From Nitrospira sp. (GTDB lineage Bacteria > Nitrospirota > Nitrospiria > Nitrospirales > Nitrospiraceae): a DNA stretch of 64,000 bases. The position numbers were made by a program, and so were the translations under genes. This document shows, piece after piece, positions 1-64,000 of this stretch (position 1 is its first letter; every line of letters starts with the position of its first letter). A model generated the notes under the pieces. That model ran no database searches. It was not told where the DNA came from and saw only the letters and a program-made list of their open reading frames with translations. The stretch is from contig CP126123.1 of assembly GCA_030123605.1 (NCBI GenBank), positions 4,245,237-4,309,236 of the forward strand, written 5' to 3'.

Positions 1-245
1 AGGTTGTCTACGCGGACTGGTTGAAAGGCTACGGACTCGTTATAATCATAGATCATGCCAATGGAGTCTTTTCGCTCTACGCCCACGCATCGAAAATTCT
101 GACGTCCGTCGGGGCTCGGATCGAAGCAGGGGAAGCGATCGGTGAAACGGGAGACACTGGTATGACGGGTGAGAATACGCTCTATTTTGAGTTGCGCGAG
201 GGAGCCGAACCGGTGGATCCCCTGGCGTGGCTTTCGAAACGGTAG
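1..245 (+). CDS. EnvC-like murein hydrolase activator, C-terminal fragment (M23/LytM domain)
   Basis: Only the C-terminal 80 or so residues lie in the window; the reading frame is open from the first bases and stops at TAG 243-245. The visible part is the end of a LytM (M23 peptidase) fold: YADWLKGYGLVIIIDHANG, then LYAHAS, then LYFELR and a terminal DPLAWL. This resembles the end of E. coli EnvC closely in order and spacing. EnvC proteins have degenerate LytM domains that activate amidases at the division septum; the final H-x-H zinc motif of active M23 enzymes is replaced here by LYFEL, which fits the activator type. It lies just upstream of ctpA, a common pairing. The N-terminal coiled coil and signal peptide would be upstream of the window. 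Confidence 0.75.
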   Translation, partial: VVYADWLKGYGLVIIIDHANGVFSLYAHASKILTSVGARIEAGEAIGETGDTGMTGENTLYFELREGAEPVDPLAWLSKR

Positions 246-271
246 GCCTAGGGAAGGAAGGAACCCACGTT

Positions 272-1618
272 ATGGAACAGCGGCGGAGCCGACGGTGGTT
301 ATATCTCTTGCTGATGGTGACGATGGCCCTGGGGATCGGCCTTGTGGTGGAAAAGGGCTTGGAGCGGACCGGTCACGCCTCCGAGACCTACGAAGAGCTC
401 CGGACCTTCTCCGAGGTCTTGACGCAGGTGCAGAAACACTACGTTGATGAGACGAAGGTGAAGGATTTGGTTCAGGGTGCGATCCGCGGAATGCTGTCGA
501 CCCTGGACCCGCACTCGGCCTACATGACACCGGATATGTATAAAGAAATGCAGGTCGAGACCAAAGGCGAGTTCGGCGGGGTGGGAATTCAGATCGGCGT
601 GAAGGAGAACCGGTTGGCCGTCATCGCTCCCATCGAAGGAACACCGGCCCACCGAGCCGGAATCAAGGCCGGTGATTACATCACCAAGGTGAACGATGAA
701 CCTACCAAAGACCTGACGTTGATGGATGCGGTGCAGAAAATGCGCGGTCCGAAAGGCACCAAGGTCAACCTCACCATTCAACGGGATGGGACGACGGACC
801 CCCTGGCATTCTCCCTGGTGCGGGATACCATCAAGATTGAAAGCGTCAAGTTCAAGGTCCTCGACAACACGATCGGGTATGTGAGATTGACGCAGTTCCA
901 GGAGGCGACGGGGAGGGACTTGAGTCGGGCGCTGAAGCAATTCAAGGAGCAGAAGGTCCAAGGCACGATCCTCGACCTGCGGAACAACCCCGGTGGATTG
1001 CTGACGGCGGCGGTGGATGTCTCCGAACAGTTCGTCGGCAACGGAAAGCTCATCGTCTACACCAAGGGCCGCGAGGGGAAAAAAGATGAATGGTTCTCCA
1101 AGACCAAGGAGACCTTGGAAGATTCCCCGATGATCATTCTGGTAAACGAAGGGTCTGCCAGTGCGTCGGAGATCGTGGCCGGAGCCTTACAGGATTGGGG
1201 ACGAGCCGTCATTGTCGGGACCACCTCGTTCGGCAAGGGGTCCGTGCAGACGATCCTGCCGTTGGGCGACGGATCAGGACTCCGGCTGACGACCGCCAAG
1301 TACTATACGCCGAAGGGCCGTTCGATCCAGTCGACCGGGATCACCCCGGACATCGTGGTGAAACTGCAGGCGCAGACGGTGGCGAAGACGGGGGAGAAAG
1401 ACGGCAAAGAGGCGGACCCGAAGACGGCGAAAATTCCCGCGGCGGGAAAGGACCAGCCGGCTCCTCCAAAGTCGGGTGAAGATCCCGGTCACAAGAACGG
1501 CGCCGCACCGGCAGCCGAGATCGGCGGGGACATCTCGCTCGATGACGATGTCCAACTTCAAAAGGCGGTCGAGTTGCTGAAGACCTGGAAGATCTTCAAG
1601 GAGCTTCGTCCGTCTTGA
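272..1618 (+). CDS. ctpA: Carboxy-terminal processing protease (S41 family)
   Basis: A periplasmic serine protease of the CtpA/Prc family, 448 residues. An N-terminal hydrophobic segment (residues about 8-27) is an uncleaved anchor or signal peptide. A PDZ domain (about 90-175, with GVGIQIGV and GIKAGDYI) is followed by the S41 catalytic domain. The Ser-Lys dyad is visible: Ser297 in SASASE and Lys322 in SFGKGS, 25 residues apart as in E. coli Prc. The C-terminus has a Lys/Pro-rich linker (about 385-420) and ends in a short helical tail. ATG 272 is chosen over an upstream in-frame start at 227 because GGGAAGGAAGG lies 10-20 bases ahead of it and the signal segment follows directly. It sits 26 bp after the EnvC-like gene and is probably co-transcribed. 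Family members trim or degrade periplasmic proteins and often control peptidoglycan hydrolases. Confidence 0.92.
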   Translation: MEQRRSRRWLYLLLMVTMALGIGLVVEKGLERTGHASETYEELRTFSEVLTQVQKHYVDETKVKDLVQGAIRGMLSTLDPHSAYMTPDMYKEMQVETKGEFGGVGIQIGVKENRLAVIAPIEGTPAHRAGIKAGDYITKVNDEPTKDLTLMDAVQKMRGPKGTKVNLTIQRDGTTDPLAFSLVRDTIKIESVKFKVLDNTIGYVRLTQFQEATGRDLSRALKQFKEQKVQGTILDLRNNPGGLLTAAVDVSEQFVGNGKLIVYTKGREGKKDEWFSKTKETLEDSPMIILVNEGSASASEIVAGALQDWGRAVIVGTTSFGKGSVQTILPLGDGSGLRLTTAKYYTPKGRSIQSTGITPDIVVKLQAQTVAKTGEKDGKEADPKTAKIPAAGKDQPAPPKSGEDPGHKNGAAPAAEIGGDISLDDDVQLQKAVELLKTWKIFKELRPS

Positions 1619-2084
1619 CGGAATCGGTTTTGTGCCGTCGGCGGATGGCTGCAAGCAACGCTTCTTCCGATCCCGTAAATCCTGGTTGTGTCCTCAAGAG
1701 ATGGGACGCAACCAGGGTTTCCAGGTCGGACAGCGTGCGAATGTTCAGCCGGAAGTAGAGATAACTCACCAGCGCGTCGGACAGTCCCGGCAAAGACGTC
1801 CAGCCGGCCACTTCTTCAGGCAACGGGGTCTTGAGTTCGTCGTAGGCGCGAATCGTTCCCGTTGCGAGAAACTCCTCGATTTTTTCAGCCAGGTCGCGTC
1901 CGATTCCAGGAATCTCCTGAAGTTGATGCCGCGCTGCGAGGTCGGCCAGATCTTCCGGTGCGGCCATGATTGAATCGGCCGCCTTCCTGTACGCACGTAC
2001 GCGATAGGGATTGGCGCGTCGGGCAGCCAGCAGGTCCGCCGTTGCACGAAAGATCTGGGCCAAGGTTCGGGTACGCTCGTTCAT
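1596..2084 (-). CDS. Helix-hairpin-helix protein resembling the N-terminal domain of family X DNA polymerases
   Basis: 162 residues. The first 75 residues look like the HHH_8 domain found at the N-terminus of DNA polymerase beta and PolX: a helical stretch with ANPYRVRAYRKAADSI, followed by the hairpin LQEIPGIGRDLAEKIEEFLATG. A second hairpin-like stretch, SLPGLSDALVSYLYFRLNI, follows near residue 100. No polymerase palm or PHP domain is present, so it may be a free-standing DNA-binding protein; its role is unknown. ATG 2084 is chosen because family similarity begins there; an upstream in-frame start at 2111 adds only unrelated residues. The 3' end overlaps the ctpA stop by 23 bp on the opposite strand. 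It is divergent from thiS. Confidence 0.7.
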   Translation of the reverse strand: MNERTRTLAQIFRATADLLAARRANPYRVRAYRKAADSIMAAPEDLADLAARHQLQEIPGIGRDLAEKIEEFLATGTIRAYDELKTPLPEEVAGWTSLPGLSDALVSYLYFRLNIRTLSDLETLVASHLLRTQPGFTGSEEALLAAIRRRHKTDSVKTDEAP

Positions 2085-2155
2085 GGTCACAGTACCGATG
2101 GCAGGGCTCATTATTGTGCAGGCAATGGACCGACGGCAAGCCCAGCACAGCTTGG

Positions 2156-2183
2156 TTGACAACCGGTTTTCCCGTTTCATAGG
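2156..2183 (+). promoter_or_regulatory. Probable sigma70-type promoter for thiS-thiG
   Basis: TTGACA at 2156-2161 and CATAGG at 2178-2183 are separated by 16 bp. The -35 is a perfect consensus; the -10 is weak. The predicted start of transcription, near 2190, lies downstream of the ATG at 2184, which argues that translation begins at GTG 2211. No TPP riboswitch motif was recognised between the promoter and the gene. Confidence 0.45.
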
Positions 2184-2210
2184 ATGACTGGACGCAACAG
2201 AGGTGTTGGG

Positions 2211-2417
2211 GTGACGATCCAGGTCAATGGCGAATCACGCGGAGTCGGCGAAGGGCAGACGGTGGCCACCTTGCTGCGTGACCTGGACATTCGAGCCGAT
2301 CGTGTCGCAGTCGAACTCAATCTGGAAATAGTGGATCGGAACGATTTCGAGAGCCGGAGTCTCCGCGAGGGGGACCGGGTGGAAATATTAAGCTTCATCG
2401 GTGGTGGAGCGGAGTAA
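2211..2417 (+). CDS. thiS: Sulfur carrier protein ThiS with a two-residue tail after Gly-Gly
   Basis: A small ubiquitin-fold sulfur carrier for thiazole synthesis; its C-terminal glycine is adenylated and converted to a thiocarboxylate that feeds ThiG. The sequence starts VTIQVNGE and has TVATLLRDL, EIVDR and GDRVEILSFIGGG, all typical of ThiS. GTG 2211 gives 68 residues, close to the usual 65-70, and has AGAGG seven bases upstream. ATG 2184 would add nine residues but overlaps the likely -10 box. The protein does not stop at Gly-Gly: two further codons, Ala and Glu, precede TAA. Most ThiS proteins end in GG, so the tail would have to be removed, or the chemistry must tolerate it. thiG follows after 3 bp. 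Confidence 0.88.
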   Translation: MTIQVNGESRGVGEGQTVATLLRDLDIRADRVAVELNLEIVDRNDFESRSLREGDRVEILSFIGGGAE

Positions 2418-2420
2418 CCT

Positions 2421-3200
2421 ATGGATACGATCAACGATCGTTTGGTCATTGCCGGCCGGGAATTCAAGTCGCGTTTGTGGGTCGGTACGGGCAAATATAA
2501 GAATTTCGTGGAGACCAAAAAGGCGATCGATGCGTCCGGTGCGGATGTCGTGACGGTTGCGGTGCGCCGGGTGAATATCACGGATCGTTCCAAGGAAAAT
2601 CTCCTGGACTATCTCGATCCGAAACAATACATCATCCTGCCGAATACGGCCGGCTGTTATACGGTGGAAGACGCCGTGCGTTATGCCCGGTTGGCGCGGG
2701 CTGCCGGTGTGTCCGATTTGGTGAAACTGGAAGTGCTGGGCGACGAAAAGACCCTGTTCCCCGACACGGCCGGATTGATCGAGGCGGCGAAGATCCTCAT
2801 CAAAGAAGGATTCATCGTCCTGCCCTATACGAACGACGACCCGATCGTCGCCAAGAAATTGGTGGATATCGGTTGTCCCGCCGTCATGCCATTGGCCGCG
2901 CCCATCGGGTCCGGTCTTGGGATTCGGAATCCCTACAACCTCAAGATCATCATGGAAACCGTCAAGGTACCGATCATCGTGGACGCCGGTGTCGGGACTG
3001 CTTCCGATGCCGCACTGGCGATGGAATACGGTGCGGATGCCGTGCTCATGAACACCGCCATCGCCGGTGCGCGGGACCCCCTGGCGATGGCCGAAGCCAT
3101 GAAATACGCCGTCTGGGCCGGCCGCCTGGCCTACAAGGCCGGCCGTATACCTCGTAAACTCTACGCCACTGCCAGCAGCCCCATCGAGGGAATGCTGTAA
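2421..3200 (+). CDS. thiG: Thiazole synthase ThiG
   Basis: Forms the thiazole phosphate moiety of thiamine from deoxyxylulose phosphate, dehydroglycine and the ThiS thiocarboxylate. The 259-residue protein has the full TIM-barrel pattern of the family: [19 protein letters not shown] at the N-terminus, RRVNITD, and the substrate-binding Lys102 in LVKLEVLGD. The phosphate-binding end, [19 protein letters not shown], and the terminal [15 protein letters not shown] are also present. It is directly after thiS (3 bp) and is followed 147 bp later by thiE, so the three genes form a thiamine group. The length is normal for the family and there is no sign of disruption. Confidence 0.96.
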
Positions 3201-3202
3201 GA

Positions 3203-3340
3203 AATGATGAATGCTGAATGATGAATGTGGAATTGTGAATGTGCAGGAAGGCTGAGTCATGAACGTACAACATGAACGAGCCTCACTCATTCGAACCTTC
3301 ATATTCCTAATTCATCATTCCTAATTCATCATTCAGAATT
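3203..3340. repeat. Imperfect inverted repeat built from AATGATGAAT / ATTCATCATT units
   Basis: The thiG-thiE gap contains two copies of AATGATGAAT at about 3203-3226. The complementary ATTCATCATTC occurs twice at about 3309-3334, so the arms can pair over some 25 bases with interruptions. Between the arms, CATGAACG occurs twice (3258 and 3271 regions). The structure would sit in the untranslated RNA between the two cistrons. There is no run of T after it, so it is not a classical terminator; a repeated intergenic element or RNA-stability hairpin is more likely. Confidence 0.55.
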
Positions 3341-3347
3341 CTCTCGG

Positions 3348-3974
3348 ATGCCTTCCGTCGATTTCCGTCTGTACTTGGTCACCGATCGTCATCAGACCGC
3401 CGGGCGTCCGCTCTTGTCGGTGGTCGGTCGCGCCGTCCGCGCCGGTGTACGCGCCGTGCAGTTGCGTGAACGTGATTTGACGGCCCGCCAATTGCTCGCT
3501 CTGGCGACAGGCTTTCTACAGGAGATACCGAAGGTCGAATTGTTCATCAACGACCGTGTCGATCTGGCGTTGGCGCTGCCGTTCCATGGAGTGCATTTGC
3601 GCGAGAGCAGCTTGCCGACTTCGGTGGTGCGAAGTACGCTGCGGCCACAACAATTGCTCGGACGGTCCGTTCACTCCATCGATGGCGCGGTGGTCGCGGA
3701 ACGACAGGGGGCGGATTTTGTGGTGTTGGGTCCGATCTACGACACGCCGTCGAAGCGAGCATACGGACCGCCGCTCGGGCTGCGGGTACTTGAAGAGGCG
3801 GCGAGACAGATTCGGGTGCCGATCTTTGCAATCGGTGGAATCACCGCCGCACGTGCGCGCGAAGTGCGGCAAGCGGGCGGGTTCGGCATCGCGGTGATGT
3901 CGTCGATTTTGAGTGCGCCGAACGTGGAACAGGCGACCGAAGCACTGGTTGCCGCGATCGAGGTCGCGCGATGA
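3348..3974 (+). CDS. thiE: Thiamine phosphate synthase (ThiE/TenI family)
   Basis: Couples the thiazole and pyrimidine phosphates to make thiamine phosphate. The 208-residue TIM barrel has LYLVTDRHQ at the N-terminus, AVQLRERDL, the substrate-binding FINDRVDLAL, GVHL, RSVHS, VVLGPIYDTPSK and FAIGGI, in the family order. Parts such as GVHLRESSLP and YDTPSKRAYG also resemble TenI, the thiazole tautomerase branch of the same superfamily, and the two cannot be separated with certainty by eye. Its position after thiS-thiG fits either role. The downstream 154 bp are non-coding and carry the promoter of the proteasome operon. Confidence 0.85.
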   Translation: MPSVDFRLYLVTDRHQTAGRPLLSVVGRAVRAGVRAVQLRERDLTARQLLALATGFLQEIPKVELFINDRVDLALALPFHGVHLRESSLPTSVVRSTLRPQQLLGRSVHSIDGAVVAERQGADFVVLGPIYDTPSKRAYGPPLGLRVLEEAARQIRVPIFAIGGITAARAREVRQAGGFGIAVMSSILSAPNVEQATEALVAAIEVAR

Positions 3975-4039
3975 TGCGTCGTACTGTGCCGACGATGTGC
4001 GTGGACAAAATTCCCATGCGACGCAGCCGGCCTGTCCAG

Positions 4040-4068
4040 TTGACCACCCCCTATGTGGATGATAGAAT
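4040..4068 (+). promoter_or_regulatory. Sigma70-type promoter for the proteasome operon
   Basis: TTGACC (4040-4045) and TAGAAT (4063-4068) are separated by exactly 17 bp, one mismatch from consensus in each box. Transcription would start near 4075, giving a leader of about 54 nt before the mpa ATG. Nothing else in the thiE-mpa gap looks functional, so mpa-dop-prcB-prcA probably start here. Confidence 0.65.
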
Positions 4069-4128
4069 CCGAAACGACATAGACGACCGTTCCTGACAAG
4101 GCTTTCGAACGATTCAGCGAGTGGGTCC

Positions 4129-5898
4129 ATGGCCGAATCAAAGGGGAGTTCAGGCCGACTCCGGTCCTTACGTGATTCCGTCAAGCGCATCACCAAGTCA
4201 CTTTCTGACGGAGATGGGGTCGTGACTCACAAAAACGACGAACATGTGCGCGAAGTCGAAAAGCTTCGCATCCAAATCCAGTCGATGGAGGAGGAGATCC
4301 GACGGCTCTATCAGTCACGATACCAGCTTGAGCAAGCGACGAAGCAAAACGAAAAACTCGTCGCGACCCTCCAAGAAGCCAAATCTCAGATTGAGGCGTT
4401 GCGAGCCGAAGTCGAAAAACTGACCGCTCCTCCCTCAACCTACGGAATCTTCTCCAGCCTGGATACCGACGGGACCGGGAACGTGTACGTGTCCGGGCGC
4501 AAGATGAAGGTCAGTCTCCATCCTTCCATCAAAGCGAAGGACCTCCGCAAGGGCCAGGAAGTCATCCTTAATGAAGCGTTGAACGTCATCGAAGCACGCG
4601 GGTTCGACGTGCAGGGAGAAGTCGTCCGGTTGAAGGACGTGTTGGAGGGCAACAGGGCGTTGGTGACGTTGCATTTCGATGAGGAAAAGGTCGCGGAACT
4701 CGGCGAACCCCTGTTGAGCGAGCGGCTGAGCGTCGGGGATCATTTGCTGTACGATCCCCGTTCGGGCTGCGTGATCGAAAAACTCCCGAAGTCGGAAGCA
4801 GAGGAACTGGTCCTGGAGGAAGTGCCGGATGTGGATTACGAACACATCGGGGGACTCCAGAAAGAAATCGAGCAGGTCCGCGACGCGGTCGAGTTGCCGT
4901 TCCTTTATCCGCACGTTTTCTCGGATTACAAGCTGAGCGCACCGAAGGGCGTCTTGCTCTATGGCCCGCCAGGCTGCGGGAAGACCTTGATCGCCAAGGC
5001 CGTCGCCAGTTCGATCGCGAAGAAGCTCGGCCATCTCAAGGACAAGCAGCTGCGCAGCTATTTCCTCCATGTGAAGGGGCCCGAACTACTGAGCAAGTAT
5101 GTGGGAGAATCGGAGCGGCAGGTGCGAGAAGTCTTCAAGAAGGCGAAGGAACGGGCCGACGACGGCCATCCGGTGATCGTCTTCTTCGATGAAATGGATG
5201 CGCTCTTCCGTACGCGCGGTACCGGCATTTCATCCGACATCGAGTCCACCATCGTGCCGCAGTTTCTGTCGGAGATCGATGGAGTGGAGCGGCTGAACAA
5301 CGTGATCGTCATCGGTGCCAGCAACCGGCAAGATTTGATCGATCCGGCCGTGTTGCGCGCCGGTCGGCTGGATGTAAAGGTCAAGGTCGGTCGTCCGGAT
5401 GCCGTCGCGGCGCGGGATATCTTCTCCAAATACGTGACGACCGACCTGCCGTTCGCCGATGACGACCTGAAGCGGCATGGCGGGGATGCCCGAGCGCTCG
5501 TCGATTCGCTCATGAACACGACCGTCGAGGCCATGTATGCCATGTCGGACGAGAATAAGTTCATCGAAGTGACCTACGCGAACGGCGAGAAGGAAGTGCT
5601 CTATTTTAAGGATTTTGCCAGCGGTGCCTTGATCGAGGGCATCGTGTCGCGCGCCAAAAAATATGCGGTGAAGCGGGCGATCGCTCAAGAGGGAACCGGC
5701 CTGCGGGCCGAGGATCTGGTGCGGGCGATCCGTGAAGAATTCAAGGAGCATGAAGATTTGCCCAACACCACCAATCCGGACGATTGGGCGAAAGTTGCCG
5801 GCAAGAAGGGTGAGAAGATCGTCCATCTTCGGACGATCAGCGGCGGGCCGGCGGAGTCCCGTCAAATCGAAACGGTCAACACCGGGCACTATCTGTAA
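4129..5898 (+). CDS. mpa: Proteasome-associated AAA+ ATPase (Mpa/ARC)
   Basis: The hexameric unfoldase that feeds tagged proteins into the 20S proteasome; 589 residues (Mtb Mpa is 609). An N-terminal coiled coil spans about residues 35-98 (VREVEKLRIQIQSMEEEI and onward); in Mpa this part binds Pup. Two OB-like interdomain segments follow (about 100-235). The AAA domain has Walker A GPPGCGKT near residue 279, Walker B VIVFFDEMDAL near 349, and sensor/arginine motifs in VIVIGASNRQDLIDPAVLRAGRLD. The protein ends in GHYL; Mtb Mpa ends in GQYL. This Tyr-Leu tail is the signal that docks into pockets of the 20S alpha ring. dop follows after 15 bp. The intact coiled coil implies that a coiled-coil-binding tag exists in the cell. 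Confidence 0.95.
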   Translation: MAESKGSSGRLRSLRDSVKRITKSLSDGDGVVTHKNDEHVREVEKLRIQIQSMEEEIRRLYQSRYQLEQATKQNEKLVATLQEAKSQIEALRAEVEKLTAPPSTYGIFSSLDTDGTGNVYVSGRKMKVSLHPSIKAKDLRKGQEVILNEALNVIEARGFDVQGEVVRLKDVLEGNRALVTLHFDEEKVAELGEPLLSERLSVGDHLLYDPRSGCVIEKLPKSEAEELVLEEVPDVDYEHIGGLQKEIEQVRDAVELPFLYPHVFSDYKLSAPKGVLLYGPPGCGKTLIAKAVASSIAKKLGHLKDKQLRSYFLHVKGPELLSKYVGESERQVREVFKKAKERADDGHPVIVFFDEMDALFRTRGTGISSDIESTIVPQFLSEIDGVERLNNVIVIGASNRQDLIDPAVLRAGRLDVKVKVGRPDAVAARDIFSKYVTTDLPFADDDLKRHGGDARALVDSLMNTTVEAMYAMSDENKFIEVTYANGEKEVLYFKDFASGALIEGIVSRAKKYAVKRAIAQEGTGLRAEDLVRAIREEFKEHEDLPNTTNPDDWAKVAGKKGEKIVHLRTISGGPAESRQIETVNTGHYL

Positions 5899-5913
5899 CA
5901 CGCTCGACCTTCC

Positions 5914-7413
5914 ATGCAAGAATCTCATTCGCACAACCTGTCCCGTGTCCTCGGCACGGAGACGGAATTCGGTATCGCCAGCCGTGATCCGAACGCAGCG
6001 GATCCGGTCGCCAATTCAATCCATTTGATCGGCTACTATCCGAACCTACCGGCACCCCACGCGGTGTGGGATTACGAAAACGAAAATCCTTTGCTGGACG
6101 CGCGCGGGTTCGAGGTGGACGGAGAACGGGAACGGCCGGGGCCCGATTACAATCGGCAGCTCAACAAAGTACTGGCCAACGGCGGCCGGCTCTATGTCGA
6201 TGGGGCGCACCCCGAGTATTCGACTCCGGAATGTACCAACGCCAGGGAAGTGGTGGCGTTTGAACGGGTCGGCGAACGCATCGTTGCGCAGGCGCTGGAA
6301 GGCATCACCAAGGCACGGGGTCGCGAGCAGTTCGTCCTGTACAAGAACAATTCCGACGGCAAGGGGAACAGTTACGGATACCACGAGAACTACCTGGTGT
6401 CGCGCGCGGTGTCGTTCGAGCGGATCACGCAGGTACTCACTCCCTTCCTCGTCACCCGGCTCATTTATGCCGGATCGGGCAAGGTGGGGGCGGAGAATCA
6501 GACCAGCCCCGTCGAGTACCAGATTTCGCAGCGGGCCGACTTCTTCGAAACCCTCGTCGATCTCAACACCATGGTCAGGCGGCCGATCATCAACACGCGC
6601 GACGAGCCACATTCCGACTCGGGAAAATATCGTCGCCTCCATGTGATCGTCGGCGATGCCAACATGGCAGAACTCTCGACCTACCTCAAGGTCGGTGCCT
6701 TGTCGATGGTGCTGGATTTGCTGGAAGCCGGAGCGGACCTGCCCCGCATCAGCCTGGCGGATCCGGTCGGCGCCATCAAACAGGTATCCCGGGATGTGCA
6801 GATCAAGGAATCCCTCAAATTGGCCGATGGAACCGCCACGACCGCGATCGCGGTGCAGCGTGCCTACCTCAAGGCTGCCCAGGACTTTTATGCCTGCCAT
6901 GAACTCAGCCAGGTCACGAAAGATGTATTGGTGCGCTGGGAGGATGTCCTCGACCGGTTGGAGCGGGACCCGCGTTCGTTGGTGCGGGAATTGGACTGGG
7001 TGGCCAAACGGTATTTGATCGAATCCTATATGGAGCGTAAGTCCTGTGGCTGGGACGATTCGCGCGTCCGTTTGATGGATCTCCAATATCACGACGTCCG
7101 CCCCGACCGAGGGCTGTACTATACGCTGGAACGCAGCCATATGATCGAGCGCGTGGTGCTGGACCATGAGATCGCGCGGGCTGAGTTCACTCCGCCGGTC
7201 GGAACGCGGGCCTATTTCCGAGGCCAGTGTGTCAAGAAGTACCCGAGCGCCGTCTACGGGGCGAGTTGGACGTCCGTGTTGTTCGATATCGGGCAGAACA
7301 AGATCAAGCGGATTCCCTTGATGGAACCCCTGCGTGGGACCGAATCTCTGACGGGGGAACTCCTGGCTCAAGCGGAGACCGCCGTCGCGCTGCTCGCAAA
7401 ACTTTCGACCTGA
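5914..7413 (+). CDS. dop: Deamidase/depupylase Dop
   Basis: A carboxylate-amine-ligase-fold enzyme that removes Pup from substrates and, in some species, deamidates Pup's terminal Gln. 499 residues. It is assigned to Dop rather than PafA by the motif GTETEFGI (Glu16) and by the extra loop at about residues 45-80 (PAPHAVWDYENENPLLDARG and following), which PafA lacks. The catalytic Asp96 is seen in RLYVDGAHPEYSTPE, matching Asp95 of Mtb Dop. KNNSDGKGNSYGYHENYL and NTRDEPHSDSGKYRRLHVI are further nucleotide- and metal-site stretches of the family. It lies between mpa and prcB. In actinobacteria pup sits between dop and prcB; here only 13 bp separate them. Confidence 0.95.
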   Translation: MQESHSHNLSRVLGTETEFGIASRDPNAADPVANSIHLIGYYPNLPAPHAVWDYENENPLLDARGFEVDGERERPGPDYNRQLNKVLANGGRLYVDGAHPEYSTPECTNAREVVAFERVGERIVAQALEGITKARGREQFVLYKNNSDGKGNSYGYHENYLVSRAVSFERITQVLTPFLVTRLIYAGSGKVGAENQTSPVEYQISQRADFFETLVDLNTMVRRPIINTRDEPHSDSGKYRRLHVIVGDANMAELSTYLKVGALSMVLDLLEAGADLPRISLADPVGAIKQVSRDVQIKESLKLADGTATTAIAVQRAYLKAAQDFYACHELSQVTKDVLVRWEDVLDRLERDPRSLVRELDWVAKRYLIESYMERKSCGWDDSRVRLMDLQYHDVRPDRGLYYTLERSHMIERVVLDHEIARAEFTPPVGTRAYFRGQCVKKYPSAVYGASWTSVLFDIGQNKIKRIPLMEPLRGTESLTGELLAQAETAVALLAKLST

Positions 7414-7426
7414 CCACGACGTTCAC

Positions 7427-8251
7427 ATGAAACAGGGTCCGTTCCTTCCACATCACCAGGGGTCCAGTTTCTTCGACTTCCTCACACGCTACTATCCGGA
7501 GTTGACGCCCTGCTCGAACGAGATCGCCGCCCGGCTCCTGTCCTTGTCTCATGATGTGAGTCGCATCGGAACCGTCTCGGTGCCGCAGGGGACGACGGTG
7601 TTGGCCCTGAAGTATCGCGATGGGGCGATCATTGCGGGAGACCGCCGTGCCACGGAGGGTTTTCAAATCGCCGACCGTCGCATTGAAAAGGTGTTTCGCA
7701 TTGACGAGTATTCCGCCATGGCGATCGCCGGGGCGGCCGGACCCTGCATCGAGATGGCCAAGTTGTTTCAGACCGAACTCGAACATTACGAGAAGCTGGA
7801 GGGTATGCAACTCTCCTGCGAAGGCAAGGCCAACAAGTTGGGGCAGATGGTGAAGGCCAATCTGCCGATGGTGTTCCAGGGGTTGGTCGTCATGCCGCTG
7901 TATGTCGGGTACGATCTGATGAGGAAGGAAGGCCGTATTTTCAAGTACGACATCACGGGTGGCCGTTATGAAGAATCGGATCACCACTCCATCGGGTCCG
8001 GTGGCAAGGACGCCCGCAACACCATGCGCGAACATTACAGGCCTGGGCTTTCGGAAGAGGAGGCCCTCCGGGTCGGGCTGTTGGCGTTGTACAACGCGGC
8101 GGATGAGGATGTGGGAACCGGGGGCCCCGATCTGGTTCGCGGCATCTTTCCGACGGCGAAGATCGTCAGCAACGCCGGCCTTGTCGATGTGCCGGAAGCG
8201 CGGGTCCGTGTCCTGTACGAAACCATGATCGCCGAACGAAGGAGATCCTAG
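7427..8251 (+). CDS. prcB: 20S proteasome beta subunit (precursor)
   Basis: The catalytic subunit of the 20S core. The first 55 residues form a propeptide; cleavage at Gly55-Thr56 exposes the nucleophile in GTTVLALKY. The other active-site residues are at the expected distances: Asp72 (mature 17, in AGDRRAT) and Lys88 (mature 33, in IEKVFRID). The family stretch SIGSGGKDARN lies near the C-terminal third. Propeptide length and content (FFDFLTRYYPELTP) match actinobacterial PrcB. The alpha subunit gene begins 3 bp after the stop, as in actinobacteria, so the two are surely co-translated. Length is 274 residues and nothing appears disrupted. Confidence 0.97.
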   Translation: MKQGPFLPHHQGSSFFDFLTRYYPELTPCSNEIAARLLSLSHDVSRIGTVSVPQGTTVLALKYRDGAIIAGDRRATEGFQIADRRIEKVFRIDEYSAMAIAGAAGPCIEMAKLFQTELEHYEKLEGMQLSCEGKANKLGQMVKANLPMVFQGLVVMPLYVGYDLMRKEGRIFKYDITGGRYEESDHHSIGSGGKDARNTMREHYRPGLSEEEALRVGLLALYNAADEDVGTGGPDLVRGIFPTAKIVSNAGLVDVPEARVRVLYETMIAERRRS

Positions 8252-8254
8252 TCG

Positions 8255-8938
8255 ATGCCGTTACCCTACTACGTCTCGCCCGAGCAAATGATGCAGGACA
8301 AGGCGGAGTATGCCAAGAAAGGCATTGCCAAGGGACGCTCGATCATTGCCCTGGAGTATGTCGATGGTATTCTGCTGGCGGCCGACAACCCCAGTTCTTC
8401 ACTGCATAAGGTCTCCGAAGTGTACGACCGTATCGCCTTTGCCGGAGCCGGCAAGTACAGCGAGTTCGAGCACCTCAGGAAGGCGGGTATCCGCCATGCC
8501 GACCTGACCGGCTACATGTACAGTCGTGAAGACGTCAGCGCCCGTACACTGTCCAATGCCTATTCGCAGAGCTTGGGGACGGCCTTCAGCCAAGATGTCA
8601 AACCGCTGGAAGTGGAGATCCTCGTGGTGCAGGTCGGAGGACAGGGTCAGGCGAATGAAATCTATCGCATCTCGTTCGACGGAAGCATTGTCGATGAGAA
8701 GAGCTTCGCGGTCATCGGCGGGCGGTCGGAAGCCGTGCAGCAATATCTGCGGGAACATGCCACGGCGCAACCCCCGACGCTCAAGGACGGTCTCAGGCGC
8801 TGCCTTGCCGCCTTGGAGCAGGTCGCGAATCAAAAAATTCCTTCAGAAAATCTCGAAGCGGCCGTACTGGACAGGAGCCGTCTCGGGCGGAAGTTCAGAC
8901 GGCTGAGTGGCATCGATATCGCGCAACTCTTCGCCTAG
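8255..8938 (+). CDS. prcA: 20S proteasome alpha subunit
   Basis: Forms the outer gate rings of the 20S core. 227 residues, with the bacterial alpha N-terminus MPLPYYVSPEQMMQDKAEYAKKGIAKGRS, which contains the gating helix, followed by IIALEYVDGILLAADNPSSSLHKVSEVYDRIAFAGAG. The usual active-site Thr is absent, as expected for alpha. The stop codon TAG (8936-8938) is part of the CTAG that borders the left arm of a downstream inverted-repeat element. Either the insertion took place exactly at the stop codon or it replaced the original stop. The C-terminal residues (GIDIAQLFA) are short compared with the long charged tails of many actinobacterial alpha subunits. Confidence 0.95.
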   Translation: MPLPYYVSPEQMMQDKAEYAKKGIAKGRSIIALEYVDGILLAADNPSSSLHKVSEVYDRIAFAGAGKYSEFEHLRKAGIRHADLTGYMYSREDVSARTLSNAYSQSLGTAFSQDVKPLEVEILVVQVGGQGQANEIYRISFDGSIVDEKSFAVIGGRSEAVQQYLREHATAQPPTLKDGLRRCLAALEQVANQKIPSENLEAAVLDRSRLGRKFRRLSGIDIAQLFA

Positions 8939-9052
8939 CCCGCATTATTCACGACCGCTTCTGCTCCGATCACGCCCTCGCTGCTGCGCAAGCCCGTCTC
9001 GCGACGCGATCGTGCGATTTCGCGACGGACCGTCGTAAATAATGCGGGCTAG
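8935..9052. mobile_element. MITE-like element with 21-bp imperfect terminal inverted repeats
   Basis: The sequence CTAGCCCGCATTATTCACGAC at 8935-8955 is repeated in reverse complement at 9032-9052 with one mismatch. The 76-bp interior has no open frame of note and is rich in short CG-containing palindromes. CTAG at each edge could be a 4-bp target duplication, as made by IS5-type elements, although it is also self-complementary. The total size of 118 bp fits a non-autonomous miniature element or a long hairpin. No transposase is present. As RNA it would form a strong stem after prcA and might uncouple pafA from the upstream cistrons. Confidence 0.6.
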
Positions 9053-9164
9053 CCCTCCTCTCGAACCCGTTCCGTCACCGATGGGATTCGCTGTAACCGG
9101 AATATGGTTGTAGCGGTATCTCCTCCTCATCCTCGCTCTGTACCGGTCGCAATCACGCCGTCGG

Positions 9165-9193
9165 TTGAAGCCTCGCTTGCCACAGTGTATTCT
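9165..9193 (+). promoter_or_regulatory. Probable sigma70-type promoter for pafA
   Basis: TTGAAG (9165-9170) and TATTCT (9188-9193) are 17 bp apart, each two mismatches or fewer from consensus. Transcription would start near 9200, giving a leader of about 25 nt. AGGAGG at 9199-9204 lies further than usual from the ATG at 9225. The promoter is downstream of the inverted-repeat element, so pafA may be read independently of mpa-dop-prcBA. Confidence 0.5.
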
Positions 9194-9224
9194 GATACAG
9201 GAGGTGGTGAGAGACCACGGACCC

Positions 9225-10601
9225 ATGCAACAACGAATTTTCGGCCTGGAAAACGAATATGGCCTGATCTTCTCCCCCAACGGGAAGATCTATCTCCCCA
9301 TGGAGAAGGTCTTGGGCTATATCTTCGAAGGGCTGATTCCCAATAGCTGGCCGTCCAACGCGTTCCTGGTCAACGGGGCTCGATTCTACCAGGACACCGG
9401 CTGCCACCCCGAGTATTCCACGCCGGAATGCGACAACATCCTCGATCTGGTCGTGCACGACAAGGCCGGCGAGCGTTTGCTGGAGGCCTGTTTGCCGGCG
9501 GCCGAAGAGCGCCTGCGGGAAGAAGGCCTGTCCGGTGAAATCTATATTTTCAAGAACAACACCGACTCTCTCGGCAATACCTACGGCTGCCACGAGAACT
9601 ACCTCATGCGCCGGGACGTCGATTTCTGGAAAGTCACCGAACAGCTCATTCCGTTTTTCGTGACGCGGCAAATCTACTCCGGCGCCGGCAAGGTGTTGAA
9701 GGTCTCAGGCAAACCGCAATACTTCATCTCGCAGCGCGCCCAACATATCCATGAAAAGACCTCGTCCTCGACGACTTCGTCGCGGAGCATCATCAACACC
9801 CGCGATGAGCCTCATGCGGACGCGGAGAAATACCGGCGGCTCCACATCATCGTGGGCGACTCGAACATGTCGGAATATGCCACCTATCTGAAGGTCGGGA
9901 CCGCGACCCTGGTGCTCTCGATGGCCGAGGCGGGCTTTTCCGTCACCGGCATGGAACTCGAAGATCCCGTCAAAGCCATCCGCGAAATTTCCCGCGATCC
10001 CACGCTGAACAAGAAAGTGAAGCTGGACGACGGCCGGCAGATGACCGCCATCGAAATCCAGCGGGTCTACGTCAAGCGTGCGAAAGAATTTCTGACGGCG
10101 CAGGGTCATGATCCGATTCTGGACGACGTCCTGGCCAAATGGGTCTGGGTGCTGGATCGTCTCGAAGAGGACCCGATGCAATTGGTGCACGAGGTCGATT
10201 GGGTGATGAAGAAGCACCTCATCCAATCGTACATCGACAAGAAAGACTGCGGCTGGGACGATCCCAGAGTCTTCCTGCTGGATTTGCAATTTCATGACGT
10301 GAAACGCACCCGCGGACTGTATTATTTGATGGAGAATCGAGGAATGGCCGTTCGGGTGGTGGAAGAAGAAGCGGTGCAGCGCGCCATGTCGGTGCCGCCC
10401 CAGACCACCCGCGCCAAAGTCCGCGGCGACTTCATTCGGTTTGCGCGTGCCAAGAACCGCTCCTATACGGTAGATTGGACCTATCTGAAGTTGAACGGAT
10501 ACTGGGAAGAGACGATCCTCTGCATGGATCCGTTCAGCGCGGTGAACCGGCGGGTCGAAGAATTGTTGGCACAGGTCTCCGGCGTCCGATTTTATCGATG
10601 A
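9225..10601 (+). CDS. pafA: Proteasome accessory factor A (Pup-protein ligase)
   Basis: Ligates Pup or a Pup-like tag through its C-terminal glutamate to substrate lysines, using ATP. 458 residues, with the PafA N-terminus MQQRIFGLENEYG (Glu9, same position as in Mtb PafA) and the catalytic Asp57 in FYQDTGCHPEYSTPE. IYIFKNNTDSLGNTYGCHENYL and NTRDEPHADAEKYRRLHII complete the nucleotide site. It lacks the Dop-specific loop, so the paralogue assignment is clear. ATG 9225 is chosen because it matches the family N-terminus exactly; in-frame upstream starts would add unrelated residues. It is separated from prcA by 286 bp holding a MITE-like element and a likely promoter. Its stop overlaps the ATG of the following M23 peptidase. 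Confidence 0.95.
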   Translation: MQQRIFGLENEYGLIFSPNGKIYLPMEKVLGYIFEGLIPNSWPSNAFLVNGARFYQDTGCHPEYSTPECDNILDLVVHDKAGERLLEACLPAAEERLREEGLSGEIYIFKNNTDSLGNTYGCHENYLMRRDVDFWKVTEQLIPFFVTRQIYSGAGKVLKVSGKPQYFISQRAQHIHEKTSSSTTSSRSIINTRDEPHADAEKYRRLHIIVGDSNMSEYATYLKVGTATLVLSMAEAGFSVTGMELEDPVKAIREISRDPTLNKKVKLDDGRQMTAIEIQRVYVKRAKEFLTAQGHDPILDDVLAKWVWVLDRLEEDPMQLVHEVDWVMKKHLIQSYIDKKDCGWDDPRVFLLDLQFHDVKRTRGLYYLMENRGMAVRVVEEEAVQRAMSVPPQTTRAKVRGDFIRFARAKNRSYTVDWTYLKLNGYWEETILCMDPFSAVNRRVEELLAQVSGVRFYR

Positions 10602-11617
10602 AACGGACGGCGGGGCCGAATCGAGACAAGACCATGTCGTCGCTGGATCGTCTCCTCGTCATCTCCATCGTGTTGCTGGCCAGCGTGTTTCCGGTCGAGC
10701 TGTTTCCAAACCAGACGCCGACGCAGCGAGGGGGCGACGGCCAGTTCAGCGGGAAGCAGGGGCAGATTCTCGTCATCACGGTACCGGATCTCAAGGATGC
10801 TACCAGTGTGAAGGGCCGATTTCTGGGGCGTACCGTCACGTTGTTTCCGAACCCTTCCGCCGGGGAAACCGGGTATATCGGGTTGCTGGGGATCGACCTG
10901 CAGGATGAGCCGGGCGCGCATGAGTTGACGATCGATGCGCAACTGGGCGAGCAGGTGCGGCACTTCACCTATCAGGTCTTCGTGGCGAAGGAGAAATTCG
11001 CCGTCGAACATCTCACATTGCCAAAAGACAAGGTCGATCTCGATGAGAAGGCCGCCGCGCGCTGGAAGGCCGAGCAGGAGCAAGTCCGCAAGGCCTTGGC
11101 CGAAGAATCCGCCATGCGGTTGTGGAAAGCGGGGTTCATCGAACCGGTCCGCGGAAAACGCACCGGCATCTTTGGCAGCGTCCGCATCATGAACGGCCAG
11201 GCCAGGAATCCCCACAACGGCGAAGACATCGGCGCGCCGCTCGGCACGGTCGTCATGGCCAGCAACGACGGGATCGTCCGCCTCACCGTGGACCATATCT
11301 TTTCCGGCAGAGGTATCTACCTCGATCACGGCCTGGGCCTCTACTCGATGTATTTCCACCTCTCCGACGTGCTGGTCAAGGAGGGCGACTTGATCAAGGC
11401 CGGCCAGATCATCGGCAAGGTCGGCGCCACCGGCCGCGCTACCGGCCCCCATCTCCACTGGGGAATGAAAGCGAACGGCGCTCGAGTCAATCCTTACGCG
11501 CTGCTGGAACTCCCCTTTCCCCAGAATTCCGTTTCAGCCACACCAGTCTTCGCCGCCCCGGCGTTTCCGGCCAAAGAAAATGTCGCTCCGACCGCTGTCG
11601 GGAGCGATACGCGCTGA
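10598..11617 (+). CDS. M23 family metallopeptidase with N-terminal beta-sandwich domain
   Basis: A secreted peptidoglycan endopeptidase, 339 residues. An N-terminal hydrophobic segment (RLLVISIVLLASVFPVELF) is a signal peptide or anchor. Residues about 45-130 form a beta-rich domain like the one preceding many M23 catalytic domains, followed by a charged helix (about 140-175). The M23 domain keeps all zinc ligands: His206 and Asp210 in HNGED, and His285/His287 in HLHWG. It is therefore probably an active enzyme. The start at ATG 10598 overlaps the pafA stop (ATGA); an alternative ATG at 10634 would place the signal segment closer to the N-terminus. There is no evident functional link with the proteasome. 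Confidence 0.88.
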   Translation: MKRTAGPNRDKTMSSLDRLLVISIVLLASVFPVELFPNQTPTQRGGDGQFSGKQGQILVITVPDLKDATSVKGRFLGRTVTLFPNPSAGETGYIGLLGIDLQDEPGAHELTIDAQLGEQVRHFTYQVFVAKEKFAVEHLTLPKDKVDLDEKAAARWKAEQEQVRKALAEESAMRLWKAGFIEPVRGKRTGIFGSVRIMNGQARNPHNGEDIGAPLGTVVMASNDGIVRLTVDHIFSGRGIYLDHGLGLYSMYFHLSDVLVKEGDLIKAGQIIGKVGATGRATGPHLHWGMKANGARVNPYALLELPFPQNSVSATPVFAAPAFPAKENVAPTAVGSDTR

Positions 11618-11687
11618 TCTCACCCTCCGATGCGGATCCGCTCAGTCCGTTCGTTTCTTTCCACTTCATATCGCACGGATGACCGGG

Positions 11688-14129
11688 TTAGGGTTGGTCG
11701 GGCGTGGGTGGTGGCGGAGGGGCGTCGAGAATCTCCCGAACCTTACTCGTGAGTGAGTCGGGAGTATAGGGTTTTTGCAAAAAGGCGGCGGTCGGTCCGA
11801 AAGATGCGAGAAACTCCTTCTCTCGGTCCGCATAACCGGACGTCATGATGATCTTGATATCCGGCCGTAACCGTTTCATCTGTATGGCCAATTGGGAACC
11901 GGTCATGCCAGGCATCACCATATCGGTCACGAGGAGTGCAATGTGCCCGGCATGGGTCCGCGCAATGGACAGGGCCTCTTGAGCATTCCGTGCCGACATG
12001 ACTGCGTACTGTTGGGCCGCTAAGACGGTGTGAGCGAGGCTGTGCACCATCTCGTCATCTTCGACCAATAGGATCGTCTCCGTCCCTTGTGGACGATCCG
12101 GCCGAGGAGGAGGGGTAAGGGGCGCGGCTTGTCGTCCATCGGCGCGCGGGAAATAGATCATAAAGGTCGTGCCTTGCCCCGGCACGCTTTCGACCCCGAT
12201 CGTTCCTCCGGATTGTTTGACGATGCCATAGACGGTCGAAAGCCCCAGTCCGGTACCCTTGCCGCGATCCTTGGTAGAGAAGAACGGTTCGAAGACGTGG
12301 GCCAGCGTCTCCGCATCCATTCCGCACCCTGTATCGCGCACGGCCAAGGTCACATAGGGGCCGGGCCTGATCGAATCGGGCCACGAAGAGTCGGATTGCG
12401 TGATCTGCTGTTCTTTGGTCTCGAGTTCGAGACGACCGCCTTGCGGCATGGCATCGCGGGCATTCACCACCAGGTTCATCACCACCTGCTCGATCTGACC
12501 TGGGTCCGCGTGAATCGGTCCCACGGTGGGATCCAATGTCACGATGAGATTGATGTCTTCTCCGATCACCCGCCGCATCAGATCGACGATGTCCGTGACT
12601 CGGTCGTTCAGGTTGAGAATCTGTTGTCTGACCAACTGGTGGCGGCTGAAGGCCAGGAGTTGACGGGTGAGGCTCGCCGCCTTGTTTCCCGCTTCCCTGA
12701 TCTGATTCAGACCCTGATTGGTGCGCGGGTTCAACGTGGACTCCGTCAGGAGTATCTCGCTCCAACTGTTGATGACGGTCAGCAGGTTGTTGAAATCGTG
12801 CGCGATACCTCCCGCCATTCGTCCCAAGGCTTCCATCTTCTGCCCTTGACGCAGTTGCCGTTCAACATCCTTGTCTTGAATGAATTGACTGACTCTCGTA
12901 CCGAGTTCGGCGACCATGTGGATTTGGGCGGCGCTGGGCCGCAGGATGTCCAAGGTCAGGAATTCCATGATGCCCAGGATGACTTTGCCTTTCCTGATCG
13001 GAAAGGCGATGCCGCTTCGCAATCCGAGACAGCTCAGGGCATGGGCCATGGGAACATCGGGATCCTGTCGAATGTCCGGACGGAGAACCGGCTCTCCCGT
13101 TTCCCAAGCCTGTCCCGCCAGTCCCATGTCCGGGCTCAATTGAAGCGAACGATATTGTCGGATGAATTCTTCTGCCTGGAAGTCCGGTCGATGCCAGAGA
13201 GTCTCGCACTGAAGGATCTTTCCCTGAGGATTGACCATCCAGAACGCGCCCAACGTCCACCGGTTGACTTCGCATAAGGCGCGGAGAATTTTCGGCAGCG
13301 CATCCCCGAGTGCAGGAGATTCATCGAGTGCCAGGCTGACGGCCAGTTGCGCGGCTTGAAAGGTTTCCAACTGTCGGCGGTCGGTAACGTCGTTCATGGC
13401 CCCGATCATGCGGCGCGGAGCACCTTCGTGGTCGCGGATGACATACCCGCGGTCGATCACATAGACATACGTTCCATCGGCGCGACGAAATCGGTATTCC
13501 CCCGTCCAGAAGCGTCGGTCTGAACGCAAGGTGTCGGTCAGGTCGGCGACCACGGACGCCCGCTCATCCGGGTGGATACGTTCCGACCAGGTCGCCAGGT
13601 TTTGACTTTTTCCCCGAGCGTGATCGCCGAACACCGCTTCATAGGCATCGTTCCGCCACACCGCATCGGCGCCGATGTCCCAGTCCCAAATCCCGTCGTT
13701 GGTGGCGCGACAGGCCAATTGAAACCGTTCTTCGCTCTTGCGCAGGGCTTGTTCGACCTGGTGACGGCCCATTGCATAACGAATGGCGCGCCGCAGCAGG
13801 TCTCCGTCCAACCGGCCCTTCACGAGATAGTCCTGAGCTCCATGCCGCAGGGCTTCCTCTGCGACGCGCTCGTCGTCCAGACCGGTGAGGACGATCACCG
13901 GCGCGTCGTGAATCTGTGTCCGGGCCCGGTCGAGGGTGTTCAGGCCATGACTGTCGGGAAGGGACAGGTCCAGAAGGACGGCGTCGACGGACCTACGGGC
14001 CAGCTTCGAGAATCCCGTTTCAAGCCGGTCCGCCCACTCAAGGGTGATGGAATGGGAAGCATGGGGTGACAGCGCTTCACGGATCAATTCGGCATCATCT
14101 TCGTTGTCTTCGATGAGCAGCACGATCAT
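11688..14129 (-). CDS. Hybrid sensor histidine kinase (REC-PAS-GAF-HisKA-HATPase-REC)
   Basis: A cytoplasmic signalling protein of 813 residues with no membrane segment. In order: a receiver domain (1-120, phosphoacceptor Asp54 in LLDLSLPD), a PAS domain with PAC tail (about 130-255), a GAF domain (about 265-425), a HisKA dimerisation helix (His444 in GGIAHDFNNLL), and an HATPase domain with VMNLVVNARDA, RDTGCGMD and GKGTGLGLS. A proline-rich linker leads to a C-terminal receiver (Asp736 in LLVTDMVMPG). The layout fits a kinase that receives a phosphoryl signal and passes it to its own C-terminal receiver. It is the last gene of a three-gene signalling operon and follows the response regulator by 3 bp. 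No DNA-binding output is encoded in the group. Confidence 0.92.
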   Translation of the reverse strand: MIVLLIEDNEDDAELIREALSPHASHSITLEWADRLETGFSKLARRSVDAVLLDLSLPDSHGLNTLDRARTQIHDAPVIVLTGLDDERVAEEALRHGAQDYLVKGRLDGDLLRRAIRYAMGRHQVEQALRKSEERFQLACRATNDGIWDWDIGADAVWRNDAYEAVFGDHARGKSQNLATWSERIHPDERASVVADLTDTLRSDRRFWTGEYRFRRADGTYVYVIDRGYVIRDHEGAPRRMIGAMNDVTDRRQLETFQAAQLAVSLALDESPALGDALPKILRALCEVNRWTLGAFWMVNPQGKILQCETLWHRPDFQAEEFIRQYRSLQLSPDMGLAGQAWETGEPVLRPDIRQDPDVPMAHALSCLGLRSGIAFPIRKGKVILGIMEFLTLDILRPSAAQIHMVAELGTRVSQFIQDKDVERQLRQGQKMEALGRMAGGIAHDFNNLLTVINSWSEILLTESTLNPRTNQGLNQIREAGNKAASLTRQLLAFSRHQLVRQQILNLNDRVTDIVDLMRRVIGEDINLIVTLDPTVGPIHADPGQIEQVVMNLVVNARDAMPQGGRLELETKEQQITQSDSSWPDSIRPGPYVTLAVRDTGCGMDAETLAHVFEPFFSTKDRGKGTGLGLSTVYGIVKQSGGTIGVESVPGQGTTFMIYFPRADGRQAAPLTPPPRPDRPQGTETILLVEDDEMVHSLAHTVLAAQQYAVMSARNAQEALSIARTHAGHIALLVTDMVMPGMTGSQLAIQMKRLRPDIKIIMTSGYADREKEFLASFGPTAAFLQKPYTPDSLTSKVREILDAPPPPPTPDQP

Positions 14130-14132
14130 AGG

Positions 14133-14579
14133 CTACCTGGCCAGTGTGGGAATTTTTGAGACGAGACTCCAGTATCGTTCGAGTTCCTTGACCACCTCGG
14201 TGAACCGAGAGAGGGTGACCGGTTTTCGGATGTAGGAGCAGGCGCCATGGGCGAAGGCCCGCAAAATATCCTCATCGCGCTCGCTAACCGTCAGCATGAT
14301 CACCGGCAGCGCACGAAGACGGAGGTCCGCCTTGATTTCATCCAGCACTTCGAGTCCGTTCTTCTTAGGCATATTGATATCGAGGAGCAGCATGCCGGGT
14401 AGGGGAGCCCTGCGAAAATGACCCTCACCGCGCACATAGGCCAAGGCCTCCTCACCGTCCCGGACGATGGCGATCCGGTTGATGATGTTTCCTTCCGAGA
14501 AGGCCTCCTGGATCAGCAGGATGTCGTCTTCATTGTCCTCCGCGATCAGAATATCGAACGGTGGCATCGTCATGAGCAT
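14133..14579 (-). CDS. Single-domain response regulator (Rcp1-like)
   Basis: 148 residues forming one receiver domain: acidic pocket EDNEDD (about 14-19), phosphoacceptor Asp67 in LLLDINMPKKNG, Thr in IMLTVS and the conserved Lys in YIRKPV. There is no output domain. The acidic EDNEDD and the insertion before the phosphorylated strand are typical of small regulators that pair with phytochrome-like kinases. Its start overlaps the end of the upstream histidine kinase gene by 10 bp, and the hybrid kinase follows 3 bp after its stop. It probably shuttles phosphoryl groups between the two kinases. An alternative ATG (MTMPPFD) lies two codons in. Confidence 0.92.
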   Translation of the reverse strand: MLMTMPPFDILIAEDNEDDILLIQEAFSEGNIINRIAIVRDGEEALAYVRGEGHFRRAPLPGMLLLDINMPKKNGLEVLDEIKADLRLRALPVIMLTVSERDEDILRAFAHGACSYIRKPVTLSRFTEVVKELERYWSLVSKIPTLAR

Positions 14580-16966
14580 ACCTTTGCAGCTCCATCTTGT
14601 TCCAAGCCGAATGTAAGGAAAAACTCAGACCCGCCGCCTTCCCTGGGTTCGACCCAGGCGCGGCCCCCGTGTCGTTCCGCCACCTGCCGGACGATGGCGA
14701 GGCCCGCCCCGGTGCCTTCGACCTCACGGCCTACGGCCCGGCGAAAGAGTTCGAAGATGCGATCGCGCTGCTCCGGCGCGACCCCCGGGCCGCGATCCCG
14801 CACGATCAAACCCAGGATTCGTTTGCCCTCCTGGTCCTCCTTTCGATAGGAGAGGATCTCGATCTCGGGCGGTTCTCCCGAGCGGCTGAATTTGAGGGCG
14901 TTCGCGACGAGGTTGTAGATCCCTTGGATGGCCCAGGTCCTGTTGACGCGTAGTCGCGGCAAAGGCGAGCGAAGCACGATCTGCGCATGCGAATCCTTGA
15001 TGCGGCTCTCCAGCCTGCGCAGGACCTCCTGAACCAGCAGTTCCGCCTCGACATCCTCGACCGGTGGATCCATGCGTTGCGCACGGGAGAGGTCGAGAAT
15101 GTCGGTGAGCAGATGATCGAGCCGCTGAGTTGCGCGGACGATCCGCATGAGGAAGTCTCGGCCCTTGTCATCGAGTCGATCCGCATACCGCTCCTGAAGG
15201 AGCAGTGAAAAGCTTTCGATCGCACGAAGCGGCTCTTTCAAGTCGTGAGACGTGACGTAGAGCAGGGTTTCCAGGTCCTTGTTCTTCTTGATCAACATCG
15301 ATTCGGAACGCCGCCGTTCGGTGATGTCGCGGGCGATCGTCGAGACGGCGGTGACGGTGCCCAGGAGATCCATGATCGGGGACACCGTCAACGAGACATG
15401 GAGCGAACTGCCGTCTTTGCGTGTACGGACGGTTTCATACTGTTGAAACCTTGTTCCTCTCTTGATCTGCTCAATGAGCATCGCCTCCTCCAGTCGACGA
15501 TCGGACGGGACGATGAGGAGAATGGAACGGCCGACGATATCCTCGCCGGAGTACCCGAACATGTCCTCGGCGCTCTTGTTCCACGTGAGGACGAGTCCGT
15601 CCAGGGACTTACTGATAATGGCGTCCGAAGAGGATTCGACAATGGCGCCCAGCCGAGCCTGCACATCTTCGGCATGTTTGCGGTCGTGGACGTCCGTGTG
15701 GGTGCCCAACCATTTGACGAGGCGGCCGTCTCCGTCCCGCAGCGGAGCGGCCCTCGTATGGAACCACCGATACCGCCCGTCTCTTCCCCGGATGCGAAAG
15801 TCGGTCTCGAACGGTTGGACGGCGGCGACGTTCAGTTGCCACCGTTCGATTGCGGACTGCCGGTCGTCCGGGTGGAGTTGTTGAAGCCAGCCGCTCCCTA
15901 GGTGTTCTCCTTCCTGTACGCCGGTATACTGAACCCACTGCGGGCTGACATAGTCGCACGTTCCGTCGGGCAAACTGGTCCAGATCAGCTGCGGCAGACA
16001 TTCCACCAGTTCTCTGAATCGCGCTTCACTCGATTTGAGGGCGTCTCCCGTTCGCCGGCTGTGAATGAGTTCTTCTTCCAATCGATGGTTGGCCAATTGA
16101 AGGTCGGCCGTCCGTTGCCGAACTTCGGCTTCGAGCGCCTGGTGGCTGACACGGAGAGCTTCGTCGGCCTTTCGGCGTTCGGTAATGTCGAGAATCGTCG
16201 AGCGGCCGGCGACGAAACGGCCTTCGGCGTCCCTCACTGCCGTGGCGCTGAGCAGGATGGGCAGGATCGATCCATCTTTTCGTACCATGTCGAGTTCCAG
16301 ATCGCCGATGTGGCCTTCGTGAATGAAATCCGGAAAACGTCGGCGAACAAGGTCCGCGCTGGCGGGAGTCAGGAGGTCGGTGATCCGAGTCTTGCCGACC
16401 AGTTCGTCGCGCCGGTATCCCAGCCAGTCCAGTTCCGTCTGGTTGATGGCGATGATCAGGCCCTGTTGATCAAGAGAATGGTATCCGCAGGGGGCATGCT
16501 CATAGAGATCGCGCACTTCATTCGCGCTTTTCAACAACAGGCTTTCCCTGAGCCGAAGGGCTTGGTGTTCGGCCTCTAACGTCGCCGCGTTGATCAGATC
16601 TTTGGTCATGCGTCTCTGTTGGACGATCAAATAGGCGATGATTGCAAAGACGCCGAGGCTGACCGAACGGTTGAGCAGCGGAATCCAATCCGGTACTCCG
16701 GCCAGAGAGGAGGTGGAGAGGTAACAGAGGACGGTCAGGGCTGCACAGGCCAAAGCTGTTGATGAGGGCACCCAGTCATAAGGAACCCGATAGGTGAGCA
16801 CCAAGGGGACAAGGTACAGGATCCAGACCGGAATCCCGTGAGGAGTCAAACAATCGAGCAGAAAGATCAACGCGATCAACAGGCCGATCACGCCGAGCTG
16901 GGCCCATCCCGGAAACACGTGGCCCGCCACCTTGTCCGGGGAGATCGTGCGATGGAATGTGCCCAT
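14570..16966 (-). CDS. Membrane sensor histidine kinase with multiple PAS domains
   Basis: 798 residues. The first 110 residues contain three or four hydrophobic segments (LGVIGLLIALIFLLDCL, ILYLVPLVLTY, ALACAALTVLCYL, LGVFAIIAYLIV), so the protein is anchored in the inner membrane. Three PAS domains follow, at about residues 140-260, 315-440 and 445-560, each with a PAC-like end such as RSTILDITERR. The HisKA region has His574 in YVTSHDLKEPLRAIE, the type seen in phytochrome-like kinases. The ATPase part has NLVANALKFS, VRDRGPGV and GTGAGLAIV. ATG 16966 is chosen over an upstream TTG because AGGAGAGGG directly precedes it. The gene heads the operon with the response regulator and hybrid kinase. 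Confidence 0.9.
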   Translation of the reverse strand: MGTFHRTISPDKVAGHVFPGWAQLGVIGLLIALIFLLDCLTPHGIPVWILYLVPLVLTYRVPYDWVPSSTALACAALTVLCYLSTSSLAGVPDWIPLLNRSVSLGVFAIIAYLIVQQRRMTKDLINAATLEAEHQALRLRESLLLKSANEVRDLYEHAPCGYHSLDQQGLIIAINQTELDWLGYRRDELVGKTRITDLLTPASADLVRRRFPDFIHEGHIGDLELDMVRKDGSILPILLSATAVRDAEGRFVAGRSTILDITERRKADEALRVSHQALEAEVRQRTADLQLANHRLEEELIHSRRTGDALKSSEARFRELVECLPQLIWTSLPDGTCDYVSPQWVQYTGVQEGEHLGSGWLQQLHPDDRQSAIERWQLNVAAVQPFETDFRIRGRDGRYRWFHTRAAPLRDGDGRLVKWLGTHTDVHDRKHAEDVQARLGAIVESSSDAIISKSLDGLVLTWNKSAEDMFGYSGEDIVGRSILLIVPSDRRLEEAMLIEQIKRGTRFQQYETVRTRKDGSSLHVSLTVSPIMDLLGTVTAVSTIARDITERRRSESMLIKKNKDLETLLYVTSHDLKEPLRAIESFSLLLQERYADRLDDKGRDFLMRIVRATQRLDHLLTDILDLSRAQRMDPPVEDVEAELLVQEVLRRLESRIKDSHAQIVLRSPLPRLRVNRTWAIQGIYNLVANALKFSRSGEPPEIEILSYRKEDQEGKRILGLIVRDRGPGVAPEQRDRIFELFRRAVGREVEGTGAGLAIVRQVAERHGGRAWVEPREGGGSEFFLTFGLEQDGAAKVCS

Positions 16967-17160
16967 CCCTCTCCTGCGCACCCGCAAGGAACATGGAGGC
17001 GAACCGGTCGAGGTCCGCAAAGACCGTGAACGCAGTTTGTTATTATGCCTAAGCAGGAGTCTTGATGATAGAGAGGATAGGTCCTAGTGAGATGCCTAGT
17101 TGTTTCTCTCGGAGCAAGGGGTGGAATGTGCGGAGAACAATCCGCCCGTACCGCAGGTGG

Positions 17161-18582
17161 TCAGAAATTCGTTTCCATGCTCGACGGCGTCTTGTTCAGC
17201 ACCGTCGCGGCGGCGCGGGACAGGGCGGCATCCTGCTCGTGGTCGAGCGCGTAGAGACGGAATTGCACCAGACGGGTCGGGAGGAGGTCCAGAAATTCTT
17301 CGAGCGGCTCGATGGAGACGCCCTTGGTGCCGGGATCGTAGACATAGAGCGGAATCCCGCGGGTGTCTTTGGGGTCCGGGCGCGGATCGAGCGGCGCCAT
17401 GTCCACGCGGAACGGCAGGGTCTGTAAGTTCGTGGGCAGTGCCTTTCGGATTTGTTGCTGGAATTGTTCGTGGCCGGGAAAATCCATTCCCCGCTCGACG
17501 CCCTTTTCCTTGAGTACCGTGCTGTAGGCCATTTTCCACTTCACGTCTCTTCCGAGGATGTGCGCCCACTCCTGATGCAGGCGTCGCAGGTTGCTTCGAC
17601 CTGCTTTCTTCCATCCCCGCACGTCTTCCAGCAGCGACCAGTCCGTCAAGGTCAGGTACTTATCCATGTGCCGGGCCGGATTGTCGGGGAACAGCAGTTT
17701 CATGGTGTCGCCGAAGATGTCCCGCAGGTGGATGTCGATGGCCCTGGTCGTCCGGTGATAGTAGACGTTTGAGTAGAGGTACATTCTCGTGTTCAGAAAC
17801 ATCTGCAGGGCCGGGAGCCCTGTCTTGTGGATCGTGAAGCCCTTGTCGGTGACGATGGTGTAGTGAATCAACCGGGTCAGGTCGACCGGTCCGACCGCGA
17901 CCCCGCACATGTAGGCATCGCGCAGCACGTAGTCCAGGTTGTCGGCGGTGTAGCTGCCTGAGATCACCGGCTGGAGGATGTTGAGCCAGCGGGGAAGACG
18001 GGAGTTGTCCTTGCCTTTTTCCTTCAAGATGACGTGGGCGATCAGGTCCGGATTCAATTCTTCGCCCCGGTCGAACGGGCCGGACGGCCCGCGCCGGACC
18101 TTTCTGATCAGCGGGCCCAGGTGTTCTCGGATGATGATCTGACCGAGCCTTTCATGGGAAAGCCCGAAGCCATGCAGATAGTTGTCGTCGAAGAAATGGC
18201 AGAAGGGGCCGTGGCCGATGTCGTGTACCAGGGCCGTGACCCGCAGGAACTCCTCGACGAAGGCCGCCGAAGGGACATCCGGGGCGATCGTCTTCAAAAA
18301 GGGATAGAGGTGGCGCGCAAACCGGCCCGCCACGTGCATGGTACCGAGTGAGTGCACGAAGCGCGTGTGCTCCGCCGACGGATAGACCCAGCGGGCGCTC
18401 TGGAGCTGATAGATGTACCGCAGCCGTTGGACCCAGGGGGAGTCGATCAGGTCTTTTTCGGTGCGTTCCGAGGGATCAGGAGTCGCATAGGGGACGGTGA
18501 ACGACACGTACTCATGAATGGGATCGGCGATGAGGGCCGACCCGTCATAGGGTGCGGGAGGATTGACGGGCGGTAGCTTCAT
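17161..18582 (-). CDS. HD-domain phosphohydrolase of the SAMHD1/dGTPase-like family
   Basis: 473 residues. HD-superfamily metal ligands are visible in HTRFVHSLG and in LVHDIGHGPFCH. The order DPIHEY, RLRYIYQL, HTRFVHSLG, HDIGHGPF and DNLDYVLRDAY is that of the SAMHD1/YdhJ-like branch, whose characterised members hydrolyse dNTPs or act on other phosphate esters. The substrate here is not known. ATG 18582 is chosen because the family N-terminus (MKLPPVNPPAPYDG then DPIHEYVSFT) begins there; upstream sequence in frame is unlike protein of this family. It follows the DUF2062 gene by 23 bp, so lon-thiL-DUF2062-HD are probably co-transcribed. A C-terminal domain of about 150 residues follows the HD core. 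Confidence 0.82.
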   Translation of the reverse strand: MKLPPVNPPAPYDGSALIADPIHEYVSFTVPYATPDPSERTEKDLIDSPWVQRLRYIYQLQSARWVYPSAEHTRFVHSLGTMHVAGRFARHLYPFLKTIAPDVPSAAFVEEFLRVTALVHDIGHGPFCHFFDDNYLHGFGLSHERLGQIIIREHLGPLIRKVRRGPSGPFDRGEELNPDLIAHVILKEKGKDNSRLPRWLNILQPVISGSYTADNLDYVLRDAYMCGVAVGPVDLTRLIHYTIVTDKGFTIHKTGLPALQMFLNTRMYLYSNVYYHRTTRAIDIHLRDIFGDTMKLLFPDNPARHMDKYLTLTDWSLLEDVRGWKKAGRSNLRRLHQEWAHILGRDVKWKMAYSTVLKEKGVERGMDFPGHEQFQQQIRKALPTNLQTLPFRVDMAPLDPRPDPKDTRGIPLYVYDPGTKGVSIEPLEEFLDLLPTRLVQFRLYALDHEQDAALSRAAATVLNKTPSSMETNF

Positions 18583-18605
18583 AGGGTGATCACGGACGAG
18601 CGATC

Positions 18606-19085
18606 TTAGCGCAGGCCCGGTGAAGGGGGCAATGGATCCTGTCCTTCGATCGGTCTGCGATGACGGTATTTCGAGATCACGGCATAGGCGATGGGATAGG
18701 ACAGCAGACCTCCCGCGACGCTCAGGACCATTCCGCCGAGGAAGAAGGGCCAGGCATGGGGCATCACCTGGTGGTAGACCCCCATGAAGGTCAGGTCGCT
18801 CCAATCGAAGGACGGAACGTCGCGCATTCCCAGCAACCTCGCCCCGGTCCAGTAGGTCGCCCCAAGAATGGGGATGAGGGTCCAGGGATTGTTGAGGAAG
18901 GCGCCGGCGAGCAGCGCGATGAGATTCAATCCGAAGGCCCAGGCACAGAAACCCACCATCAACATGTGCAACCCGTAGGTGGGGGAAAAACCGATGAAGA
19001 CCCCCAGGGCAAACGCCAGCGCCGTACGACGGGGCGGTTCATGAAGGTGGAGAATCTGGCGAAACAGCGACCGAACGTCCGTCAT
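18606..19085 (-). CDS. DUF2062 domain membrane protein
   Basis: 159 residues. The N-terminal region PRRTALAFALGVFIGFSPTYGLHMLMVG and the following LLAGAFLNNPWTLIPILGATYW are the signature of DUF2062, a small inner-membrane family of unknown function. Three hydrophobic segments are visible, the last near residues 115-138 (FFLGGMVLSVAGGLLSYPIAY). The C-terminus is short and Arg/Pro-rich. ATG 19085 gives the usual family length; longer in-frame extensions run antisense-like over thiL and are discarded. It lies 28 bp after thiL and 23 bp before the HD gene on the same strand. DUF2062 proteins are often found beside glycosyltransferase or lipid genes, but nothing here fixes a role. Confidence 0.85.
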   Translation of the reverse strand: MTDVRSLFRQILHLHEPPRRTALAFALGVFIGFSPTYGLHMLMVGFCAWAFGLNLIALLAGAFLNNPWTLIPILGATYWTGARLLGMRDVPSFDWSDLTFMGVYHQVMPHAWPFFLGGMVLSVAGGLLSYPIAYAVISKYRHRRPIEGQDPLPPSPGLR

Positions 19086-19113
19086 GGCCTTGTTCAATTT
19101 GTTCGAGTTGTTG

Positions 19114-20163
19114 TCAGGACGGCCTGAGAAAATGTTCGTAACTGGTGACCGGTAGGGCTCTGGTCCGATCCCCATCCGTCCGCAGGCGCAGGCCGGACCG
19201 TTTGGAAGTGATCGAGCCGATGCAGGTGAAGCGAAAATCGGTGTCGGCCGCCAGCCGCTCGAACCGGTGCTGCTGGTGGAGGGGAACCGTGAACAGCAAT
19301 TCGTAGTCCTCGCCGCCTTGCAAGGCGATCTGTCGTGCGTCGAGACGGTGTAGCGCAGCATAGGCTCGGCAAGCCGGAGAGAGCGGAAGCGAGGCCGCGA
19401 TGATTTCCGCTCCGACGCGGCTCTCGTCGCAGAGATGGCGGAGATCGCCACTCAGTCCGTCGGAGAGATCGATCGCCGCACCGGCCAGTCCATGCTTGGC
19501 GAGCCATAACCCTTCCTGTATGCGGGCCGATGGGCGGTGGTGTCGAGCCAGCAGGAACCGGGCGTGCGCCGGACGCAGGCCCGAACGGCCGGTGCGGCGG
19601 CTTGTCGTCAAGAGGCTCAGGCCTGCATGGGCATCGCCGAGTGTCCCGGTGACATAGAGTCGGTCGCCGATTGTGGCACCGCTTCGCAACAGAACCAGAC
19701 CGGGCTTCACGGTTCCGGTGAGCGTGATGCTGAGGAACAGGTCCCGTCGGGAGGCAGACGTGTCTCCGCCGACCAGCCGGACACGATAGGGACGAGCCGC
19801 CTGCAGCATGCCGCGGTAGAGCCGCTGAATCTGTTGCGTCGAACAGGTCGGGGGGATTGCCAGCGAGACCAACATGAAGCGCGGAGTGCCGCCCATAGCG
19901 GCGATGTCGCTCAGGTTGGCGACGGCGGCCCGATAACCGATATCTTCGAAGGAGGACGTGATTGGATCGAAGTGCACCCCTTCGGCCAGTAGGTCCGTGG
20001 TGAGGAGCGTCCACTCCGAGGACGAGGTCTTGATGACTGCGGCATCGTCGCCGATCCCGCGGAACACCTGCCGGTCCGGCCCGGCCGCCTGCGCCTGCAG
20101 CAGCCGGATCAGCGTGAATTCTCCGCTGACGGCGCCGGCCCGGCGGGATCGGCCCGGCGGCAT
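19114..20163 (-). CDS. thiL: Thiamine-monophosphate kinase
   Basis: Phosphorylates thiamine monophosphate to the active cofactor thiamine diphosphate, completing the pathway served by thiS, thiG and thiE at 2.2-4.0 kb. The 349-residue protein of the AIRS/PurM-like fold has EFTLIRLL, FRGIGDDAAVI, TTDLLAEGVHF, VANLSDIAAMGG, VGGDTSAS, AIDLSDGLSGDL and LQGGEDYELLF, all in family order. ATG 20163 lies 2 bp beyond the lon stop. The N-terminal MPPGRSRRAGAVSG stretch is not conserved, so a slightly later start is possible. Clustering directly after lon rather than with nusB or ribH is unusual but not informative. Confidence 0.95.
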   Translation of the reverse strand: MPPGRSRRAGAVSGEFTLIRLLQAQAAGPDRQVFRGIGDDAAVIKTSSSEWTLLTTDLLAEGVHFDPITSSFEDIGYRAAVANLSDIAAMGGTPRFMLVSLAIPPTCSTQQIQRLYRGMLQAARPYRVRLVGGDTSASRRDLFLSITLTGTVKPGLVLLRSGATIGDRLYVTGTLGDAHAGLSLLTTSRRTGRSGLRPAHARFLLARHHRPSARIQEGLWLAKHGLAGAAIDLSDGLSGDLRHLCDESRVGAEIIAASLPLSPACRAYAALHRLDARQIALQGGEDYELLFTVPLHQQHRFERLAADTDFRFTCIGSITSKRSGLRLRTDGDRTRALPVTSYEHFLRPS

Positions 20164-20164
20164 A

Positions 20165-22645
20165 TTAAAGAGAGGCCGCCGGAAGGTGGACGCTTCGCCG
20201 CGACGAGCCGGCCGCCCGCTTCGACGTGCTCGTCCGCGCCGCATGCTTCGAGGGCTTCTTGGGGGCCGTGCCGGGTTTGCGCGATGCGATGGGTTTCAAG
20301 GCTGCCTTGATGACGTCGTCCACCGTTTCGACGAAGAGCAACTCGATGTCTTTGAGCAGGTGCTTGGGGATTTCCTCCAGGTCCTTCTTGTTGCGTTTCG
20401 GGAGGATGACGGTCGAGAGTTTGGCCCGTTTGGCGGCCAGAATCTTTTCCTTCAGGCCTCCGATGGGCAGGACTCGTCCCCGCAACGTGATTTCTCCCGT
20501 CATCGCCAGATCGCTGCGCACCGGTATCTGCGCCAGCGCGGAGGCGATCGACGTTGCCATCGTGATGCCGGCGGAGGGGCCGTCTTTGGGGATGGCGCCC
20601 GCCGGCACGTGAATGTGAATGTCGTGCTTTGCGAAGATATCGGGACTGATCCCCAAGGTTTTCTCACGCGACCGGACATAACTCAACGCCGCCTGGGCCG
20701 ATTCCTTCATGACGTCGCCGAGGTGGCCGGTCAACGTGAGCTGCCCCTTGCCCTTCATCACGGTCGCTTCGATGTACAGAACATCGCCGCCGCTTTCCGT
20801 CCAGGCCAAGCCGGTCGCCACGCCCACTTCATCCTTTTCGAGTTCCGCCTCCGGGACGAATTTCGGCACGCCCAAAAACTTGTGCAGGTTCTGTTGATCG
20901 ACGGTGTGGCACTGCGTCTTGCCTTCCGCTACCTTCTTGGCCACCTTCCGCATGAGGTTGGCGACCTCGCGTTCGAGATTGCGAACCCCGGCTTCGCGCG
21001 TGTAATGCGAGATGACGTGGCGGATCGTCGCCTCTCCGAGACGGATGTGTCGTTCGGTGATGCCGTGTTCGGTCATCTGGCGTGGAATCAGGTATTTCTG
21101 CGCGATGCCGAGTTTTTCTTCTTCCGTGTAGCCAGGGATGTCGATGACTTCCATGCGGTCCCGCAGGGCCGGCAGAATCGGGTCCATCAAGTTCGCGGTC
21201 GTGACGAACATGACTTCCGTCAAATCGAAGGGCACACCGAGGTAATGGTCGGTGAAGGTGTTGTTCTGTTCCGGATCCAACACTTCCAAGAGGGCCGCCG
21301 AGGGATCACCGCGAAAATCCATACCGACCTTGTCGACTTCGTCCAGCATGAAGACGGGATTGCTCGTGCCGGCCTGCTTCATGCCTTGGATGATCCGTCC
21401 CGGCAGCGCGCCCACGTAGGTCCGGCGATGGCCGCGGATTTCGGCTTCGTCCCGCACCCCGCCCAGGCTGATGCGGACGAACTCGCGCCCCAGTGCACGC
21501 GCGATGGATTTGCCCAGCGAGGTCTTGCCGACACCGGGCGGTCCCACGAAACAGAGGATGGGGCCCTTCATTTTTTCCTTCAGCTTGCGCACGGCCAGGT
21601 ACTCGATGATGCGCTCCTTCACCTTTTCCAGGTCGTAGTGGTCCTCGTTGAGGACCTTCATCGCGGCTTTCAGGTCGAGGTTGTCCTTCGATTTTTTATT
21701 CCACGGCAGTTCGACCATCCACTCCAGGTAGGTCCGGACCGTGGCGGATTCCGCCGTGTCCGGGTGCATTTTCTCCAGGCGCTTGAGCTGCTTTTCGGTT
21801 TCCTTCAGGACCTTCTCGGGCATCTTGGCGTCTTTGATCCGTTTACGGAATTCCGCCACTTCTTCCGCCCGCTCGTCCAACTCGCCGAGTTCTTTCTGAA
21901 TCGCCTTCAATTGCTCGCGCAGGAAGTACTCGCGTTGAGTCTTGTCCATCTCTCCCTTGGCCTGCGCCTGAATCTTCTGTTGCATGGAGAGGACATCGAT
22001 TTCTTTCGCGAGGATCTCGCTGACTTGCCGCAACCGCTGGATCGGGTCCACGATCTCCAGGACGGCTTGCGTGATGTCCACCTTCAATCCTAGATTGGAG
22101 GCGACCATGTCGGCCAGTCGTCCCGGATCTTCCAAGTTCTCGATCACGACCATCACGTCCGGGATCAGCACCTTGCCGAGGCTGACGATCTTTTCAATCT
22201 GCTCTTTGACGGTGCGCATGACCGCTTCCGTCTCCAAAGTGGAGCCGGGCTGCTTCGTCTCGACCAATTTCTTGATACGGACCGAATAGTAGGGATCGTT
22301 CTGGATGTATTCTTCGATCCGTCCCTTGGCGAGCCCCTGCACCAGAATTTTGATGCGCTCGTCGGGCAGCTTGAGCATGCGCATGATGATGCCCACGGTC
22401 CCGACCGGATGGATGTCGTTCGGCTGCGGATTTTCGACGTCCAGGGATTTCTGTGTCGCGAGAAACAACATCCGGTTGCCCGCGAGCGCCGCTTCGATCG
22501 CCTTGATCGACATCTCGCGGCCGACGAACAACGGCAGCACCATATAGGGGAAGACCACGATGTCCCGGACGGGCAGCAGAGGCAACTGGTCCGGCGGTTC
22601 GAGGTTCTGATTGCTTGAAAAGTCTTGTTCTAATGCTTCAGCCAT
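20165..22645 (-). CDS. lon: ATP-dependent protease La (Lon)
   Basis: The main soluble AAA+ protease for misfolded and regulatory proteins; 826 residues, a normal LonA length. An N-terminal substrate-binding domain ([23 protein letters not shown]) is followed by a coiled-coil region and the AAA domain, with Walker A GPPGVGKT (Lys374) and [11 protein letters not shown]. The protease domain has the catalytic Ser691 in DGPSAG and Lys734 in GGLKEKIL, 43 residues apart as in E. coli. A basic Lys/Arg/Ser/Pro-rich tail of about 40 residues extends past the usual end. Its presence shows that the proteasome here is additional to, not a replacement for, standard bacterial proteolysis. The stop is 2 bp from the thiL start. 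Confidence 0.97.
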
Positions 22646-22732
22646 GAGGCTCCAGTCTGCTGGGTGTGCGATCTCGGTGACGGTGTCGTGCTGTGCACGG
22701 TTTTGGGTGACGGTGGTCCGTCATGCCCAAGG

Positions 22733-23674
22733 CTAGTCGGTGGCGCGTCTTCGACCTTGGCCGGAGCGGCCGTTGCCGCGACGACGAGTGTCGACGGTTG
22801 TCGGGCGGAGTCGTTGCTGCAGGAACTCGGCGAACGAAGGTCCCAGGGACGGGTTTTTCAGCGCCAACTCCACGGTGGCGATGAGAAATCCGAGCTTGTC
22901 GCCGGCATCATGCCGTTGCCCCTGGATTTCATGCGCGAACATCGGGGTGTGCCGGACGAGCTGCCGCAGGGCATCGGTCAGCTGAATCTCGCCGTTCTTG
23001 CCGGGGGGCGTCTTACGGAGGATCGGGAAAATTTCCGGCGGCAGGACATAACGCCCGATGACCGCCAGGTTCGACGGCGCATCGGCGGGAGCCGGCTTTT
23101 CGACCAGGTCCTCGACTCGGTGTAATCCGTTCCCCGCGCGGCGGGCAGAGATGATGCCGTACCGACTGACCTCGTGATGGGGAACTTCCTGTACGCCCAG
23201 GACGGCACCCTTACGCTGCTTGTAGATATGAACGAGTTGCGCGAGGCCGGGCACCGCTGCGTCGATGATTTCGTCGCCCAGGATCACCGCGAACGGTTCG
23301 TCGCCGATCAGATGTTGGGCGCAGAGGACGGCATGACCCAATCCGAGCGCCTCGGATTGGCGGACGTAACAGAAATTCGCCAGATTCGAAATGTGCCGGA
23401 TCTGATTCAGCACCTGCCCCTTGCCGCTGCCCTTGAGATTTTCTTCCAGTTCCAGCGAACGGTCGAAGTGGTCTTCGATCGCCCGCTTGCCCCGGCCGGT
23501 GATGACGATGATGTCTTCGATGCCGGACGCGACGGCTTCCTCCACGACATACTGAATCAGCGGTTTGTCGACCAGCGGCAGCATCTCTTTCGGGGATGCT
23601 TTGGTGGCGGGAAGGAAGCGCGTGCCCAGTCCTGCTGCGGGAATGATCGCCTTACGTACATCCATGCGCGTCAT
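22733..23674 (-). CDS. galU: UTP-glucose-1-phosphate uridylyltransferase
   Basis: Makes UDP-glucose for surface glycans; 313 residues. The N-terminus KAIIPAAGLGTRFLPATKASPKEMLPLVDKP is the canonical nucleotide-binding loop of GalU. FAVILGDEI, SRYGII, VEDLVEKP and AVIGRYVLPPEIF follow in order. The C-terminal 20 residues are Arg-rich and not conserved. Two starts are possible, ATG 23674 and ATG 23665. A near-consensus promoter ends at 23682, so transcription would begin at or within a base or two of ATG 23674. The mRNA would then be leaderless, or have a 9-nt leader for the second ATG. An open frame continuing upstream to 25846 is antisense to bamA and is not real. lon follows after 87 bp on the same strand. 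Confidence 0.95.
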   Translation of the reverse strand: MTRMDVRKAIIPAAGLGTRFLPATKASPKEMLPLVDKPLIQYVVEEAVASGIEDIIVITGRGKRAIEDHFDRSLELEENLKGSGKGQVLNQIRHISNLANFCYVRQSEALGLGHAVLCAQHLIGDEPFAVILGDEIIDAAVPGLAQLVHIYKQRKGAVLGVQEVPHHEVSRYGIISARRAGNGLHRVEDLVEKPAPADAPSNLAVIGRYVLPPEIFPILRKTPPGKNGEIQLTDALRQLVRHTPMFAHEIQGQRHDAGDKLGFLIATVELALKNPSLGPSFAEFLQQRLRPTTVDTRRRGNGRSGQGRRRATD

Positions 23675-23681
23675 AGGGGCG

Positions 23682-23710
23682 ATAGTATGTGATGGGGTAA
23701 GTGAAGTCAA
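23682..23710 (-). promoter_or_regulatory. Sigma70-type promoter for galU
   Basis: On the minus strand, TTGACT (plus positions 23705-23710) and TACTAT (23682-23687) are separated by 17 bp; each is one or two mismatches from consensus. The expected transcription start, six to eight bases past the -10, falls at 23674-23676, on the first galU ATG. Confidence 0.6.
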
Positions 23711-23765
23711 GATTTCGTCCGGTCTTTTCGATCGTCGTCGCGGGGCCGCCGCGCCGGGAAACTCC

Positions 23766-23794
23766 TTTACATTGAAAAATGTGGTCAATATAAT
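23766..23794 (+). promoter_or_regulatory. Sigma70-type promoter for the bamA envelope operon
   Basis: TTTACA (23766-23771) and a perfect TATAAT (23789-23794) are separated by 17 bp in an AT-rich patch that stands out from the GC-rich surroundings. Transcription would begin near 23801, about 200 nt before bamA. This is the only strong promoter seen before the long run of overlapping envelope genes. Confidence 0.68.
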
Positions 23795-23998
23795 CCGAGA
23801 GTTTGTGAATTCACTCGGGTCCGCGGTGGTGCTGCAACGAGAGCGGCGCTTCGGTGATTTCAAAGACGACAATCGATGGGTCTCTGCGCGTGGCCGGACG
23901 GCTCGATGCAACGGGCGAGACACGGAACGTGACGGTGTCCGATCTCGAGGTCCTGTGCAACCAGTGCTTGCATTCCCAGGTGGTACAGAAGGATTGCG

Positions 23999-26320
23999 GT
24001 GATCAAGGCGGGAGGCAGGCGGTGGGTGCCGAGTTTCATTCTTGCGCTCGTCGTGCTCTATTCGATCGGTGTGGGAGCGCCGCTGTACGCGCAGGACGGC
24101 GTACCGCTGATCACATCGGTCGCCATCCGCGGCCAGAAACGCATTGAATCGCAGGCGATCGAGGGGCGACTTGCCCTCAAGGCCAACGACCGTTATACCG
24201 CCGACGCACTCCGCGAGCAGGTCAAGATTCTCTACGCGACCGGCTATTTCGAGGATGTGCAGGTGGAGACGGAGTCGGTCGGGGGCGGCGTGGCCGTGGT
24301 GTTCGTCGTGCGGGAGAAGCCCTTCATTACCGAAATCGTCTTCGACGGGAACGAGGAATTGAGCGACGACAAGCTCAAAGAAAAGATCACGATCAAGAGC
24401 CAGACGTTTCTCGACCAGCAGCAGGCGAAGGAAAGCGCGGAGAAAATCCGGCTCGCTTATCAGGAAGACGGATTTTACACCTGTCAGGTGATTCCGGTGA
24501 TTCAGACGGTGGACGAAGACCGGAAGCGGCTGACCTATTTCATCAAGGAAGGTACCAAAGCCAAGGTCCGGCGCATCAACTTCGAGGGCATGCGCTCCGT
24601 GACCAAGGAAGAAATGTTCAAGGTGACGGCGACCCGCGAATGGATTCCCTGGTACGGGCTCTTTACCCAATTGAAGGTGCCGTCGATGCTCTCCGACGCC
24701 GGCGTGCTCAAACGCGAGGAACTCGGCAACGACATCGAGCGCATGCGGGAAGTCTACCTGAACAAGGGGTATCTGAACGTCCAAATCAGTCAGCCGACCG
24801 TGGAACTCAGTGAAGACAAGAAATGGTTCGAAGTCAGTTATGCGATCGTCGAGGGCGAACCGTTCGTGGTGCAGGAAGTCGGGTTTCGCGGGAATACGGT
24901 GTTCGAAGATCATGAATTGCGGGAAGGGTTGAATATCAAGCCGGGGGAGATCTTCCAGCGCGCCAAGATCCGCGGCGAGATCACGCGCATCACGGATATG
25001 TACGGCGCCAAGGGCTATGCGTTCGCCGACGTCGTGCCGAACGTGACGCCCGACAACAATGCGCGCACGGCGACGATCACCTTGAATGTCAAGGAAGGGG
25101 AGATGATGCGGATCCGGGAGATCCACGTCAACGGCAACGACAAGACCCGCGACAACGTGATACGCCGTGAACTGCGATTGGACGAGCAGGACGTGATCGA
25201 CACCCTCGCGTTGAAACGCAGCTTTCAACGGTTGAACAATCTCAATTTTTTCGAGACCGTGGAAATTCTGCCGCAACAGGTCGATGTGGACAAGGTCGAT
25301 CTCAACGTGAAGGTCAAGGAGAAGCCGACCGGCCAGTTCAGCATCGGCGGCGGATTCAGCACCTTGGACAAGTTGGTCGCGATCGCGGACATCACCGAAG
25401 GCAATCTCGGCGGCAACGGCTGGCTGGGGCGAGTCCGTGGGCAATTGGGGCAACAGCGTTCGTTGGGGTTGATCACCTTCCGCAATCCGTACGTGAACGA
25501 TTCCTACAATGCTCTGCAGCTGGACATTTATCGGACGATGACCAACTATATTTCCTATTTCGAGTCGAAGTCCGGTGCGAGCGTGACCTGGAGCCGATGG
25601 CTCTCGGAATACGTGAACAGCAGCGTCAGCCTGTTCGGCGAACAGTTGAACTACAAAGATCCGCAGGATGGCTTGTGTCCGGACCTGATCCCGCTCATCT
25701 GCCGCCAGCTGGGGACGCAATCCTCGACCGGCGTGCGCACGTCGATTTTCCGCGACACGCGCGATTATTATCTGGATCCCCGAACCGGGTGGCGGTTGAG
25801 TGTCGGCGTCGACTACGGCACGCCTGCGCTCGGCGGGACGAATCACTTTTTTAAGTACGTCGTGGATGTGATGAAGTACACACCGCTGGTGTATGACACC
25901 CGTTTTTCGGTCCGCGTTCGGTATGGGGCGACGGAGGGGCTCGGGGACCGACCCATCCCCCTGACCGAGCGGTTTTTCGTCGGAGGCATCAACACCATGC
26001 GCGGGTTTGTCTTCGGGCGGGCGGGACCGGTCACCCCGTCCGGGTCGCTCCTTGGTTCGGCCAAGGAGCTGATTTTCAACAATGATTTCATCTTCACCAT
26101 TTCATCCGAAGCGAAACTGAACGGCGTGTTCTTTTTCGACTATGGTAACGGGTTCGACGACGGCCAGTCCGTGTCGTTCAATCTGCGAAGCGCGGTCGGA
26201 TTCGAAGCCAGGTGGATTTCCCCGTTCGGTCCCTTGCGGGCCGCCTATGGACTCAACCTCGATCCCAGGCCGAACGAACGTCGCGGGGTCTTCGAATTCA
26301 CGATCGGATCGCTGTTCTGA
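23999..26320 (+). CDS. bamA: Outer membrane protein assembly factor BamA
   Basis: The central Omp85 insertase for outer-membrane beta-barrel proteins; 773 residues. A signal peptide (SFILALVVLYSIGVGAPLYAQ) is followed by five POTRA repeats (about 35-425), recognisable by IRGQKRIESQAIEGRL, VFDGNEELSDDKLKEK, INFEGMRSVTKEEM, GFRGNTVFEDHELREG and IHVNGNDKTRDNVIRREL. The C-terminal half is the barrel, with the Omp85 stretch TERFFVGGINTMRGF in the lid-loop position. The last residue is Phe (FTIGSLF), the normal C-terminal signal. GTG 23999 is used, with AGAAGGA nine bases upstream. It is followed by two skp-like genes and lipid A genes, the classic order. Confidence 0.96.
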   Translation: MIKAGGRRWVPSFILALVVLYSIGVGAPLYAQDGVPLITSVAIRGQKRIESQAIEGRLALKANDRYTADALREQVKILYATGYFEDVQVETESVGGGVAVVFVVREKPFITEIVFDGNEELSDDKLKEKITIKSQTFLDQQQAKESAEKIRLAYQEDGFYTCQVIPVIQTVDEDRKRLTYFIKEGTKAKVRRINFEGMRSVTKEEMFKVTATREWIPWYGLFTQLKVPSMLSDAGVLKREELGNDIERMREVYLNKGYLNVQISQPTVELSEDKKWFEVSYAIVEGEPFVVQEVGFRGNTVFEDHELREGLNIKPGEIFQRAKIRGEITRITDMYGAKGYAFADVVPNVTPDNNARTATITLNVKEGEMMRIREIHVNGNDKTRDNVIRRELRLDEQDVIDTLALKRSFQRLNNLNFFETVEILPQQVDVDKVDLNVKVKEKPTGQFSIGGGFSTLDKLVAIADITEGNLGGNGWLGRVRGQLGQQRSLGLITFRNPYVNDSYNALQLDIYRTMTNYISYFESKSGASVTWSRWLSEYVNSSVSLFGEQLNYKDPQDGLCPDLIPLICRQLGTQSSTGVRTSIFRDTRDYYLDPRTGWRLSVGVDYGTPALGGTNHFFKYVVDVMKYTPLVYDTRFSVRVRYGATEGLGDRPIPLTERFFVGGINTMRGFVFGRAGPVTPSGSLLGSAKELIFNNDFIFTISSEAKLNGVFFFDYGNGFDDGQSVSFNLRSAVGFEARWISPFGPLRAAYGLNLDPRPNERRGVFEFTIGSLF

Positions 26321-26362
26321 CGCGAGGGCTGCGGCGTGCTGTGCGGGAAAGGAAACACCGGA

Positions 26363-26938
26363 ATGGGAGCACGGGTGTTCCAGGCAGGATCGAGAGAAAC
26401 CGGTCTGGACTGGGTGGGCTTGGCGGTTCTGATCACGGCGCTGCTGGTCGGCGGGTGCCGGTCCGACAACTCGACGGTGCCGACCTCCACGCGCATCGGC
26501 GTGGTGGACCCTCAGCGGGTCTTGAACGAGACCAACGCCGGGAAACGGGCCAAGGAGCTGTTGGCGTCCTTTACGAAGAATCGGCAGGCGCTCATCGAAC
26601 TGGAGGAAAAAGAGCTGCGCCGGATGGAAGAAGACTTCATGAAGCAGGGCAGTGTGTTGAGCGCGAATGCCAAGCGCGAACGGGAAGAACAATTTCGCCG
26701 CCGCATGAGCGAGTATCAGCAAAAGGTCACCGACCTGAACCGTGAAGTGCAGGACAAGCAGAAAACCGTGTTGGACGGGTTTCGCGACAAGATCGAAGCG
26801 TTGTCCGGCAAGGTCGCCAAACACATGGGGCTGCAGGCGATTTTCGATCGTGGTCGCGGGGGGCCGACGCTCTATTTCGACGAAGCGGTAGATGTCTCCC
26901 CGCAGTTGATCGAAGAGTTCAACAAAACCTATCCATGA
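26363..26938 (+). CDS. OmpH/Skp-family lipoprotein
   Basis: A Skp-like chaperone homologue of 191 residues. Its signal sequence ends in a lipobox, LLVGGC (Cys near residue 32), so it is predicted to be lipid-anchored rather than soluble as in E. coli Skp. After the Cys, RIGVVDPQRVLNET is the family N-terminus; a long helical coiled coil (about residues 65-145) with KELRRMEEDFMKQG and REREEQFRRR forms the tentacle. The C-terminus FDRGRGGPTLYFDEAVDVS closes the body domain. ATG 26363 is preferred to a GTG at 26336 because AAAGGA lies eight bases before it and the signal peptide is then of normal length. The next gene encodes a second, soluble homologue. Confidence 0.82.
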   Translation: MGARVFQAGSRETGLDWVGLAVLITALLVGGCRSDNSTVPTSTRIGVVDPQRVLNETNAGKRAKELLASFTKNRQALIELEEKELRRMEEDFMKQGSVLSANAKREREEQFRRRMSEYQQKVTDLNREVQDKQKTVLDGFRDKIEALSGKVAKHMGLQAIFDRGRGGPTLYFDEAVDVSPQLIEEFNKTYP

Positions 26939-26949
26939 TGAGGGAGTCC

Positions 26950-27486
26950 ATGAACATGCGAAGCTGGATGGTGGTCGCGAGCCTGCCGGTACTGGCGGCG
27001 GGGTTCACGCAGCCGGTGCAGGCTGCCGAACGTATGAAGGTGGCGATGATGGACCAGCAACAGGTCATCGAGCGGAGCATCGCCGGGAAACGGGCGCTCG
27101 AAGAACTTAAGAGCTATTCCACCACGCGCCAGAAAATCATCGATTCCGACGACCAGGAGTTGAAGGAGATCGAGAAGGGTATGCAGGACACGACCCTGTC
27201 GGAGGAAGCCCGCAAGGAGAAGCAGGAACATTTCAAGACGAAGCTGGAGGCCTACCAGCGACGGATTCAGGACTTCAACCGTGAGGTGCAGGAAAAGCAA
27301 CGTTCGATGGTGGCGGAGTATGCGCAGAAGATCCGCGCCGCGGCGGAGGTAGTCGCTCAAAAAGAAGGTTATTCGGCCGTCCTCGACAGGGGCAGCGACT
27401 CGACGGTCAAGATCGTGATCTACAGCCATCCGTCGGCCGATCTCACGGAACAGATCATCAAGGAGTTTGACCGGCAGAACAAGTAG
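26950..27486 (+). CDS. skp: Periplasmic OmpH/Skp-family chaperone
   Basis: 178 residues with a cleavable signal (WMVVASLPVLAAGFTQPVQA, cut before AERMKVAM). The mature part begins KVAMMDQQQVIERSIAGKRALEEL and has the long coiled coil EELKSYSTTRQKIIDSDDQELKEIEKG and onward, ending YSAVLDRGSDSTVKIVIY. In E. coli Skp trimers hold unfolded outer-membrane proteins on their way to BamA. Start choice: ATG 26950 has GAGGGA five bases upstream; ATG 26935 would overlap the preceding stop but lacks a site. It is a tandem paralogue of the lipoprotein just upstream (shared DFNREVQEKQ-like segments). lpxD, usually next in this cluster, is absent; fabZ follows. Confidence 0.87.
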   Translation: MNMRSWMVVASLPVLAAGFTQPVQAAERMKVAMMDQQQVIERSIAGKRALEELKSYSTTRQKIIDSDDQELKEIEKGMQDTTLSEEARKEKQEHFKTKLEAYQRRIQDFNREVQEKQRSMVAEYAQKIRAAAEVVAQKEGYSAVLDRGSDSTVKIVIYSHPSADLTEQIIKEFDRQNK

Positions 27487-27529
27487 TCGGGTCGTCGTCA
27501 TCGTCTATGCAACACAGGAGGGGGGACTG

Positions 27530-27988
27530 ATGTCAGTGATGGATAACGTGGAGATTCAATCGATCCTTCCCCACCGGTATCCCTTCTTGCTCGTCGACCG
27601 CATCGGCGAACTGGAGCCGGATCGCCGGATCGTGGGGATTAAGAACGTGACGATCAACGAACCGTTTTTCCAAGGGCATTTTCCCGGCCGCCCGGTCATG
27701 CCGGGGGTCTTGCTTCTCGAGGCCTTGGCCCAGGTCGGCGGCGTGTTGGCCTTCAAGTCGCTCGGGTCGGTCGGGCGCCCCGTGGTCTACCTGACCGGGA
27801 TCGATGCGGCCAAATTCCGCAAACCGGTGGTGCCGGGAGATGTGCTCAGATTGGAAGTGGATGTGCTGAAGAAGCGCCCGCCGTTCTGGAAGATGCAGGG
27901 CAGAGCCTTCGTCGAATCCGAACTGGTCTGCGAGGCGGAAGTCACCGCCATGGTGGCGGATGAGAAGGGCCAGGAGGGCCGGCGTTAA
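27530..27988 (+). CDS. fabZ: 3-hydroxyacyl-ACP dehydratase FabZ
   Basis: Dehydrates 3-hydroxyacyl-ACP in fatty acid synthesis and so competes with LpxA for the same precursor; 152 residues. The hot-dog-fold active site is intact: His50 in [11 protein letters not shown] and Glu64 in [25 protein letters not shown] is the family N-terminus. ATG 27530 has a strong AGGAGGGGG ribosome-binding site, which settles the start against an open extension of 21 codons. The placement between skp and lpxA is standard, apart from the missing lpxD. Confidence 0.96.
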
Positions 27989-27989
27989 T

Positions 27990-28040
27990 CGTCACTTGTC
28001 ACGGGTCGATCATGTTCTGTTTCAGGAACGACGAGTGACG
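27990..28040. repeat. Short imperfect inverted repeat between fabZ and lpxA
   Basis: CGTCACTTGT at 27990-27999 pairs with ACGAGTGACG at 28031-28040 with one mismatch and a 31-base loop; GTGACGAGTG is also partly repeated in tandem on the right side. It is not followed by a T run. It may be a remnant of an intergenic repeat family or an RNA hairpin between cistrons. Confidence 0.35.
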
Positions 28041-28067
28041 AGTGTCTTCTTCGACGGGAGGTTCTGA

Positions 28068-28877
28068 GTGAAGATACATCCGACCGCAGTGATCCATCCC
28101 AAGGCGGAGCTGGCTGACGACGTGGAAGTGGGGGCCTATTCCGTCGTCGGTGAGCATGTCAGGATCGGCAAGGGGACAAGGGTCCTGTCCCATGTGTGCA
28201 TCGATGGGTGGACGGAGATCGGGGAGCGTTGTGAATTGCACCCCTTTGTGTCGGTGGGGGGGCCGCCGCAGCACACCCAGTACAAGGGCGAGCCGACCAA
28301 GGTCGTGATCGGCCACGACAACATCCTGCGCGAGTATGTGACGGTCAATCGGGCGACGGTGCAGGGCGGCGGCGTGACCAGCATCGGCCATTCAAATTTT
28401 CTCATGGCCTATGCGCACGTCGCGCACGACTGCCATCTCGGTAATCATCTGATCCTGGCGAACGCGGCGAGCTTGGCCGGGCATATCACCATCGGGGACC
28501 ATGCCATCGTCGGCGGACTTTCGGGCATTCACCAGTTCGTGCGTATCGGCGCCTATGCCATGCTCGGGGCCTGTTGCGCGCTCGGCCAGGACCTGCCGCC
28601 TTTCATGCGGGCGGCCGGAGGATATCGTGCGCGCATGTACGGGTTGAACTCGATCGGTCTCCGCCGGCACGGTTTTTCGGCCGAGCGCATTTCGGCCCTC
28701 AAACAGGCGTACGAAGTGCTCTTTCGCTCCGGGCACCGGATGGGGGAGGCCGTCAAGTTGGCGCGTGCCACGTTCAAGAAAAGCCAGGACGTCATGCAGG
28801 TCGCCGACTTCATGGAAGGCACCAAACGGGGCATCTGCCGGTCGGTCGGCAAGGAGCAGGAAGGCGATGAGGAGTAA
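28068..28877 (+). CDS. lpxA: UDP-N-acetylglucosamine acyltransferase LpxA
   Basis: Transfers a 3-hydroxyacyl chain to UDP-GlcNAc (or its 3-amino analogue), the first step of lipid A synthesis. The 269-residue left-handed beta-helix begins IHPTAVIHPKAELADDVEVGAYSVVG and carries the catalytic His120 in AHVAHDCHLGN, equivalent to His125 of E. coli. The C-terminal helical domain contains NSIGLRRHGFSAERISALKQAY. GTG 28068 is used; GGGAGG lies about six bases upstream. The stop overlaps the lpxI start by 11 bp. A Gfo/Idh/MocA oxidoreductase two genes on raises the question whether the natural substrate is the 3-amino sugar. Confidence 0.96.
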   Translation: MKIHPTAVIHPKAELADDVEVGAYSVVGEHVRIGKGTRVLSHVCIDGWTEIGERCELHPFVSVGGPPQHTQYKGEPTKVVIGHDNILREYVTVNRATVQGGGVTSIGHSNFLMAYAHVAHDCHLGNHLILANAASLAGHITIGDHAIVGGLSGIHQFVRIGAYAMLGACCALGQDLPPFMRAAGGYRARMYGLNSIGLRRHGFSAERISALKQAYEVLFRSGHRMGEAVKLARATFKKSQDVMQVADFMEGTKRGICRSVGKEQEGDEE

Positions 28878-29724
28878 CCTGGTGGGGAAGCAGGTGGACG
28901 ACGGCGTGCAATCGGCACAGGGACAGCGGATCGGCCTCATCGCCGGCAACGGTCGGTTTCCGATCATCTTCGCCGACAATGCGCGGAAGCTCGGCTATTT
29001 CGTTTCCGCCGTGGCGCATGAAGGAGAAACCGAGCCGGAACTCGAACAACATGTCGATCGAATTCATTGGATCAAGATCGGACAGTTCAACAAGTTGATC
29101 GACCTGCTGAAGGGAGACGGAGTCCGACAGGCCGTGATGTTGGGCGGTATCAAGAAGACCCATGTCTTCACCACCGTCCGGCCGGACTTTCGCGCCCTGG
29201 CCTTGGCCGCCAAGTTGATTCACCTGAAAGACGACGACATTCTGCGCACGGTGGCGGAGGAAATCGAACGGGAAGGTATTCAGATCCGCGAATCCACGTT
29301 CGGCCTCCAGGGCATTCTCGTCGAAGAGGGTACGCTGACGACGCGCGAGCCGAACAAAAAGGAATGGGACGACATCCGTTACGGCTGGGAGGTGGGCAAA
29401 CAGATCGGCGCGTTGGACATCGGCCAGTGTGTCGTGGTCAAGGATCGCGTGATCGTGGCGGTCGAAGCCGTAGAGGGAACCGACGGGGCGATCCGGCGGG
29501 GTGGAGAGCTGGCGCGGGAGGGTGCCGTGGTCGTGAAGCGGTGCAAGCCTCAGCAGGATCTCCGGTTCGATCTTCCGGCCGTCGGCCCGCGCACGATCGA
29601 CGTCATGGAAACCGTCAAGGCATCGGTGCTGGCGCTGGAAGCGGGACGTGGAATTCTGTTGGACCGCGACGACACGATCGCGAAGGCGAACCGTGCCGGT
29701 ATCGCGATCGTTGGACTGACATGA
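28867..29724 (+). CDS. lpxI: UDP-2,3-diacylglucosamine pyrophosphatase LpxI
   Basis: The non-LpxH type hydrolase that yields lipid X; 285 residues (formerly DUF1009). Family stretches are QRIGLIAGNGRFPIIFADNARK, QAVMLGGIKKTHVF, GIQIRESTF, DIGQCVVVKDRVIVAVEAVEGTDGAIRRGG and the C-terminal AGRGILLDRDDTIAKANRAGIAIVG. ATG 28867 has AGGAAGG just ahead and lies inside the end of lpxA. The first 18 residues are not conserved. LpxI in place of LpxH is known in several Gram-negative phyla. The 52 bp after it precede an oxidoreductase gene of the same operon. Confidence 0.93.
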   Translation: MRSNLVGKQVDDGVQSAQGQRIGLIAGNGRFPIIFADNARKLGYFVSAVAHEGETEPELEQHVDRIHWIKIGQFNKLIDLLKGDGVRQAVMLGGIKKTHVFTTVRPDFRALALAAKLIHLKDDDILRTVAEEIEREGIQIRESTFGLQGILVEEGTLTTREPNKKEWDDIRYGWEVGKQIGALDIGQCVVVKDRVIVAVEAVEGTDGAIRRGGELAREGAVVVKRCKPQQDLRFDLPAVGPRTIDVMETVKASVLALEAGRGILLDRDDTIAKANRAGIAIVGLT

Positions 29725-29776
29725 TGCCCTTCGGCATGAGCACAGGGATAGACCTCGTCATGCGGGGCCGGCCTCG

Positions 29777-30766
29777 ATGAAGCGGCTTCGGGCCGGAGTG
29801 GTCGGTGTCGGCCATCTGGGGCAGCACCATGCCCGGCATTATGCGAATCTTCCCGGCGCGGTCCTGATGGGGGTGTTCGACGTAGAGCCGAGCCGGGCCA
29901 AGGTGATTGCCGACCGGCATGGCGTGCAGGCCTGGACGCAACTCCGCGATCTGCTCGATCACGTGGACATCGTCAGCGTGGCCGCGCCGACCTCCGCCCA
30001 TTTCGCCGCGGTCAAGGCTTGTCTGGAAGCAGGCAAACATGTGTTGGTGGAAAAGCCGATCGCCGTCACGCCGGCGGAAGCCCGCGAACTGGTCGATCTG
30101 GCAGCGCGACGCGGCTGTCTCTTGCAGGTCGGGCATAGCGAGCGGTTCAACCCGATCATGCAGCGCATGCGACCTCATATCGAACGACCGGCCTTTATCG
30201 AATGTCACCGGTTGAGCGCGTTCGGGGAACGGGGGACCGACGTCGATGTCGTGCTGGATCTGATGATTCACGATCTGGATCTCGTGTTGTCCTTCAATCC
30301 GGGGCCGGTCGAAGAGGTGCGGGCGGCGGGCGTGCCCGTGCTCTCCTCCAACATCGATATCGCCAATGCTCGTATTGCCTTTGCCGGCGGCTGTGTCGCC
30401 AATTTGACGGCGAGCCGGGTCTCGACCAACAAGATGCGACGGTTGCGGGTCTTTCAGCGCGACCGCTATGTGTCGATCGATTTCCAAACGCGCCAGGCCG
30501 TCGTGTCACGTCGGGTGCAAGGCGGCGGGGCCCGGCCGACGATCGACGTCGAGCCCTTCCAGGCCGGCGATGAAGAGCCGCTGCGGTTGGAACTGGACTC
30601 GTTCCTTCACGCGGTGAGGACCGGATCGCGCCCCGTCGTCTCCGGCGAGGACGGCGAGGCCGCTCTCACGCTCGCCGGGCAGGTATTGGAGGCCATCGGT
30701 CGATTTACCCAACGTCATCAGGCGGGTGTTGCGCCGGAGCCGGTGCCGAGCCAGAAGAATGAATAA
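29777..30766 (+). CDS. Gfo/Idh/MocA family oxidoreductase (GnnA-like by position)
   Basis: An NAD(P)-dependent sugar oxidoreductase of 329 residues. The N-terminal Rossmann fold has RAGVVGVGHLGQHHARHY, the cofactor stretch VLVEKPIAVTPAEA and LLQVGHSERFNP; the C-terminal alpha/beta domain follows. It sits between lpxI and lpxB. In Acidithiobacillus and some other bacteria the oxidoreductase GnnA of this family, with the aminotransferase GnnB, makes UDP-GlcNAc3N in an lpxA-gnnA-gnnB-lpxB cluster, leading to amide-linked acyl chains on lipid A. No gnnB is adjacent here. The role in lipid A is therefore inferred from position. ATG 29777 follows the Gly-rich fold closely and is well supported. Confidence 0.82.
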   Translation: MKRLRAGVVGVGHLGQHHARHYANLPGAVLMGVFDVEPSRAKVIADRHGVQAWTQLRDLLDHVDIVSVAAPTSAHFAAVKACLEAGKHVLVEKPIAVTPAEARELVDLAARRGCLLQVGHSERFNPIMQRMRPHIERPAFIECHRLSAFGERGTDVDVVLDLMIHDLDLVLSFNPGPVEEVRAAGVPVLSSNIDIANARIAFAGGCVANLTASRVSTNKMRRLRVFQRDRYVSIDFQTRQAVVSRRVQGGGARPTIDVEPFQAGDEEPLRLELDSFLHAVRTGSRPVVSGEDGEAALTLAGQVLEAIGRFTQRHQAGVAPEPVPSQKNE

Positions 30767-30805
30767 GGTTGTCGCGCCTCTGTCTGTCCGTGTGAGACTA
30801 TCGAC

Positions 30806-31939
30806 ATGTCGCGCATCCTGATCGTGACCGGAGAAGCCTCCGGCGACCTGCACGGAGCCCACTTGGTCATGGAATTGAAAGCGCTGTCTCCCTCCCTGCA
30901 GGTGGTCGGCATCGGGGGCGCGTCGATGCAGGCGGCCGGGGCGGAGTTGGTCAAGGATATCCCGCAATTGGATGTGATGGGGCTTATCGGACTGTCCGCC
31001 GTGAAGGCGATGCTGCAGCGGATTGCTCGGATCAGGCGCTTGATCCAAGGGGAGCGCTGGAGTCTCGTCGTGTTGATCGATAACCCCGGTTTGAATTTCC
31101 ATTTCGCGCGGGTGGCCAAGGCCTGTGGGCTCAGGGTTCTGTATTATATTGCACCGCAAGTCTGGGCCTGGCGGCAGGGGCGGATGCGCTGGATTCAGCG
31201 GCGCGTGGACCATGTGCTTGCAATTCTTCCGTTCGAGGAGCCGCTTTACAAAGAGGCCGGCGTGCGCTGCACGTTTGTCGGCAACCCCTTGTTGGATGAA
31301 GTGGCCCCCTCCTACGATCGCCAGGCGTTGCGCCGGCAGTTTGGGCTGAAGAATGACGGGCCGGTGATCGGATTGTTTCCCGGCAGTCGAAAAGGCGAAT
31401 TGCACGAGCATATGCCGCTGTTGTTGGAGACGGTGAAGCGCCTCGCGGAGCGGCACCCGGCCGTACAATTCATCCTGGCGCAAGCCTCTTCGATCCAGGA
31501 TCAGTTGCTCAATGAGTTGTTGCGAAACAGCCCGGTCCCCATTCGGGTCTTCCGCAATCAAGCCAGTGAAGTCATGGCCGCTTCCGATCTGCTCGTGGTC
31601 AAGTCGGGAACCTCCACCCTGCAGGCGGCGGTGGTGGGGACTCCCATGGTGCTGTTCTATCGGGCCCCCTCCTGGATCACCTATCAATTGGCTCGTCGGT
31701 TGATCCGCGTCCCTTGGATCGGCCTTGCCAACCTGGTTGCGGGTCGGGGCATCGTGCCGGAATTGATCCATCACGAGGCGACGCCGGAGCGGCTGGTACA
31801 GGAAATCGAGCGGCTGTTGACGGATGCCCGCGCCTATGGGGACATGAAGGCCGCCTTGTCGTCGGTGCGGGAGGCGCTGGGTGCGCCTGGCGCCTCCCGC
31901 CGCGCGGCGGAAGCGGTCCTGGCCGAGTGCCGAACATGA
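30806..31939 (+). CDS. lpxB: Lipid-A-disaccharide synthase LpxB
   Basis: Condenses lipid X with UDP-diacylglucosamine to form the lipid A disaccharide; 377 residues, a GT19 enzyme of GT-B fold. The N-terminus ILIVTGEASGDLHGAHLVMELK is diagnostic. QVWAWRQGR, VGNPLLDE, IGLFPGSRKGEL, LVVKSGTSTLQAAVVGTPMVLFYR and GRGIVPELIHHEATPE complete the family pattern. Its stop overlaps the msbA ATG (ATGA at 31936), indicating translational coupling. The protein is of normal length and shows no anomalies. Confidence 0.96.
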   Translation: MSRILIVTGEASGDLHGAHLVMELKALSPSLQVVGIGGASMQAAGAELVKDIPQLDVMGLIGLSAVKAMLQRIARIRRLIQGERWSLVVLIDNPGLNFHFARVAKACGLRVLYYIAPQVWAWRQGRMRWIQRRVDHVLAILPFEEPLYKEAGVRCTFVGNPLLDEVAPSYDRQALRRQFGLKNDGPVIGLFPGSRKGELHEHMPLLLETVKRLAERHPAVQFILAQASSIQDQLLNELLRNSPVPIRVFRNQASEVMAASDLLVVKSGTSTLQAAVVGTPMVLFYRAPSWITYQLARRLIRVPWIGLANLVAGRGIVPELIHHEATPERLVQEIERLLTDARAYGDMKAALSSVREALGAPGASRRAAEAVLAECRT

Positions 31940-33672
31940 AACAATATCTCCGGTTGCTTACCTATCTGGATCCCTATCGGCTCAGGCTGGGGGCTGCGTT
32001 CGTCTGCGCCCTGTTGGTGGCAGGGCTCTCCGGTGCCTATGCCTGGCTGGTGCGCCCGGTGCTCGACGACCTGTTCATCAGCAAGGACGAAAGTTTGCTG
32101 TTGGTGCTGCCCATCGCGATCCTGACCGTGGCGGTTCTCAAGGGGCTGTTCAACTATGGCCAGAACTATTTGATGAACTACGTCGGGAATCAGGTGATCG
32201 GCGACATCCGGGAACAGCTCTTCACCAAGCTGGTCCGGTTGCCGGTTCGATTCCACGATACCAATACGTCGGGCCGCCTGGTGTCGCGCGTCATCAACGA
32301 CGTGAACCAGATGGCCAACGCCATCGCCGGAGTCCTGAAAGACCTGTTCCAACAGGGGCTGACGTTCCTGGCGATGATCGGCGTGATCGTCTATCAAAAC
32401 TGGAAACTGGCGATGGTGTCGATGATCGTCGTGCCGCTCTCCGTCGTGACCATGGTGCGGATGGGGCAGCGGTTGCGGAAGCTGGCGACGCGCGGGCAGG
32501 AGCGTATGGGCGACATGGCCTCGACGCTGCAAGAGGCCTTGGCCGGTATTCGCATGGTCAAGTCGTTCGGCAGGGAAGAGGAAGAGGCCAAGCGGTTTCG
32601 GCAGAATAACGACGCCTTCATCACCACGACGATGAAGGCCATTCAGGTGTCGTCGCTGGGTTCCTCCCATATGGAGGTGATCGGTGTGCTCGGCGTGGCG
32701 GGGATCATCTGGTACGGCGGGTATCTGGTCATTCATGATGAAATGACTCCCGGCGCCTTCTTCTCGTTCCTGGCCGCCATGTTCATGGCCTATACGCCGA
32801 TCAGAAGGTTGTCGGGCGCCAACAACACGGTGCAGCAGGCGCTCGCGGCGGCGGAGCGGGTCTTCGAAGTGCTCGATCTCCCGACCGAGCAGGATGCCAA
32901 CGGAGGGCATAAAGATCTGCCGTCGATTTCCCGCTCTCTTGAGTTCAGACAGGTCGTGTTTCGCTATGAGGGCCAAAGCGAGTCGGCACTGACCGGCATC
33001 GACTTGACGATTCGGGCCGGCGAAGTGGTCGCGTTCGTGGGCAGCAGCGGCAGCGGCAAGACCACGCTGGTGAGCCTACTGCCCAGGTTTTATGAGCCGA
33101 CCGGCGGACAGATTCTCATCGACGGAGTCGATCTCCACACCTGTACCCTGCGTTCGGTGCGAGGCCAGATCGGGATCGTGTCTCAGGAAGTCGTGCTGTT
33201 CGACGATACGGTCCGCAACAACATCGGGTATGGGCGGCAGGGCGCGACGTCGGAAGAGGTGATGCGGGCCGCACAACTGGCCTATGCCCATGAGTTCATC
33301 ATCCGGATGCCGGAGGGATACGAGACCTTGATCGGAGAGCGTGGGCTCAAGCTGTCGGGCGGCGAGCGCCAGCGCCTGGCGATCGCCAGGGCCATTCTCC
33401 GCGACCCGCCGATTTTGATTCTGGATGAGGCGACCTCCGCCCTGGACACCCAGTCGGAGCGGATCGTACAGATGGCGCTGGCCAACTTGATGAAGGACCG
33501 GACGACCCTGGTGGTCGCCCATCGCCTCTCTACCATTCAGAACGCCGACCGCATCGTGGTGTTGGATCGCGGCACGATCGTTGAGGTCGGGTCCCATGAA
33601 GAACTGTTGCGGAAGGGCGGGATGTATAAGCGTCTCCATGCCATGCAGTTTGCCGAAGTGCTTCCGGAGTGA
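31936..33672 (+). CDS. msbA: Lipid A export ABC transporter MsbA
   Basis: A half-transporter of 578 residues that flips core-lipid A across the inner membrane. About six transmembrane helices lie in the first 310 residues (for example LGAAFVCALLVAGLSGAYAW and GLTFLAMIGVIVYQ). The nucleotide-binding domain has Walker A VGSSGSGKTTL, signature LSGGERQRLA, Walker B ILILDEATSALD and the H-loop VVAHRLSTIQ. The N-terminus is set by overlap with the lpxB stop; upstream in-frame codons belong to lpxB on another frame. It could in principle export another lipid, but its position among lpxB, waaA and lpxK supports MsbA. Confidence 0.94.
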   Translation: MKQYLRLLTYLDPYRLRLGAAFVCALLVAGLSGAYAWLVRPVLDDLFISKDESLLLVLPIAILTVAVLKGLFNYGQNYLMNYVGNQVIGDIREQLFTKLVRLPVRFHDTNTSGRLVSRVINDVNQMANAIAGVLKDLFQQGLTFLAMIGVIVYQNWKLAMVSMIVVPLSVVTMVRMGQRLRKLATRGQERMGDMASTLQEALAGIRMVKSFGREEEEAKRFRQNNDAFITTTMKAIQVSSLGSSHMEVIGVLGVAGIIWYGGYLVIHDEMTPGAFFSFLAAMFMAYTPIRRLSGANNTVQQALAAAERVFEVLDLPTEQDANGGHKDLPSISRSLEFRQVVFRYEGQSESALTGIDLTIRAGEVVAFVGSSGSGKTTLVSLLPRFYEPTGGQILIDGVDLHTCTLRSVRGQIGIVSQEVVLFDDTVRNNIGYGRQGATSEEVMRAAQLAYAHEFIIRMPEGYETLIGERGLKLSGGERQRLAIARAILRDPPILILDEATSALDTQSERIVQMALANLMKDRTTLVVAHRLSTIQNADRIVVLDRGTIVEVGSHEELLRKGGMYKRLHAMQFAEVLPE

Positions 33673-33700
33673 CGACGAACGGCGGAGCGGACAACGACTG

Positions 33701-34413
33701 ATGCAGAACGGTCCGGCAGCGAGCCCCATTCGAAAAGAGGCCTGGCAGAAGCGCGCGGCTGACGCCGTCAAGGTCGCCGTGGTGCCGCCGGTCGGGTACC
33801 ACATCATCCGCCTCCTGAGCCGCACTATGACTTTGCGTCGCGAAGGGATGGAGCATGTGGACCGGTTGCTCGGGCAGGGGAAACGGATGATCATCGCCTT
33901 CTGGCATGCCCAACAGCTGATGATGCCGCTGGCCCATCGCGGGTTCGAGGCCCATGTCTTGATCAGTCAACATCGAGACGGGGAGTTGATCCGCCGCATC
34001 GCGGCGCGGTTCGGCCTGCAGGCCGTTCGCGGTTCCAGTACCAGAGGAGGCGCGGAGGCCTTTCGTGAACTGATCCGTATCGGTCGAGCAGGGGGTAACC
34101 TGGTAGTCACACCGGACGGCCCGAAGGGTCCTCGCCAAGTCGTCAAGGTCGGCGTCGTGCAGTTGGCCAGGGCGACCGGCTTGCCGATCGTTCCCATGGC
34201 ATTCGGCTGCTCAAAAAAAAACTCTTCGCGAGCTGGGATCGATTCATCATGCCTTACCCCTTCACGCGGGGGCTCTTTCTCCTCGGGCCGCCGATCATCG
34301 TGCCGCCGGACTCCTCTCCCGACGACCTGGAGCGATTGCGCCGGGAGTTGGAAGAGACCCTGAACCGGATGACGATCGAGGCCGACGCATCGGTCCTGCT
34401 GGCTGATCCGTAA
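33701..34413 (+). CDS. DUF374 lysophospholipid-acyltransferase-like protein, frame-disrupted at an A9 tract
   Basis: A membrane-associated acyltransferase-type protein found in Kdo/lipid A operons. As read, the frame from ATG 33701 ends at 34363 after 220 residues, the last 30 or so being unlike the family (SSGRRSSCRR and so on). The family sequence runs to VPMAFGCSKK and resumes in the -1 frame as LFASWDRFIMPYPFTRGLFLLGPPIIV, ending at TAA 34411-34413. The switch point is a run of nine A at 34213-34221, read TCA AAA AAA AAC. Restoring one A, or slipping back one base, gives 237 residues whose TAA overlaps the waaA ATG as TAATG. The motif FWHAQQLMMP carries the acyltransferase His. Either a sequencing or assembly error, a mutation, or slippage on the A run could explain this. 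Confidence 0.8.
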
Positions 34414-35768
34414 TGTGGTATCTGCTGTACAACTGCCTCCTGCTCCTTGCCTCTCCGATCATTCTGTTCCTGTTGTTGGCCAAGCGACGCTGCCGTCGCG
34501 GGTTGCCGCAACGCTTGGGACTGACGGCGGAGACATCTCCTGCCGGGCCGGGCCGCGATTCGGCCTTCGTCATGTGGATCCATGCGGTGTCGCTGGGTGA
34601 AGTCGTCGCAGTCGCGCCGCTCGTGCGTGATCTCCACCGGCGTTATCCCGAGGCGAGGTTGGTCGTCTCGACCGTAACCGAAACAGGGCGTGAAGCGGTG
34701 GAACAGCGATTGGAGGGCGTTGCCGAGCATCGTTACGCGCCGCTGGACTTTCTCTGGGTCGTCAACCGGGTCATCGATCGGCTCAGGCCCAGGATCTACA
34801 TCTTTGTCGAAACGGAACTCTGGCCGAATCTCTTGCGGAGCCTGCGGAGGCGGAACATCCCCTCGATCCTCGTCAACGGACGGCTGTCCACTCGTTCGTT
34901 CGAGCGGCAGCGTCTGCCGGTGGTCCGGGACTTTTACCGGACCATGTTGAACATGATCGGCTGTTGCCTCATGCAATCAGAACGGGACGTGCAACGCATG
35001 GTCGAGTTGGGAGCTGAGCCGTCGCTGGTCCGTTGCACCGGCAATATCAAATTCGATCAGCCCGTGCCGCAGACGAGTGCCGGCGGCGCTTCCCTCTCGA
35101 AAACATCGCTGGGGCTGACCGAGAACGAACGACTGTTGGTGGCCGGAAGCACGCACCCAGGAGAGGAAGAGGCGATCGTTGCCGCCTATCAAACACTGAG
35201 TCAGGAGTTCCCCGATCTCCTGTTGATCCTGGCACCGCGCCACATCGAGCGGGCGGGGCAGGTCGAGCAGATGGTGCGGGCCAGGGGGCTTGCGGTCTTC
35301 CGTCGCAGCACGGGCGGCAAGGAACCGATGGCGGGGACCGGACCGCGCGTGCTTATTCTGGATACGCGAGGCGAATTGGCCCTGCTCTATCGCGAAGCCG
35401 TGGCGGCCTTTGTCGGAGGGACATTGGTGCCGGTGGGAGGCCACAACCTCTTGGAGCCGGCGGTCTGGGGGAAACCGGTCCTCTTCGGTCCCCATACAGA
35501 CCATTGCGCCGAAGTGGCGGCACTCTTATCGGATGCCAAGGGAGGACAGGTCGTGCAGGACGAACAGGACCTCGCACAGGTCCTCCGCAGCCTCCTGCGC
35601 GATCCGGTCGCCATACGGCGGATGGGAGAGGCGGCGCAACAGGTGGTCGCGGACAACCAAGGCGCGCTCCGGCGGACCGCCGACATCATTGCTACGTTCC
35701 TGCCTGGGCGAGGGGCTCAGCCGGCGATCGAGGCGGAACGGACGCAAGCGTGGTCGAGTCGGCCATGA
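34413..35768 (+). CDS. waaA: 3-deoxy-D-manno-octulosonic acid transferase (Kdo transferase)
   Basis: Attaches Kdo to lipid IVA at the inner face of the inner membrane; 451 residues, GT30. An N-terminal hydrophobic anchor (LLYNCLLLLASPIILFLLLA) is followed by WIHAVSLGEVVAVAPLV, which contains the catalytic Glu. VVSTVTETGREAVE, YAPLDF, FVETELWPNLLRSL, VAGSTHPGEEEAI, LILAPRH and VGGTLVPVGGHNLLEPAVWGKPVLFGPH follow in family order. Its start shares bases with the stop of the restored acyltransferase frame. Its stop overlaps the lpxK ATG. The tail beyond residue 430 is not conserved. Whether it adds one Kdo or more cannot be told from sequence. Confidence 0.95.
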   Translation: MWYLLYNCLLLLASPIILFLLLAKRRCRRGLPQRLGLTAETSPAGPGRDSAFVMWIHAVSLGEVVAVAPLVRDLHRRYPEARLVVSTVTETGREAVEQRLEGVAEHRYAPLDFLWVVNRVIDRLRPRIYIFVETELWPNLLRSLRRRNIPSILVNGRLSTRSFERQRLPVVRDFYRTMLNMIGCCLMQSERDVQRMVELGAEPSLVRCTGNIKFDQPVPQTSAGGASLSKTSLGLTENERLLVAGSTHPGEEEAIVAAYQTLSQEFPDLLLILAPRHIERAGQVEQMVRARGLAVFRRSTGGKEPMAGTGPRVLILDTRGELALLYREAVAAFVGGTLVPVGGHNLLEPAVWGKPVLFGPHTDHCAEVAALLSDAKGGQVVQDEQDLAQVLRSLLRDPVAIRRMGEAAQQVVADNQGALRRTADIIATFLPGRGAQPAIEAERTQAWSSRP

Positions 35769-36850
35769 CGGTGGGGACTCTCTCGGTGCGGCTGCAGTCC
35801 TGGTTACGGTGGGTCGGCTATCCTTATGAACTTGCGGCTCGCATCAGGGGCTGGTGTTACGGACAGGGCTGGTTCCGGACCCAACGGTTGCCTCTCCCCG
35901 TGATCAGCGTGGGCAACCTTACGGTGGGGGGGACGGGTAAGACTCCCGTCGTGATGTATTTGGTCGAACGGCTGGCAGCCCAGGGTCTACGCGTCGCGGT
36001 GTTGAGCCGCGGCTATCGACGTCGCAGCAACGCTCCTCAGTTGCTGGTGTCGGATGGGCGGCAAGTCCTGGTGGGGCCGGAGGAGGCCGGCGATGAACCC
36101 TATCTGATTGCGCGCCGCTGTCCCCGAGCCGTGGTGGCGGTCGGCGCAGATCGGTACGAACTCGGCCGGTGGGTCCTGGACCGAACGCCGGTGGATTGTT
36201 TTCTGTTGGATGACGGATTTCAACATTTGCAGCTTCACCGCGACGTGAATCTGCTGCTGCTGGACGCCACGGACCTCGCCGGCCTTCAGGCAGCGTTGCC
36301 GATCGGGCGCTTGAGGGAGCCGCTCTCGGCGGTGGAACGGGCCGAAGCAGTCTTGATCACCAGGGCGGACAATGGGCAGGCAGCGGAACCGGTGCGGCGT
36401 CTCCTATCCCAGGCCTGCGGTTCGCTTCCGCCGCCGATTCTTGTGGGGTTTCCAGCGGAGGAATTTCGGCGCGTCGGCGGAGATGAGCGGCGGCCGCTGG
36501 ACGCGTTTCATGGTCGTTCGGCTGTACTCTTCAGCGGGATCGGCAATGCGCAGTCTTTTCATGTTTTGGTGGCGGGGTTGGGCGTGAGGGTGACGGAGGC
36601 GCTGGTGTTTCCCGACCATGTACACTATACCGAGGCCATGGTCGAGACCATTCGAGCCAAGGTCAACCGATGTGGGGCGGACCTGTTGGTGACGACCGAA
36701 AAGGATGCCGACAAGGTGGCGCCGTTTCTGAACTCCAATGATTTTTGCTGGGCCGTCCGGCTCCGGACGGAGATCCTGACCGAGCAGGATCAACTGGAGC
36801 GGCTATTGCGGCTTGCTGTGCCGTCGTTTCCGAAGGAAGAGCATGCGTAA
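35765..36850 (+). CDS. lpxK: Tetraacyldisaccharide 4'-kinase LpxK
   Basis: Phosphorylates the 4' position of the lipid A disaccharide; 361 residues. The P-loop is in VISVGNLTVGGTGKTPVV (residues about 46-63), unusual for its position near the N-terminus but normal for LpxK. VAVLSRGYRR, VVAVGADRYELG, LLDDGFQHLQLHRDVNLLLLDA, LPIGRLREPLSAVERAEAVLITR and FPDHVHY complete the pattern. ATG 35765 overlaps the waaA TGA. The 3' end overlaps the next gene by 8 bp. A long open extension upstream of 35765 is in another frame of waaA and is ignored. Confidence 0.95.
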   Translation: MTVGTLSVRLQSWLRWVGYPYELAARIRGWCYGQGWFRTQRLPLPVISVGNLTVGGTGKTPVVMYLVERLAAQGLRVAVLSRGYRRRSNAPQLLVSDGRQVLVGPEEAGDEPYLIARRCPRAVVAVGADRYELGRWVLDRTPVDCFLLDDGFQHLQLHRDVNLLLLDATDLAGLQAALPIGRLREPLSAVERAEAVLITRADNGQAAEPVRRLLSQACGSLPPPILVGFPAEEFRRVGGDERRPLDAFHGRSAVLFSGIGNAQSFHVLVAGLGVRVTEALVFPDHVHYTEAMVETIRAKVNRCGADLLVTTEKDADKVAPFLNSNDFCWAVRLRTEILTEQDQLERLLRLAVPSFPKEEHA

Positions 36851-38525
36851 GGAAGGGATTCAGCGCATCGTCGTCCGCGGGCCGAACTGGCTGGGGGACG
36901 CGGTGATGTGCGAGCCTGCCTTGAGCCAGGTACGGATGATATTCCCGCTGGCCGACATCACGTTGCTGGTGAAGCCGGCGATCGCCGACCTGTTGGCGCA
37001 GCATCCGGCGGTGAATCGGACGTTGGTGTACGACGATCGAGGACGCCATGCCGGCCTGACGGGGAAATGGGCCCTGGCGGGTCTGTTGCGCCGCCATCGA
37101 TTCGACCTGGCCATTTTGTTTCAGAATGCGTTTGAAGCGGCCTTGATCAGTTTCCTTGCAGGCATCCCACGGCGCTTCGGTTATGCCACGGACGGCAGAG
37201 GTCTGTTGCTGACGGCCCCGGTCTCCGTACCATCCAGGAGCAGTCGGAAACATCAGGTCGAATATTATTGGGGGTTGTTGAAGTCTCTTGGAGTCCAGGG
37301 TGCTCCGCCCGCGCCACGTCTTTTTGTCACGCCGGAAGAATCTGTCGCGATCGGCAGGCGCTTGGCCGACGCAGGGATCGGTGCGTCTGATCTCGTCATC
37401 GGTCTGAATCCCGGTTCGACCTACGGCCAGGCCAAGCGCTGGTTGCCGGACCGCTATGCGGAAGTCGTCAATCGCGTCGCGCAAGAGGCGCGGGCTCAAG
37501 CGGGGGTCGGAGTCGGGGTGGTCATCCTGGGTGCCAAGGGCGAAGAAGTGTTGGGGCAGGCCATCGCCCGGCAGGTCAAGGCTCGCACGGTCGTCTGTTC
37601 CGGTCGGACGACGGTGCGGGAGTTGATGGCGCTGGTGAAACGTTGCCAGTTGTTTCTGACCAACGATACGGGGCCCATGCATGTGGCGGCGGCGTTCAAG
37701 GTTCCGCTGGTGGCCGTCTTCGGTCCGACCGACTGGCAGACGACATCGCCGTTCGGAGTCGGCGCCAAGCTGGTCCGGCAACCGGTCTCCTGCGCGCCCT
37801 GCCTGCTGCGGGAATGTCCGATCGACCATCGCTGCATGACCGGTGTGACGGTGGAACAGGTGTATGGTGCGGCGGCGCAGCACCTGCCGCTCATTGCTCC
37901 TCCGGTCGAAGCGGCCCGGTGCAATGTTGTGTCCGAGTCGCTCGCGGGGGTTACCGTATTTTTGGATCGTGACGGCACGTTGAATGAGGATACCGGTTAC
38001 GTCAAATCACCCGATGAAATGAAATTACTGCCGGGAGTGGGATCGGCTCTGGTCAGGCTCAAGCAGGCCGGCGCGCGTCTGGTCGTCGTGACGAATCAGT
38101 CCGGCGTGGGCAGGGGCTACTTTACCTCCACGGATCTCGAGGCCATCCATGCCAGGCTCCGGTCGTTGTTAGCGGGGGACGGCGTCGTGCTGGACGGGTT
38201 ATATGTGTGCCCGCACCACCCGGACGATCGATGCCATTGCCGCAAGCCCGCCCGGGCTATGGTCGATCGGGCCATCGCTGAATTGCAGGTGGACGTGAGC
38301 CGTTCCTACGTCATCGGGGACAGCGCCCGCGATGTCGAGTTGGCGAAACAGGTGGGCGCGCAGAGCCTGCTGGTCATGACCGGGCCATCGGGAACGGAGG
38401 CCCTGGCCGATCTGACGGCCCGTGGCCTTCCGCCGGACCATGTGGCGGAGGCCTTGCCCCAAGCGGTTGAATGGATCCTCGCCCATGCGCTGCGCGGGCG
38501 ACACAGCGCCGGCGCACGTCCCTGA
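36843..38525 (+). CDS. waaF-gmhB: Fusion of heptosyltransferase II (WaaF) and D,D-heptose bisphosphate phosphatase (GmhB)
   Basis: A 560-residue two-domain protein. Residues 1 to about 360 are a GT9 heptosyltransferase: RIVVRGPNWLGDAVMCEPAL, VIGLNPGSTYGQAKRW, FLTNDTGPMHVAAAFKVPLVAVFGPTDW and the Cys-containing SCAPCLLRECPIDHRCM. Residues about 375-545 are a HAD phosphatase: TVFLDRDGTLNEDTGYV (nucleophile Asp in DRDGT), VVVTNQSGVGRGYF, the zinc-loop-like CPHHPDDRCHCRKP and GDSARDVELAKQVG, all typical of GmhB. The first half transfers heptose to the LPS core, the second removes the 1- or 7-phosphate during ADP-heptose synthesis. The two halves are in one frame with no internal stop. The start overlaps the lpxK end by 8 bp. 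Confidence 0.92.
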   Translation: MRKEGIQRIVVRGPNWLGDAVMCEPALSQVRMIFPLADITLLVKPAIADLLAQHPAVNRTLVYDDRGRHAGLTGKWALAGLLRRHRFDLAILFQNAFEAALISFLAGIPRRFGYATDGRGLLLTAPVSVPSRSSRKHQVEYYWGLLKSLGVQGAPPAPRLFVTPEESVAIGRRLADAGIGASDLVIGLNPGSTYGQAKRWLPDRYAEVVNRVAQEARAQAGVGVGVVILGAKGEEVLGQAIARQVKARTVVCSGRTTVRELMALVKRCQLFLTNDTGPMHVAAAFKVPLVAVFGPTDWQTTSPFGVGAKLVRQPVSCAPCLLRECPIDHRCMTGVTVEQVYGAAAQHLPLIAPPVEAARCNVVSESLAGVTVFLDRDGTLNEDTGYVKSPDEMKLLPGVGSALVRLKQAGARLVVVTNQSGVGRGYFTSTDLEAIHARLRSLLAGDGVVLDGLYVCPHHPDDRCHCRKPARAMVDRAIAELQVDVSRSYVIGDSARDVELAKQVGAQSLLVMTGPSGTEALADLTARGLPPDHVAEALPQAVEWILAHALRGRHSAGARP

Positions 38526-38549
38526 TCGCGCATCGCCTCTGGTAGTCGA

Positions 38550-39593
38550 ATGACCGATTCCCTACGCAGACTCCTGCTCATCAAACCGAGTTCGCTCGGC
38601 GACATCGTACACGCGATGCCGACCTTGACCGCCTTGCGCGAGCGGTTTCCCCAAGCCGAGGTCGCCTGGTTGGTGAAGCGGCAATGGGCGCCGTTGGTAG
38701 AGATCATCCGCGGCGTCGATCGGGTCTGCGCGGTGGAGCAGGGGGTGAGGGGCTGGTTGAGACAGGTGCCTGCACTACGTGCGGCCCGCTTCGATCTCGT
38801 CGTCGATCTGCAAGGGCTCTTCAGGAGCGGCGCCATGGCTTGGTTGACCGGCTGCGGCAGGCGGATCGGATTTGCCAATGCTCGTGAGGGGGGGCCGCTC
38901 TTTTATACAGACAGGGTCGCGGTGCCCACGACCTCGATGCATGCGGTCGATCGATACCTGTTGGTGGCGGAGGCGCTCGGTGCGGAGCGTCCGGCTGAGC
39001 CGCGTTTCGAATTCGTCGATCGTCCGGAAGATCGACAGGGCCTGGAGAGCCTGCTTGCCGGAGCCGGCGTGACACCTGCCTCGCCCTGGATCGCCATGAA
39101 CGTATCCGCCCGCTGGGAGACCAAGCGCTGGCCTCCGCGACATTTTGCCGAAGCGGCGGACCGGTTGTCTCAGACGAGGGCATTGCCGATCCTGTTCATC
39201 GGAGGGCCGGCCGAACGGCCTGACTCGCAGGCGGTGATCTCGCTTATGCGGAGGAAAGCGGTTGATCTCACGGGACGGACCCCTGTACGCTTGTTGCCCG
39301 GCCTGTTGCGGCGGGCTGCCGTGCTGGTGACGAACGATTCCGGGCCGATGCACATCGCTGCGGCGGTGGGGACTCCGGTGGTGGCCTTGTTCGGGCCGAC
39401 CGACCCGCTCAGGACGGGACCCTACGGTCAGGGGCATCTTGTCCTGTCGCACACGGTGGACTGTAGCCCCTGTTTCCAACGGCGCTGTTCCCGCGCCGTC
39501 ACCCTGGAATGTTTGACCGGAGTACGGCCGGAGCAGGTCGTTCACGCCGTCGAACGACAACTTGACCGATCACCGAGGCCACGAACGTCGTGA
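38550..39593 (+). CDS. waaC: Heptosyltransferase I type glycosyltransferase (GT9)
   Basis: 347 residues of the ADP-heptose:LPS heptosyltransferase family. The N-terminus RLLLIKPSSLGDIVHAMPTLTALR is the WaaC type, with the conserved SSLGD nucleotide-sugar loop. DLVVDLQGLFRSG, IAMNVSARWETKRWP, LVTNDSGPMHIAAAVGTPVVALFGPTDPLRTGPYG and the Cys pair near SPCFQRRC follow. WaaC adds the first heptose to Kdo. Assignment to WaaC rather than another GT9 enzyme rests on the KPSSLGDIVHA motif and its place next to waaF. Its stop overlaps the following GT4 start by 4 bp. Confidence 0.88.
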   Translation: MTDSLRRLLLIKPSSLGDIVHAMPTLTALRERFPQAEVAWLVKRQWAPLVEIIRGVDRVCAVEQGVRGWLRQVPALRAARFDLVVDLQGLFRSGAMAWLTGCGRRIGFANAREGGPLFYTDRVAVPTTSMHAVDRYLLVAEALGAERPAEPRFEFVDRPEDRQGLESLLAGAGVTPASPWIAMNVSARWETKRWPPRHFAEAADRLSQTRALPILFIGGPAERPDSQAVISLMRRKAVDLTGRTPVRLLPGLLRRAAVLVTNDSGPMHIAAAVGTPVVALFGPTDPLRTGPYGQGHLVLSHTVDCSPCFQRRCSRAVTLECLTGVRPEQVVHAVERQLDRSPRPRTS

Positions 39594-40693
39594 ACATTGT
39601 GATTGCGGAATCCAGCAGGGCGGTCGGCGGGCAGGAACTGGCCGTGCTGCTGCATGCCGAACGATTGGTGACACGAGGCCATCGCCTGCTGCTGGTCTTG
39701 GAGCCGGACAGTCCCATCATGGCGATGGCCAGGGAACGTGGCTTGCCGGTCGAACCCTTCGTGATGCAGCAGTGGCGTCTGCCCGTCTCACTCCTCGCCT
39801 TTCGACGATTGCTGAAACGGGAACGCCCGGAGGTCGTCCATGTAAACAGCTCGCGCGACAGTTGGATCGCGGCGCTGTCGGCGCGTCTGGTCGATCCGCG
39901 TCCGAAGGTCGTCCGCACGCGCCACATTTCCGCACCCCTCACCGACAACGCGGCGACGCATCTGTTGTACCGGCGCCTCTTCGACATGGTCATCGTGACC
40001 GGAGGGGAGCGGAACCGGCAGGACCTCATCCGGCGGGACGGATTGGCGCCGGACCGTGTGGCGGCCTTTCCCATCGGGCTGGATGTGGAATACTTTTCTC
40101 CCGCCAAGCCCCGACACGATATCAGGGCCGAACTCGGGATTCCTCCCGGCCACACACTCGTCGGGCTCATTTCCTATCTGCGGGACTACAAGGGGCATCG
40201 TTATTTCGTCGAGGCGGCGGCCAAGATCCTGAAGCAGCGGCAGGGCGTGGCCTTCCTCATCGTGGGAGAAGGGCCGGAGGAGCAGAACATCCGTGCTCAG
40301 GTCGAACGCCTTGGATTGACGACCGAGGTCCGTATGTTGGGGTTTCGCGACGACCTGCTGGATGTGTTCCGGTCGCTGGATCTCTTCGTGATACCCACGG
40401 TCGAAGGCGACACGATTCCACAGGTGTTGATGCAAGCGTTGGCGATCGGGCTGCCGGTCGTCTCCACGACCATCGGATCGATTCCCGATGTCGTGGCGGA
40501 CGGCGAGTCGGGATTCATCGTGCCGCCTCGTGACATCGATGCCTTGGCCGACCGGATTTGTCGCCTCCTGGGCGATCCCGAGCTTCGCGCGGCGATGGGC
40601 AGGCGCGGCCGTCAAACGGTCGAACGGTCCTATTCGCTCGACCGGATGGTGGATGAGTTGGAGCGCGTCTATCGACGGGTGGCGGCGTCATGA
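39590..40693 (+). CDS. Glycosyltransferase family 4, TIPQVLMQA subtype
   Basis: 367 residues of GT-B fold. The N-terminal half (NIVIAESSRAVGGQELAVLLHAERL) binds the acceptor; the C-terminal half has LVGLISYLRDYKGHRYFVEAA, FLIVGEGPEEQNI and the donor-site region PTVEGDTIPQVLMQALAIGLPVVST. In most GT4 enzymes the pattern is E-x7-E; here the second Glu position reads Gln (MQALA), with a slightly longer spacing. Enzymes of this appearance occur in LPS core clusters, but donor and acceptor cannot be read from the sequence. The gene overlaps both neighbours by 4 bp, so it belongs to the core operon. Confidence 0.85.
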   Translation: MNIVIAESSRAVGGQELAVLLHAERLVTRGHRLLLVLEPDSPIMAMARERGLPVEPFVMQQWRLPVSLLAFRRLLKRERPEVVHVNSSRDSWIAALSARLVDPRPKVVRTRHISAPLTDNAATHLLYRRLFDMVIVTGGERNRQDLIRRDGLAPDRVAAFPIGLDVEYFSPAKPRHDIRAELGIPPGHTLVGLISYLRDYKGHRYFVEAAAKILKQRQGVAFLIVGEGPEEQNIRAQVERLGLTTEVRMLGFRDDLLDVFRSLDLFVIPTVEGDTIPQVLMQALAIGLPVVSTTIGSIPDVVADGESGFIVPPRDIDALADRICRLLGDPELRAAMGRRGRQTVERSYSLDRMVDELERVYRRVAAS

Positions 40694-42832
40694 TGGCGAG
40701 GTGGACCGAAGTGCGGTCGTCGATCCGCAAGAGCGTGCTCTTTTGGTGGATCCTGTTCGTCGTGATGCAGACGGCGGAACGGGTGTTCCTGCTCCGTGAC
40801 GCGATCGCCCAGGAAACGCCGACCTTCTCCCTGCTACTGAAGACCCTCGCCGTCGGGGTGCGCGGAGATTTCATCACCGCGACGTTCGCGTTGTTGTTGG
40901 GGTTGGCAGGTGCGGGGGCATGGGCGTTGCTGATCAATGGATGGTCGCGGTGGCGGCGTGCCGTTCGGCCCTTTGCCCTGTCGTTCACGCGGGCGTTGCA
41001 CGTCGGTTGTTCCCTCTCCGGGCTGGTGCTGTTCCTGCTCTTGTGCGTGGACATGGGGTACTACGGCTTCAACCGGCAACATATGGACTTCGTATTTCTG
41101 GAGTACCTCGGCGATCTCGTTTCGCCTGCGGCGACGCCGGAGGAGACCAACGTGCAGGCCGTCAAGCAAACCGGCGCGGAGTTGGAGGCCGGTGGAAAGT
41201 GGGCCACGCGCGTGGCGCTCTTTCTGGCCGTTCAGGCGATAGGGATCGGTCTGTGGTGGTGGACGTTCTCTGCGGCCGTCGTTCCGGCGCTCTCACGCTG
41301 GCGGCTCGGTTCCGGCTTTCAGGCGAACGCCCTCTTGTGTCTTTGTTTGGTCGGCGGTGGAGCCGGATTCCATCCTTCGGGGCCCTACGGCATCAGGATC
41401 GCGCATATCGGGAGCACGGTGTATTACACGCTGGCCCAGAATCCGATCCTGTTCGCGAGTGAGGCATTACGAGTGGCCTGGGTGTCGCGTGGGTCGATGG
41501 AACGGCGGGCCGGCGCCGAAGCCATGCCATACGAAGAGGCTGTCCGCACTGCACAACGCCTGCTGGGACCGGATGAGTTGTTTGCCGACCAACGGTATCC
41601 CCTGGTTCGTTCCATCACGGTTGCTCCGGACAGCATCCGGCTCTCCAAGCCGGCCAATGTCATGATCATATTCCTGGAAGGGTTGGACCGCCGGTATCTC
41701 GGACAGGGCTATGGTGAGGTCCGGGGCACGCCGTTTCTGGATCGTCTGAAGGACGACAGCGTCTTTTTTGAAAACTTTTTCTCCAACGGCGTGCAGACAT
41801 CCAGGGGCCTCTTTGCCACCCTCTGCAGCACCTACCCGCGGCATGGGGCCTCCGCGATGAAGACCCGGTATGCCCATGACTATCTCTGCCTGCCGTCCCT
41901 CTTGCAACGTCGAGGCTACAGCACGGACATGGTGATCGGACAGCACCGAGACCTGAATCGGCTCCAAACATTCTTGTCGCGAAACGGCCTGCAACAATTG
42001 TTGGATGAGAGCGACTTTCCGCCTGATGCGGAGCGGGCGGGGCTGGGTATCGTGGACGGCGCGCTCTTCGATCTCTGTTATGAGCGGATCAAGCGGCGCC
42101 AGGCGGAGGGTAGACCGTTCTTTCTCGCGACCCTCACCTTGACGACGCACCACCCCTTTACGGTTCCGGCACGCCATCCCGAGGTCCGTACGCTTCAACA
42201 GCAGGTGCAAGACCAGTATGTGGCGGCGTTACGGTATACGGATCTCGAATTGGAACGGGTGTTCACCAAGTTGGTTCGTGAGGGGCTTCTGCGCAATACG
42301 GTCGTCGTGGTCTTGGGCGACCATGGACGGCATGAACCGATCGGGAGCACCGATGTGGAGCGGAAGGCCGGACACTTCGCCTCACCGCTGCTGATCTGGA
42401 TGGACGAGTCATTGCGCGCGCCGGCCACCTACCGGCCCAGGACGGTCTCGACGGTCGCCAGCCAGGTCGACATCGCGCCGACCCTGCTGGCCTTGAACGG
42501 GCTCTTGCCGGCTGTGGCGCCTTTCGCGGGACGCGACCTCACCTGCACGCTTGTGCATGATTGCCTGCCCGACCATGTAGCCTATCTCACGAGTGTCTAT
42601 GACAATCTGGTCGGGTTGGCCGGTCGCGAAGGGCTGCTCTTGTATTCGTTTCTGACGGAGACGTTTCAAGAGGCCGGTCTGGACTTCGCACCCCTGCCGG
42701 ACCACCAGGAGGGCGAACGCAGACTCGCCGCCCTCCCGCTATCGGGAGTTGATGGCGTTATATGAAGTGTCGAATACGGCGCTCGACTCCAATCGCCTCT
42801 GGTCCTGGCGGGAGTTCGGGGCACGGTTGTGA
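40690..42832 (+). CDS. LtaS-type sulfatase-fold membrane transferase, frame-disrupted near the 3' end
   Basis: An inner-membrane protein with about five transmembrane helices in the first 240 residues and a periplasmic alkaline-phosphatase/sulfatase domain. NVMIIFLEGLDRRYLGQGYG carries a metal site, QTSRGLFATLCS the likely Thr nucleophile, and VVVLGDHGRHEP the second metal site. Relatives transfer phosphoglycerol or phosphoethanolamine to glycans. As read, the frame ends at 42765 after 691 residues with the unrelated tail PLSGVDGVI. In the +1 frame the sequence continues RYRELMALYEVSNTALDSN and RLWSWREFGARL to TGA 42830-42832, giving about 713 residues. That TGA overlaps the next ATG (TGATG). 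The extra base lies in CCCTCCC at about 42731-42737. The start overlaps the preceding gene. Confidence 0.8.
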
Positions 42833-43707
42833 TGGGGTCGATGCTGTTCGGCCCCATGAAGGTCGCAGGGGCCGTCGAAGCCGTTCGAGAAGGAACTGTC
42901 GCTGTGAGTCATGTACCGGTTTCGGCCGTGGTCATCGCTTACAATGATGAGCCCAATATGAGGGCCTGCCTGGAGTCCGTGACCTGGGCGGATGAACTCA
43001 TCGTGGTCGATTCTCACAGCACCGACGCCACCGAGCGGATCAGCCGCGAGTTCACCGATAAGGTGTACCAGCACGAGTTCCATGGGTTCGGGCGTTTGCG
43101 GAACGAGGCCATCGCGCATGCCAAACACGATTGGGTGTTCAGCCTGGATACGGATGAGCGGGCGACGCCGGAGTTGCGGGACGAAATCAGACTGGTGCTG
43201 GATGCCGGTCCGGAGGCGGATGCCTACTTCGTGCCCCGCAAAAATTATTTTCTCGGACGATGGATCAAACATTGCGGCTGGTATCCGGACTACCGACAGC
43301 CGCAGTTGTTCCGCAAGAGCCGCCTGCGCTATCGGGACGAACTGGTCCATGAGAGCTTCGACCTGGACGGAACGATCGGCTATCTGACCGCCGCCGCCCT
43401 GCAATTTCCGTTTCGCGACATCGACCATTACTTGGCGAAGCAGGAACGGTATTCCGACCTGATGGCGCGGCGGATGGTCGAGCAGGGGCGGGCCTTTTCA
43501 TGGCACCAATTGCTGTCGCATCCCTGCTTCACGTTCCTGAAGATGTATATCGGGCGCAAGGGTTGTCTGGACGGGGTGCCGGGCCTCATTCTGTCCGGGC
43601 TCTATGCCTATTACACGTTCATCAAGTACGCGCGGTTTTGGGAACTGCAGGGCGAGGCGGCGTTGCACGGGAGTCCGGTCGCGCCGGTGAAACAGGGCCA
43701 TCGCTGA
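42832..43707 (+). CDS. Glycosyltransferase family 2, WaaE/KdtX type
   Basis: A core-type GT2 enzyme of about 265-291 residues. The domain begins VSAVVIAYNDEPNMRACLESVTWADELIVVDSHSTDAT and has HDWVFSLDTDERATPEL (DxD region), YPDYRQPQLFRKS and a C-terminal amphipathic stretch FIKYARFWELQGE. Such proteins add glucose or a related sugar to the inner core. ATG 42832 couples to the restored stop of the preceding gene; GTG 42904, with AAGGA eight bases upstream, begins right at the conserved fold and may be the true start. It is a tandem paralogue of the next gene. Confidence 0.85.
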   Translation: MGSMLFGPMKVAGAVEAVREGTVAVSHVPVSAVVIAYNDEPNMRACLESVTWADELIVVDSHSTDATERISREFTDKVYQHEFHGFGRLRNEAIAHAKHDWVFSLDTDERATPELRDEIRLVLDAGPEADAYFVPRKNYFLGRWIKHCGWYPDYRQPQLFRKSRLRYRDELVHESFDLDGTIGYLTAAALQFPFRDIDHYLAKQERYSDLMARRMVEQGRAFSWHQLLSHPCFTFLKMYIGRKGCLDGVPGLILSGLYAYYTFIKYARFWELQGEAALHGSPVAPVKQGHR

Positions 43708-43738
43708 ACGCCGATGTGATGGGTATGGGAGACGGTCG

Positions 43739-44506
43739 ATGACGATTGCGGCGGTGGTGATTACGAAGGATGAAGAGGCAAACATCGCGGCCTGTCTGGA
43801 ATCGGTGCGTTGGGCCGATGAAACCGTCGTGGTGGATGCGGAGAGCCGGGATCGGACGGTTGAGATGGCGAAACGCTACACCGCACGCGTATTCGTCCGT
43901 TCCTGGCCAGGGTATGGCCCGCAGAAAAACTTCGGGATCGATCAAGCGGGCGCGGACTGGATCCTCGTCGTGGATGCGGACGAGCGGATCACCGACGGAT
44001 TACGACGGGAGATTCAGGCCCTCCTGACAGCAAGCCCTGACGCGGACATCGGAGGCTATGAGATTCCCAGGCGGAACTTCTTTTATGGGAAATGGATTCA
44101 AGGCGGCGGGCTGTATCCCGACTATCAGTTGCGGCTGTTTCGCAAGACCGCCGGCCGGTACGACGACGTGCGGTTGCACGAAAACTTTCACCTCACCGGA
44201 CGCAAGGAGCGGCTGCGGGAGCCGTTCGATCATTACAGCATGCCCACCGTCAACCATCACATCCGCAAGATGATGCGGTACACGACGCTGGGCGCGGAGG
44301 AGAAGCTGAAGCGAACCACGTCCGTCGGCGGATGGGTCATTGCCACGCACCATCTCGGCACGATGTTGAAGACGTTTGTCCTCCGCGGCGGCTATCGGGA
44401 TGGGGTGCATGGGCTGGTGGTGGCGTTGTTCGCCGGCCTCCATACGTTCGTCAAATATGCGAAGGCTTGGGAACGACTCAACGTGAAGCGCGGGGGCGGA
44501 GCGTGA
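43739..44506 (+). CDS. Glycosyltransferase family 2, WaaE/KdtX type (second copy)
   Basis: 255 residues, similar throughout to the preceding GT2 protein. It begins TIAAVVITKDEEANIAACLESVRWADETVVVDAESRDRT. WPGYGPQKNFGIDQAGADWILVVDADERI carries the donor-site acidic residues, and YPDYQLRLFRKTAGRYDDVRLHE and LHTFVKYAKAWERLN follow. Sequence and placement favour an LPS inner-core glucosyltransferase role. ATG 43739 begins two residues before the fold, so this start is firm. The gap to the preceding gene is 31 bp and holds nothing notable. Confidence 0.88.
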   Translation: MTIAAVVITKDEEANIAACLESVRWADETVVVDAESRDRTVEMAKRYTARVFVRSWPGYGPQKNFGIDQAGADWILVVDADERITDGLRREIQALLTASPDADIGGYEIPRRNFFYGKWIQGGGLYPDYQLRLFRKTAGRYDDVRLHENFHLTGRKERLREPFDHYSMPTVNHHIRKMMRYTTLGAEEKLKRTTSVGGWVIATHHLGTMLKTFVLRGGYRDGVHGLVVALFAGLHTFVKYAKAWERLNVKRGGGA

Positions 44507-44555
44507 GGGGGAACAAGAGGGGACGCAGGAGGTCGATGGAGGCCTCTTTCGCCTG

Positions 44556-45659
44556 ATGCGCATCGGGATCGACGCGGCCTCCATCGTGGGAGACAAGGGC
44601 GGCGTCGGCTGGCACACCCACCATCTTCTGCGGGCCCTGTTGGCATTGAATGAGGACGTCGAGTATGTCGGGTACCTCCGGCCCGGCTCCTTGCGAGGAG
44701 GCCGGCTCGAAGGTTGGCCGCTGCATGATCGCCTCCGTTGGGTGGAGGCGCCGAAGTGGGTGATGCCCTGGCGGGGTGCCTGGGACGGCCTCGATCTCTA
44801 CCATGGCCCCAATTTCAAGATGCAGACGACGGGGCGGTCGGGCGGCATCGTGACCATCCATGATCTCTGGCTTGCGCGCCATCCGGAATATTCACGAAAA
44901 CTGCTGGGGCAAGCAGGCTCGTCTCGGCGGGCCAGGGCCAGGGCCTTGCGGGCGCGGAAGGTGGTGACCGTGTCGGAGTTTTCGGCGCAGGAAATCGCGA
45001 CCCTCTACAGAATCGCGCGCGAGCACGTGGTCGTCATCCACAATGGGGTCTCCGAAGAGTTCGTTCCGGAGCAAGACGGACAGGTGATGGCCGACTTGCG
45101 GCGACGTTGGGCCATTCCAGCCGGCGGATTCATCCTGTTCGTCGGGGGGGCCGATCCGCGAAAGAACCATCGCGTCTTTTTGCAGGCCGTCGCACAAGTC
45201 CGTTCGCACCTGGGAGGGAGGGCCATCCTCCTCGTGGGCGACGAAGACCATCCCCGAGGAAGCTATAGGGCGACGGCGCAGGAATTGGGTGTGGAACAAG
45301 ATGTCCGTTGTACCGGACGTCTCGGCCGCGAAGACCTGCGGCGGCTCTATTCCTTCGCCGACCTGTTTGTCTTCCCTTCGCGTTATGAAGGGTTCGGCAT
45401 GCCGGTCTTGGAGGCCATGGCCTGCGGGGCCCCGACGATTACGTCCTCCATCTCCTCGTTGCCGGAGGTGGCAGGTGATGCAGCCCTGTTGGTGGACCCG
45501 GACGATGTCGAGGCCTTGGGTAAGGCGATGGTCAGGGTGTTGTCCGACCGACCTCTCCGGGAGGGCATGCGGCAACGGGGGTTCGAACGGGCGAAGCGCT
45601 TTACGTGGGACGACGCGGCGGCCCGTACGCTGGAGTTGTATCGTCGGTTGTGTGCATAG
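44556..45659 (+). CDS. Glycosyltransferase family 4
   Basis: 367 residues of GT-B fold. The N-terminus RIGIDAASIVGDKGGVGWHTHHLLRAL has the Gly-rich acceptor-side loop seen in mannosyltransferase-like GT4 proteins. DLYHGPNF, VTIHDLWLARHPEYS and VTVSEFSAQEI follow. The C-terminal half has FVGGADPRKNHRVFLQA and the E-x7-E pattern in PSRYEGFGMPVLEAMACGAPTI. The donor sugar is not predictable. It resembles the GT4 gene at 49.8 kb (both have VTIHD or ATIHD, a SEHS/SEFS turn and EGFG.P.LEAM), so both may act on one repeat unit. The ATG directly precedes the fold; 49 bp separate it from the GT2 gene. Confidence 0.87.
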   Translation: MRIGIDAASIVGDKGGVGWHTHHLLRALLALNEDVEYVGYLRPGSLRGGRLEGWPLHDRLRWVEAPKWVMPWRGAWDGLDLYHGPNFKMQTTGRSGGIVTIHDLWLARHPEYSRKLLGQAGSSRRARARALRARKVVTVSEFSAQEIATLYRIAREHVVVIHNGVSEEFVPEQDGQVMADLRRRWAIPAGGFILFVGGADPRKNHRVFLQAVAQVRSHLGGRAILLVGDEDHPRGSYRATAQELGVEQDVRCTGRLGREDLRRLYSFADLFVFPSRYEGFGMPVLEAMACGAPTITSSISSLPEVAGDAALLVDPDDVEALGKAMVRVLSDRPLREGMRQRGFERAKRFTWDDAAARTLELYRRLCA

Positions 45660-45720
45660 GAGTCTGTCATGCCGGCGGGAGACCCCGCGGCCTCATCCAT
45701 CTGTCGGACGCGCGATTATC

Positions 45721-46770
45721 ATGGCGAAAATTCGTGTCCTCCATGTCACCAACAAGTTGGAACTCGGCGGGACGGAAAAGACTCTTCAAATCTTCTGCCG
45801 GTATCTCGACCGGTCACAGTTCGAAGTGTTCGCCTGTGGTCGTTTGGGTGGAGGGGTTCGCGCCGACGAATTGGCGCGGGCGGATATTCCGGTCTTCATT
45901 CAGCCGCCCGATTTGACGCAATTGGTGCGCGAGCACAAGATCGATATTTGCCACGTGCATCGAGCCGGGACGCATGAACCGGGGCTGTTGCCGCACAAAC
46001 GTCAAGGATGGCCGCGCATCGTGGAGACCAATGTCTTCCATGCCCTCGATGAGCAGGAGGGGGATCGCATCGATGCCCATTGCTTCGTCTCGGAGAGTTC
46101 CAAGGCGACCTATGTGCGCCGATACGGGCGGCAGGCGGGCAAACGGTATGAAACCATCTACAATCCGGTGGATTTTTCCGAATTCGATCCGACCCGCAGA
46201 CCCTTCAGTTCCACAATCGGGCGGTGTAGTCGCGCCGACGATCAGAAGTGGCACGATGTGTGTTTGCACAGTCTGCCGAAAATCTTTCGAAAGGTGCCCG
46301 ATGCACGTTGCGTGATCCAGGGCGCGACCGATCGGGTCAGGGCCAAGCTGGCCAGCCTCGGGCTTGGCGGGCGAGTCCGGTTGCAGGAACCCTCCGTTCA
46401 TGTCGGGGATTTCTACCGGCAGGTGGATGTGTTTACCCATGGGTCGCGGATCGGGGAAACCTTCGGATGCGTCATTGCGGAAGCCATGGCCAACCGTATT
46501 CCGGTCGTGACCCTGAGCACGCCGCAACGCAAGAAGGCCAATGCCCAGGCAGAGTTGGTCGAGCACAACGTGACGGGATTCGTCTGTCGCTGGCAATGGC
46601 AGTATGCGGGAGCGGTCATTGAGCTGCTCCGCAACGAAGAGTTGCGCGCGACGTTCGGTCGCCGAAGTTACGAGAAGGCCCGTGAGCATTTCGAGGCGGG
46701 AGCCCTCACCCGTCGGTTGGCGCAGCTCTATCGCGATCTCATGGATATGCCGTCCCGGCATCACGTGTGA
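45721..46770 (+). CDS. Glycosyltransferase family 4
   Basis: 349 residues. The N-terminus AKIRVLHVTNKLELGGTEKTLQIFCRYL is a typical GT4 start with the GG-T-E loop. HVHRAGTHEPGL, CFVSESSKATYVRRYG, YNPVDFSEF and the donor-site pattern GETFGCVIAEAMANRIPVV with E-x7-E follow. It differs from neighbouring GT4 proteins in the sequence around the donor site and is not a recent duplicate. ATG 45721 opens right at the fold; a longer open frame from 45289 lies over the preceding gene in another phase and is discarded. Function within core or O-antigen assembly is not resolvable. Confidence 0.86.
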   Translation: MAKIRVLHVTNKLELGGTEKTLQIFCRYLDRSQFEVFACGRLGGGVRADELARADIPVFIQPPDLTQLVREHKIDICHVHRAGTHEPGLLPHKRQGWPRIVETNVFHALDEQEGDRIDAHCFVSESSKATYVRRYGRQAGKRYETIYNPVDFSEFDPTRRPFSSTIGRCSRADDQKWHDVCLHSLPKIFRKVPDARCVIQGATDRVRAKLASLGLGGRVRLQEPSVHVGDFYRQVDVFTHGSRIGETFGCVIAEAMANRIPVVTLSTPQRKKANAQAELVEHNVTGFVCRWQWQYAGAVIELLRNEELRATFGRRSYEKAREHFEAGALTRRLAQLYRDLMDMPSRHHV

Positions 46771-46807
46771 ACGTACGAGTTTTTGAATGATGTTGAAGAA
46801 GGACTCT

Positions 46808-47839
46808 ATGGTTCCTGTGGTCTGTACCAATATCCTGGTCATCAAGCTGCGACACATCGGCGACGTGCTTCTTTCGACGCCCGTGTTGCGGGCCTTGCGC
46901 GAGGCTTATCCCGATGCGCGGCTGACCCTGCTGCTCAACCGCGGAACCGAGGGAGTGCTGACGCACAATCCGGATGTGAACGAAGTCTTGTGTATCGAGA
47001 AAGGCGCTTGGGACGCTCAATTGAAGTTCGTGCAGATGTTGCGGCGTCGCGCGTTCGATTGCGTCATCGACCTAACCGACGGGGATCGATCGGCGGTCAT
47101 CAGCTTGGCGACCGGCGCGCCGGTCAGGGTGGGATTCAATGCCGAACACCGTTGGCGGGGCCTCTTCTACAGCGCTGTGGCCAAGCCGCGCCCGACGGAC
47201 CGGCATCGGGTGGATTATGATCTCTGTGCCCTTCGAACGCTGGGCCTCGACCCGAAACCCGGTATGCCGGCGCTGCATGTGTCGCAGGCGGAGGAACAGA
47301 TGGTGGAGGCCTGGTTGCAGGAAAACGGCTTGTTGCCGTCGGACGCCTCGCCGTTGCTGATCCTGTTGCAGCCGGGGGCGCGTTACTCGTTGAAGGTTTG
47401 GCCCCATGAGCGCTTTGCCCAGCTGGCCGACCGCCTCGCCGACACGTTTTCCTGCAGGATTCTTTTAGGCGGTGATCAGCGGGAACGGGAGATTGCCGAG
47501 TTGGTGGCCCGCAACACGCGCTGTGCCCCCAAGGTGGCGGCGGGCAGGTTTTCCCTGCTCCAGTTTGCCGCACTGATGAAACGTTGTGCCCTGTTCGTCG
47601 GGAACGACGGCGGGGCGATGCACATTGCGGCGGCGATGGGGACTCCGGTGGTGGCGCTCTTCGGACCGACCTATCCGCGACGCTGGGGGCCGCGCGGTGG
47701 GCCCGCGCAGGTTATCTACAAAGGGCTGGATTGCCGGGCCTGCTACCATCCGACCTGCTTGCGCGGCGACGACAGTTGCATGCAACAAATCACGGTGGAC
47801 GAAGTGTTTGACGCCTGTGTCCGGTCGTTGAAGGTCTAG
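46808..47839 (+). CDS. Glycosyltransferase family 9 (heptosyltransferase, WaaQ-like)
   Basis: About 343 residues. NILVIKLRHIGDVLLSTPVLRALREAYP is the WaaQ/heptosyltransferase III type N-terminus (KLRHIGD). CVIDLTDGDRSA, ILLQPGARYSLKVWP, LFVGNDGGAMHIAAAMGTPVVALFGPTYP and the closing Cys cluster CRACYHPTCLRGDDSCM follow. It is the third GT9-type gene in the window. Start: ATG 46808 has AAGGA five bases upstream; ATG 46787 or 46790 would add seven or fewer residues. The place of the added heptose in the core is not known. WaaQ identity rests on the motif only. Confidence 0.83.
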   Translation: MVPVVCTNILVIKLRHIGDVLLSTPVLRALREAYPDARLTLLLNRGTEGVLTHNPDVNEVLCIEKGAWDAQLKFVQMLRRRAFDCVIDLTDGDRSAVISLATGAPVRVGFNAEHRWRGLFYSAVAKPRPTDRHRVDYDLCALRTLGLDPKPGMPALHVSQAEEQMVEAWLQENGLLPSDASPLLILLQPGARYSLKVWPHERFAQLADRLADTFSCRILLGGDQREREIAELVARNTRCAPKVAAGRFSLLQFAALMKRCALFVGNDGGAMHIAAAMGTPVVALFGPTYPRRWGPRGGPAQVIYKGLDCRACYHPTCLRGDDSCMQQITVDEVFDACVRSLKV

Positions 47840-47869
47840 CGACGCGCGGCCTCCCGTCAGCCGATCCGC

Positions 47870-48949
47870 ATGAAGGTTCTTTACCTGACAGATCCGGATC
47901 TCGACTATCTGGCCGATCAGATCTACGATGGGCTCTGCGCCGTACTGGGTTGGCAGAATGTCTTTGACTTCCCGCAGAAAGCCGCGTATCACGAGCCCGG
48001 CGCGCGCGTGGGCTATCTCGCTCAAAATCCGGGGCATCCCTATGGAGTGGAAGGTCTCGCCGGGATGATCGGTGAGCGACAGGTCGATCTGGCGATCCTG
48101 TCTTCGCCTCGACGCGGAGCGGTGAACGCCTATCGCGAGCTTGCGGCGCGAGTTGAACTTCCGCCCCTGGTGCTGCTGGACGGAGAAGACGACGGTCGGA
48201 TTCGTGCGGAGCTTTTCCGGTCGGTCGGGGCGGCACTCTACTTCAAACGCGAATTTCCTCTCGGCGACAGAGGGTGCGACGGTGCCTGGTTCAAATCCGT
48301 TGGACGGTCCGACTCGACCGACTTTGCAGCCCGGACGCATCCGCTGCCGTTTTCCGTCACGGGCGCCTCGCTGGTGCCCGCGCCGGTTGTGTCCCGAGAT
48401 ATCGATATTTCGTTCGTCGGGAGGGCTTCGCATCGGAAACGCGTGAGAGCGGTCAGGCTGTTGAGGGAGGCGGCGGATCTTCGTTTCGAGGGAGGGCTGT
48501 ATGTGGATGCATCGGACCGCTCTTCAAAGGTCGCTGAGTCCTGGTTTGGAGTGATGGCGGCGAAACTGATGGGAGACCCTCCTGCCAGGGGGGCGATTCA
48601 ACGGATGCGGCCCGACGACTATCGTGCATTACTCGGCAGATCGAAAACGGCCTTGTCGATACGGGGCGGCGGGTTCGATACCGTTCGATACTGGGAAATC
48701 ATCGCCTCGAAGACTCCGCTGATTTCGGAGCCGCCGGACATCGTGATCCCTCAGAATTTCGAGCATGGCGTTCATGCGATTTTTTGCCGATCCGATCTGG
48801 AGGATCTTCCGGAGTGGGTGCGCCGGCTGCGGGCCGACGAGTCGGAGCGGCAACGGATGGCGGAGGCGGCGTATGCGCATCTCCTGGCGTTCCATACGAC
48901 GGAGCGCCGTGCGACCTATTTGCTCGATCTGTGCCGGCGGTCGTTATGA
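47870..48949 (+). CDS. CgeB-like glycosyltransferase-family protein
   Basis: 359 residues, weakly recognised. The N-terminal half has MKVLYLTDPDLDYLADQIYDGL and VDLAILSSPRRG; the C-terminal half has DIDISFVGRASHRKRVRAVRLL, an alternation of strand and loop like CgeB/SpmB-type GT-B proteins, and RYWEIIASKTPLISEP near the donor site. Proteins of this kind appear in O-antigen and spore-maturation loci and are presumed glycosyltransferases acting on unusual sugars. The catalytic residues cannot be assigned by eye. It lies between a GT9 and a GT2 gene on the same strand, 30 bp from the first and 10 bp from the second. Confidence 0.65.
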   Translation: MKVLYLTDPDLDYLADQIYDGLCAVLGWQNVFDFPQKAAYHEPGARVGYLAQNPGHPYGVEGLAGMIGERQVDLAILSSPRRGAVNAYRELAARVELPPLVLLDGEDDGRIRAELFRSVGAALYFKREFPLGDRGCDGAWFKSVGRSDSTDFAARTHPLPFSVTGASLVPAPVVSRDIDISFVGRASHRKRVRAVRLLREAADLRFEGGLYVDASDRSSKVAESWFGVMAAKLMGDPPARGAIQRMRPDDYRALLGRSKTALSIRGGGFDTVRYWEIIASKTPLISEPPDIVIPQNFEHGVHAIFCRSDLEDLPEWVRRLRADESERQRMAEAAYAHLLAFHTTERRATYLLDLCRRSL

Positions 48950-48959
48950 GGACGTGTCG

Positions 48960-49751
48960 ATGAAATCCGTCAGTCTGGTCATCGCTCTCTACAATCAGCT
49001 CGACTATACCCGCCGTTGTATCGCGTCGATCATGGAGCATACGCCGCGTCCGTTCGAATTGATCCTCATCGACAACGGATGTGCGGACGGGACCGCCGAG
49101 TATGTGCGCGAGGTCGATGCCACCGTCATCACCAACGACACCAACCTCGGTTGTGCCAAGGCGTGGAACCAGGGCATTCGCGCCAGTCGCGGCCAGGTGG
49201 TCGGCATCCTGAACAATGACATCGTGGTGACGCCCGGCTGGCTCGAGACCCTCTGCGCGTTCATGGAGCGCGGGCCGTATGGGATCGTCTGTCCCTCCGC
49301 GCGCGAAGGCCTGCTGGATTACGATTTGCCCGCCTATGCCCGCGAGTTTACGAGCGCCTGTGCCGAGGCGGTACGGGAAGATCTCTACGCCCCCTGTATG
49401 TTGATCGATCGGGCGGTCTTTGATCGCATCGGATTGTTCGACGATGCGTTTTCCTACGGAGGGTGTGAAGACACGGATTTTCGCTGGCGGACGGAGCAGG
49501 CTGGTTTCGGAGTCGCGATGACGGGAGCCGTGTTGATACACCATTTTTCGATGGTGACGCAGAACTCGATCAAGCGAACGGAGACGGATCAATATTGGAA
49601 TCACAACATGGCGCACTTCCGGAGCAAATGGGGGCGAACCATTCGCGGGAATTGGTTCGAACGACGATGGACCGATCTCAGAAACAAGTGGGTGAAACGA
49701 TATGAACGGTTCCGCTTCGGTCATACGTTGGTCGAAAAACCCTTTCAATGA
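48960..49751 (+). CDS. Glycosyltransferase family 2 (rhamnosyltransferase-like)
   Basis: 263 residues. SVSLVIALYNQLDYTRRCIASIMEHT is the GT2 start; ELILIDNGCADGTAEYV, TNLGCAKAWNQGIRASRGQVVGILNNDIVVTPGWL (DxD-like NNDIV) and GLFDDAFSYGGCEDTDFRWR complete the GT-A fold. The NNDI motif and the CEDTDFRWR block are frequent in rhamnosyl- and related transferases of O-antigen clusters, and an rml operon lies downstream, so L-rhamnose is a reasonable but unproven donor. ATG 48960 opens at the fold. A longer open frame from 48765 is in the preceding gene and is ignored. Confidence 0.85.
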   Translation: MKSVSLVIALYNQLDYTRRCIASIMEHTPRPFELILIDNGCADGTAEYVREVDATVITNDTNLGCAKAWNQGIRASRGQVVGILNNDIVVTPGWLETLCAFMERGPYGIVCPSAREGLLDYDLPAYAREFTSACAEAVREDLYAPCMLIDRAVFDRIGLFDDAFSYGGCEDTDFRWRTEQAGFGVAMTGAVLIHHFSMVTQNSIKRTETDQYWNHNMAHFRSKWGRTIRGNWFERRWTDLRNKWVKRYERFRFGHTLVEKPFQ

Positions 49752-49829
49752 GTCGGTGGGGGACCACGCCGGATCTCATGCGGTCCGCCGGGCGCCATGC
49801 GACGGGGTTCGCATGACCATTCAACGGCG

Positions 49830-50924
49830 ATGGCGTCATCCGTGAGAATTGCGATTGCCGCCTGGCATCTCAAAAACTCCAACGTCGGGATCGGGCGGTA
49901 TGCGCGGGAATTGATCGATGCCCTCGGGCGCGTGGATTGCACGAACGACTACCGGATCCTGCTCCCGGACGCAGAGCATCCGTTCACCGAACGTCCGAAC
50001 ATGCAGTATCACACGGTGCGAGTCCCGTTGTTTCGCAGACGTGTCTGGGAACAGGTCGCCTCGTTTGTGGCAGGCCCCTACGATGTGCTGCACTTTCCTT
50101 ACGACTCCTGTGTCGCTTGGAAGCGCGGGAAGTTTGTCGCCACGATCCACGACGCTAAACCCCTGTTGTTTCCGGATCTCCGTTCCCCGACGAATCTCAA
50201 CAGCCGCATCGAACAGTGGTTGGTGGGAGATCGCTGGAAGACGATCGATCATGTGATCACCGTGTCGGAACATTCGCGACGCGATATCCTCGCGCATGCG
50301 CCGCTTCGTCCTGATCAGACGACCGTGACGCCCCTCGGCCTCGACGCCGGGCGGTTCCAGCCTGCCGCACAGGATCGAGAGGGAAAACCCTTCGTCTTCT
50401 GCGTTGCCGGGTCCGATCCGACCAAGAACGTCGGGTGCCTCGTCGAAGCATTTGCGAAGCTCCCCGCATCCCTTCGCCATCGATTCGATCTCTTGTTGGC
50501 GGGGGATGTCTGCAAGCGAGCGGACATCCGCGGGGCCGTTGAACGTCATGGTATCGTCGCACAGACCAAGCTAGTGGGTGTGGTGTCGGATGCGGAATTG
50601 GTCCGCTATTATCAGCAGGCCACGGTGTTCGTTTTTCCTTCGCTGTACGAAGGGTTCGGCCTTCCTATGTTGGAGGCGATGGGCTGCGGCTGTCCGGTGA
50701 TCTGTTCAAACGTGGCGTCGTTGCCCGAGGTCGCAGGCGAGGCCGCCTTGCTGATCGATCCGCGTCAGAGCGGACAGTTGGCGGGAGAGCTTACCAGGTT
50801 GCTCGAGTCCCCGGTTTTGCAGGCGACGCTCAGGGCGCGCGGCTTGGCCAGGGCGAAAGAGTTTACGTGGGACCGAACGGCGAAACAGACGGTGGCGGCC
50901 TATGAGACGGTGGTCGGGCGGTGA
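49830..50924 (+). CDS. Glycosyltransferase family 4
   Basis: 364 residues. [28 protein letters not shown] carries the Gly-rich acceptor loop; [37 protein letters not shown] and [18 protein letters not shown] follow. The donor pattern is [23 protein letters not shown]. It is related to the GT4 protein at 44.6 kb, with the same order of blocks; WbpX/MtfB-type mannosyltransferases are similar. ATG 49830 is chosen as the last start before the fold; 49797 would add 11 residues. The next 146 bp are non-coding and appear to start a new transcription unit at rmlA. Confidence 0.87.
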
Positions 50925-50992
50925 CGCCCTGCCGCGATGATCGAATTTTCTGGTCTGAAAGAGGGACGAGAGGCTAAGATCCAGTTCATCGA

Positions 50993-51022
50993 TGGTCGCT
51001 GAGAAGCCTCGAGTGGTATAAG
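50993..51022 (+). promoter_or_regulatory. Weak candidate promoter before rmlA
   Basis: TATAAG at 51017-51022 is a good -10 box; the best -35 in range is TGGTCG at 50993-50998 (18-bp spacing, three matches). The 146-bp gap has no other signal. It is listed because the GT run ends here and rmlA begins a distinct nucleotide-sugar operon. Confidence 0.25.
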
Positions 51023-51070
51023 ATCACGTTTTCTTCCGATCCGATCGTATCGTTGCCTTGGGGGTGATGG

Positions 51071-51805
51071 ATGAAGGGTGTCGTGCTTGCCGGCGGTCTC
51101 GGGTCCCGATTGCTGCCTCTCACCAAAGTCACGAACAAACATCTTTTGCCGGTCTACGACAAGCCGATGATCTATTACCCGATCCAGACGCTGGTGAACG
51201 CCGGCATCACGGAGGTCATGCTGGTGACGGGCGGCAACAGCGCCGGTGATTTTCTCAAGTTGTTGGGCAATGGCCGGGACTTTGGGTTGAAGCACCTCAG
51301 TTATACCTACCAGCAGGGGGAGGGAGGCATCGCCGATGCCTTGCGGCTGGCGGAGCATTTCGCCGACCAGGGGCCGGTCTGTGTCGTATTAGGAGACAAT
51401 TTGATTCAGGGTAATATCGCCCAGGCGGCTGAGGCCTTCCGTGCGCAAAAAACCGGCGCCAAGATTCTCCTCAAGGAAGTGAAGGATCCGCAGCGGTTCG
51501 GTGTGCCGCATCTCGATGGTGACCGGGTGCTGAGTATCGAGGAGAAGCCGACACAGCCCAAGTCGTCCTACGCGGTGACCGGCATCTATTTCTACGATGC
51601 CCGCGTATTCGACATCACCAAGACCCTCCGGCCTTCCGGGCGAGGCGAACTGGAGATCACGGATGTCAACAACGCCTATATCGCCTCGGGAGAGTTGACC
51701 TGGAATCTGTTGGACGGCTGGTGGACGGATGCGGGCACGATCGAATCGCTTTTCGCGGCCAACCAGCTGGTGGCCCAGACCGGAGCGAACAGGATGGAGT
51801 TCTAG
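51071..51805 (+). CDS. rmlA: Glucose-1-phosphate thymidylyltransferase (RmlA type)
   Basis: Makes dTDP-glucose for rhamnose and related deoxysugars. KGVVLAGGLGSRLLPLTKVTNKHLLPVYDKPMIYYP is the canonical RmlA loop. VCVVLGDNLIQGNI, DPQRFGVP, SIEEKPTQPKSSYAVTGIYFYDARVF and ITDVNNAYI follow. At 244 residues it belongs to the shorter RmlA form that lacks the C-terminal extension of the E. coli enzyme (about 290). The stop abuts the rmlB ATG with no gap. The neighbours rmlB and rmlD set the pathway; the 3,5-epimerase gene rmlC is not adjacent. Confidence 0.92.
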   Translation: MKGVVLAGGLGSRLLPLTKVTNKHLLPVYDKPMIYYPIQTLVNAGITEVMLVTGGNSAGDFLKLLGNGRDFGLKHLSYTYQQGEGGIADALRLAEHFADQGPVCVVLGDNLIQGNIAQAAEAFRAQKTGAKILLKEVKDPQRFGVPHLDGDRVLSIEEKPTQPKSSYAVTGIYFYDARVFDITKTLRPSGRGELEITDVNNAYIASGELTWNLLDGWWTDAGTIESLFAANQLVAQTGANRMEF

Positions 51806-52834
51806 ATGCGTATTCTCGTGACGGGCGGCGCCGGCTTCATCGGCTCGCATCTGGTGCGGCGATTGGTGGAGAGCGGCCGCCATACGGTCGTCAACCTCGA
51901 TGCGCTCAAGTATTCCGGCAACCTCGAAAACCTCACGGATCTGGCCGGGCACCCGCAGTACCGCTTCGTGCAGGCGGATATTTGCGACCAGAAGGTGGTG
52001 CATGCGGTTCTGAACGAGCATCGGATCGAAGGCATCATCAACTGCGCCGCGGAAACCCATGTCGATCGATCGATTCTCGATCCGGGAGCCTTCGCCCGCA
52101 CCGATGTGGTGGGCACGGGCATCTTGTTGGAGGAAGCGCGCCAGGCCGGGGTCCTGCGGTTCCTGCAAGTCAGCACGGATGAGGTCTATGGCAGCGTCGA
52201 GCAGGGAAGCTCCACGGAGGAAGATCGATTGGAACCGAGGAGTCCCTATTCGGCGAGCAAGGCCGGCGGGGACCTACTGGTGCTGAGTTATTGGACGACC
52301 TATCGATTCCCGGTGTTGGTGACGCGCGGCAGCAATACCTATGGGCCGAACCAATATCCCGAAAAATTCATTCCCTTGTTTGTGACGAACGCGATCGAGG
52401 GAGAACCGCTGCCTCTGTATGGCGACGGCAAGAACTGCCGGGATTGGCTGTCGGTCTACGACCATGCGGCAGGCATCGAGCATGTGTTCGACCAGGGGCA
52501 GCCGGGGACCGTCTACAACGTCGGCGGCGGGAACGAACGCGAGAACCTGACGGTGGCTGAACAGATCGTCGCGGCGCTGGGCAAACCCCGCTCACTCATT
52601 CGCTTCGTGCAGGACCGTCCGGGACATGACCGCCGCTATTCCATCGATTGCAGCCGGCTGTGCGCCCTTGGATGGACGCCCCGCGTGCCGTTCGAAGAGG
52701 GGCTGAAGCAGACGGTCGAATGGTATCGCACCCATGAGAGCTGGTGGCGGACCATCAAGTCCGGAGAGTTCAAGGACTATTATCGGCAGCAATATGCCAA
52801 GCGGCTGCAGAAGGGGACGGCGTGCGGATCGTAA
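51806..52834 (+). CDS. rmlB: dTDP-glucose 4,6-dehydratase
   Basis: An NAD-dependent extended short-chain dehydrogenase that forms dTDP-4-keto-6-deoxyglucose; 342 residues. The cofactor loop is VTGGAGFIGSHLVRRLV; NCAAETHVDRSI, FLQVSTDEVYGSVEQG (catalytic DE pair), SPYSASKAGGD (YxxxK), TRGSNTYGPNQYPEKFIP and RDWLSVYDHAAGIEHV are all RmlB signatures. Note that the canonical CRDW-x-Y-V block is present as CRDWLSVYD. It starts immediately after rmlA and its end overlaps rmlD by 13 bp, so it is a translationally linked operon. Nothing unusual was seen. Confidence 0.95.
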   Translation: MRILVTGGAGFIGSHLVRRLVESGRHTVVNLDALKYSGNLENLTDLAGHPQYRFVQADICDQKVVHAVLNEHRIEGIINCAAETHVDRSILDPGAFARTDVVGTGILLEEARQAGVLRFLQVSTDEVYGSVEQGSSTEEDRLEPRSPYSASKAGGDLLVLSYWTTYRFPVLVTRGSNTYGPNQYPEKFIPLFVTNAIEGEPLPLYGDGKNCRDWLSVYDHAAGIEHVFDQGQPGTVYNVGGGNERENLTVAEQIVAALGKPRSLIRFVQDRPGHDRRYSIDCSRLCALGWTPRVPFEEGLKQTVEWYRTHESWWRTIKSGEFKDYYRQQYAKRLQKGTACGS

Positions 52835-53661
52835 TCACCGGTTCTCACGGACAGCTGGGGACGGATCTTCGGCAACTGTTGCCGGGCCATCAGCTGACGA
52901 CGCTCGATCTGCCGGCGTTCGACCTCACGAAGCCGGATTGTGCCCAGGCGATCGTCGAGGCGAAGCCCGAGGCGGTGATTCACGCCGGCGCCTATACGGA
53001 TGTGGACGGTGCGGAACGTGATCCGAGTGTGGCCATGGCTGTGAATGCCGACGGAACCGAACGGGTGGCCCGCGCCGCAGCTCACGTCGGCGCCCGGCTA
53101 ATTTGCATTTCCACCGATTACGTGTTCGACGGGCGTGGTACCCGTCCCTATGTCGAAACCGACCCGACCAATCCCGTCAACGCCTACGGCCGGTCGAAAC
53201 TGGCCGGCGAACAGCGAGCGTTGGCCTGCTGTGAGAATACCTTGGTCGTGCGCACCGCCTGGCTCTACGGCCGGCAAGGCAAGAATTTCGTGAAGACCAT
53301 GTTGCAGTTGGCGGCCGAACGACCCTGCTTGAAGGTCGTGGCGGATCAGCGCGGCTGTCCGACCTCGGCCGAAGACCTCGCCCGCATGATCGGCCGGCTC
53401 GTGGCGCATCCGGTGCAGGGGATTGTGCATGTGACGAATGAGGGGCACTGTACCTGGCACGAGTTCGCCTCGGAAATCATCCGCTTGTCCGGGCATCTGG
53501 TTCCCGTCGAGCCGATCACGACGGCGGACATGCCAAGACCGGCAACACGTCCGGCCTATTCCGTCCTGTCGCTGGATCGCCTCCACCATCTCGGGTTCAG
53601 CATGCCGTCCTGGCAGGATGGAGTGCAGCGGTTTGTGAAGGCCCTGTCGGCGGCCGCATAA
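52822..53661 (+). CDS. rmlD: dTDP-4-dehydrorhamnose reductase
   Basis: Reduces dTDP-4-keto-L-rhamnose to dTDP-L-rhamnose; 279 residues. RIVITGSHGQLGTDLRQLL is the cofactor loop; AVIHAGAYTDVDGAERDP, LICISTDYVFDGRGTRPYVETD, NAYGRSKLAGEQ (YxxxK) and VVRTAWLYGRQGKNFV are diagnostic. GTG 52822 is used, with AAGGGGA just upstream and overlap with the rmlB end; upstream ATG starts would lie inside rmlB in another frame. Its presence commits the operon to rhamnose or a related 4-hydroxy sugar, although rmlC is missing from the neighbourhood. Confidence 0.94.
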   Translation: MRIVITGSHGQLGTDLRQLLPGHQLTTLDLPAFDLTKPDCAQAIVEAKPEAVIHAGAYTDVDGAERDPSVAMAVNADGTERVARAAAHVGARLICISTDYVFDGRGTRPYVETDPTNPVNAYGRSKLAGEQRALACCENTLVVRTAWLYGRQGKNFVKTMLQLAAERPCLKVVADQRGCPTSAEDLARMIGRLVAHPVQGIVHVTNEGHCTWHEFASEIIRLSGHLVPVEPITTADMPRPATRPAYSVLSLDRLHHLGFSMPSWQDGVQRFVKALSAAA

Positions 53662-53703
53662 GCGCGGCAGGAGGGGTCGGTCCACCATCGAGGAGGGTCG
53701 GTG

Positions 53704-54726
53704 ATGAAGCGGGCCTTGATTACCGGCATCACGGGACAGGACGGCTCCTACCTGGCGGAATTCCTGTTGGAACGCGGCTATGAGGTGCACGGGATCATCC
53801 GCCGTGTCGCCATGGAAGATCCGGAACACCGGCTTTGGAGAGTCGCTCACCTGCGAGAGCGCCTTCACCTCCATGCGGCTTCTCTGGAAAGCCTACCGAG
53901 TCTCTACCGTGTGCTCCAGGTCGTCGGTCCCGACGAGTGCTACCACCTCGGTGCCCAGAGCTTCGTGGCCTATTCGTTCGAGGATGAATTCTCGACGCTC
54001 AACGCCAATATCAACGGCACGCACCATATGCTCGCCGCCGTGCGCGATGTGGTCCCCCGCTGTCGGTTTTATTTCGCCGCTTCCAGTGAAATGTTCGGCA
54101 AGGTCGCCGAGGCGCCCCAGTCGGAGCGGACGCCCTTTCACCCCCGGTCCGCCTATGGGATTTCGAAGGTCGCCGGATTCGATCTCACGAGAAATTACCG
54201 GGAGGCCTACGATCTTTTTGCCTGCTCCGGGATTCTGTACAACCATGAGTCGCCGCGGCGTGGCTATGAGTTCGTCACGAGAAAAATCACCTCGCACGCG
54301 GCCCGCATCAAGCTCGGGCTGGCGAAGGAGGTACGGCTGGGGAACCTCGATGCCAAGCGCGATTGGGGGCATGCGCGGGAGTATGTGAAGGCGATGTGGT
54401 CGATGCTGCAGCAGGATGTGCCGGACGACTATGTCATCGCCACGGGGGAGCAACATACGGTGCGGGAGTTTGCGGAGGCGGCATTCAAGCGTCTCGGCTT
54501 GGACTATCGTCGGTATGTCAAGGTCGATCAGCAGTTCCTCCGTCCGGCCGAGGTGGAGACCCTGCTCGGTGATGCGTCGAAAGCCCGTACACGGTTGAAC
54601 TGGTCCTATCAGGTCACCTTCGACGATCTCGTCCATGAGATGGTCGATGCGGATCTCCGCTGGCTGGAATCTCGCCGAACATCGTCTTCTCGTTATCGTC
54701 GGGCGGACGGCAAACGCGCCGCCTGA
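53704..54726 (+). CDS. GDP-mannose 4,6-dehydratase family protein (first paralogue)
   Basis: 340 residues of the Gmd group in the extended SDR family. [33 protein letters not shown] is the Gmd N-terminus; HLGAQSFVAYSFEDE, FYFAASSEMFGKVAEAPQSE, SAYGISKVAGFDLTRNYREAY and ESPRRGYEFVTRKI follow. The catalytic pattern S-E-M..Y-x3-K is kept. It is clearly related to, but different from, the gmd at 56.4 kb: QSFV for QSHV and AYGISK for PYGAAK. It may therefore make a distinct GDP-6-deoxy-4-keto sugar or work with another partner. ATG 53704 follows a GTG and GGAGGG. A C-terminal tail of 15 basic residues is not conserved. Confidence 0.85.
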   Translation: MKRALITGITGQDGSYLAEFLLERGYEVHGIIRRVAMEDPEHRLWRVAHLRERLHLHAASLESLPSLYRVLQVVGPDECYHLGAQSFVAYSFEDEFSTLNANINGTHHMLAAVRDVVPRCRFYFAASSEMFGKVAEAPQSERTPFHPRSAYGISKVAGFDLTRNYREAYDLFACSGILYNHESPRRGYEFVTRKITSHAARIKLGLAKEVRLGNLDAKRDWGHAREYVKAMWSMLQQDVPDDYVIATGEQHTVREFAEAAFKRLGLDYRRYVKVDQQFLRPAEVETLLGDASKARTRLNWSYQVTFDDLVHEMVDADLRWLESRRTSSSRYRRADGKRAA

Positions 54727-54794
54727 CGTCGCAACAGCCTGTGCCGGGATCTGTCGGCTCCTTCCTTCCACGTCATGCCATCGAGTCCTATTCC

Positions 54795-54823
54795 TTGTGG
54801 CCTCACCATAATTCCTCTATACT
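54795..54823 (+). promoter_or_regulatory. Sigma70-type promoter before the O-antigen ligase/polymerase gene
   Basis: TTGTGG (54795-54800) and TATACT (54818-54823) are separated by 17 bp in an AT-rich patch between two genes. Transcription would begin near 54830, about 75 nt before the ATG at 54906. Confidence 0.5.
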
Positions 54824-54905
54824 GCCGTCTTCCGGAACCCCGTGTCGGCCCTACTTTTTTTTCACAGGCTTCTTTCTGTCTAGGTGAGACGCGACGTCTG
54901 ATTCG

Positions 54906-56216
54906 ATGAATGTTCCGATTGCGTCACACACCGGTTCTGTCGGCCTGTCGGCTCAAGCAGATGCGAGACGCGTTCCAGGGCAGGCACTCTTCTGGGCATT
55001 CCAGAGTTACGTGCTGATCGCTGTCGCCTGCTCAAGCTTCTTTCCGGTCCTGTTCCGTTATCAAGAACACGCGGTCATCATCCTGTCCGTGCTCTGCTTG
55101 GGCATGTGCTGGCTGGAGAAGACCAATCCCTGGATCAAAACCCCCTTGGACCTCCCTCTGGTCTTCTTCATTACTTGGGTGCTCTGCACCGTTCCCTTTG
55201 CGATCGATCCCTCGTACAGTTTTGCCGAGTGGAAAAAGTTTGTCGCCCAGGTCCTGGTCTTGTATTGGTCTATGCTGGTCCTGCATCGATGTGGCCGAGA
55301 GAGGCTGCCGCAGCAGATCCTCTATTCGCTGGTTCTGGGTGGTGCGGTGCTCGCCCTCTATGCCGTCGTGGAATTTCTCGGCAAAGGCGGGACCTGGAAG
55401 GATCGCTTCATTCGGGCGCAGGCCTTCGGGTCGGACTACAACTGGCTCAGCACCTATATGGTCATGACGATTCCCGTAACCGGAAGTCTCGTTGTGATGT
55501 GTCGCAAGGCCTGGGTTCGTGGAACCCAGTTGGCGGCCCTTGCCCTGACCGTCGCAGCGCAACTGTTTTCCTATACCCGCGGAGGCTGGCTGGGCCATGC
55601 GGGTCAAGGGGTGACGCTTGCGTTGATCGTCGGCGGACGGCGCCTTGCCTTCGCCGTTTTGGGCCTGTTGGCTATGGTCGGAGCGGGATTGCTGCTGGTG
55701 TCCCAAGCAGGGTTTCAGACCGATACGGTGGCGGCCAAGACCGTCGATACCAGGTTGGCGGTGTGGTCCATCGGATTGCGGGAGGTGGCGAGCCATCCTC
55801 TCGTGGGAATCGGGTATGGGAACAATTCCTTTATCAAGAAGTTTCCTGAATATTCCGTGGAGGGACAAGCAGGGATTCCTGAACGTGAACAAGTGATTCC
55901 TTCCATGCACAGCGCCTTTCTCATGGTGGCGGTCGGCAGCGGCCTTCCCGCGTTTGTATGCCTCGTCTGGATTTTCATCGCTCTCCTGCGGCGGCTCCTT
56001 CCGCTTCCTTGGGTCCCCGAACGGGGCGATGCGTTCACTGTGATGGCGGTCGGCATCGGACTGGCGGTGATCGGGTTCGGGGTGCGAAACTGCTTCGACT
56101 ATATGTTCATGGGCAGCCTGGCGCATGTATTCTGGCTGTTGGCGGCCGTGGGGATGACCGTGACCAGTCCCGGTTGGCGGCGGTTCGCGACAGAGAGCGG
56201 ACGGATAGATCGGTAG
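54906..56216 (+). CDS. O-antigen ligase/polymerase family membrane protein (Wzy_C/WaaL-like)
   Basis: 436 residues with about 11 hydrophobic segments. The large periplasmic loop holds the conserved stretch REVASHPLVGIGYGNNSFIKKFPEY, followed by PSMHSAFLMVAVGSGLPAFVCLVWIFI, which is the pattern of the O-antigen ligase family (PF04932). Such proteins either join finished O-antigen to the lipid A core or polymerise repeat units, and the two uses cannot be told apart by eye. RYTRGGW-type basic sites are visible as FSYTRGGWLGH. The gene stands alone between the two Gmd paralogues with non-coding gaps of 179 and 194 bp, and has its own likely promoter. Confidence 0.8.
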   Translation: MNVPIASHTGSVGLSAQADARRVPGQALFWAFQSYVLIAVACSSFFPVLFRYQEHAVIILSVLCLGMCWLEKTNPWIKTPLDLPLVFFITWVLCTVPFAIDPSYSFAEWKKFVAQVLVLYWSMLVLHRCGRERLPQQILYSLVLGGAVLALYAVVEFLGKGGTWKDRFIRAQAFGSDYNWLSTYMVMTIPVTGSLVVMCRKAWVRGTQLAALALTVAAQLFSYTRGGWLGHAGQGVTLALIVGGRRLAFAVLGLLAMVGAGLLLVSQAGFQTDTVAAKTVDTRLAVWSIGLREVASHPLVGIGYGNNSFIKKFPEYSVEGQAGIPEREQVIPSMHSAFLMVAVGSGLPAFVCLVWIFIALLRRLLPLPWVPERGDAFTVMAVGIGLAVIGFGVRNCFDYMFMGSLAHVFWLLAAVGMTVTSPGWRRFATESGRIDR

Positions 56217-56350
56217 GACATATCGTCGGGCTCATAGGTGCCTGCATCGATAATGTCTGTCGAGTGCACCTCAAGGATTGTTCGGAAGAGAGCGGCTTGA
56301 CAGGGCCGTGAAGATCCATCAAAAGTGGACGTGTCGTACGAGGCCCGTGA

Positions 56351-57418
<1,068 letters not shown>

Positions 57419-57421
57419 GAC

Positions 57422-58369
57422 ATGGATCAACATGCGCGCATCTATATAGCCGGACATCAAGGCATGGTGGGGTCGGCGATCGTGCGGACTCTCACGGCCC
57501 GTGGTTACGACAACCTGCTGTTTCGGACCAGCAAGGAATTGGATCTGCGCGACAGCGGCCGGGTTGCGTCGTTTTTTGCGGACACCAAACCGGAATACGT
57601 ATTTCTCGCAGCGGCCAAGGTGGGAGGTATTCTGGCGAACAGCACGTTTCCCGCCGAGTTTATCTATGACAACCTGGCGATTCAAACCAACGTCATTCAT
57701 CAAGCCTACGTGCACGGAGTCAGGAAGCTGCTCCTGTTGGGATCTTCCTGCATCTATCCGCGCGATGCGCCGCAGCCGATGAAGGAAGAATATCTGTTGA
57801 CCGGCCCGCTCGAACCGACCAACGAATGGTATGCCGTTGCCAAGATTGCCGGCATCAAGATGTGTCAGGCCTATCGCCGACAATACGGTTGCGATTTCAT
57901 CGCGGCAATGCCGACCAACCTGTACGGTCCGAACGACAATTTCGATCTGCAGACGGCCCACGTGCTAGCGGCGCTGTTGCGAAAATTTCATGAAGCGAAA
58001 GAAACAAGCATGGTTCCTTCCCTCTGGGGATCCGGTACTCCTCGCCGTGAATTCTTGCACGTGAATGATTGCGCTGCCGGTGCCGTATTTCTGATGCAGT
58101 CCTACTCGGACTCGACGATTGTCAACGTAGGGACTGGAACGGATCTTTCCATTTCCGAGCTTGCTGCGATGGTCGCGGACGTAGTCGGCTACAAAGGAGA
58201 GATCCGTTGGGACCGCACGAAGCCCGATGGCACTCCGCGCAAACTCCTCGATTGTGGTCGGATGCAGGCCCTTGGATGGAATCCGACGATTTCGTTGCGA
58301 GACGGATTGATCGACACGTATACATGGTATACCCGCGTTGTTGTTCCGCAGTCGGCCTCGATTCCGTGA
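57422..58369 (+). CDS. fcl: GDP-L-fucose synthase
   Basis: Epimerises and reduces GDP-4-keto-6-deoxymannose to GDP-L-fucose; 315 residues. RIYIAGHQGMVGSAIVRTL is the cofactor loop; ELDLRDSGRV, VFLAAAKVGGILANSTFPAEFIYDN, LLLLGSSCIYPRDAPQPMKEE, NEWYAVAKIAGIKMCQAYRRQYG (YxxxK) and NLYGPNDNFD are standard. Gmd is directly upstream with a 3-bp gap. The 3' end is followed by 53 bp including an eight-base T run before the next gene, without a clear stem. Confidence 0.94.
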   Translation: MDQHARIYIAGHQGMVGSAIVRTLTARGYDNLLFRTSKELDLRDSGRVASFFADTKPEYVFLAAAKVGGILANSTFPAEFIYDNLAIQTNVIHQAYVHGVRKLLLLGSSCIYPRDAPQPMKEEYLLTGPLEPTNEWYAVAKIAGIKMCQAYRRQYGCDFIAAMPTNLYGPNDNFDLQTAHVLAALLRKFHEAKETSMVPSLWGSGTPRREFLHVNDCAAGAVFLMQSYSDSTIVNVGTGTDLSISELAAMVADVVGYKGEIRWDRTKPDGTPRKLLDCGRMQALGWNPTISLRDGLIDTYTWYTRVVVPQSASIP

Positions 58370-58422
58370 TCGGCGGACGTTCTTCAGTGGGGCGGCGCAT
58401 TTTTTTTCAGGCAGGTCGGGTG

Positions 58423-59109
58423 ATGAAACCGGTCGTTAAAGCGTTCATTCAAGCTCGAATGTCGTCCAGGCGGTACCCGGGCAAGGTGCTCGCTCCCTTT
58501 CGCGGAGAAGCGATGATTCGACACGTCGTGCGCGCGGTCGAGCAGGTCTTTTCTTTCGAGGACATTGTTGTGGTGACGAGTGTCGATGCGTCAGACGATC
58601 CGCTCGTTCGCTACGTCGAATCACTCGGAATGCACATCTATCGAGGCCCGTTGGACAATGTCCTCGCCCGTTTCGTGTCTTGCGTGCGGAATCATCCGTG
58701 TGATTGGATTCTGCGGGTAAACGGTGACAGTCCGTTATTGTTTCCCGGCTTGCTCCGACTCATGGTTCCATACGCCGAACGGTTCGACGGCGACCTCGTG
58801 ACCACGACGTTCCCTCGGTCGTTTCCGAGAGGACAGAATGCCGAACTCATCAGGGTCAGTACCCTGCAGACCGTCGCACGGGAGGAGACCACTCAGGACG
58901 ACCAAGAGCATGTCACCCCGTTCTTTTATCGACAGCCTGCCAGGTTTCGTATCATGAATGTGGAGTCTGGAGACCGGAAACTCGCCGACATTGGTTTGGC
59001 GGTCGATACGATCGAGGATTTGCAACGGCTCGAGCCGTTGTCGGCAGAGGAGCTTCGCCGGTTCAGTCCGCCGATTCTAGGGGCGTGTATCGCCTCATCG
59101 TTGCCATGA
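58423..59109 (+). CDS. SpsF-like cytidylyltransferase (CMP-Kdo/CMP-nonulosonate synthetase family)
   Basis: 228 residues. KAFIQARMSSRRYPGKVLAPFRGEAMIRHVVRAV is the typical start of SpsF and related nucleotidyltransferases; VVVTSVDASDDPLVRYVESLG and LRVNGDSPLLFPGLLRLM (Asp that binds Mg) follow. The family activates acidic sugars as CMP derivatives. With a NeuB-type synthase four genes on, this protein is the only visible candidate for activating the product. The ATG follows GTG and is close to AGGTCGGG, a weak site. A longer open frame upstream lies over fcl and is not real. Confidence 0.82.
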   Translation: MKPVVKAFIQARMSSRRYPGKVLAPFRGEAMIRHVVRAVEQVFSFEDIVVVTSVDASDDPLVRYVESLGMHIYRGPLDNVLARFVSCVRNHPCDWILRVNGDSPLLFPGLLRLMVPYAERFDGDLVTTTFPRSFPRGQNAELIRVSTLQTVAREETTQDDQEHVTPFFYRQPARFRIMNVESGDRKLADIGLAVDTIEDLQRLEPLSAEELRRFSPPILGACIASSLP

Positions 59110-59142
59110 TTCAAGCGTCGGAAACAGAAGGATATGATACCC

Positions 59143-60321
59143 ATGAGTGATACGTTGCATATTCCGTTCGCCCGCCCGTGGATTACGGACGAGGATCGAC
59201 AGGCAGTCCTTGAGGTGCTCAACGGACACATCCTGACCCATGGCCCTCAATGCAAGTCCTTCGAGCAGGAATTCGCTGCGTTCCTGGGGAAGGATGCCCA
59301 TTGTGTATCGGTGAGTTCGTGCATGGCGGCCCTGCATCTCTCATACCTCCATTTCGGCATTGGACCAGGAGATGATGTCATCGTGCCCGCGCAAACCCAT
59401 GCGGCGACCGCTCATGCCGTTGAGTGGGTCGGAGCCACTCCGGTGTTCGTCGATTGTGATTCGCGAACGGGGAATCTGACCGCGTCGGCGATTGCCGCCG
59501 CGCTGACCCCCCGGACCAAGGCGATCTCGGTCGTTCATTTTGCGGGGATTCCATGCGACATGCCGCCCATTGTCGATCTCGCGCGACGGCATGGTCTCAG
59601 AATTATCGAGGATTGTGCGATTGCACTGGGGGCTCGACATCAGGGACGCCATGTCGGACTGTTCGGGGATGCCGGCTGTTTCTCGTTTTACCCGGTCAAA
59701 CACATGACGACGGGTGAAGGAGGCATGTTCGTCAGCCGTCACGAAGACGTATCTCAGGCGGTTGCCAAGCTACGGGCTTTCGGCGTTGATCGGACTCACA
59801 GTGAGCGGACCTTGCCCGGCATGTACGATGTACCGAGTCTCGGGCTGAATTACCGGATGAGTGAGATTCAGGCTGCCCTGGGTCGTTCTCAGCTTCGACG
59901 GATGAACGACGTGATGGCCCGACGTGCCTCGCAGTTCGATCGCTATCGAAAATTGCTGGGTGATCTGCCGCAGGTCCGACTCATCGCTACCGATGCCGCC
60001 GAGGCATGCGTAAGTCACTATTGCGCGAGCGTCGTATTCGAGGGAGAATACGGCGCCAAACGAAACGAGGTGGTGGCAGGCCTCAATACGGCGGGTATCG
60101 GGACCAGTATCTATTATCCGCAGCCGGTTCCACGCATGACCTACTATCAAAAGAAATACGGATCCACATCCGGCCGATACAGGCAGGCAGAATACCTCAG
60201 CGACTGTTCCGTCGCACTGCCGCTCGGAATGCATCTGGCGGAGGGAGATGTCGACAGAATCGTCGCCATGCTGGAGCACTGCTTGAAATCGGCTGTCGGT
60301 GAGAAAGGACACACACAGTGA
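59143..60321 (+). CDS. DegT/DnrJ/EryC1/StrS-family sugar aminotransferase
   Basis: A PLP enzyme that transaminates a keto-sugar nucleotide; 392 residues. The N-terminus HIPFARPWITDEDRQAVLEVL, the PLP contacts in SSCMAALHLSYL and IIEDCAIALGARHQGRHVG, and the Schiff-base lysine Lys186 in SFYPVKHMTTGEGGM are conserved. LNYRMSEIQAALGRSQL follows, with the C-terminal YYPQPVPRM. ATG 59143 has AGAAGGA ten bases upstream; ATG 59134 is one base from that site and less likely. The next gene overlaps by 4 bp. Sequence does not specify which keto sugar is used. Confidence 0.92.
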   Translation: MSDTLHIPFARPWITDEDRQAVLEVLNGHILTHGPQCKSFEQEFAAFLGKDAHCVSVSSCMAALHLSYLHFGIGPGDDVIVPAQTHAATAHAVEWVGATPVFVDCDSRTGNLTASAIAAALTPRTKAISVVHFAGIPCDMPPIVDLARRHGLRIIEDCAIALGARHQGRHVGLFGDAGCFSFYPVKHMTTGEGGMFVSRHEDVSQAVAKLRAFGVDRTHSERTLPGMYDVPSLGLNYRMSEIQAALGRSQLRRMNDVMARRASQFDRYRKLLGDLPQVRLIATDAAEACVSHYCASVVFEGEYGAKRNEVVAGLNTAGIGTSIYYPQPVPRMTYYQKKYGSTSGRYRQAEYLSDCSVALPLGMHLAEGDVDRIVAMLEHCLKSAVGEKGHTQ

Positions 60322-61364
60322 TCGAACTCCAAGGACGGAGGATTGCGCTCATCGGAGGTGCCGGGTTTATCGGTCATAACCTTGCGTTGACTCTGGCTCA
60401 ACTGGGTGCCGATGTTCACGCCGTGGACAGTCTGCAGGTGAACAACCTGGGCGCATTCTCGAATGTGCACGACGACGCGAACAAAGCGCTCTATCTTCAC
60501 TTCATTCACGACCGGTTACGCCTGTTACAGGAGGCGACCATTCCCCTTCATGTGGTCGATGCGCGGGACTATCATGTTCTCTCCCGTTGTCTCAATGAAA
60601 TCAAGCCCGATACGGTCGTGCAGTTGGCGGCCATCGCCCATGCGAATCGTGCCAACAAGGATCCGTACAGCACCTTCGATCACAGTTTGCGAACATTGGA
60701 AAACGCGCTGGATTGCGCACGGGGTCTGGATGCCCGTTTCATCTACTTCTCCTCCTCGATGGTGTATGGAAATTTCGACGGAGAAGCCGTCACCGAGGAA
60801 CGGCGCTGTGAGCCGTTAGGGATTTATGGCGCATTGAAGTATGGAGGAGAGAAGCTCGTTATTGCGTACAACCAGGTCTTCGGTCTTTCGTACACGATTG
60901 TCAGACCATCGGCATTGTACGGGGAACGGTGTGTCAGTCGGCGGGTAGGTCAGGCCTTTATCGAGAACAGCTTGAGGGGAATTCCTCTGACAGTCAATGG
61001 CGATGGAAGCGATGGACTCGATTTCACCTATGTGGAAGATCTTGTCCAAGGACTGGTGCTTTGCATCGTCAAGGGGGAGGCTCACAACCAGATCTTCAAC
61101 CTGACCTACGGCGGGGCGCGCACCTTGAAACAGATGATTGCCCTGATACAGGAGCATTTTCCATCGGCGGAGGTTCGATTCCAACCTCGGGATGTCTTGA
61201 TGCCGGAACGAGGTACGCTTTCGATAGAAAAGGCCAAAACGTTGTTGGGGTATAAACCGGCCTTTCCGTTGGAGAGGGGATTTGCGAAGTATATTCAGTG
61301 GTACAAGGAACTCGCGAGGCGGCATCAAAAGTTCTTCAGTCCGTCCCGACAGCGATCAGCGTAG
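60318..61364 (+). CDS. NAD-dependent sugar epimerase/dehydratase (extended SDR)
   Basis: 348 residues. RIALIGGAGFIGHNLALTLAQLG is the cofactor loop; DTVVQLAAIAHANRANKDPY, FIYFSSSMVYGNF (catalytic Ser) and GIYGALKYGGEKLVIAYN (YxxxK) follow, with VRPSALYGERCVSRRVGQAF and a C-terminal substrate domain. The family covers 4-epimerases, 4,6- and 5,6-dehydratases, and the substrate is not readable from sequence. Its placement between the aminotransferase and a NeuB-family synthase, overlapping the former by 4 bp, puts it in the amino-sugar pathway. No 4,6-dehydratase of the FlaA1/PseB type was recognised here, so this enzyme may do a first or second step. Confidence 0.84.
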   Translation: MIELQGRRIALIGGAGFIGHNLALTLAQLGADVHAVDSLQVNNLGAFSNVHDDANKALYLHFIHDRLRLLQEATIPLHVVDARDYHVLSRCLNEIKPDTVVQLAAIAHANRANKDPYSTFDHSLRTLENALDCARGLDARFIYFSSSMVYGNFDGEAVTEERRCEPLGIYGALKYGGEKLVIAYNQVFGLSYTIVRPSALYGERCVSRRVGQAFIENSLRGIPLTVNGDGSDGLDFTYVEDLVQGLVLCIVKGEAHNQIFNLTYGGARTLKQMIALIQEHFPSAEVRFQPRDVLMPERGTLSIEKAKTLLGYKPAFPLERGFAKYIQWYKELARRHQKFFSPSRQRSA

Positions 61365-61379
61365 GGGGGACAACCACCG

Positions 61380-62390
61380 TTGAAATTATTTGGAAAAAAT
61401 CTCGATGATACGGTGGCGGTTGTAGCCGAAATCGGTCTCAATCACGAAGGGAATGAAGCGGTCGCCGAACGACTGATCACCCTTGCCGCACAGGCCGGTG
61501 CGGACGCCGTAAAGCTGCAAACATTTACTCCTGAACGGTACGCCTCCGCGTCAGATCCCCATCGACTCGCTCGGATGATCCGGTTCAGTCTGTCGAAGGA
61601 CGCCCACCTCAGGCTGGCAACACATGCCGCCAGAGTGGGCATTCCATTGTTTTCGACGGCTCTTACCGAAGATGTGGTTGACTTCTTGGGGCAGTGGTGT
61701 CCGAGCCTAAAGATCGCCAGTGGAGATTTGACCTTTGAGCCGGTCATACGCGCGGCGATTCGTACCGGAAAGCCTGTGATCCTATCGACCGGAAACGGCA
61801 CGATCGAGGAAATCGATCAAGCGTTGAAATGGTGTGAGAGCGAACTGGATTCCGGTACGCTCAACGATCGTCTGGTGCTGATGCATTGTGTTGCGGCGTA
61901 CCCGACTCCTATCGAGCAAGCGAACGTTCTCAGCGTGCCGTTCCTTAAACAACGATATGGATTGACGACAGGGTACTCGAATCATGTGATCGGTTCGGAG
62001 GCTGTCCTTGCGGCAGTGGCGGTCGGCGCCCAACTCATCGAGGTTCATGTTACCGACAAGCGGGAGGGACGGGAGTTCCGCGATCATGCACTCTCATTCG
62101 AGCCGTCCGAGCTAGCAGAGCTGGTGCAACGTGTCGGGAGAGTGAGGGTGAGTCTGGGCCGGGCAAGGAAAGAGATACAGGCCTGCGAATTTCCGTTGCG
62201 CGAGGTCATCCGTAAGGGGGTCGTTGCAGCGAGAGAATTGGCGGCGGAGACGGTGCTCTCGGCGGGCGATCTGATGTGGGCTCGTCCCGCAACGGGCGTC
62301 AAGGCTGCCGAGTTGTCGTCCCTGATAGGAAAACGTCTCCTGCGTCCGCTCAAGCGCGGAGAGCAGATTACGTGGAACGAGGTGTGTTAA
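61380..62390 (+). CDS. NeuB-family nonulosonic acid synthase (SpsE-like) with SAF domain
   Basis: Condenses phosphoenolpyruvate with an aldose to give a nine-carbon acid; 336 residues. VAEIGLNHEGNEAVAERLI, AVKLQTFTPERYA, LFSTALTE, LKIASGDL, VILSTGNGT, MHCVAAYPTP and TTGYSNHVIGSEA are the barrel motifs. A C-terminal SAF (antifreeze-like) domain begins near residue 275 (RKGVVAARELAAETVL). A common E-K-H block after the barrel appears here as LIEVHVTDKREGREFRDHALSFEP, with Val in place of Lys. TTG 61380 is the only start near AGGGGGGA; no ATG is available before the fold. The exact product (sialic, legionaminic, pseudaminic or other) is unknown. Confidence 0.85.
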   Translation: MKLFGKNLDDTVAVVAEIGLNHEGNEAVAERLITLAAQAGADAVKLQTFTPERYASASDPHRLARMIRFSLSKDAHLRLATHAARVGIPLFSTALTEDVVDFLGQWCPSLKIASGDLTFEPVIRAAIRTGKPVILSTGNGTIEEIDQALKWCESELDSGTLNDRLVLMHCVAAYPTPIEQANVLSVPFLKQRYGLTTGYSNHVIGSEAVLAAVAVGAQLIEVHVTDKREGREFRDHALSFEPSELAELVQRVGRVRVSLGRARKEIQACEFPLREVIRKGVVAARELAAETVLSAGDLMWARPATGVKAAELSSLIGKRLLRPLKRGEQITWNEVC

Positions 62391-62392
62391 CG

Positions 62393-63106
62393 ATGCGAGT
62401 GCTCGTCCTGACGACGGATACGCTGCATCACGCATACTTTGTACGGGAACTCGTTTCTCAGGTGTCTCGGCTGCACGTCATTCTTGAAACAACCGGCGTC
62501 AAACCTACTTTTGACGTCGCTCATCCATTCGAATCGTTACGAGATCAATATGAACGTGATGTGTGGTTTAAAGGAAATGAGCCATCGATTCGGGAGTTCG
62601 CAGAGACAACGATTTGCCCGAACGTGAATGCTTCCGACGTCGTCGCGGCTGCAAAGGGGTTCTCACCTGAGATCACGGTTGCCTTCGGCATTCGCAAGGC
62701 CGAGCCTGCTCTGATCAGGGCTGCCGGACCTCGAGTCGTAAATCTGCATGGCGGAGATCCGGAATTTTATCGAGGGTTGGACAGCCAGCTCTGGGCGATC
62801 TACCACAACGATTTCAAGAATGTGGTGACGACCCTGCATGTCCTCAACGAAACGCTCGACGATGGCCCGATCATCGGCGTACGGCCTGTCGCGCTCTGTC
62901 GGGGCATGGGTCTGCATCAATTGAGACATCGCAACACCGAGTCGGCTTTCGAACTTACGCGGACGGCCTTGGACGAATTGAAACGGACAGGCGACGTGGC
63001 CAGTCGTAAACAACGTCAAATCGGGCGATACTATTCTTTCATGCCGTCGGTATTAAAGGATCTATGCGTGAAACGGTTCGAGAGGCATTGCGCACAATTG
63101 GAATGA
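62393..63106 (+). CDS. Formyltransferase-family protein (formyl-THF dependent sugar N-formyltransferase candidate)
   Basis: 237 residues. The GART-type formyltransferase fold is suggested by PEITVAFGIRKAEPALIRAAGPRVVNLHGGDPEFYRGLDSQLWAIYHNDFKNVVTTLHVLNETLDDGPII. It includes the VNLHGG, YRGLDSQLWAI and DDGPI blocks where Met-tRNA formyltransferases have N-x-H-x-S-LLP-x-x-RG and D-x-G. The usual Asn before His-Gly is kept as VNLHGG. Lack of the tRNA-binding C-terminal domain points to a small-molecule acceptor, most likely an amino sugar from the neighbouring aminotransferase. ATG 62393 overlaps nothing and has no strong ribosome site; GAGGTG is seen upstream. The polysaccharide deacetylase starts inside its stop (ATGA). 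Confidence 0.78.
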   Translation: MRVLVLTTDTLHHAYFVRELVSQVSRLHVILETTGVKPTFDVAHPFESLRDQYERDVWFKGNEPSIREFAETTICPNVNASDVVAAAKGFSPEITVAFGIRKAEPALIRAAGPRVVNLHGGDPEFYRGLDSQLWAIYHNDFKNVVTTLHVLNETLDDGPIIGVRPVALCRGMGLHQLRHRNTESAFELTRTALDELKRTGDVASRKQRQIGRYYSFMPSVLKDLCVKRFERHCAQLE

Positions 63107-64000
63107 GCTATTCGTCGAGGATATCCGACAACCGCATCGCCATTTTTTTGTTTCACGGTGTGACGCTGCCCGTCGATTGCTCCATACGAAATTATACCCG
63201 GAAACATATCGAACGCGATCACTTCACCGCTGTGCTCCGTGGGCTGAAGCGGGCGGGTACGCCGGTGAGCATGCACGACATCCTGAATCACCTGGACTCG
63301 GGAATTCCTCTTCCCCCACGGCCGTTTGCCGTGACGTTCGACGACGGTTTTCGGAACAACCTGTCGGTGGCGGCCCCGGTGCTGGTCGATGAGCATGTGC
63401 CCGCGACATTCTACGTCACCACGGATTTCGTCGAGCGAAACACGATGTCCTGGATCGATCGGATCGAGTTTGCCGTGGAGCAATGTGCTGATGCGGAACT
63501 CCGTCTTCCGTGGGGAGAACGACGGTTTCGCGGAGACGAACAACGTCGGCAATTTCTGACGGAGGTCCGACAAACCGTCAAGAATGATTTGATGATCGAC
63601 GGCGACAAACTCGCGACCGATATCCAGCATCAACTCGGCGTAGGAATCACCTACTCGAGTTCGCACCCGCTTGATCAGAAACTGGATTGGAACGAAGTCC
63701 GGACGCTGGCGGCCGAACCCTTGTTTGCAGTCGGCGGCCACGGGCATTCGCACACGATCCTGGAATCCCTTGGCGACGAGGAACTGGGACGCGAACTGGA
63801 TGTGAGCATACGGTTGTTGAGAGAAAAGGCCGGCATTGAGGGGCCGCATTACTCGTATCCGGAAGGGATGCCGAACTGCTATTCGGACCGAGTCATTCGA
63901 GCGTTGAAGGATAGAGGCATTCGCTGTTGTCCCAGTGCCGTCGATGGTGTGAACGAGTCGGCTTCCGATCTGTTTCATCTGAAGCGGGTCATGGTTATCT
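63103..64000 (+). CDS. Polysaccharide deacetylase (NodB/CE4), cut by the window end
   Basis: The frame is open from ATG 63103 to the window end, about 299 residues visible. IAIFLFHGVTLP, PFAVTFDDGFRNNLSVAAPVLVDEHVPATFYVTT and GGHGHSHTILESLGDEELGRELD are the CE4 motifs: the Asp-Asp of TFDDG is the first metal/catalytic motif and H-S-H-T supplies the metal His pair. SYPEGMPNCYS is the third motif. Enzymes of this fold deacetylate N-acetyl sugars on polysaccharides or precursors. The start overlaps the preceding stop by 4 bp. The C-terminus and any further domain lie outside the window. Its position suggests deacetylation of the sugar made by this cluster, perhaps before or instead of formylation. 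Confidence 0.87.
   Translation, partial: MSYSSRISDNRIAIFLFHGVTLPVDCSIRNYTRKHIERDHFTAVLRGLKRAGTPVSMHDILNHLDSGIPLPPRPFAVTFDDGFRNNLSVAAPVLVDEHVPATFYVTTDFVERNTMSWIDRIEFAVEQCADAELRLPWGERRFRGDEQRRQFLTEVRQTVKNDLMIDGDKLATDIQHQLGVGITYSSSHPLDQKLDWNEVRTLAAEPLFAVGGHGHSHTILESLGDEELGRELDVSIRLLREKAGIEGPHYSYPEGMPNCYSDRVIRALKDRGIRCCPSAVDGVNESASDLFHLKRVMVI

Follow-up and report, generated by a model that had tools for sequence, protein, structure and literature searches.

Six genes at the end of the 64,000-nucleotide stretch of Nitrospira sp. DNA analysed here (the window) open a conserved operon and make up its first half; the second half lies past the window end. The gene set recurs in distant phyla and appears, from sequence comparison, to be an uncharacterised, horizontally mobile unit that stays intact and colinear. 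On balance, we favour the reading that this module directs the synthesis, by an uncharacterised route, of a CMP-activated, aminated and probably acetamidino-substituted ulosonic acid of the nonulosonic-acid type, with an acceptor that would not be made as an NDP-sugar and an optional cassette that would exchange an acetyl for a formyl group. More tentatively, it may represent an undescribed route, spread horizontally among phyla, that installs the amino groups without an NDP-sugar, using a sugar phosphate, a free sugar or the ulosonate instead, so that no hydrolysing epimerase would be needed, and that changes the acyl group by way of an exchangeable NeuB–Fmt–CE4 cassette.

Organization of the operon

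Profile searches of the translations confirmed the order, strand and family of all six ORFs in the window (Pfam CTP_transf_3, DegT, Epimerase, NeuB with SAF, Formyl_trans_N (weak) and Polysacc_deac_1), in agreement with the original prediction:

58423..59109, + strand: SpsF-like cytidylyltransferase (CTP_transf_3; PF02348, 86 bits; top PDB match the cytidylyltransferase 6oew, followed by KdsB)
59134..60321, + strand: DegT-family PLP sugar aminotransferase, PseC/ArnB/perosamine-synthase-like subgroup (PF01041, 379 bits)
60318..61364, + strand: extended SDR 'Epim' (S-Y-K present; SSSMVYG, without the TDE dehydratase signature; Leu234 for Arg)
61380..62390, + strand: NeuB-family PEP-dependent synthase with SAF domain (PF03102, 205 bits, plus SAF)
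62393..63106, + strand: Fmt, sugar-N-formyltransferase-like (NCBIfam formyltransferase, 34.5 bits; weak PDB matches to ArnA and PseJ 6ci2)
63103..64000, + strand: CE4 de-N-acetylase (PF01522, 57.7 bits; the stop codon ends 2 bp beyond the window)

The complete operon order is SpsF, DegT, Epim, NeuB, Fmt, CE4, Gfo/Idh, a GNAT acetyltransferase, AsnB, WbuX (N-acetyl-sugar amidotransferase), orf131 and a methyltransferase; the predicted structure of orf131 is of low confidence (pLDDT 60). The genes had been described as tightly packed with 4-bp overlaps. Such overlaps join DegT to Epim (60318–60321) and, given a CE4 start at the Met conserved in relatives (63103; a longer ORF would begin at 63064), Fmt to CE4 (63103–63106), but gaps of 24 bp and 15 bp follow SpsF and Epim, respectively, and the NeuB–Fmt spacing varies with the start codon chosen, a GTG at 62384 being an alternative start for Fmt.

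Extending the locus past 64 kb overturned one claim and strengthened another. The N-acetyltransferase that had been considered missing is represented by a predicted enzyme, a WecD-like GNAT encoded ~1 kb downstream of the window end, and the argument from its absence therefore fails. By contrast, the sps/neu-like reading, in which the module serves an unidentified acidic sugar, gains support: the genes form a conserved unit, and those downstream complete neither a legionaminic nor a pseudaminic acid pathway.

Conservation across phyla

The operon was found again in the genus, in related genera and in Alphaproteobacteria, Planctomycetota, Desulfobacterota and Eisenbacteria. Gene order is identical in genus relatives, at 70–91% identity, and is repeated in distant phyla, which indicates that the gene set reflects more than chance. 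A search by Epim, which does not select on NeuB, returned eight loci at 44% identity or more, all eight with DegT and AsnB, seven with NeuB and six with Gfo within the DNA examined around each; in one planctomycetotal locus (L164) the module is present with no adjoining NeuB. Among the carriers is a culturable one, the Azospirillum brasilense strain with plasmid p5, in which the reading frames of Gfo and DegT look fragmented. Searches of an open-access library of papers returned no account of the gene set.

The WbuX translation scores 315.5 bits against its NCBIfam model (cut-off 203.2) and contains a PP-loop (SGGKDS) and a tetracysteine motif (CxxC..GVCNAC; CVSC, CNAC), the combination of SGGxDS PP-loop and tetracysteine that marks the WbuX family (PMC10607449). 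HisH/HisF-like genes occur at two module loci (L051 and L053), whereas most module loci have no HisH/HisF partner and AsnB adjoins WbuX instead.

Absence of the standard acceptor-making enzymes

As originally predicted, no 4,6-dehydratase or hydrolysing 2-epimerase was recognised at the locus, and the absence of PseG- and NeuC-type enzymes extends to the whole genome of the window, where both PF02350 matches, considered as a NeuC supplied from elsewhere, proved to be of the wecB type. No PseB was found in the module loci, and the LegB-like matches are weakly similar SDRs (26–36% identity) that include RmlB and Epim itself. Of 71 other NeuB loci, 50 have NeuC/LegG or PseG encoded nearby, against none of the 21 module loci (p 2e-9, uncorrected for relatedness). 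At curated cut-offs, 12 of the 19 module genomes contain no match to either NeuC or PseG in the entire genome, the PseG search covering all but G020. Some NeuBs outside the module likewise lack a neighbouring NeuC.

Epim was considered as the missing 4,6-dehydratase and rejected on its catalytic motif, which has no TDE signature. At the position of the diphosphate-binding Arg (before D[FW]), Leu is present in all 20 module Epim proteins and in all eight from further loci, whereas 57 of 61 other SDRs have Arg. DegT retains the PLP lysine (K189, in KHMTTGEGG); it scores 312.7 bits against the PseC model, under the cut-off of 423.5, and its PDB matches include perosamine synthase (215 bits) and ArnB (208 bits). 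The named relatives of Gfo are inositol and sugar dehydrogenases, which leave its substrate unfixed.

The lack of a 4,6-dehydratase and a hydrolysing 2-epimerase, together with the loss of the diphosphate-binding Arg from Epim, suggests that the substrate of the early steps is most likely a free sugar or a sugar phosphate and not an NDP-sugar. A dehydrogenase–aminotransferase pair working on glucose-6-phosphate is known in NtdC/NtdA (PMC8788734). The closest solved relatives of both DegT and Epim, however, act on NDP-sugars, which counts against a sugar-phosphate route and would suit a conventional one, in which a UDP-HexNAc is oxidised at position 3 or 4 and aminated and an unrecognised hydrolase releases the free acceptor. 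WbpB/WbpE and GnnA/GnnB carry out such oxidation and amination of UDP-HexNAc, and the Gfo and DegT families serve in routes of this kind. We nevertheless regard the conventional route as rather unlikely: Leu replaces Arg in every module Epim, no recurring hydrolase gene was seen in the module, and the genome-wide searches for NeuC and PseG argue in the same direction. Against the favoured route, no phosphatase gene was seen in the module.

The NeuB synthase

NeuB is a single-copy gene in the window's genome; a second PF03102 match is a DAHP synthase. The protein falls below the curated models (254 bits against a NeuB_NnaB cut-off of 399.65, and 198.5 against a PseI cut-off of 340.25) and retains the equivalents of E25, K53, Q55, K129, Y186, S213, H215, H236, D247 and R314. 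The PEP-binding, metal-binding and R314 residues are kept in module NeuBs, and the loop that faces C4–C6 of the acceptor is shortened (site roles from PMC7371886). This loop, which contains an invariant Arg, has 47 residues in 21 of 21 module proteins and at 7 of 7 further loci, against 54–62 in 78 of 86 others; some non-module NeuBs are also short-looped. G133 is retained in the module, in place of the Phe of pseudaminic acid synthases.

The Val that had been pointed out where Lys is common is real (position 235 in N. meningitidis numbering, EVH where EKH or ERH is usual), but it is confined to one of two module subclades and also occurs in an unrelated NeuB (L035), and we rejected it as a functional change. 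The sequence comparison points to the shortened acceptor loop, not the Val, as the important NeuB difference. A degenerate or incomplete legionaminic or pseudaminic acid cluster, in which NeuB, DegT, SpsF and GNAT would all have counterparts, is highly improbable for a module that is intact, colinear and conserved across phyla and bears distinctive NeuB and Epim signatures.

The Fmt–CE4 pair

Fmt and CE4 are an adjacent, paired option on the core module: both are present at 14 loci, both are absent from 14, and none has one without the other. Fmt reaches 23.3 bits against Formyl_trans_N, under the cut-off of 26.1, and its alignment to ArnA shows the N..H..D residues; its match to PseJ (6ci2; 22.6 bits, E 7e-4) is weak and ranks after ArnA and Rv3404c-type enzymes. 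These residues and the homology of Fmt to sugar-N-formyltransferases make the previously suggested N-formyl group plausible, but formylation does not define the sugar, as Fmt is optional, shared only together with CE4 and absent from half of the core-module loci.

CE4 conserves the D-H-H metal residues and has no visible signal peptide. Its AF2 model (pLDDT 90) is closest to the folds of the PgaB, IcaB and PplD de-N-acetylases (E 1e-13 to 1e-10), whereas ArnD ranks 24 (E 0.017, TM 0.33) and the ArnD profile model does not match CE4; judged by this model, CE4 resembles PgaB/IcaB de-N-acetylases rather than ArnD. The structural matches weigh against a transient protection of the ArnA/ArnD kind, in which Fmt would formylate and CE4 later deformylate to leave a final sugar with a free amine. 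Such a scheme, which we consider doubtful, would fit the observation that the formyltransferase and CE4 genes are adjacent and strictly paired.

Among the window's relatives, the type of NeuB switches together with Fmt/CE4. The NeuB of locus L041 groups with those of Fmt-less genera (the genus clade is rejected, AU p 1e-4), whereas DegT and Epim of the same locus fall with those of the genus (against the reverse, AU p 8e-52 and 7e-5, respectively). Co-switching was not seen in Alphaproteobacteria, where the L051 NeuB groups with that of L052, and the adjacency of NeuB, Fmt and CE4 means that it could reflect physical linkage. NeuB residue 136, considered as an indicator of Fmt (Thr in its presence, Asn or Asp in its absence), failed in further loci; positions 125/127 (Phe/Val in Fmt-less proteins, another residue/Ala or Ser in Fmt-bearing ones) are valid only in one NeuB subclade.

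The co-switching suggests that acylation precedes condensation, which counts against a scheme in which modification comes afterwards: NeuB would turn a common aldose, or its phosphate, into a simple ulosonic acid for SpsF to activate, and the ulosonate or CMP-ulosonate would then be modified by Gfo, DegT, Epim, GNAT and WbuX. KdnB/KdnA, which convert Kdo to 8-amino-Kdo, offer an analogue for such tailoring. Three observations speak for post-condensation tailoring: SpsF, Gfo, DegT and Epim are contiguous in several phyla, NeuB is at several distant loci less conserved than Epim, Gfo and DegT, and the loss of the diphosphate Arg from Epim accords with a CMP-sugar; DegT, however, is nearer ArnB and perosamine synthases than KdnA, and we judge tailoring after condensation unlikely, if the strongest of the competitors.

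Proposed pathway

In the favoured route, whose substrates, step order and product are all predicted from sequence, Gfo would oxidise a hydroxyl and DegT would aminate the resulting ketone, Epim would invert one centre, and GNAT would acetylate the amine. NeuB would then condense the resulting aldose with PEP, and SpsF would add CMP. WbuX may convert an N-acetyl to an acetamidino group, probably with AsnB in place of HisH/HisF as its glutamine-dependent partner; alternatively, AsnB may amidate a carboxyl group. In genomes with Fmt and CE4, CE4 would take off the acetyl group and Fmt install a formyl group, NeuB being tuned to the formyl form. The product would be destined for the surface glycan encoded around the module. 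N-formyl and acetamidino nonulosonic acids are already known.

Genome prediction of nonulosonic acids usually relies on the NeuC/NeuB/NeuA, PseB–I or LegB–I sets. If the proposal is correct, surveys mis-assign genomes with this NeuB module as incomplete or as Leg/Neu producers, and the surface glycans of Nitrospira, Scalindua, Azospirillum and others would contain a new acidic sugar. The natural presence and absence of Fmt and CE4, with the matching NeuB type, provides a ready comparison for acceptor specificity.

Comparison with known systems

The reference pathways comprise LegB-C-H-G-I-F, PseB-C-H-G-I-F and NeuC-B-A. The module shares with the legionaminic, pseudaminic and sialic acid pathways a NeuB-family PEP synthase, an N-acetyltransferase and a CTP-dependent cytidylyltransferase, and with the first two a DegT aminotransferase; it differs in having no 4,6-dehydratase, no NeuC/LegG/PseG and a 47-residue NeuB loop, and adds Gfo/Idh, a distinct SDR, AsnB and WbuX. 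The Bacillus sps spore-polysaccharide genes encode SpsC, SpsE, SpsF and an SpsG-like hydrolase; enzymes of the first three types recur in the module, which lacks the hydrolase and has Gfo, Epim, AsnB and WbuX as extras.

Halorubrum sp. PV6 makes 5-N-formyl-legionaminic acid with a full Leg set (PMC6137143). As in that system and with PseJ (PDB 6ci2), the module's formyltransferase gene adjoins NeuB genes, but the full Leg set is lacking, Fmt is weakly similar to PseJ, and Fmt is paired with CE4. WbuX shares its family, PP-loop and tetracysteine motifs with the WbpG/WbuX/LpNASAT amidotransferases (PMC10607449), with an AsnB neighbour replacing the HisH/HisF partner in most module loci. Finally, the NtdC/NtdA kanosamine-6-phosphate pathway (PMC8788734), WbpB/WbpE and GnnA/GnnB each use a PLP aminotransferase in series with a sugar dehydrogenase; in the module the corresponding predicted pair would be followed by NeuB and SpsF.

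Operon organization

The stretch 58423-64000 of the window (G000:C1:4245237-4309236, in a genome of one 4,316,411-bp contig) is filled on the + strand by genes for SpsF, DegT, an extended SDR protein (Epim), NeuB with a SAF domain, a sugar-N-formyltransferase-like protein (Fmt) and a de-N-acetylase-like protein (CE4), in agreement with the families, order and strand of the original prediction. The predicted 4-bp overlaps are present at DegT/Epim and at Fmt/CE4 (start conserved in relatives), whereas the other junctions are short gaps or start-dependent. Extension beyond the window end revealed that the operon continues with six genes at about 64051-70093 (window-equivalent), in this order:

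Gfo/Idh oxidoreductase (Gfo), first gene
GNAT acetyltransferase, WecD-like
AsnB amidotransferase
WbuX, N-acetyl sugar amidotransferase, scoring above the curated cut-off
orf131
Methyltransferase

The N-acetyltransferase previously thought to be missing is thus supplied downstream by the GNAT. The 131-residue orf131 (L003:11095-11490) adjoins WbuX in several phyla at 48-80% identity, matches no Pfam or NCBIfam family and has an AF2 pLDDT of only 60.

Because rml-type genes, GMD, Fcl and an O-antigen ligase-type protein lie 5′ of the module, we regard the region as a surface-glycan locus. A second GMD-like dehydratase (window:53701-54726; 393.6 bits, slightly below the gmd cut-off of 415) was not seen in the relatives' loci. 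The G+C content is 56% in the module (window:58423-64000) and 60% in the window.

Absence of acceptor-making enzymes

The window's genome yielded no second NeuB (PF03102 otherwise matches only a DAHP synthase), no hydrolysing 2-epimerase (both PF02350 proteins are non-hydrolysing WecB) and no PseG. Of 71 non-module NeuB loci, 50 have a NeuC/LegG or PseG homologue nearby, compared with none of 21 module loci (Fisher p 2e-9, with kinship among loci ignored and some loci short). Under curated cut-offs, NeuC and PseG are both absent genome-wide in 12/19 module genomes (PseG unsearched in the relative G020). Epim was rejected as the missing dehydratase because SSSMVYG replaces the STDEVYG motif of RmlB in the same window.

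NeuB and Epim signatures

Relative to Neisseria meningitidis NeuB, the module NeuB retains the PEP, metal and R314 residues, and has Gly at residue 133, which is Phe in pseudaminic synthases. A region within the Q55-T110 loop of the N. meningitidis enzyme has been assigned to acceptor C4-C6 (PMC7371886). This loop has 47 residues in 21/21 module proteins and 7/7 of a later set, compared with 54-62 in 78/86 other NeuBs, and contains an Arg in every module protein listed. In Epim, Leu precedes D[FW] in 20/20 and 8/8 module proteins, whereas Arg occupies this position in 57/61 other SDRs of these loci. This Arg binds the nucleotide diphosphate in GalE/RmlB-type enzymes. Together, these residue patterns would point away from an NDP-sugar route.

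Conservation and distribution

The operon is kept in four same-genus relatives at 70-91% identity, and partly in a fifth. A contig scan with NeuB detected the whole or partial set in Alphaproteobacteria MAGs, Planctomycetota including Scalindua, Desulfobacteraceae and Eisenbacteria; an Azospirillum brasilense plasmid also bears the module. As a test with loci not chosen by NeuB, genome searches with Epim matched 9/395 genomes in the window's phylum and 4/345 and 7/372 in two others, indicating rarity. Eight new loci with Epim at 44% identity or higher carry DegT (8/8), AsnB (8/8), NeuB (7/8) and Gfo (6/8, within the stretch examined, L163 being cut by its contig and L164 showing no Gfo). This patchy distribution across phyla implies horizontal transfer.

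Several loci have individual features. On A. brasilense p5 (L139:6675-8710), Gfo and DegT are split or incomplete, with possible frameshifts or decay. The planctomycetotal module of L164 (11700-13055) has no NeuB at the NeuB position, and an opposite-strand ORF has a C-terminus that resembles a PEP-CTERM-type tail. L053 carries two extra NeuB-like genes (L053:381-1373 and L053:3494-4567) in addition to a module NeuB.

Paired Fmt/CE4 option

Fmt and CE4 are either both present (14 loci) or both absent (14 loci), with no locus having only one; the sequence examined for L078 ends inside NeuB, leaving its downstream side unseen. Apart from the pair, the operon is colinear between those relatives of the window that carry it and those that lack it. 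G020 (locus L041) lacks the pair. Its DegT, Epim and Gfo share 80-88% identity with the genus, whereas its NeuB reaches 59-63% against the genus and 74-75% against Fmt-less loci in other genera. A genus clade is rejected in the NeuB tree (AU p 1e-4); for DegT and Epim, it is the reverse grouping that is rejected (AU p 8e-52 and 7e-5). Because of this conflict, we conclude that the NeuB type moves together with Fmt/CE4 among these relatives. Such co-switching fits recognition of the acyl group by NeuB; physical linkage could also cause it, and the pattern fails in Alphaproteobacteria. Compared with L140 and L142, the NeuB history of L041 is unlike that of its neighbours, an allele exchange between genera in an otherwise vertical operon.

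The predicted CE4 structure (pLDDT 90) is nearest to the de-N-acetylases PgaB, IcaB and PplD, with ArnD far lower, and no signal peptide is visible by eye. These features favour a putative replacement of acetyl by formyl on a small intermediate in the cytoplasm over formyl protection. By eye, a second formyltransferase-like ORF adjoins NeuB at L054:9036-9992, besides Fmt, and translations near the module resemble aminoglycoside-3-N-acetyltransferases (L055:13847-15913 and L140:18092-20000) and, in L140, a KAS III.

Proposed pathway

What the data show are family assignments and residue states; the step order and substrates given here are inferred. Gfo would oxidize the substrate, DegT aminate it and Epim invert it; GNAT would then acetylate it, with CE4/Fmt exchange where that pair exists. 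NeuB would condense the product with PEP and SpsF activate it, before amidination by WbuX, with AsnB as a possible ammonia source or carboxamide maker. Gfo-type dehydrogenases include NtdC; KdnA/KdnB, WbpB/WbpE and GnnA/GnnB are further enzyme pairs compared with the module. NtdC/NtdA provide a precedent for a dehydrogenase and an aminotransferase acting on a sugar phosphate (PMC8788734), and the proposed WbuX chemistry follows PMC10607449.

Comparison with known systems

We found no prior description of this gene set in the open-access literature. As far as that literature shows, the new elements are a conserved set that contains no acceptor-making enzymes, the NeuB and Epim signatures of this set, and the optional Fmt/CE4 pair with which the NeuB type switches. 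N-formyl and acetamidino nonulosonic acids are themselves known. PMC3210612 cites a 7-formamido nonulosonic acid from Pseudoalteromonas, and its reference list also covers acetamidino nonulosonic acids. Halorubrum makes 5-N-formyl-legionaminic acid with a complete Leg pathway (PMC6137143). Because the defining features of the Leg, Pse and Neu pathways were tested for and not found, we withhold those names and classify the module as a variant of nonulosonic-acid-type biosynthesis.
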